Positions 1-23,803 of a DNA stretch of 23,803 nucleotides are shown here, in pieces. Numbering within the stretch: the stretch's first letter is position 1; the number at the start of each line of letters is the position of its first letter. The translations under genes were made by a program, and so were the position numbers. The stretch is from a virus. The notes below the pieces were generated by a model that made no database searches, was not told the origin of the DNA, and worked only from the letters and a program-made list of their open reading frames with translations. The stretch covers positions 1 to 23,803 of the IMG/VR virus record IMGVR_UViG_3300023700_000777; one strand, written 5' to 3'.

Positions 1-55
1 AAAGTGAACTTGCAATACAGCCTGTACTATTACATGCTTGTTAAAGATAACACGG
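1..55 (+). other. left-edge segment, possibly the 3' end of an upstream gene
   Basis: One frame runs open from the window edge to a TAA at 42-44, encoding a short tail that ends ...LLHAC. A terminator-like hairpin begins 12 bases later. This fits the last codons of an upstream gene, but so short a piece cannot be identified and could be non-coding. A second frame stays open through the tRNA genes and is not believed. No tRNA-like fold is visible here. Confidence 0.2.
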
Positions 56-80
56 CTCCCCTCTTGCAGGGGAGTTCTTC
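56..80 (+). terminator. hairpin before the tRNA genes, putative terminator
   Basis: The arms CTCCCCT (56-62) and AGGGGAG (68-74) form seven perfect pairs around a five-base loop, followed by TTCTTC. The stem is strong but the T tract is broken, so termination may be partial. It could instead be a processing or stabilising hairpin for the tRNA transcript that starts ten bases downstream. Confidence 0.45.
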
Positions 81-83
81 TGC

Positions 84-157
84 TTCTCGATGGTGTAGTG
101 GTAACACAACGGTTTCCAAGTCCGTTGTCTGGGGTTCGATTCCCTATCGGGATGCCA
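84..157 (+). tRNA. tRNA-Trp (CCA), imperfect
   Basis: A full cloverleaf can be folded. The acceptor is TTCTCGA with TCGGGAT (147-153), G73 and an encoded CCA. The D stem is GTGT/ACAC around the classical loop AGTGGTA. The anticodon stem is 109-113 with 121-125, the variable region has four bases, and the T arm has loop TTCGATT. The seven-base anticodon loop 114-120 places CCA (Trp) at 116-118, and G73 fits Trp. Two oddities are U-U mismatches at 1:72 and 31:39, and a G at position 38. The loop also contains TCC, so Gly(TCC) with a disturbed anticodon arm is the alternative, but the D-arm register favours Trp. Confidence 0.75.
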
Positions 158-159
158 AT

Positions 160-242
160 GGATGAGCTGAGCACTGGCGAGCTCAAGTGGCTGTAACCCA
201 CCCGTTCATTCTGTGTTGGTTCAACTCCAACCTCATCCACCA
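160..242 (+). tRNA. tRNA-Tyr (GTA)
   Basis: The acceptor GGATGAG pairs perfectly with CTCATCC (232-238), followed by A73 and an encoded CCA. The D stem is GAGC/GCTC with GG in its loop. The anticodon loop CTGTAAC (191-197) has GTA at 193-195. A 12-base variable region makes this a class II tRNA, as expected for Tyr. The T stem GTTGG/CCAAC encloses TTCAACT. It starts two bases after the preceding tRNA and ends 20 bases before the small terminase start, so the three are probably one transcript. The outermost anticodon-stem pair is an A-C mismatch. Confidence 0.85.
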
Positions 243-262
243 ATTTTTGTCCAAGAGGATAT

Positions 263-913
263 ATGGCTTTAACTGATAACGAAAAAACAAAAGATCGTAA
301 ACCAAAGATACGTTCTGTTGACGCGGGAACTAATCGTTCCTGGTCAGACAAACAAAAGATTGAAGCTGTTCAGTCTTACCTACTTTTAGGCAATCTTGCG
401 CTTACGTCTAGAATTCTTAAAATTCCTGAAATTACCCTCCGTGTGTGGAAAACCACCGAATGGTGGAAGAATGTTGTTGATGACCTACGGCAGCAAGAGT
501 CCATGGAAATGTCAGGACGTCTGCGTAAAATCGTAGATGCTAGCCTGGTGGCTGTCGAAGATCGGTTGCTCAATGGCGACCTGATGTATGACAACAAAAC
601 AGGTCAAATGGTGCGTAAGCCTGTGAACATGCGTGATGCTCACAAGGTTGCTGTTGACCTCATGGACAAGAAAAAGCTTCTTGATAAAGAGGCCACAGAC
701 GGTCCTGTTGAAGCTCAAGAGGATGACCGCTTGCTTAAGTTGGCTGAGAAGTTTGCTAGCTTTGTGCAACAAAAGATTGATAAACCCGTCGAGATTATTG
801 ACGTGGAAGACGTAGAAATAAAGCAGGATAATTCAGAGGCAGAAGGTCAGGCTCATAACCTGAAAGTCGAGGGTTTGAGTCCCTCTCCTGCAACCAATAT
901 TGAGGAACAGTAA
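263..913 (+). CDS. terS: terminase small subunit
   Basis: This 216-residue protein is the probable DNA-recognition subunit of the packaging motor. Residues about 26-75 look like a helix-turn-helix: a DKQKIEAV helix, then NLALTSRILKIPEITLRVWK, matching the HTH layout of phage small terminases. A charged, probably coiled central region (about 76-170) fits oligomerisation, and the acidic tail (about 175-216) is low in complexity. The ATG at 263 follows AAGAGGA (253-259). The stop overlaps the HNH start as TAATG. TerL lies one gene downstream, which supports the call. The oddity is that codons 187-212 lie within a complete tRNA-like fold on the same strand, so the C-terminal tail is probably dispensable or recent. 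Confidence 0.8.
   Translation: MALTDNEKTKDRKPKIRSVDAGTNRSWSDKQKIEAVQSYLLLGNLALTSRILKIPEITLRVWKTTEWWKNVVDDLRQQESMEMSGRLRKIVDASLVAVEDRLLNGDLMYDNKTGQMVRKPVNMRDAHKVAVDLMDKKKLLDKEATDGPVEAQEDDRLLKLAEKFASFVQQKIDKPVEIIDVEDVEIKQDNSEAEGQAHNLKVEGLSPSPATNIEEQ
822..896 (+). tRNA. tRNA with CAT anticodon (Met or Ile2) inside the terS coding region
   Basis: A 75-base cloverleaf lies entirely within terS, in the sense direction. The acceptor AGCAGGA pairs with TCCTGCA (886-892) in six of seven pairs, with an A-A mismatch at 1:72, then A73 and an encoded CCA. The D arm is ATTC/GAAG with the canonical loop AGAGGCA. The anticodon stem TCAGG/CCTGA is perfect around CTCATAA, with CAT at 854-856. The variable loop is AAGTC. 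The T stem GAGGG/CCCTC is perfect, with loop TTTGAGT, where the usual C56 is T. The anticodon stem lacks the three G-C pairs of initiator tRNA, so elongator Met or lysidine-modified Ile(CAU) is more likely. Sequence alone cannot separate these two. Confidence 0.75.
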
Positions 914-1221
914 TGCCTTACATGAAAGATGGCAAGCGCGACTACAAACGTGAAAACGCTTTGTACAACTCTCGCCCAGAACAAATTAAAGCTCGCTCAG
1001 AACGCACAACTCTGCGTCGTGAAGCCAACGCTAAAGGCATCACCCACAAGGGTGACGGAAAAGATTTAGACCATGTCAAACCTCTCTCTAAGGGTGGAGC
1101 AAACACTCTGTCCAATGCCAGAGCCACAACCAAGTCTGCTAACCGCAGCTTTAGCCGCAACGCCGACGGAAGCTTGCGTAACCAACAATCCACCCGCGAA
1201 CGTAAAAGTACACGGAAATGA
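913..1221 (+). CDS. small HNH endonuclease-like protein
   Basis: This is a 102-residue basic protein. Residues 48-80 hold the motif: GDGKDLDH (His54), then N68 in TLSNARATTKSANRS and N77 at the third position. It is thus an H-N-N version of the beta-beta-alpha metal fold. Its small size and position between terS and terL match the stand-alone HNH proteins often found beside phage terminases, some of which help the terminase cut or package DNA. It could instead be a free-standing homing endonuclease. The start overlaps the terS stop (TAATG) and its stop overlaps the terL start (ATGA), which suggests translational coupling. The Arg/Lys-rich ends fit DNA binding. Confidence 0.75.
   Translation: MPYMKDGKRDYKRENALYNSRPEQIKARSERTTLRREANAKGITHKGDGKDLDHVKPLSKGGANTLSNARATTKSANRSFSRNADGSLRNQQSTRERKSTRK
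1218..1221 (+). promoter_or_regulatory. ATGA stop/start overlap, HNH to terL
   Basis: The last base of the HNH sense codon and its TGA stop share ATGA with the first codon of terL. Such overlaps usually indicate translational coupling. No strong Shine-Dalgarno is visible just upstream, only GGAAA-like bases. Confidence 0.5.
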
Positions 1222-2741
1222 ATGTTGCTCTAACAGCGGATGTAGTACAGGGTTTTGTTGGGAGTGTATTATCATCTCGTTTTGATGGTCGTAGTAGCTC
1301 CCCAGACTTCCATCGTGAATGTTGGGAACTCTGCTGTTCCAATGAAAAGTTTGTAGCCATTGCTGCACCTCGTGGTCATGCTAAAAGTACAGGCGTAACG
1401 CTAGGGTATGGTTTAGCCACGCTTCTCTTCCGAGAGCGTAAATTCATGCTTCTTGTTTCAGATACAGAAGCTCAGGCCAGTTTGTTCCTTGGAACATTTA
1501 AACAAGAACTTCAAGACAATCAAGAACTCATTGACTTGTTTGGTTTGAAGCGTAACGAAAAAGGTTTGGTTCAGTTTGTCAAAGACACTGAAACAGACAT
1601 TATAGTTGAGTGTACGGACGGACATAAGTTCAGGATTATTGCTAAGGGAGCGGAACAGAAGCTTCGTGGATTAATCTGGAACGGGTCGCGTCCGGACATC
1701 ATTATGTGTGATGACATGGAAAACGATGAACTTGTTATGAACAAGGAACGTCGTGAAAAGATGCGTAAATGGTTTAAGGGTGCTCTCTTGCCATGTCGCT
1801 CTGACCGTGGTATTGTTCGCATGGTAGGAACCATCCTGCATGCTGACAGTTTGCTAGAACGCATGATGCCCAATCCATCTGACAAGATGACGGTGGTTGA
1901 AGAACTTAAACAATACTCCAAGCGTAAGAGCATGTGGAAGTCGGTTAAATACCGTGCCCACAACTCTGACTTTTCTAAGCTCCTATGGGCCTCTAAGAAG
2001 TCTGCAACAGAGTTTAAGATGCTATATGAGGAAGCTGTCAAAGACGGCACTACAGACATCTACAGTCAGGAATACTTGAATGAGCCAATTGATGAATCCG
2101 TGTCATTCTTCAAAAAGGGAGACTTTCTCCCCATCACAGAAGATGACCGTAAGGCTCGCCTCAATTATTACATTACTGCCGACTTGGCTATTTCAGAAAC
2201 TGAGAAGGCTGACTTCTCCGTGTTTGTCATTGCTGGAGTTGACGAAGATAAAATTATTCACACAAAGAACGTGATTCGTGAGCGTATGGATGGTAAGGAA
2301 ATTGTTGATACATTTCTAGCCCTTCAGAAGCTTTACGACCCTGTTGCCATTGGTGTTGAGGACATGCAAATTTCCAAAGCTATTGGCCCGTTTCTGCGTG
2401 AAGAGATGATTAAACAAAACGTCTTCATAACACTCATGCCTTTGAAGCATGGGGGTAAAGATAAGACCACACGAGCTAGAAGCGTACAGGCGCGTTTACG
2501 TGCTCATGGCATGAAGTTTGACAAAGAAGGTGATTGGTATCCCATCTTTGAAAATGAATGTCTTGCTTTCCCTCGTGGTAAGCATGATGACCAAGTTGAC
2601 GCTTTTGCCTATCTTGGACTGATGCTTGACCAGCTTATTGAAGCTCCCACCAAGGAAGAGTTTGAAGAAGAAGAATACTTTGATGAGTTGCAAAACTCCG
2701 ATTTAAACAACCAAGGACGCGACTCCTACACAGGATATTAA
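1218..2741 (+). CDS. terL: terminase large subunit (ATPase and nuclease)
   Basis: This 507-residue protein is the motor that pumps DNA into the prohead and cuts the concatemer. The ATPase domain shows a Walker A-like PRGHAKST at residues 51-58 and Walker B IIMCDD at 161-166, with an acidic residue (E168) just after. A coupling-type segment, GTILH, follows at about 204-208. The RNase H-fold nuclease domain has its acidic residues at D322 (ITADLA), E381 (GVED) and D457/D458 (KHDDQVDA). Both domains are full length. The acidic C-terminus (480-492) may contact the portal or prohead. The portal gene starts immediately after the stop codon, the usual order. Confidence 0.95.
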   Translation: MNVALTADVVQGFVGSVLSSRFDGRSSSPDFHRECWELCCSNEKFVAIAAPRGHAKSTGVTLGYGLATLLFRERKFMLLVSDTEAQASLFLGTFKQELQDNQELIDLFGLKRNEKGLVQFVKDTETDIIVECTDGHKFRIIAKGAEQKLRGLIWNGSRPDIIMCDDMENDELVMNKERREKMRKWFKGALLPCRSDRGIVRMVGTILHADSLLERMMPNPSDKMTVVEELKQYSKRKSMWKSVKYRAHNSDFSKLLWASKKSATEFKMLYEEAVKDGTTDIYSQEYLNEPIDESVSFFKKGDFLPITEDDRKARLNYYITADLAISETEKADFSVFVIAGVDEDKIIHTKNVIRERMDGKEIVDTFLALQKLYDPVAIGVEDMQISKAIGPFLREEMIKQNVFITLMPLKHGGKDKTTRARSVQARLRAHGMKFDKEGDWYPIFENECLAFPRGKHDDQVDAFAYLGLMLDQLIEAPTKEEFEEEEYFDELQNSDLNNQGRDSYTGY

Positions 2742-4760
2742 ATGGACGAACAACAAAAACCTTTGGCAGCCATGCTGGAAAGCGTGAACATTGCCGAATC
2801 GCTGGATGAAGGAAAGCTTACAACGATTGGACGAGATGCTGAAAAAGGTTATGTCCTTGACCATGAATCTCGCCTTGATTGGGAAAAGCATATTGATGAA
2901 TGGACTAAGCTTGCAAAGCAAACGATTGAGCCGAAAACTTATCCTTGGCCTAAAGCGTCTAACATTAAATATCCACTTCTCTCTACGGCTGCTATGCAGT
3001 TTGCTGCTAGGGCTTACCCTTCTCTTGTCCCGTCGAATGGGAAGATTGTAAACGCTAAAGTTATTGGTAAAGACCCAGATGGGGCTAAGCACCAAGTAGC
3101 AGAAGCTGTTTCCATGTACATGTCTTACCAGTTGCTGGAAGAAATGGACTCTTGGGAAGAGGAAATGGATAAATTGCTCATCATGCTCCCTATTGTGGGC
3201 ACGATGTTCAAGAAAACTTATTGGGACCCGCTTAAAGAAGCCAACTGCTCGCATCTGGTGATGCCTAAAAACCTCGTAGTTAACTACTGGGCACGTAGTT
3301 TGGCAGATGCTGAGCGTATTTCCGAGGTACTGGAAGTATCTCCTCGTAAAATTAAAGAACGCCAACAAAGTGGTTTGTGGTTGGATGTCGAATTTGGTAA
3401 GCCTGTTGTCCAAATGGACGGCAAACAAGGCCCAACAGTTATTGACGACACTACCCCACACATCTTTATTGAGCAACATACGTTCCTTGACTTGGATGAT
3501 GATGGCTACAAAGAGCCTTACATCGTTACATTCCACAAGGAAACTAAGAAAGTAGTCAGAATTGTCGCACGTTTCGACGAAACTACCATCAAAATGGATG
3601 CTGAGGGAGGTATTCGCAAGATTGACCCCATTCAGTATTATACTAAGTTTGGGTTTATTCCTAATCCTGATGGCGGATTCTATGATATCGGCTTTGGTGT
3701 CCTTCTTGGTCCACTCAACCATAGTGTAAACACCCTAATTAACCAGCTTTTGGACGCAGGACACTTGGCTACGTTGCAAGCAGGCTTCTTGGGTAAAGGT
3801 TTGCGCATTAAAATGGGTGATACCAAGTTTATGCCGGGCGAATGGAAAGCTGTTAACTCAACAGGTGATGACCTGAAGAAGCAGATTGTTCCATTACCAA
3901 CAAAAGAACCTAGTTCTGTGCTGTTCCAGCTTATGGGTAGCCTCATTACCTCGGGTAAAGAGCTTGCTTCTGTTGCTGAAATCTTCACAGGCAAAATGCC
4001 GGGTCAAAATACTCCTGCAACCACCACCATGGCTACTGTTGAACAGGGCATGAAGGTGTTTACTGCGGTGTATAAGCGTTTGTACCGAGCTCTTACCGAG
4101 GAATTCCTCAAGCTTGCTCGATTGAATAACCTGTATCTCAATCCCAACACCTATGTTGACATTGTGGATATGGAAATCAACCCAGACGACTTTGACCTGA
4201 CAACACATAAAATTTATCCTGCCGCTGACCCCACTGCAGTGTCTCAAACTGAGAAACTATTAAAGGCACAAGGCTTGATGGAACTGCTCCCAACAGGTAT
4301 CTTAGACCCTGTTAAAGTGGTTCAACGTATTTTGGATGCACAAGAACAGCCAAACTGGCAAGAACTCATTAAACCTGAGATTATGCAAAGTGGTCAAATG
4401 CCTCCTCCCCCTCCAGACCCCAAGATGCTAGAATTGCAGATGAAAGGTCAACTGGAAGGTCAAAAGATTCAAATGCAAGGAGCAGCGCTTCAGCATAAGA
4501 TGGAGCTAGAAGCTCACGATAAACAAGTTCAACTCGCTATGAAGCAAGAAGAGCATGCACAAAACATGCAACATGCTGCTGACATGGCGAATATTAAGGC
4601 TGCAGAAGCCGTACATTCTGGTCGAGTCCATTCTGCTACAGAGCAGGCTGGTTTTATCCAGAAACTGGTGCACACTGATGCACAACATCAGCAGAAGATG
4701 CACCATGCACGACAAGCTGCAGCTCAAACGGCTAAGAAGCCATCAAAAGGAGCTAAATGA
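2742..4760 (+). CDS. portal protein
   Basis: This 672-residue protein probably forms the dodecameric ring at the packaging vertex. It follows terL with no gap and precedes scaffold and capsid genes. Early residues (about 65-90) carry YPWPKASNIKYPLL, typical of large podovirus-type portals, followed by a long alpha/beta core. From about residue 550 the chain changes. A PPPPPDP hinge is followed by roughly 120 residues rich in Gln, Met, His and Ala that should form one long helix or coiled coil, comparable in position to the P22 portal barrel. The Lys-rich end may contact DNA. The stop overlaps the next start (ATGA). An antisense open frame across its 5' half is a shadow. Confidence 0.88.
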   Translation: MDEQQKPLAAMLESVNIAESLDEGKLTTIGRDAEKGYVLDHESRLDWEKHIDEWTKLAKQTIEPKTYPWPKASNIKYPLLSTAAMQFAARAYPSLVPSNGKIVNAKVIGKDPDGAKHQVAEAVSMYMSYQLLEEMDSWEEEMDKLLIMLPIVGTMFKKTYWDPLKEANCSHLVMPKNLVVNYWARSLADAERISEVLEVSPRKIKERQQSGLWLDVEFGKPVVQMDGKQGPTVIDDTTPHIFIEQHTFLDLDDDGYKEPYIVTFHKETKKVVRIVARFDETTIKMDAEGGIRKIDPIQYYTKFGFIPNPDGGFYDIGFGVLLGPLNHSVNTLINQLLDAGHLATLQAGFLGKGLRIKMGDTKFMPGEWKAVNSTGDDLKKQIVPLPTKEPSSVLFQLMGSLITSGKELASVAEIFTGKMPGQNTPATTTMATVEQGMKVFTAVYKRLYRALTEEFLKLARLNNLYLNPNTYVDIVDMEINPDDFDLTTHKIYPAADPTAVSQTEKLLKAQGLMELLPTGILDPVKVVQRILDAQEQPNWQELIKPEIMQSGQMPPPPPDPKMLELQMKGQLEGQKIQMQGAALQHKMELEAHDKQVQLAMKQEEHAQNMQHAADMANIKAAEAVHSGRVHSATEQAGFIQKLVHTDAQHQQKMHHARQAAAQTAKKPSKGAK

Positions 4761-4972
4761 CAAAGAGTGAATATATTGATTGGAAAGGCCACCCAGTAAC
4801 GCTGGAGGTCTTCCGTCAAATTCAACGTCGAATTAACGATTTGCAAGAGATGCTAGGCGAATCAGCAGGAGCTGACCCTCGCCAAGACGCAGTTTTTGTT
4901 GGCGCAATAAAAGCGTACAAAGACCTCGTCACTATCGATTTCTACGACGAAGAACAAGAGGAGTCTCTATGA
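4757..4972 (+). CDS. small hypothetical protein between portal and co-chaperonin
   Basis: This 71-residue protein is not matched to any family I know. It has a probable central amphipathic helix (FRQIQRRINDLQEMLG) and an acidic C-terminus (YDEEQEESL). It has no membrane segment and no cysteines. It is linked on both sides by ATGA overlaps, to the portal gene upstream and the GroES-like gene downstream, so it is almost certainly translated as part of the head operon. A role in head assembly is a guess from position only. Confidence 0.7.
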   Translation: MTKSEYIDWKGHPVTLEVFRQIQRRINDLQEMLGESAGADPRQDAVFVGAIKAYKDLVTIDFYDEEQEESL

Positions 4973-5295
4973 TTAAACCCACTCTACACCGGATTCTTGT
5001 CAAAGCTGACAAGCTGGAAGAGACAGACAAAACTTATGTGAAAGCTACGTCGTTAGGCCTAGTGCTACCGGAGCATGAAGATAAGAAACGAGCGCAAGCA
5101 GGTGTCGATAAGGGACGTGTTGTGGCAATTGGCCCAACAGCCTTTCGAGACTTTAACACAACTTCCCCAATTGAGGTTGGTGACTACATTGCATATGCCC
5201 GCTTTGCAGGCAAAACTGTAGAAGACCCCTATACTCAGGAAGAATTTGTAGCATTGAACGATGAAGACATTGTCTGTGTCTTCCATCAAGAATAA
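4969..5295 (+). CDS. GroES-like co-chaperonin (Cpn10)
   Basis: This 108-residue protein has the Cpn10 layout. The N-terminal strand is PTLHRILVKADK. A mobile-loop region follows with the hydrophobic tripeptide LVL at 31-33, where GroES has IVL to dock on GroEL. Next come GRVVAIGPTAF (49-59), VGDYIAYARFAGKTV (70-84) and the closing strand FVALNDEDIVCVF. Phage co-chaperonins such as T4 gp31 replace GroES so that host GroEL can fold the capsid protein. Its place between portal and scaffold/capsid fits this. The region at 33-47 is longer and more charged than in E. coli GroES. Cage-enlarging function is an inference. Confidence 0.85.
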   Translation: MIKPTLHRILVKADKLEETDKTYVKATSLGLVLPEHEDKKRAQAGVDKGRVVAIGPTAFRDFNTTSPIEVGDYIAYARFAGKTVEDPYTQEEFVALNDEDIVCVFHQE

Positions 5296-5300
5296 GGAGG
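5294..5300 (+). promoter_or_regulatory. near-perfect Shine-Dalgarno for the scaffold gene
   Basis: AAGGAGG overlaps the stop codon of the co-chaperonin gene and sits seven bases before the scaffold ATG at 5308. It is one of the strongest ribosome binding sites in the window, consistent with high scaffold demand. Confidence 0.75.
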
Positions 5301-5307
5301 CCCTTAG

Positions 5308-6096
5308 ATGGCTGAAGAAATTAAAGACGCAACCCCAGCGGTTGACACCACCCCATCAAATGAACCAGAAGTTAAACTGTCTGCTGCCGAAGAAAAGGCA
5401 ATGGAACAGGGCTGGGTTCCTGAAGACCAATGGGAAGGTGACCCTGAACAATGGCGACCAGCTAAAGAATTTCTGGACCGCGGTGAATTGTTTAAAAAGA
5501 TTGAGGACCAAAACCGTACGATTAAAGAATTTAAACGTGCGTTAGATGACCTCAAAGGCCACCATGCTAAAACGCGTGAAACAGAATACGCACGAGCATT
5601 GGCTACCCTCAAAGCACAGAAACGTGCTGCACTTGAAGAGGGTGATGCGGCGGCTGTGATTCAGTTGGATGATGAAATTGACCTCGTTAAAGACGAGCAA
5701 AACAAACTCAAACAACGTGATGTACAGCAAACCGAAGTTGACGTCAATCCCGAATTTGCTTCTTGGGTTGACAAAAATAAATGGTATGAGACCAACGAGC
5801 CTATGAAAGCCTACGCTGATGCGCTAGGTCGTAGTTTGGCAGTTAAGGGTATGAGCCCATCGGCTGTTCTACAGGAAGTCGAAAAACAGGTTAAGTTGGA
5901 GTTCCCAAATAAATTTACTAATCCTAACCGTAACAAGCCGGGTGCAGTAGAGGGTAGTTCTAACAAAGGCGGCAAGAGTTCTGGTGAAGTCTCTTTGTCC
6001 GATGAAGAGCGTCGAGTGATGCAACGCTTTGTCCGTACGGGTGTAATGACTGAAAAAGATTACATTGCGGAATTGCGTAAAATTAAAGGAGTTTAA
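5308..6096 (+). CDS. capsid scaffolding (assembly) protein
   Basis: This 262-residue, highly charged, probably all-helical protein lies just upstream of the capsid genes. After an acidic N-terminus, residues about 32-60 carry EQGWVPEDQWEGDP and the AKEFLDRGELF segment, a pattern I associate with podovirus scaffolds. A coiled coil runs through about 60-135 (FKKIEDQNRTIKEFKRALDD onward). A glycine/serine-rich linker (about 205-225) precedes a basic C-terminal helical end, where scaffolds bind the capsid protein. No protease motif is visible, so the scaffold may be released intact as in P22. A perfect Shine-Dalgarno precedes it. Confidence 0.78.
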   Translation: MAEEIKDATPAVDTTPSNEPEVKLSAAEEKAMEQGWVPEDQWEGDPEQWRPAKEFLDRGELFKKIEDQNRTIKEFKRALDDLKGHHAKTRETEYARALATLKAQKRAALEEGDAAAVIQLDDEIDLVKDEQNKLKQRDVQQTEVDVNPEFASWVDKNKWYETNEPMKAYADALGRSLAVKGMSPSAVLQEVEKQVKLEFPNKFTNPNRNKPGAVEGSSNKGGKSSGEVSLSDEERRVMQRFVRTGVMTEKDYIAELRKIKGV

Positions 6097-6097
6097 T

Positions 6098-6508
6098 ATG
6101 AGTGACATTAAAGAAGCAATTGCGAAAGCACCGAGAGGTCGTACGCAGCGTGTTCCCGTCGGTACACGAAATGTTCTAACAGTAGCTGGCAAAGACGCCA
6201 ATTACGAATACCGAGTGATTAATGACTCTGGAGACAGGGTGCAGGAATTTTTGGATGCTGGCTATGAGCTGGTTGAAAATAGTTCTGTGAGGGTGGGTGA
6301 TAAACGAGTTAACTCTGCTTCGTCAGAAGGCTCCGTATCACAGATTTCTGTCGGACAAGGCCAAAAGGCTTTCGTCGTACGCATCAAAAAAGAATGGTAC
6401 GAGGAAGACCAAGCTCGCAAGCAAATTAAGGTCAATGAGATGGAAAACGCCACCAAAGCAAAAGCTCTTGATGGTACTTATGGTAAGCTCGAAATTACTC
6501 GAAGCTAA
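6098..6508 (+). CDS. hypothetical head-region protein
   Basis: This 136-residue protein starts at the ATG at 6098, eight bases after AAAGGA (6085-6090). An in-frame upstream start would overlap the scaffold gene and lacks such a site. The N-terminus is basic with an RGRTQRVPVGTRN stretch. The middle (YEYRVINDSGDRVQEFLDAGYELV) looks like a small alpha/beta unit. The C-terminal third is a charged helix (IKKEWYEEDQARKQI onward). I do not recognise a named family. Its place between scaffold and the probable decoration/capsid genes suggests a virion or assembly role. Confidence 0.75.
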   Translation: MSDIKEAIAKAPRGRTQRVPVGTRNVLTVAGKDANYEYRVINDSGDRVQEFLDAGYELVENSSVRVGDKRVNSASSEGSVSQISVGQGQKAFVVRIKKEWYEEDQARKQIKVNEMENATKAKALDGTYGKLEITRS

Positions 6509-6560
6509 ATAACAATTAAGTGCCGTTGGGAATTACCTATTTTATTATGGAGAATTGCTA

Positions 6561-7184
6561 ATGGCAAGTGTATCTCGTGCTAACGGGTTCCGTCCCGTTA
6601 AAACAGTGACTGGTGCGGCCTATAACGGTCAAGCCAACGTGTATTTTGTTCCCTCTACCGATTCCACCGTGATTATGGTTGGTGACGCAGTTAAGCTCGC
6701 AGGCGATGCCCGCGCTGCTACTGGTGCTCCTACTGTGACACGTGCTGGCGCTACTGATGTGCCAGTGGGTATCGTTGTGGGTATTTTGTTTACAGGCGTC
6801 GGTGACCTCACCAACATGCCTCCAGTTAACGATTTGAACACTCCGGTTTACCGTCGTGCTTCTACAGACCGTTATCTCTTGGTGTGTGATGACCCTAACG
6901 TCGTGTATGAAGTTCAGTATGCTGGTACTTCCGTGGCTGCTGCTACAATCACTGCAAACGTTGGTTTGAACGGTCAGTTCACCACTACTGCAGGTAGCAC
7001 ATCTTCTGGTGCTTCTGGTATGCAACTCGACAGCTCTGGTCTTGCAACCACTGCTACCCTTCCTATCAAGATTGTTGGTTTCCCTAACCGTCCTGATAAT
7101 ATCCCCGGCGATACATACTTCAGCTATTTCGTGAAACTCAATGGTTCCACAAACAGCTCTGGTACTGGTCAGGCTGGCGTTTAA
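6561..7184 (+). CDS. probable capsid decoration or minor head protein
   Basis: This 207-residue protein is rich in Ala, Thr, Val, Gly and Ser, with short alternating hydrophobic stretches typical of beta-rich virion proteins. It opens MASVSRANGFRPVKTVTG, an N-terminus seen in several phage structural proteins encoded directly before the capsid gene. The ATG at 6561 follows GGAG (6549-6552). A TTG two codons earlier is open but less likely. It lacks cysteines except one in the middle, and has no signal peptide or membrane helix. Decoration protein is inferred from composition and position. A head fibre or neck protein is possible. Confidence 0.65.
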   Translation: MASVSRANGFRPVKTVTGAAYNGQANVYFVPSTDSTVIMVGDAVKLAGDARAATGAPTVTRAGATDVPVGIVVGILFTGVGDLTNMPPVNDLNTPVYRRASTDRYLLVCDDPNVVYEVQYAGTSVAAATITANVGLNGQFTTTAGSTSSGASGMQLDSSGLATTATLPIKIVGFPNRPDNIPGDTYFSYFVKLNGSTNSSGTGQAGV

Positions 7185-7188
7185 TTTT

Positions 7189-7198
7189 AAAGGAAAGG
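7189..7198 (+). promoter_or_regulatory. doubled Shine-Dalgarno before the capsid gene
   Basis: AAAGGAAAGG offers two overlapping ribosome binding registers, the second ending six bases before the ATG at 7205. This fits the high translation expected of a major capsid gene. Confidence 0.6.
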
Positions 7199-7204
7199 TA
7201 GAAT

Positions 7205-8113
7205 ATGTCTATTATTAATAGTGGCTCGTTTGCCAAAGCACTATGGCCCGGCGTTAACGCTTGGTATGGTAAAGCGTACGACGAGTATGCAACAGAGTAT
7301 GACAAGTTGTTCGACAAGTTCAACAGCTCTAAAGCGTTTGAAGAAGACGTCGGTATTTCTTCGTTTGGTCTCGCCCAACAAAAGGGTGAAGGTGCTGGCA
7401 TTTCTTATGACAGCGAAAAGCAAGCATTCACAACTCGCTATCAACACGCCGTGTTCGCACTGGGCTTTATCATCACTCGTGAGATGATGGAAGATGACCA
7501 GTACGACGTGGTTGGTCAACGTAAAGCTCAAGGCCTCGCCTTCTCTATGCGTCAGACTAAAGAAGTGTTGGGTGCTAACGTGTACAACCGTGCTTTCAAC
7601 AGCTCTTACACTGGTGGTGATGGTAGTTCTTTGATTGCTAGCAACCATGCTAACATCAAGGGTGGTACTTGGTCTAACCAAATCGCTACTGCCGCTGACT
7701 TGTCAGAAGCTGCATTGGAACAAGCATGTATCGACATCGCTGGTTTCACTAACGATGCTGGTTTGCTGATTGCTGTGAAGCCTGAGACGTTGGTTATCCC
7801 TCGTCAACAAATCTTCGAAGCAAAGCGTATCTTGGGTTCTGATGGTCGCGTTGGCACTGACAACAACGACTTGAACGCTATCAAAGCTGCTGGTTTGATC
7901 CCTGAAGTGGTTGTTAACCACTACTTGACTGACCCAGATGCTTGGTTCATCCGTACAAACGTGCCACACGGCATGAAGTACTTTGAGCGTCGTGCTGACC
8001 AGTTCGACATGGACAACGATTGGGATACTGAGAACGCTAAGTTCAAAGCCACTGCTCGTTACAGCTTCGGCTGGACCGATCCTCGTGGTCTGTACGGTTC
8101 GCAAGGCGCCTAA
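7205..8113 (+). CDS. major capsid protein (HK97 fold, Mu gpT-like)
   Basis: This 302-residue protein is the probable main shell subunit. The N-terminal region (about 1-60) has the acidic, aromatic sequence AWYGKAYDEYATEYDKLFDK. It is followed by AFTTRYQHAVFALGFIITRE and a long spine-like helix containing GLAFSMRQTKEVLGANVYN, then SLIASNHANIKGG. This order resembles the Mu gpT type of HK97-fold capsid proteins. Later segments (VKPETLVIPRQ, then NDLNAIKAAGLIPEVVVN and WFIRTN) fit the A-domain and closing strands. The even composition, doubled ribosome binding site and strong terminator just downstream fit an abundantly made protein. No N-terminal pro-domain is obvious. Confidence 0.88.
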   Translation: MSIINSGSFAKALWPGVNAWYGKAYDEYATEYDKLFDKFNSSKAFEEDVGISSFGLAQQKGEGAGISYDSEKQAFTTRYQHAVFALGFIITREMMEDDQYDVVGQRKAQGLAFSMRQTKEVLGANVYNRAFNSSYTGGDGSSLIASNHANIKGGTWSNQIATAADLSEAALEQACIDIAGFTNDAGLLIAVKPETLVIPRQQIFEAKRILGSDGRVGTDNNDLNAIKAAGLIPEVVVNHYLTDPDAWFIRTNVPHGMKYFERRADQFDMDNDWDTENAKFKATARYSFGWTDPRGLYGSQGA

Positions 8114-8120
8114 TTAACCT

Positions 8121-8142
8121 GGGGGGACTTGTTCCCCCTTTT
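8121..8142 (+). terminator. Rho-independent terminator after the capsid gene
   Basis: GGGGGA (8122-8127) pairs with TCCCCC (8133-8138) around a five-base loop, and TTTT follows at once. A further G-T pair can extend the stem. It lies between the capsid stop codon and the next start, so it probably lowers transcription of downstream genes relative to capsid. Confidence 0.8.
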
Positions 8143-8155
8143 ATAAGGAATTAAT

Positions 8156-8587
8156 ATGGGTTTTCGCACTTCCGACATCACTCCAATCAGCGCCCTCGGC
8201 CCTACAGTTCTTATCCCTACATCGAAAGACGTAGTCGTTAAGAGCTTTAAGGTTTCACGCACTGAAACTACAGCCGTTAAGAAAGCTGTGTTGCCTGCTG
8301 ATGCTTCCATTTTGGAAGTCATCGTCAATGGTAGCACTGCCTCTGATGCGTCATCTACAGCTACTGTGACTATCACCGCTGCTGACAATACTGGTACCAT
8401 CTCAAGTGGTACTTATAACGTCAAAACCAACGGTGCTGTTACAGGATTTGTGACTATGTCTGGTCTGCCTAACTTGCAACCAAGTCCCTTGACTGGTGAC
8501 ATTGCAATTAGCGCAGTCTATGCAGAAACAGGCACTGCCAGCACAACTGGCGGCGACTGGTACGTAACGATTAAATACGTTCGTTAA
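8156..8587 (+). CDS. beta-rich virion protein, function unknown
   Basis: This 143-residue, Thr/Ser/Ala/Val-rich protein has alternating strands (TATVTITAADNTGTISSGTY, then VTGFVTMSGL) and ends in WYVTIKYVR. It looks like a small Ig-like or jelly-roll unit as in head decoration or tail-spike accessory proteins. The start follows AAGGA. It is the only gene between two strong terminators (8121-8142 and 8593-8613), so its dose is set separately from the capsid gene upstream and the fibre genes downstream. I do not recognise the family. Confidence 0.75.
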   Translation: MGFRTSDITPISALGPTVLIPTSKDVVVKSFKVSRTETTAVKKAVLPADASILEVIVNGSTASDASSTATVTITAADNTGTISSGTYNVKTNGAVTGFVTMSGLPNLQPSPLTGDIAISAVYAETGTASTTGGDWYVTIKYVR

Positions 8588-8592
8588 TGGGG

Positions 8593-8613
8593 AGGGGCTA
8601 CGGCCCCTTTCTT
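8593..8613 (+). terminator. Rho-independent terminator with UACG tetraloop
   Basis: AGGGGC (8593-8598) pairs perfectly with GCCCCT (8603-8608), and the loop TACG makes a c(UACG)g tetraloop of the extra-stable UNCG class. TTTCTT follows. It lies just after the stop of the small beta-rich gene. Confidence 0.8.
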
Positions 8614-8660
8614 GTATTGGGAGCTGGTAAAGCTTCCGTCTTTGGTAAAAGGAAAATAAA

Positions 8661-9011
8661 ATGGCTGGTTCTAACGTATGGGTCAAATGCGGCAAGGTTT
8701 ATAACCTCACCCCTGACGCCGGTGTCACCGCAACAGGTGCACAAACACGAATTTATAAAGACAGTCCCTATGCTACATTTCAAGCATATGGTACTACTGC
8801 TAGCGGCTCTGGTTCTGCTACAATTAAAATCCAAGGCAGTAATTTGGATGATGCCAACTCCTATGTGGACTTGGGCACAATTACTTTAACACTTGGTACA
8901 ACTCTTTCTGCTGATGGTTTCTCTACATCAGCTCCTTGGAAATATGTACGTGCAAACGTAACAGCAATTTCTGGTACAACTGCTACCGTTAACGTTTTGA
9001 TGGGAGTGTAA
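8661..9011 (+). CDS. small beta-rich structural protein
   Basis: This 116-residue protein is preceded by AAAGGA. It consists of Thr/Ser/Gly/Ala-rich alternating segments such as ATIKIQGSNLDDANSYVDLG and ITLTLGTTLSADGF, ending PWKYVRANVTAISGTTATVNVLMGV. This last part, in which a measured average is compared across residues, resembles the small beta-sandwich proteins encoded near phage capsid or tail genes. There is no membrane helix or catalytic motif. It is nearly contiguous with the next gene and follows a terminator, so a promoter may lie in 8609-8650, but I cannot identify one with confidence. Confidence 0.7.
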   Translation: MAGSNVWVKCGKVYNLTPDAGVTATGAQTRIYKDSPYATFQAYGTTASGSGSATIKIQGSNLDDANSYVDLGTITLTLGTTLSADGFSTSAPWKYVRANVTAISGTTATVNVLMGV

Positions 9012-9012
9012 T

Positions 9013-9486
9013 ATGTCCGTCGTAACTAACGATCAAGCTGCTGGCTACCCTACAATCTATTGCAATGCTAAGACAAACGCCGCTGTTATGACTAACGGCT
9101 TAGAGATATTTACCACTACAGGTGATGTCTTGGTGTTTGCTATCTTGTCAGAGTGCTATACTGCTAACGGTGCTACAGCATCTACATTGCAGTATTCTGC
9201 TACAAACAACACAACTACAACCTCACAAACAATGTCAGGTGCATCTGCTTCGTTGGCAAACGCTGCACAAGGTGTATCAGTAATTGCTCAATTGGGTGCT
9301 TTGGCTAACGCTCCTACAGTGTCTAACGCTGCTGGTGTTGGTGTATTCCCATGGGGAGCTGTTCGCGTCCCTGGTGGTAGTTCTATTAAGCTTGTTGTAG
9401 GCGTTGGTTCTACTACAGGTACATGGAAACATTACATTCACTGGCAACCCCTTGAACAAGGTGCAGTTGTCGTTCCTTCCTTCTAA
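9013..9486 (+). CDS. structural protein, probably head or tail fibre accessory
   Basis: This 157-residue protein starts one base after the preceding stop. GGAG inside the end of that gene serves as its ribosome binding site. It is rich in Ala, Thr, Ser, Asn and Val. A long low-complexity threonine/asparagine stretch (SATNNTTTTSQT) sits in the middle. A C-terminal beta segment carries GSSIKLVVGVGSTTGTWKHYIHW. Composition and neighbours point to a virion surface protein. It is not recognised as a named family and has no enzyme motif. Confidence 0.7.
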   Translation: MSVVTNDQAAGYPTIYCNAKTNAAVMTNGLEIFTTTGDVLVFAILSECYTANGATASTLQYSATNNTTTTSQTMSGASASLANAAQGVSVIAQLGALANAPTVSNAAGVGVFPWGAVRVPGGSSIKLVVGVGSTTGTWKHYIHWQPLEQGAVVVPSF

Positions 9487-9489
9487 CCT

Positions 9490-10347
9490 ATGAAGAACCA
9501 TCTCCTCCTTGGCAACTGGAATGCTTTATGCGATTCCTGTGGTCGTAAATTTAAAGCATTAGACCTGCAAAAGCGTTGGGATGGCCTCATGGTTTGCCGA
9601 GAGGACTTTGAACAACGGCATCCACAGGACTTGTTAAAAGTTCAACGTGAAAAAATTGCAGTTCCATGGTCTCGTCCATATGCTGCTCAAGATACATACA
9701 TTCCTGAAAATCTCTGGACAAAGCCAGATGACCACTTAGGTATAACAGAACAAAATGCTTTCGATGTTATTAAACGTATTTATGATACGTATGCTAACAC
9801 TGGTGCATTAAATGGATACTCACTCAATGAGTTTGCATTAAATCAAACAGTTGCTCAAGGAGCTCCTTCTGAGACATTTGTTATGTCTGAGACATTCTTT
9901 GCAACTCTTGGTCGTTTTGTTAATGAATCTTTAGCTGCTACGGAAACCTTTGCTAAAGCAATTGGTAAACGTATTGATGAAGTGCTCCCTATTGGTGAGT
10001 CTTATCGTTTTGCAGAAACAGAACACAATGGTGATACACTGTCTTTCTCGGAAGCACAGCGATTCACTATGAGTAAGAATATTTCTGAAACTATTACAGT
10101 TACAGAAGTTTATCGAAACGGGGTAGCCCGTCCAGTGTCTGATTCATTGTCCTTGTCTGAAGGTGTTACTAAGCAAGATAATGAAAAGACAATTGAAACC
10201 CTCTCTATGGCAGAGACAAGTAAATTTGCTATTGGTAAAGGCCTGTCTGACAGTGTATCACCAACAGAAAACTTCTCTTATGTCTTGGTTTCTTCCCCTG
10301 ACCAATTTGTAAACGGGTCTGCTCTTAACACAACCTATTTAGGATAA
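9490..10347 (+). CDS. zinc-knuckle protein with eight 18-residue repeats
   Basis: This is a 285-residue, two-part protein. Residues 10-48 form a compact metal-binding candidate with Cys14, Cys17, Cys36 and His44 (CDSCGRKFKALDLQKRWDGL onward), similar to a small knuckle seen in many phage virion proteins. After a linker, residues about 127-270 are eight tandem units of exactly 18 residues. The hydrophobic position recurs at 130, 148, 166, 184, 202, 220, 238 and 256, and Glu recurs four residues later in every unit. The consensus is roughly S-[ED]-[ST]-L-x-x-[ST]-E-x-F. It sits among fibre genes, so an adaptor or fibre shaft is likely. An 18-residue period fits a beta-solenoid coil or five turns of helix. 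Confidence 0.75.
   Translation: MKNHLLLGNWNALCDSCGRKFKALDLQKRWDGLMVCREDFEQRHPQDLLKVQREKIAVPWSRPYAAQDTYIPENLWTKPDDHLGITEQNAFDVIKRIYDTYANTGALNGYSLNEFALNQTVAQGAPSETFVMSETFFATLGRFVNESLAATETFAKAIGKRIDEVLPIGESYRFAETEHNGDTLSFSEAQRFTMSKNISETITVTEVYRNGVARPVSDSLSLSEGVTKQDNEKTIETLSMAETSKFAIGKGLSDSVSPTENFSYVLVSSPDQFVNGSALNTTYLG
9868..10299 (+). repeat. eight in-frame 54-bp units encoding 18-residue repeats
   Basis: The units keep their length exactly but have diverged strongly at the DNA level, so the conservation is at protein level ([ED]-[ST]-hydrophobic, then Glu at +4). This argues for structural selection rather than recent slippage duplication. Confidence 0.7.
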
Positions 10348-10350
10348 AAT

Positions 10351-10776
10351 ATGATTAATGATTCTCTTGCCATGCGTGGCGACGTGCTGATTAAGTTGAA
10401 CGATGAAGTTGTTCTGGATAAGAAAAACCTTATTGTTAACGTTGGTAAAAACTTCTTGGCTTCTGCTGTAATTAACAGCTCAGCAAGTCCTTTCACTCAC
10501 ATGGCTATTGGTACTAGTGGTACTGCTGCTGCTTTGGGTGACACTGCTCTGGGTAGTGAACTTGTTCGTCAAGCATTCACCTCTTCGTCTGTTGCTTCTA
10601 ACGTTGTAACTTTGACGGCTTTGTATGCTGCTGGCGCAGGTACAGGTGCTTTGCAAGAAGCTGGTATTTTTAACGCTGCTTCTGCTGGTACAATGCTCTC
10701 TCACGTTGTTTTCTCAACTATTAACAAAGGCGCTGCTGACTCATTGACCATCACTTGGACAATCACTGTCGGTTAA
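10351..10776 (+). CDS. phage tail/fibre-associated beta domain protein
   Basis: This 141-residue protein starts LAMRGDVLIKLNDEVVLDKKN and continues with FTHMAIGTSGTAAALGDTAL, LGSELVRQAF and EAGIFNAASAGTMLSHVVFS, ending INKGAADSLTITWTITVG. This linear pattern is common in short phage proteins encoded next to tail fibres and in fibre modules, where it probably forms a beta-sandwich. It lies between the repeat protein and the glycine-rich fibre, with only three or four bases between genes, so co-assembly is likely. The biochemical role is unknown. Confidence 0.72.
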   Translation: MINDSLAMRGDVLIKLNDEVVLDKKNLIVNVGKNFLASAVINSSASPFTHMAIGTSGTAAALGDTALGSELVRQAFTSSSVASNVVTLTALYAAGAGTGALQEAGIFNAASAGTMLSHVVFSTINKGAADSLTITWTITVG

Positions 10777-10779
10777 TCT

Positions 10780-11874
10780 ATGACCATTAAGTTTACCAAC
10801 AATGCCGCTACCTCGTTGGCATCAGGTATTACGAACGTTGCAACCAGCCTTACCGTAGCGTCGGGCAAAGGTGCTTTGTTCCCAACCCTGTCAGGTGGCG
10901 ATGTATTTTATGTCACATTAGCAAACTCTTCCGGTGTGGTTGAGATTGTTCAGGTTACTGCTCGTTCTACTGATACCTTTACCATTGTTCGTGGACAAGA
11001 TGGTACTACTGCAGTTGCATGGAACACTGGTGATAAAGTTGAATTGCGCCCAACCGCAGGTGTTCTCACCTCGTTTGTGCAATCAGCCAACTTGCCTACT
11101 TCTGCTGTAACTTCTGCAGTAGCAGGTACTGCTATTAGTGTTTCAGGTGCAACTGGTGCAGTTACAATTAACAATACAGGTGTAACTTCTGCTGTGGCTG
11201 GTACAGGTATTTCTGTGTCTGGTGCTACAGGTGCTGTAACTATTACCAACCAAATTACAGGTGCTCGTGGTCAAGTCTTTACTTCCAGCGGAACCTTCAC
11301 GATTCCATCTGGTGTTAGCGCGGTCAAAGTAACCGTGCTCGGCGGGGGAGGCGGTGGTGGCGGTGCGGCTTCTAACCCTTGTGGGGCTACTGCTGCTGGC
11401 GGTGGTGGTGGTGCTGTAGCTATTCAATACTTTACCGGACTGACTTCTGGAAATACTCTTTCTGTTGCCGTTGGCGGCGCAGGCGCAGGAGGTCCCGCAA
11501 TTTCTGGAAGCGGAGGCACAGGCGGCACATCAAGCGTTTCTTCGGGCACACAGACTATTACCACTGTGCAAGCGACGGGTGGTGTTGGGGTTGCAAACAG
11601 TAATGGAACCGGTGGAAACGGCGGCACTTTTAGTGGCGCGGTTATTGGTGTCAACGGACAGAAAGGCTTTTCCCCTACCGGTACTGCCGCCGGGGCGGGC
11701 GGGGCTACAGGCTTCGGATTTGGCATTGGGGGGTTGGGTGGTATTGCCTCCCCACTAACGGCAGGCGGTGCAGGCTTTGGCTACGGCGCTGGCGGTGGTG
11801 GGTCCACGAATTTGAATAACGGCTCTCCCGCTGGCGGTGCTGGCGGTGCTGGTATCGTGATAGTTGAATGGTAA
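10780..11874 (+). CDS. tail fibre protein with glycine-rich tip
   Basis: This is a 364-residue protein. Residues 1-100 match a familiar fibre N-terminal module: ATSLTVASGKGALFP, FYVTLANSSGVVEIVQVTAR, then TFTIVRGQDGTTAVAW. Residues 110-158 are two tandem 25-residue repeats (VTSAVAGTxISVSGATGAVT). From about 164 the chain becomes a glycine-rich domain. FTSSGTFTIPSGVSAVKVTV leads into long Gly runs, with alternating GGxG loops to the hydrophobic end AGIVIVEW. Such domains form polyglycine-helix tips in phage adhesins and bind receptors. The DNA of the glycine-rich part is clearly richer in G and C than the upstream genes, suggesting an exchanged tip. Receptor binding is inferred. Confidence 0.82.
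   Translation: MTIKFTNNAATSLASGITNVATSLTVASGKGALFPTLSGGDVFYVTLANSSGVVEIVQVTARSTDTFTIVRGQDGTTAVAWNTGDKVELRPTAGVLTSFVQSANLPTSAVTSAVAGTAISVSGATGAVTINNTGVTSAVAGTGISVSGATGAVTITNQITGARGQVFTSSGTFTIPSGVSAVKVTVLGGGGGGGGAASNPCGATAAGGGGGAVAIQYFTGLTSGNTLSVAVGGAGAGGPAISGSGGTGGTSSVSSGTQTITTVQATGGVGVANSNGTGGNGGTFSGAVIGVNGQKGFSPTGTAAGAGGATGFGFGIGGLGGIASPLTAGGAGFGYGAGGGGSTNLNNGSPAGGAGGAGIVIVEW
11107..11253 (+). repeat. two 75-bp units in the fibre gene
   Basis: Two consecutive 25-residue units (residues 110-134 and 135-158) are nearly identical in protein sequence but differ at many third codon positions. They probably form part of a trimeric fibre shaft between the N-terminal domain and the glycine-rich tip. 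Confidence 0.7.
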
Positions 11875-11883
11875 GGAGCCGAT

Positions 11884-12204
11884 ATGACAATTCAACCGTA
11901 TTGCCTCGTAGACATTACGTCTAATGTTTGTGACAACCTTGTCCTTTGGGATGGTGACTCGCAGACTTGGGCCGTTCCAGAAACACATCTGGCCTTGCCT
12001 CAAAATACTACCCCCTCAAAAGTTTGGGTCTATGACGACGCTGACAAGGTATGGCTTCTGAGTAGCACTGTCGGCGAAGGACAAATCGGATTTACTTGGG
12101 ACGGCAGTTCTTTGGTAACCGACCAGCCCATGCCAACAAGCGCACCCCAAGTCACCGTTCACGGACTGGCTCAACCCTCCGCAGAAGGCGCTCAAACGCT
12201 ATGA
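11884..12204 (+). CDS. hypothetical fibre-associated protein
   Basis: This 106-residue protein is preceded by AAGGAG (11874-11879). It holds two Trp-Asp-type strands (NLVLWDGDSQTWAVPETH, then KVWVYDDADKVWLLSS) and IGFTWDGSSLV, followed by a proline-rich tail. Proteins with similar short WDG/W repeats often follow tail-fibre genes in phage genomes, so it may be a fibre chaperone or a small tail accessory. I do not assign a family. Codons are GC-richer than in the capsid region, as in the end of the fibre gene. The stop overlaps the next start (ATGA). Confidence 0.65.
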   Translation: MTIQPYCLVDITSNVCDNLVLWDGDSQTWAVPETHLALPQNTTPSKVWVYDDADKVWLLSSTVGEGQIGFTWDGSSLVTDQPMPTSAPQVTVHGLAQPSAEGAQTL

Positions 12205-12482
12205 CACAGCAAGTCGCCCTCACCCACTCCGTCACTTACGACGGAGCAACCTTAAATGTGTACCACGCACCCAAAGGGCAGGGCTTGCCCCGCCACCAGC
12301 ACGTCTACGCACACCTCACGATGTGCCACGCAGGCAGCCTCATTGTTCGCAAGGAAGGCCGCGAGCTGGTGATGACTAAGGACACGCAGCCCGTAAACCT
12401 CGTGGCGAATGAGTGGCATGAAATCGAAGCCCTTGAGGACGGCACGGTATTTGTGAATGTGTTTGCAGAAGGTAAATACTAA
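12201..12482 (+). CDS. cupin-like protein
   Basis: This is a 93-residue single-domain protein. The start is the ATG at 12201, which overlaps the preceding TGA. An upstream in-frame start would overlap that gene by over 100 bases and encodes a low-quality basic leader. Cupin motif 1 is visible at residues 28-45: G-LPR-H32-Q-H34-x3-H38-x6-G45, with the usual Glu replaced by His38. Motif 2 is weaker, ANEWHEIEALEDGTVFVNVF with His73. Three or four His could bind a metal. The substrate is unknown. Its place after the fibre suggests virion assembly or cell-surface modification, but it could be a moron gene. It shares the GC-rich codon use of the fibre end. Confidence 0.7.
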   Translation: MTQQVALTHSVTYDGATLNVYHAPKGQGLPRHQHVYAHLTMCHAGSLIVRKEGRELVMTKDTQPVNLVANEWHEIEALEDGTVFVNVFAEGKY

Positions 12483-12661
12483 TGGCAACAATTGACGCCA
12501 CAGATGCCCGACTGTCTTCTCACGAAGAGATTTGTGCCTTACGATATGAAGTTATAAACGGTCGCCTTAAACGTCTTGAATCAATCCTCATCATTGCATG
12601 TGGAACGCTTCTTTGCGGAATGGGCGGAATAATTATGACTTTTTTAACACACAGTAAATAA
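12482..12661 (+). CDS. 59-residue single-TM protein, possible lysis accessory
   Basis: The ATG at 12482 overlaps the cupin-gene stop (TAATG) and the frame ends at TAA 12659-12661, one base before the next gene's ATG at 12663. The N-terminal half is charged and helical (ARLSSHEEICALRYEVINGR, then LKRLE). Residues about 35-56 (ILIIACGTLLCGMGGIIMTF) form one membrane helix. The arrangement, a cytoplasmic helix then a TM near the C-terminus, recalls XhlA-like haemolysin/holin-accessory proteins. That is a resemblance, not a proven relation. It is the first of five membrane proteins before the endolysin. Confidence 0.65.
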   Translation: MATIDATDARLSSHEEICALRYEVINGRLKRLESILIIACGTLLCGMGGIIMTFLTHSK

Positions 12662-12662
12662 T

Positions 12663-13400
12663 ATGCCCTTAACAATCCTCGCTGCTGCTAATGCTGCTGT
12701 TGCCGCAATACAGCAGGGATGTGAATTGTATAAAGAGTATAAAGGAACTGTACTTAAAGCTAAAGCCACCTTTGACGAAGTTAAGGGTATGGCAATTGAA
12801 GTCTCAGATGTTGGAACAGGCATCTGGGACTTTATTAAATCTAAGCTTTTTCCACAAGAAAATCCCCCTCCGCCTACGCTCCCTGATGTAAAGAAATCGG
12901 ACGACCGTGGCGCACCGCAGGGGGCCTCTCTTCCAGAAGAACTGGATGAGCAGACTATTAAGAGTAGTCTCATAAAGAATTTAAAAATCTTCTTCAAAGG
13001 TATGATTGCCTTAGACAAGAAGATTAAAGAACAACAAGAACGGATGGATACACAAGAGATTCATCCTGACGAACTTCTTGATATTTCCCTAGACCATGTT
13101 GTAGCAATGAAAGAAATGGAAAAGCTACAGAAGGAAATTAGAGAGACAATGATTTATCAAAGTCCTCCTGAACTAGGCGCTTTGTACACAGATGTGGTTA
13201 ACATGTTTGGGTTGGTACAAGAAAAACAAGAAGCCACACACTTATTAAACGTTAGGAAAAAGAAAGAAGCATGGCAACGTCAAGACCGTCTCCTAACAAA
13301 AATAAGGCAGCGTATAGCATGGGTCCTCGTGATGGCCCTAATAGTGATGGAAATATGGGGACTAATACTAGCACTTCTTCTAGCGAGACCGCATTTATAA
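12663..13400 (+). CDS. hypothetical coiled-coil protein with C-terminal TM
   Basis: This is a 245-residue protein. The N-terminus is Ala-rich and amphipathic (ILAAANAAVAAIQQGCELYK), followed by a WDFIKSKLFPQ region and a PPPPT hinge at about residue 69. Residues about 95-210 are charged and helical, probably coiled coil (KKIKEQQERMD and MKEMEKLQKEIRETM). Residues about 220-240 form one hydrophobic helix (AWVLVMALIVMEIWGLILAL). This suggests a tail-anchored protein. It lies in the lysis region, but no holin or spanin family is recognised. Its last 130 bases are overlapped by another gene in a different frame. Confidence 0.7.
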   Translation: MPLTILAAANAAVAAIQQGCELYKEYKGTVLKAKATFDEVKGMAIEVSDVGTGIWDFIKSKLFPQENPPPPTLPDVKKSDDRGAPQGASLPEELDEQTIKSSLIKNLKIFFKGMIALDKKIKEQQERMDTQEIHPDELLDISLDHVVAMKEMEKLQKEIRETMIYQSPPELGALYTDVVNMFGLVQEKQEATHLLNVRKKKEAWQRQDRLLTKIRQRIAWVLVMALIVMEIWGLILALLLARPHL

Positions 13401-13510
13401 GTTTCCTTATATTGCTAACTCTGCTATTTTTTATTATCCTTCCATTTGAACTGTACCTCTACATCATTGTAAAGGATGCTGTTGAAATGTGTTATAAGGC
13501 AAAAGCATGA
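13271..13510 (+). CDS. small single-TM protein overlapping the preceding gene
   Basis: The frame encodes up to 79 residues. A Ser/Asn/Gly-rich, low-complexity N-terminus is followed by a strong hydrophobic helix at about 43-67 (FISFLILLTLLFFIILPFEL onward) and a short basic end. The part after 13400 fills an otherwise empty gap, and its TGA overlaps the holin start as ATGA; both argue that it is expressed. The start is uncertain. The ATG at 13271 gives a 130-base overlap, while the ATGs at 13319 or 13355 give shorter ones, and the 13319 start has AAGG upstream. There is no lipobox cysteine, so it is not an o-spanin. A holin or antiholin is possible. Confidence 0.6.
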   Translation: MATSRPSPNKNKAAYSMGPRDGPNSDGNMGTNTSTSSSETAFISFLILLTLLFFIILPFELYLYIIVKDAVEMCYKAKA

Positions 13511-13959
13511 ACGAACTAATGAACCTGCTTAAAGGTGCTGCTCCCGGCCTTGCAACGGCTGTTGCTGGCCCTTTAGGTGGTATGGCAATAGCAGCTATAG
13601 CAGACAAGCTTGGAGTGCCTTCTACGCCCTCTGCTGTCACACAGGCACTTAAAGACAATCCAGACCTTGCACTCAAACTTAAAGAGATTGATGCTAAAGA
13701 ATACGAAGTTGAGCAAACAAACTTAACAGAACGTATGAAAGCTGACATGGCTTCTGACTCTTGGTTGTCCAAGAATATTCGTCCCATGGTGCTTATTTTC
13801 TTGTTGGCTGCTTACAGTGGCTTTGCCATTGCATCTATTTTCAATTATGAAACTCGTGGTGCATATGTTGAGCTGTTAGGTCAATGGGGTATGTTGGTTA
13901 TGTCGTTCTACTTCGGTGGACGTACAATGGAAAAGATTGCAGATAAGGTAAAGAAATGA
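13507..13959 (+). CDS. holin candidate, GTA-type 3TM family
   Basis: This 150-residue protein matches the layout of the holin-of-3TMs family first described for gene-transfer-agent release. The N-terminal segment is Gly/Ala-rich (APGLATAVAGPLGGMAIAAI), then a DNPDLALKLKEIDAKEYEVE helix. SWLSKNIRPMVLIFLLAAYSG marks the second hydrophobic helix at about 90-108, and WGMLVMSFYFGGRTMEKI the third at about 126-143. The RPM and FGGR motifs are typical. Holins open the inner membrane at the end of infection so endolysin can reach peptidoglycan. Both ends are coupled to neighbours by ATGA overlaps. Confidence 0.8.
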   Translation: MNELMNLLKGAAPGLATAVAGPLGGMAIAAIADKLGVPSTPSAVTQALKDNPDLALKLKEIDAKEYEVEQTNLTERMKADMASDSWLSKNIRPMVLIFLLAAYSGFAIASIFNYETRGAYVELLGQWGMLVMSFYFGGRTMEKIADKVKK

Positions 13960-14180
13960 AACTTAAAGATGTAGTATTGCTAACAGCCACAGGCTCGTTG
14001 GTAGCTGTTGTTGTTAACATGATGATTATGTTTACAATCGCTGTTCTTGACCCCAGTGTCGATGATGGTAAGGTATTTGAAATTATTGGTCCAGCCTTCC
14101 AAACCATCGTTGGTGGTTTTATTGGTTTGATTACAGGTATTAACATTGGTAAACAGGAACAACAAGATGCAACTGAGTGA
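13956..14180 (+). CDS. two-TM membrane protein next to the endolysin
   Basis: This 74-residue protein has two membrane helices, at about 7-30 (LLTATGSLVAVVVNMMIMFT) and about 47-63 (FQTIVGGFIGLITGINIG), separated by an acidic loop (DPSVDDGKVFE). Its hydrophilic tail ends DATE. It starts on the ATGA that ends the holin gene, and its 3' end overlaps the endolysin start by 14 bases. Size and topology resemble class II holins, so it could be a second holin or an antiholin regulating the first. No named family is assigned. Confidence 0.68.
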   Translation: MKLKDVVLLTATGSLVAVVVNMMIMFTIAVLDPSVDDGKVFEIIGPAFQTIVGGFIGLITGINIGKQEQQDATE

Positions 14181-14619
14181 ACATTTCAGCCTTGAAGAGG
14201 CAACATATTCTGAAACTGCTGTACGTTTAGGCATTAGCAACCAACCCTCCACTCTCCAGTTGGAGAACATGAAACATGCTGCTGGTCAGCTCGAAAAGGT
14301 TCGTGAGTTGTCAGGTGCTTTACGCATTAACTCTTGGCTTCGTTTGCCTGATGTAAACGTGGCTGTTGGTGGTAGCAAGATTTCTAGCCACATGGATGGT
14401 TGGGCAATTGACGTTAGCTCTTCTAAACTCACTCCTTACGAATTGTGTCAGCTCGTTAAAGGTGCTGGCATTAAGTTTGACCAGATGATTCATGAGTTTG
14501 GTCGTTGGATGCACATCTCGTTTGCTCCTGAAATGCGCCAGCAAGAACTCACCATCTTCAAACCCGAAGGTAAATACAAACCCGGCATCTTGACAGAAGC
14601 CGAATATCACAAGGCCTAA
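14167..14619 (+). CDS. M15-family zinc peptidase endolysin
   Basis: This 150-residue protein probably cleaves peptide crosslinks in peptidoglycan. It has the M15_3 (VanY/Hedgehog-like) pattern. FSLEEATYSETAVRLGI at the N-terminus is followed by a helix and LRINSWLRLPDVN. SKISSHMDGWAIDV then holds the zinc ligands His75 and Asp82, and HEFGRWMHISF carries Glu110 and the third ligand His116. It is full length, without a separate cell-wall domain or signal peptide, so it should need a holin. The ATG at 14167 has ACAGGA eight bases upstream. An in-frame TTG seven codons earlier is less likely. It overlaps the end of the two-TM gene. Confidence 0.87.
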   Translation: MQLSEHFSLEEATYSETAVRLGISNQPSTLQLENMKHAAGQLEKVRELSGALRINSWLRLPDVNVAVGGSKISSHMDGWAIDVSSSKLTPYELCQLVKGAGIKFDQMIHEFGRWMHISFAPEMRQQELTIFKPEGKYKPGILTEAEYHKA

Positions 14620-14622
14620 TGA

Positions 14623-15336
14623 ATGTCTACTAGCGGAACAACCACATGGAAGCTCAACCGTGACGCGGTTATCAGTGCAGCTCTTCGCAAGCTCTCTGTG
14701 TTGTCCGGCGGAAGCACACCAGAAACCTACCAAGTAACTAATGCCACAGAAGCCCTTAACGCTATGATTAAGGGTTTTCAAGAGGATGGCATGCCCGTAT
14801 GGGCAATGAAAAGCTACACCTTCACAACTATTGTGGGACAAGCTTCTTATGACATTGGAACAGGACAGGCCCTTGATACTCCCATGCCCTTGAAGGTAAC
14901 TCAGGCATGGCGTAATCAAACTCCTACCTCTAGCAACGTTCCCATGAACGTGGTTCCAGATTACAACTATAACATTTATCCGTTGGTCAATAGTTCAGGC
15001 ACTCCTGTTAACTTGTACTACCAGCCTCAAGGCTACAAAGGTACAATTAACCTGTGGCCTAAACCAGCGGACGCAGTGACTACAATTACTCTACGTTATC
15101 AACGTCCCTTTGAGGATATGACTAGCGCAACAGATGACTTTGACTTCCCTCCGTATTGGACAGAAGCTCTCATCTTTGGATTGGCTGACCGCCTTGCTCC
15201 TGAATATGGTATTCCTTTGCAAGACCGTCAAGCCCTAACTGCACAAGCTGAACGCTTCCATACTAACGCATTGTCGTTCGGTACTGAAGAAGGTTCTATG
15301 TATTTTCAACCTGATTTTACAGGAAGTCGGTGGTAA
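14623..15336 (+). CDS. head-tail adaptor, P22 gp4-like
   Basis: This 237-residue protein is probably the first ring of the head-tail connector, attached beneath the portal. The N-terminal helices (RDAVISAALRKLSVL, then ALNAMIKGFQEDGMPVW) are typical of P22 gp4-like/short-tail adaptor proteins. So is the middle with YTFTTIVGQASYDIG and INLWPKP. The end (LRYQRPFEDM, FPPYWTEALIFGLADRLAPE, SMYFQPD) is also typical. The gp10-like gene follows after three bases, as in P22-like modules. It is placed unusually far from the portal, after the lysis cassette. Function is inferred from family pattern and neighbour. Confidence 0.75.
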   Translation: MSTSGTTTWKLNRDAVISAALRKLSVLSGGSTPETYQVTNATEALNAMIKGFQEDGMPVWAMKSYTFTTIVGQASYDIGTGQALDTPMPLKVTQAWRNQTPTSSNVPMNVVPDYNYNIYPLVNSSGTPVNLYYQPQGYKGTINLWPKPADAVTTITLRYQRPFEDMTSATDDFDFPPYWTEALIFGLADRLAPEYGIPLQDRQALTAQAERFHTNALSFGTEEGSMYFQPDFTGSRW

Positions 15337-15339
15337 TCA

Positions 15340-16785
15340 ATGCCATACAGTAAAACCCCAGTCTTACAGACATATGAAACCAAGCGGGTTAACTTTATTG
15401 CTAACCCCCAACAACGTAACGGTACAACAGACAAAGACTTTCGCTTGGTCAACATGATGACTGAGGTTATTAAGAGTCCTGTAGGTGACCAAAAGAAATA
15501 TTATGTAAAGAGCCGCCCGGGTGTTGCCTTGGCGTATTCTACAGCAACAGGAGTTGGACGTGGACTTTACTATTGGGTTATTTCAGGAGTGGGCTATGCA
15601 ATGGCTGTTGTGGGTAACAAGGTCTACAGCAACGGCACTGCGGTCCTCACACTCGCCACCTCAACAGGCAAATGTGGATTCTCTGAATTTGTAAGCTCAA
15701 CAGGAACTGTTAGCTTGGTTTTGTTGGATGGTACTGATGGCTATGTATTTAGCAATCCAACCACTCCAGTTAAAATCACATCAGCTAACTTCCCAACACC
15801 TCATGTTCCCATTCCAATCTTTATGGATGCCTATCTGTTCGTTGCTAAAGCAGACAGCGAAGATATCTATAATAGTGACCTAGACAATCCTGCTTTATGG
15901 ACTGCTGGTAACTATATTTCTGCTGAGATGTTCCCTGACAAGATTGTTGCCTTATCTAAAAACAACAACTACATCTATGCTATTGGTAGCGGAAGTATTG
16001 AATACTTCTATGATGCTGGTAATGCTACAGGAAGCCCCCTAGCTCGTCACCAAAGTGCTGTGCAACAGTTTGGTGCTGCTTCTATGTCCTCTGTTGTACA
16101 AACAGAAACAGAAGTTATCTTCATTGGTGAAACAAACGACGGTGGTCACACAGTTTGGACCATTAATGGCTTTAAAGAAAAAGAGATTGGTATTCCTGCT
16201 GTTAAATCTATCTTCTTAAATGAAGGTGACAACATCAAGAATGCATATGCCTTTGTGGTTCGTGTATCAGGACAAAAGCTCTACTGTATTAACCTGTCTA
16301 CCAGAACAATGGTTTACAGCTTTGATACTGAGATGTGGAGTGAATGGCGTACAGACAGCGCAAACTTCTTCTGTGGTCATGCTGCAGATGGTCCTGCTGG
16401 TAGTGCTTACATGCTGCACAACACAGAAGGTGAAGTGTACATTATGGATGAGAACCGATTCACTGACCATGACATTCCAATTACTTGTCAAGTCATTTCA
16501 TCTAAACTAGACTTTGATACAATCAATCGTAAGTTTATGTACCGTTTAAGCATCATTGGTGATGTGCCAGATGACACCTTAGTGGATTCTGCTGTAATGG
16601 TTTCATGGAGTGATGACGACTACAAGACATGGAGTACACCCCGTACCCTGAAGTTTACAGGAGACCTTCCTGCTATCTTCCAACTTGGTCAGTTCCGTCG
16701 TCGTGCTATTAAGCTTACCTATTCACTTCCTCACTTGCTTCGTTTGGAAACAATTGAAGTGGACATTAATAAGGGGAATGCATAA
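15340..16785 (+). CDS. head stopper / DNA stabilisation protein, P22 gp10-like
   Basis: This 481-residue, mostly beta protein fits the phage DNA-stabilisation family: an N-terminal NFIANPQQRNG element, then RPGVALAYSTATGVGRGLYY and repeated blade-like strands. VYSNGTAVLTL, YIYAIGSGSIEYFYDAGN, VIFIGETNDGGHTVWTING and MVYSFDTEMWSEWR are examples. P22 gp10 folds as a beta-propeller that plugs the portal channel after packaging and holds the tail needle or fibres. The length is close to the P22 protein. Its stop overlaps the next start as TAATG. It is the clearest sign that this phage has a short tail. Confidence 0.82.
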   Translation: MPYSKTPVLQTYETKRVNFIANPQQRNGTTDKDFRLVNMMTEVIKSPVGDQKKYYVKSRPGVALAYSTATGVGRGLYYWVISGVGYAMAVVGNKVYSNGTAVLTLATSTGKCGFSEFVSSTGTVSLVLLDGTDGYVFSNPTTPVKITSANFPTPHVPIPIFMDAYLFVAKADSEDIYNSDLDNPALWTAGNYISAEMFPDKIVALSKNNNYIYAIGSGSIEYFYDAGNATGSPLARHQSAVQQFGAASMSSVVQTETEVIFIGETNDGGHTVWTINGFKEKEIGIPAVKSIFLNEGDNIKNAYAFVVRVSGQKLYCINLSTRTMVYSFDTEMWSEWRTDSANFFCGHAADGPAGSAYMLHNTEGEVYIMDENRFTDHDIPITCQVISSKLDFDTINRKFMYRLSIIGDVPDDTLVDSAVMVSWSDDDYKTWSTPRTLKFTGDLPAIFQLGQFRRRAIKLTYSLPHLLRLETIEVDINKGNA

Positions 16786-17165
16786 TGGCAGGCGGAGGTC
16801 TTCCACCACCACCCACAAGAGCTGAGTCTGGTGACTTTGCTTGGGTGGCTTGGTACAACCAACTCTACTCTTTGTTAAATACACAAGGAGCTGTTTCTTG
16901 GTCTTTGGTTAATAAGTCTGGTAGCTCTATTGCTGACCTGCAAAATCACAACCATGACTTGCTCACAAGTATTCAAGGTAATGGTACTTACCATCTTTCT
17001 GCAACAGAACAAGCCCGAGTAGCGGGTGTTATTACTAAAGCTAGTGACCCAACTACAACAGATATTACTGCGGGTACATGGGCTATTTATAAGAACACAA
17101 GTTCTGGTGCTGTTAAGCTCTGGACAAATGACGGCGGTACAATGAAGTCCGTCGCCTTAACTTAA
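16785..17165 (+). CDS. small tail/fibre-adaptor-like protein
   Basis: This 126-residue protein starts MAGGGLPPPPTRAESGDFAW, has an aromatic stretch WVAWYNQLYSLLNTQG, and then NHNHDLLTSIQGNGTYHLS followed by EQARV. The NHNHDLL...GNGTYHLS signature is widespread in phage tail and fibre proteins and marks a trimeric tail attachment domain. The C-terminal part (ITAGTWAIYKNTSSGAVKLW) looks like the short strand-rich end of such proteins. It is translationally coupled to the gp10-like gene. In P22 the equivalent place holds the tail needle, so a needle or fibre adaptor is plausible but unproven. Confidence 0.7.
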   Translation: MAGGGLPPPPTRAESGDFAWVAWYNQLYSLLNTQGAVSWSLVNKSGSSIADLQNHNHDLLTSIQGNGTYHLSATEQARVAGVITKASDPTTTDITAGTWAIYKNTSSGAVKLWTNDGGTMKSVALT

Positions 17166-17174
17166 GGAATATTT

Positions 17175-18098
17175 ATGAGTTTTTGGACAGACGTACGAGA
17201 CACTGCTGAAGCAGGCGCCTCGGTTGCAGGGAATTACGTTCTTCCCGGTTCAGGCTTAATCACTTCTCAACTGGTTAGTGAGGGTGCTAAACAAAAGCTT
17301 AATTCTAGTTTAGGTCAACTGGCAATGCTAGGTTCTGGTATTGGCGGAGGCGTAAACGGAAATATGTCAAACTATAATTCATTGGGTGACATGTTTAGTT
17401 CGACGCCAATGGCTACGCCAGAGGTAACCCCCACAGGTACAGAGAATGCTTTAGGCGGTGCTGGTGCAGCCCCACAAGCTACTCAACCTATTATGCCTAG
17501 TACAGTGTCTACAGGCAGCAACATTGATACTACAGCAGGTGCTATTAATCCTGCAGGTTCTCCTAATGCAGGAGGTGCTGCTAACTTGCCAGACAACATA
17601 GACATTGGTGGTGGATATAATCCAGCCTCTGGTGCAGGTGGTGCACAATCTCCCGGTTTTTTGGCATCCTTGGGTGCTGGTAACTTTGGTGATGCAGCTT
17701 CTGCTGCTGGCAACTGGATTGGTAAAAACCCAATTCCTGCCATCTATGGTGTTGGTAGCTTGTATGACATGTATGCCAAAGGCCAGATGGCTAAGAAGCA
17801 ACAAGAAATGTACGACCGCAACCGTGCAGACATCTTGAACACCTATGCTCCGGGTTCTCCTGAGTATAACTTGCTCAAACAGGAAATGGAACGTAAAGAT
17901 GCTGCTGCTGGTCGTAACAGTCAGTATGGTACTCGTGCTAACGAATTGGCTGGTAAGATTGCTTCCTACAAGACAAACGCTTTGGCTAACATGATGGGTG
18001 GTCAGAACGCTTTGGCTAACCAAGGCTTGGGTAATCAGTTTGGTATGTTTAACACACCATTGACCTTGGCTGCTTTGACTGCTACACAGAAGGGCTAA
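17175..18098 (+). CDS. probable internal virion / ejection protein
   Basis: This is a 307-residue protein. The N-terminus (FWTDVRDTAEAGASVAGNYV) is helical. The middle, about 70-175, is a long low-complexity Gly/Ala/Pro/Ser/Thr-rich segment. IYGVGSLYDMYAKGQMAKKQ and the charged C-terminal region onward are helical. Low-complexity Ala/Gly chains in front of giant proteins are typical of podovirus internal core or pilot proteins (compare P22 gp7/gp20/gp16), though sequence identity is not visible. The clustering with the next two genes supports the call. No signal peptide is seen. Confidence 0.6.
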   Translation: MSFWTDVRDTAEAGASVAGNYVLPGSGLITSQLVSEGAKQKLNSSLGQLAMLGSGIGGGVNGNMSNYNSLGDMFSSTPMATPEVTPTGTENALGGAGAAPQATQPIMPSTVSTGSNIDTTAGAINPAGSPNAGGAANLPDNIDIGGGYNPASGAGGAQSPGFLASLGAGNFGDAASAAGNWIGKNPIPAIYGVGSLYDMYAKGQMAKKQQEMYDRNRADILNTYAPGSPEYNLLKQEMERKDAAAGRNSQYGTRANELAGKIASYKTNALANMMGGQNALANQGLGNQFGMFNTPLTLAALTATQKG

Positions 18099-18099
18099 T

Positions 18100-18996
18100 A
18101 TGGCTGACTTATCTACAATGTTTAACCAACTTGGTCCTGCAGGCGGTTCAATCCTTGCAGGTGTCCAAATGGGCAATGAAGCTAATGCTGCTAAATCTGA
18201 GCAGGCAATGCGTGAAGCCCAGATGAATAAAATCATCCAAGAGACTAAGCAGATGGAAATTATGAACCCTTTAGAGGTTCAAGCTAAACAACAAACTATT
18301 GCATCTAATGCTTTAAAAGTTAAATTAGATGAGAGTGAATATCATTCTAAAGCTCTTGCAGATATGATTCCTCGTTTGGAGTCTATTCCAGAAGCTGCAC
18401 GTCATGCTGCTGTCATTGATATGGCACATCAAGCTGGTATTCCTATGGACCAATCTGATGTTCAACATTTACAAACTCTTGGCACAAAGGACATTGTTCC
18501 TTACTTAAAACGTGCTCAAGAACATGCCATCACTCAGAACCGACAATATCGTCAAGCTATGGACGTGGCTGAAGTACAACGTAAGTCTCATATGGCTGGT
18601 ATTGGTGCACAAATTCAAGGACAAAAAGACCTTGAACAGATGCGCATTGATGCTGGTAAATATAACAGAAATAAAGTGGCTACTGATGTCAATTCTGCAT
18701 TACTTAAAGTGCGCAATGCTCAACAAGCCGCTGAACTTTTGGAAACTGCCTATTACACAGCAGAAGCTGCTAATGATATGAAGATGGCAGAACAATACAA
18801 ACAACGTGCTCTGCAAGCTCGTCAACGTGCTGCAGAAGATGCTGCAAACCGTGCTGCAGGCGCTCCCGGAACTATGGGCGTGTCTGTCCCCGGCGGTGGT
18901 ATTGAAATTCAAAATAAACCTCCTGCTGCTGCCACAGCACCTATTGCTGGTGGTCCGGCCTTAGGCACAGCAGCAAACCCAATTAAACTTGATTAA
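18100..18996 (+). CDS. probable internal virion protein, helical
   Basis: This 298-residue protein is almost wholly helical. The start MADLSTMFNQLGPAGGSILA leads into a long Gln/Lys/Glu/Ala-rich coiled-coil region (about 25-130). A second helical block lies at about 150-245 (ALLKVRNAQQAAELLETAYY and KMAEQYKQRALQARQRAAED). The tail is Pro/Ala/Gly-rich. This composition is usual for podovirus ejection proteins. It lies one base after the preceding stop and nine bases before the giant gene, so the three are probably made in fixed ratio. The function is inferred, not recognised. Confidence 0.6.
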   Translation: MADLSTMFNQLGPAGGSILAGVQMGNEANAAKSEQAMREAQMNKIIQETKQMEIMNPLEVQAKQQTIASNALKVKLDESEYHSKALADMIPRLESIPEAARHAAVIDMAHQAGIPMDQSDVQHLQTLGTKDIVPYLKRAQEHAITQNRQYRQAMDVAEVQRKSHMAGIGAQIQGQKDLEQMRIDAGKYNRNKVATDVNSALLKVRNAQQAAELLETAYYTAEAANDMKMAEQYKQRALQARQRAAEDAANRAAGAPGTMGVSVPGGGIEIQNKPPAAATAPIAGGPALGTAANPIKLD

Positions 18997-19005
18997 GGAA
19001 TAACA

Positions 19006-22000
19006 ATGCCTGTATACCAATATGAAGGTCAACATTATGACTTGCCAGATGGCTTGTCTAATGAACAGGCTATTGCCAAAATTAAAGCTCATTTAGGTAA
19101 AGCAGAAGCTCCTGCTACAGAAGAACCCAGTGCATTGGGTCAATTTGCTGCCAACACTGGTGGCACATTGGCTGCATTGGGTGACATTGGTGCAGGACTT
19201 ATTAAAGCTCCTTTGGCTATTGGTGCTGCCGTGGGCGGTAAGCTACGTGGTGGTAATGAGTATACTTTGGATGAACTACGTCAAGCAGGTCAGGCAGCGG
19301 TAGAGGATGTACTTCCTTCTATGGGTACAACCATGGGATTGGAGAAGAATCCGGGCTATCGTGCTACCATGAAGCCTTTTGAACTGATGGGTGAAGGCAT
19401 TGATTACTTGGGTAATCGGGTTAGTGAACTCACAGGTTCTAAGGAATTTGGTGGTGCTGCTAAGCTTGGTACAGACATTGCTGCTCTTGGTGTTGGTGTT
19501 CCCGGCGCTAAATATGTTGGCAAAGGTTTGACTAAAGCTCTTGAAACAATTGACCCGGGCTTGCGTAAGATTACTCCTGAGTCTGTTCGTGCTAAGCTGG
19601 ATGCTCAAATGGTATCTCCTGCTGAAGCTGCTCGTATTCAAGAAGCCACTGCAGTTACTCCAGAAGCTATTGACCCAAATGCTGCTTATTATAAAGAGCA
19701 GGCTTTGGCAAAAGAACAAGCTGCTTTGGAAGCACAGCGTCTTCAAGGTGAACGTCCTATTACTGTTGGTCCAGAGGGTGTGGAAATGCCCGGCATGCGT
19801 AGTGCTCAAGAAGCTATGGGTGCTTTTGACCGTCAGGTTGCCCGTGAAACACGCCGTGGTCCTACTGAAAATACAGAACCCTTCTATGTTACAGGCGAAG
19901 GTGAAGCTCTCTTTAATCCCATCTTTGAAGACCAACAACGTGTTCAGATGGCTAAAGACACTGCTGATACACAAGCTCGTGTTAAACGTGATACTGACCT
20001 AGCACTTCGTGCTGGTAGTGGTGAACAAAGTTCTGTGTTTGAACCTCATACAAACATGCACCGTCCTTTTGAAGAAGTGTATGCTAAAGAAGGTGAGAAG
20101 GTTCGCTTCTTGTCTTTTGATGAGTTTAAGAAGACTATGGTGAACTTGGCTCGTGAGCCGGGTACTGCCTTTGAAATGCCAGAGAACTTGCACACTGCTT
20201 ATGAGCAATACAAGGCTCATCCATCACACGGTCAACAAGACTTGTTTGGTGCACATGAGACTACTGTAACTCCTACTCACAAGACATTGGGTGAAATGAC
20301 TCCTGCAGAGAAAGCTAAGTTTACCAAGTCTGGTAAGAAGCTTGGTGCTACTGATGAGTTGTTACAACGAATGCAAGAAGATGAAGCTGGAAACACTTAT
20401 TTCCGTTCAGGCTTCTCTAAAGAAGATTTGATTAAGGCTGCTGAAGCTATTGGTGAATCTGGTGCACTGAAAGGTGCTTCTGACCAAAGCAAACAGTTTG
20501 AACAAGCTGCTAAACAGCAGAAGTATCAGCCTAACAGTCCAATCAATAAAATCTTTAATAAACAACTGCGTAATCTTGGTAACAGTTTAATTGAATCTGT
20601 GGATGAGGCTAAAGCCTTGTCTGCGAATGTTCCAGATGTTAAACAAAACTGGTTACAAGAGAAAAGCAATTTGTTGACTAAAGGCGGTCAATACATGAAG
20701 ACTCGTGTATTGCACCCTGTGTTTGACTTCGCCATTGATACAATGAATAAGGCTACACAACTGGGTGCTGCCGCAGTTAACGAAACTGTACATGGTACTT
20801 ATTTACCAGCTCTTCGTGCTTTAACAAAAGACGAATTTGAAATGGCATTTACTTTGCTTAACAAAGCAGATGCTACACAGAAGCCCATTACTCCTGAAAT
20901 GATGGATGCTATGCGCTTAACGCCTGCTGTGCGTGAGTTTATTAAGACTCATACTGATGTAATGGCTGAAGCTCTTAGGTCTATCAACGAAGCTCGTGAA
21001 GCTGCTGGTAAAAAACCAATCACTGCTCGTGAAGCATACTCTGCCATGAACATGACTGGTGACTTCCGTAAGGTTGCTTACAAGATGGTTGACGGTGTTC
21101 GTACCGTTGTTGGTGTTATTGGTTCAGATTGGGAAACTAATCCCTTGAAGAAACTTGGATACGAACGGGGTTGGTCTCTGGAACGTATTGAAGAATACAT
21201 GAAGAGCCAAGACCCTGAACTATTCTTCAGTGATGTGCAGAAGATGGGTGAACTCAAGAAGAGTACACACAATACTCCCCATGAAGCTTTTATGGATGTG
21301 TTGGATGTGCTTGGACAAGACAATCCTCATGTGCAAGAGTTCTTGAACATCTTGAATGAGGTTGCTAAAGATGACCCTGCTAACTACATGGGAATGCAAA
21401 AGCATACCATGCAGAAGAAAGGTGTCTGGGGTATGGAAGGCCGTAAGCCTTGGTTGTCCGTAGATGAGAACGCTAATGCATTCTTTCAGAATCAAACAGC
21501 CTATTTAGAGAGTGCCTTAACATGGTCACATCTCGCTACAGGTGCAAAAGATGTAAACGCTTTGCTGCGTGACCCAGAAATTATTGCTAAACATCCTAAC
21601 GCCGTTGCATTGGCTGATAAGTATTTGGCTAAGTCTCTGGGATTGAATCCCGACTATATTGGTAAGGTCGTAACAGAAGCTACCAATAAGATTATGACTC
21701 GTGCTGGTGTTGGTCCAAGTACATTACGTGGATTGACTGGCGTAGCTAAAGCAGCTACGAACACCCTGTCATTTTCGTTGTCTCCTTTCTTCTTGGCTGC
21801 TAACTTGATTCAGCCTGTGATTGCTACTCCTGCTATGGTTGCTTTGCTCCATAAATATGGCGCAGCTACTCATGGTTCTTTGGCTACATTGGGCTATGCT
21901 GACTCAGCAAAAGCCTTTATTACGTTCTTCAACAGCCGATTCAAGCCAGAAGCTTTGTCTTCTATTGAACGTGATGCTTTTGAGTACGCTCGTAAGCGCC

Positions 22001-23220
22001 ATGTATATGCCACAGACATGATTGAACATGCTAATCAAGTTCGTGCTAATTGGGGTTATACTCTTACTAAAGTAGGCCAGTCTCCTGCAGCTCGTGTGGA
22101 AACAGCTACCCGTGCACAGATGTTCTTTACATTGGTGCATGTAATGTCTGAAAAAGGTATTAAGCCTAAAGATGGTTTGTTTGAAATGGCACACCGTTTT
22201 ACAGACGAAGCTATGGGTAATTACTCTGCTACAGAACGTCCCGGATTGTATGACCGTTTGGGTCCTTTGGGTGGTGTTGCAGCTAACTTGCGTACCTTTT
22301 CTCACAACGAACTGAGCCGTTGGGCTATGTTTGCTCGTGAAGCAAAAGATAACAAGAATATGTTGCCTCTGGCCTTGCAAATGGCTATGACACTTCAAGT
22401 GGCTGGTCTGATGGGCTTGCCCGGATTTGACATGGCTGACAAGGTGTATGGTGAGTTGACTAGCTTGTTTGGTAAGCGTCGTGACTTGGTACTGGATTCC
22501 ATGGCCTTGTCTAAAGATGCTGCTAACGCAACAAGTAAAGCATTCACTGGTACAGAAGCTAATCCTAATAAGCATTTAATGTTATCTAATGGCTTGGCTA
22601 CCTACTACGGTGCTAACTTGACTCCTGCTTTGGGTTTGGGTACTATTGTTCCTACAACTGCTGCAGAAGCTTTGTTCCCCGGCGGTAGTCAAATTACAGA
22701 CGTCATTGGTGCAGCTAAGGATGCAGCTATGCAACGTAATGAAACCTCTGCTAAGATTTTGGCATATAAAGCATCTCCCCGTGCCCTTCGTGGTATTGAG
22801 GATGTGAATTGGTTCCAGAACAAGCAAGGTGTTACCTTCAACAAGGATGCACAGAACTTCCATCCAACAGGACAACGTACTCCACGAGATACTGAGTTGC
22901 GTAAATGGGGTGTGTCAGGTTTAAGTGATATTGCTAACAACCGAGAATATCGTTTGGGGCAGCTTACATTAGACCGTACACAGAAGCGTACAGAAGCTAT
23001 GAACTTAATTGGTCAAAGCATTGTGAACAATTCTCCTATCCCTAAGAAAGCAATTGACAAGTACATCATTGAAGGTGAGGGTGACCCCCAAGCTTTGATG
23101 CAAGCAATCAACCAGAAAGCTTTGCAGATGAACATGTCTCCTGCTATGCGTAACCAACTCATGGAAGCTGCTGGTCGTTCTATTCCTCAGCAATATGCTG
23201 CACAACGGAGAATGCAATAA
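19006..23220 (+). CDS. giant internal virion / DNA-ejection protein (1404 residues)
   Basis: This is the largest gene in the window, 1404 residues. The N-terminus (MPVYQYEGQHYDLPDGLSNE) is a short module seen at the front of several phage internal proteins. It is followed by an Ala/Gly-rich hydrophobic stretch at about 46-80. Charged helical regions dominate about 190-880. Two more hydrophobic segments occur at about 919-950 (FSLSPFFLAANLIQPVIATP) and about 1119-1141 (LPLALQMAMTLQVAGLMGLP), which could insert into the host envelope. The C-terminus is charged. No peptidase, transglycosylase or polymerase motif stood out. Role inferred: a core protein that is ejected to build a DNA channel. A polyvalent-type protein is an alternative. 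Confidence 0.65.
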   Translation: MPVYQYEGQHYDLPDGLSNEQAIAKIKAHLGKAEAPATEEPSALGQFAANTGGTLAALGDIGAGLIKAPLAIGAAVGGKLRGGNEYTLDELRQAGQAAVEDVLPSMGTTMGLEKNPGYRATMKPFELMGEGIDYLGNRVSELTGSKEFGGAAKLGTDIAALGVGVPGAKYVGKGLTKALETIDPGLRKITPESVRAKLDAQMVSPAEAARIQEATAVTPEAIDPNAAYYKEQALAKEQAALEAQRLQGERPITVGPEGVEMPGMRSAQEAMGAFDRQVARETRRGPTENTEPFYVTGEGEALFNPIFEDQQRVQMAKDTADTQARVKRDTDLALRAGSGEQSSVFEPHTNMHRPFEEVYAKEGEKVRFLSFDEFKKTMVNLAREPGTAFEMPENLHTAYEQYKAHPSHGQQDLFGAHETTVTPTHKTLGEMTPAEKAKFTKSGKKLGATDELLQRMQEDEAGNTYFRSGFSKEDLIKAAEAIGESGALKGASDQSKQFEQAAKQQKYQPNSPINKIFNKQLRNLGNSLIESVDEAKALSANVPDVKQNWLQEKSNLLTKGGQYMKTRVLHPVFDFAIDTMNKATQLGAAAVNETVHGTYLPALRALTKDEFEMAFTLLNKADATQKPITPEMMDAMRLTPAVREFIKTHTDVMAEALRSINEAREAAGKKPITAREAYSAMNMTGDFRKVAYKMVDGVRTVVGVIGSDWETNPLKKLGYERGWSLERIEEYMKSQDPELFFSDVQKMGELKKSTHNTPHEAFMDVLDVLGQDNPHVQEFLNILNEVAKDDPANYMGMQKHTMQKKGVWGMEGRKPWLSVDENANAFFQNQTAYLESALTWSHLATGAKDVNALLRDPEIIAKHPNAVALADKYLAKSLGLNPDYIGKVVTEATNKIMTRAGVGPSTLRGLTGVAKAATNTLSFSLSPFFLAANLIQPVIATPAMVALLHKYGAATHGSLATLGYADSAKAFITFFNSRFKPEALSSIERDAFEYARKRHVYATDMIEHANQVRANWGYTLTKVGQSPAARVETATRAQMFFTLVHVMSEKGIKPKDGLFEMAHRFTDEAMGNYSATERPGLYDRLGPLGGVAANLRTFSHNELSRWAMFAREAKDNKNMLPLALQMAMTLQVAGLMGLPGFDMADKVYGELTSLFGKRRDLVLDSMALSKDAANATSKAFTGTEANPNKHLMLSNGLATYYGANLTPALGLGTIVPTTAAEALFPGGSQITDVIGAAKDAAMQRNETSAKILAYKASPRALRGIEDVNWFQNKQGVTFNKDAQNFHPTGQRTPRDTELRKWGVSGLSDIANNREYRLGQLTLDRTQKRTEAMNLIGQSIVNNSPIPKKAIDKYIIEGEGDPQALMQAINQKALQMNMSPAMRNQLMEAAGRSIPQQYAAQRRMQ

Positions 23221-23803
23221 TGCCAGCGTCATTAGAAGAAATGTTTCAAAAACAACTCAACAATCCTAATGACCTTCTTGGACAACAATTCTCCTATCTA
23301 AGGGATATGAATCATATTCCTCAGATGGATTGGAAGTATTTTGGTGGAGCAAAAGAAGGGGAATATGACCGTTGGGCTAATCAATTAAAAGTTAGCCCTG
23401 ATTCTGCTTGGCTTGAGAAGACCTTTGCGCATGAACTTCAGCATGCTGTAGATGCAGCACATGGTCGTCAACAATCTCAGATAGAGCAGAATTGGGAAAA
23501 GACTCCAGAGCAACAACGTTTTGTGGAGGCTGTAAAGAAACTAGATGAACCTACAAAGATTCCTTTAGGAGATTTAAATGAGTATCGAGCTCGTCGTGGA
23601 GAACGTCAGGCTTATGGAGTTGCAAACTCTAGATATCAGGCTCCATCCTATCTAGAATATAGCGGCTCATCTCATCTTGACCCCACTATGGCAACAGAGC
23701 AGGCAATCTTGATGGATTTAGCTAAACGAAGTCTTAAGAGTAAGCCTGCTGTTAAGCAGGAACCTAAACGTGACTATATTGATGAGACAATCAATAATGC
23801 AAC
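23220..23803 (+). CDS. zincin-type metallopeptidase, 3' end beyond window
   Basis: The ATG at 23220 overlaps the stop of the giant gene (TAATG), and the frame stays open to the window edge, giving at least 194 residues. Residues 70-77 read AHELQHAV, an HExxH zinc-binding and catalytic motif (His71, Glu72, His75). GERQAYGVANSR further on offers Glu129 as a possible third ligand, as in gluzincin-like enzymes. The N-terminal part (MDWKYFGGAKEGEYDRWANQ) and NEYRARRGERQAYG resemble peptidase domains found in phage polyvalent or virion proteins. It is probably virion-associated given its neighbours. Substrate, full length and whether further domains follow cannot be seen. Confidence 0.78.
   Translation, partial: MPASLEEMFQKQLNNPNDLLGQQFSYLRDMNHIPQMDWKYFGGAKEGEYDRWANQLKVSPDSAWLEKTFAHELQHAVDAAHGRQQSQIEQNWEKTPEQQRFVEAVKKLDEPTKIPLGDLNEYRARRGERQAYGVANSRYQAPSYLEYSGSSHLDPTMATEQAILMDLAKRSLKSKPAVKQEPKRDYIDETINNA

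Follow-up and report, generated by a model that had tools for sequence, protein, structure and literature searches.

In mRNA-tRNA operons of the secG-leuU type, the tRNA follows the stop codon of the protein gene. The E. coli secG-leuU operon, described (Mohanty and Kushner 2008, as cited in PMC3985628) as an RNase P substrate, resembles the locus reported here in that a tRNA is cut, or in our case would be cut, from a transcript also carrying a protein gene; in the terS gene of our locus, however, the tRNA comes before the stop codon. A same-strand CDS ending 21 nt into a tRNA-Met gene is found in Kolesnikvirus Salmonella phage SeKF_13, where the overlap is partial and concerns a small hypothetical ORF, whereas the present tRNA is fully nested in a conserved packaging gene. 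With regard to the tRNA itself, the tRNA-Met (CAU) genes of Xanthomonas phage RiverRider, Ochrobactrum phage ORM_20, Roseobacter phage DSS3P8 and Rhizobium phage RHph_TM39 are 79-83% identical over the full length to one homologue of our tRNA (the copy in locus L018) and share G2:C71, C3:G70, A72, A73 and the CCA end, with either C1.A72 or U1:A72 at the first position, but these genes lie among other tRNA genes and are not annotated within a protein gene. A literature search, with most subscription journals outside its coverage, revealed no published description of the overlap, and we know of no account in which a selected tRNA is nested completely and in frame within a packaging gene that several phages share.

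The DNA under study (the window) comprises 23,803 nucleotides of the IMG/VR virus record IMGVR_UViG_3300023700_000777, and the features relevant to the overlap are compiled in Table 1. The gene order TerS-HNH-TerL-portal, with the portal gene coming after terL, places the putative terS in a packaging operon just before terL. An earlier note, made from the sequence alone, had claimed a complete tRNA-like gene within the terS coding region. Two methods agreed on it: ARAGORN called a tRNA-Met (cat) at 822-896 on the plus strand of the window, and the Rfam tRNA covariance model RF00005 matched 822-893 at 57.0 bits (gathering score 29, E 4.3e-10), the highest score among the three tRNAs of the window. 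The homologous tRNAs described below scored 52.5 and 60.8 bits with the same model. The terS frame (263..913) was found to be open through the whole tRNA, confirming the overlap of codons 187-212 with the tRNA. Since 38% of 74 phage tRNAs from the fetched loci are free of stops in this phase, and 70% are open in one phase or more, reading through a tRNA needs no selection.

Table 1. Features of the window around the terS-tRNA overlap and the evidence on which they are based.
Feature	Position	Strand	Basis
tRNA-Trp (cca), upstream of terS	84..157	+	ARAGORN, Rfam model
tRNA-Tyr (gta), upstream of terS	160..242	+	ARAGORN
Putative terS ORF, 216 aa; core residues 1-187; tail 188-216 from tRNA and spacer	263..913	+	ORF list, alignments, structure model, position upstream of terL
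Codons 187-212, protein and tRNA at once	821..898	+	codon table, rate tests
tRNA, CAU anticodon, encoded CCA, Met type, initiator-like acceptor end	822..896	+	ARAGORN, Rfam RF00005, covariation with L017/L018/L020, comparison of CAU tRNAs
Shine-Dalgarno GAGGAA of the HNH gene, between CCA and HNH start	902..907	+	anti-SD duplex
TAATG, terS stop overlapping HNH start, translational coupling geometry	911..915	+	sequence, frame comparison with relatives
HNH endonuclease-like protein, 102 aa	913..1221	+	PHROG 4590, 1035 and 333 matches; Pfam HNH below cut-off
Terminase large subunit	1218..2741	+	PHROG 38, E 2.8e-80; Pfam Terminase_6C just below cut-off

The name TerS is putative and draws on gene order, an N-terminus resembling a helix-turn-helix and a weakly similar fold. 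The protein matched no PHROG family and no Pfam family above cut-off. Structure modelling with 12 close sequences gave a pLDDT of 50, and with 34 homologues a mean pLDDT of 72.5 was reached. The top Foldseek rows for the model were phage G20C small terminases, at an E value of 0.28 only, and VIA-align returned Z values of 6.3 to the P74-26 and 6.2 to the G20c small terminase, with middling Z values of this kind being common. In the 34-homologue model, residues 180-216 had a pLDDT below 50, and this C-terminal stretch is probably disordered.

In the family alignment, DVEDVEIK is the last motif of the conserved part of TerS, and the tRNA begins within the codon for its final residue, K187; past residue 186, conservation among the homologues thus stops at about residue 187, at the tRNA 5' end. 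In the 75-nt overlap, nucleotide differences amounted to 10.7% (window-L017), 18.7% (window-L018) and 14.7% (L017-L018), compared with 30.7, 32.0 and 28.9% in the terS body (Fisher p 0.0002, 0.02 and 0.008), so that the overlap DNA is 1.7-2.9 times more conserved than the body. The corresponding amino-acid differences were 19, 38 and 35% in the overlap and 27, 29 and 23% in the body, and in these three pairwise comparisons no extra amino-acid conservation relative to the TerS body was detected in the overlap (p 0.48, 0.36 and 0.22). Differences were spread evenly over the codon positions in the overlap (2/3/3 and 3/5/6, versus 48/27/95 and 45/31/101 in the body; p 0.40-0.47 for this contrast); a test for lost protein constraint on this basis pointed in the right direction and was not significant alone (p 0.11-0.47), which is why the contrast between nucleotide and amino-acid rates was used. 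This contrast implies that the tRNA is what keeps the overlap DNA conserved, with the protein sequence changing in its wake. To judge from these alignments, the amino acids of the tail follow the base changes of the tRNA, and the tail is apparently a dispensable by-product.

Two overlapping TerS scans of viral contigs yielded 12 and then 52 loci, of which four (L017, L018, L019 and L020) carry the same tRNA-Met at the same place inside the TerS frame. In the TerS tree, carriers and non-carriers were intermixed: the window groups with L014 and L016, which have no tRNA, and with L015, which has a relic (100/100 support; the nearest is 95% identical), L018 and L020 group with L022, which has none (100/100), and L034, with a tRNA-Trp, groups with L037 and L036, again with none. 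The relic in L015 keeps GGTTTGACTCC-ATCTTCCT-CCGATATAGAGGAA, corresponding to the 3' half of the window tRNA plus the spacer, a match equalled in 0 of 1000 shuffles; it lies in the terS frame and has U56 as in the window. Close TerS homologues devoid of the tRNA are also devoid of its 25-codon tail. Because tRNAs were lost at this site without loss of TerS, the tRNA-encoded tail is not essential to the family. The end of the core at the tRNA, the kin without tRNA and tail, and the dependence of the tail on tRNA bases together favour what the earlier note had offered as its alternative, namely a tRNA gene that drifted into frame once the true terS end had been lost.

Other tRNAs are present at the same border. 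A tRNA-Trp begins on the base directly after the TerS stop in L025 and on the second base past it in L028, and a tRNA-Thr begins on the fourth base past it in L032. With these tRNAs at the TerS stop, and those of L034/L035 in it, the terS 3' junction is a recurrent tRNA site. Upstream, tRNAs are located just before terS in the window, L014, L024 and L039. Larger contigs without any tRNA (49.7 and 46.4 kb) exist, one relative in bacterial genomes (L157, a Pseudomonadota MAG) has no tRNA, and a DNA pattern scan with the tRNA 5' half matched known contigs only. Among cultured phages, the closest relative found was Alcaligenes phage vB_Af_QDWS535, whose TerS is 41% identical, and the overlap is not known from any isolate. 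The explanation we regard as likely, and hold with good confidence, is that of a functional Met-type phage tRNA at a gain/loss hotspot, the soft terS 3' end in a packaging operon, with a protein tail that is tolerated and not needed.

In this explanation, the tRNA lies directly after the conserved TerS end with no stop in phase, so that the frame runs through it and ends at the HNH start. As the promoter scan found no promoter-like site near the tRNA (sites found elsewhere were close to shuffle level), the tRNA should come from the late polycistronic transcript, out of which it would be cut by ordinary host processing, with RNase P acting at 822 and 3' trimming proceeding to 896. RNase P cleavage before 822 would leave a terS mRNA that lacks a stop and retains just the first base of codon 187; the suggestion in the earlier note that excision removes the terS stop codon agrees with the layout, in which the stop is beyond the tRNA. 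The note further has the link of the terS mRNA to the HNH and terL genes cut by excision. The 16 nt from the CCA to the HNH ATG contain the Shine-Dalgarno of the HNH gene, for which anti-SD duplex energies of -6.2 kcal/mol in the window, -2.9 in L017 and -6.4 in L018/L020 were calculated, and HNH and terL need therefore not be silenced. Processing to 896 would leave ATATTGAGGAACAGTAATG with this Shine-Dalgarno retained, and the cut would cost some TerS messages and not the terL message. Full TerS with its 29-residue disordered tail would be made from uncut transcripts or by translation before cutting; since translation can precede cutting, both products could arise from one transcript population. 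The released tRNA would be processed, charged and used as a supplementary or replacement Met tRNA.

A regulated switch, or cis-acting dose control, would go further: each late transcript would yield either the tRNA together with a non-stop terS message that is destroyed, or full TerS coupled to HNH, with tRNA processing in the infected cell setting the dose of TerS (and of HNH) and so adjusting the expression of packaging genes; tmRNA tagging of TerS on the non-stop terS mRNA would be one variant. By the geometry, a single RNA molecule has to yield either a mature tRNA or a terS whose stop is intact, save where translation precedes excision, and L034/L035 likewise have the TerS stop within a tRNA. 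The junction also has coupling geometry, by which TerS translation reaches the HNH start, in the window through TAATG and in L017 through TAA-C-ATG, where a single base separates the TerS end from the HNH start; TerS of L018-L020 extends 116 nt into the HNH gene in another phase. The phase of the HNH start relative to TerS was identical in 14 of 15 loci, with or without the tRNA, the window, which is counted in the 15, being the exception. The constant phase could be a sign that it is important for ribosomes to translate across this stretch up to the HNH start; it fits ribosome delivery from TerS to HNH and is also expected if the ancestor had a stop-N-ATG arrangement and indels are rare. Against a switch, close relatives run the same operon without a tRNA there, HNH retains its own Shine-Dalgarno after the cut, the tRNAs of L025, L028 and L032 are outside terS so that their excision leaves the stop untouched, and selection on the tail was undetected. 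We consider a switch unlikely and conclude that the locus is better described as an unusual overlap of genes than as a demonstrated switch.

Whether the tRNA is alive bears on a further reading, namely that a tRNA which came into frame is now dead or dying and serves merely as TerS coding sequence. The earlier note's account of the cloverleaf held for the anticodon and T stems, which are perfectly paired, and for the CCA end, but not for position 1:72, which is an A.A mismatch, for the D stem, which has three pairs and A.G at 10:25, or for the T loop, in which U56 (window position 876) is present where C56 is near-universal. G18-G19 are present in the window tRNA, and L017 and L018 have C56. 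U56 and the two mismatched pairs would suit a dying tRNA, as would the L015 relic in the terS frame, which demonstrates that decay occurs; U56, which the L015 relic shares, weakens the usual G19-C56 contact, and decay could be setting in along the window lineage. Yet the covariance score is high and, in an alignment limited to three distinct tRNA sequences (window, L017 and L018/L020), 5 of 21 pairs were found changed on both sides (4:69, 27:43, 31:39, 50:64 and 51:63), from which it follows that the RNA fold is selected. Among 500 shuffles, a single one attained five such changes, and none remained when the partner was shifted by 1-3 bases. The only non-forming pairs are 1:72 and 10:25, unpaired in every sequence, and neither the anticodon loop CUCAUAA nor the CCA end varies among the homologous tRNAs. 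A weak or absent 1:72 pair also occurs in other phage tRNA-Met genes and is thus not a sign of damage. A free-energy fold test of the tRNA was weak (z -1.63) and was left out as evidence; the case for more than a chance fold is made by the covariance score and the covariation in homologues, not by thermodynamic folding. We judge a dead or dying tRNA to be very unlikely; the comparison of homologues indicates that 822-896 is most likely a functional phage tRNA gene under selection for its RNA fold. Least credible, and highly improbable, is that the sequence is no tRNA but a tRNA-like element with a role in the mRNA or DNA, either in protecting the 3' end or as an attachment site. Attachment sites made from tRNA 3' halves are indeed used by phages, but here a full tRNA stands in the middle of a structural operon, with compensation in the acceptor stem as well as in the anticodon and T stems; the attachment site was rejected given covariation across the whole tRNA and the invariant anticodon loop.

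Formylation of initiator tRNAs is determined by the lack of a 1:72 pair together with G2:C71, C3:G70 and A73. The acceptor end of the window tRNA reads A1.A72, G2:C71, C3:G70 and A73, and no Watson-Crick pair is formed at 1:72 in any of the homologous sequences (A.A in the window and L017, C.A in L018/L020), with G2:C71 and C3:G70 present. Bacterial initiator tRNA-fMet is thus matched in the 1:72 mismatch (L018 having the standard C1.A72), in G2:C71, C3:G70 and A73, and in the CAU anticodon. It differs from the window-type tRNAs in the D stem, where all three sequences have U11:A24 and not purine11:pyrimidine24, and in the three consecutive G:C pairs 29-31:39-41, a triplet left incomplete by A29:U41 in all three and by 31:39 being G:C, G.U or U.G. 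From these positions, the tRNA is initiator-like at its acceptor end, and it is not classed as an initiator. An identity as tRNA-Ile2 (lysidine) was also considered and is unlikely. C4:G69 and C5:G68, which are determinants for TilS, are absent.

The locus, in which a conserved phage gene contains an entire tRNA in its reading frame, is a clean natural example of one strand translated while under RNA-fold selection, and it shows how a gene end can shift when a tRNA lands at the border. It also reveals tRNA storage in these phages, at a hotspot that flanks terS on either side. Where an annotation pipeline does not allow a CDS and a tRNA to overlap, one of the two genes would be missed or cut short. 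According to a recent idea, as outlined in PMC10264068 and PMC11555353, phage-encoded tRNAs stand in for host tRNAs that defence nucleases have cut; an initiator-like tRNA-Met from environmental phages would fit this idea, provided that the tRNA is used.

Several minor observations were made at these loci. In the window, a terminator-like GC hairpin with a T-rich tail is located at 54-76, just before the tRNA-Trp gene. In L034 and L035 (3031-3105 in both), the TerS stop is formed by U8-A9-G10 of the tRNA-Trp, representing a second form of terS-tRNA overlap. TerS overlaps HNH by 110-119 nt in another phase in L014, L015, L016, L018, L020, L022 and L023, and in other relatives it stops one base short. 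L025 contains, at 1653-2332, a group I intron (Rfam, 61 bits) that seems to interrupt terL and has a 142-codon open frame inside.
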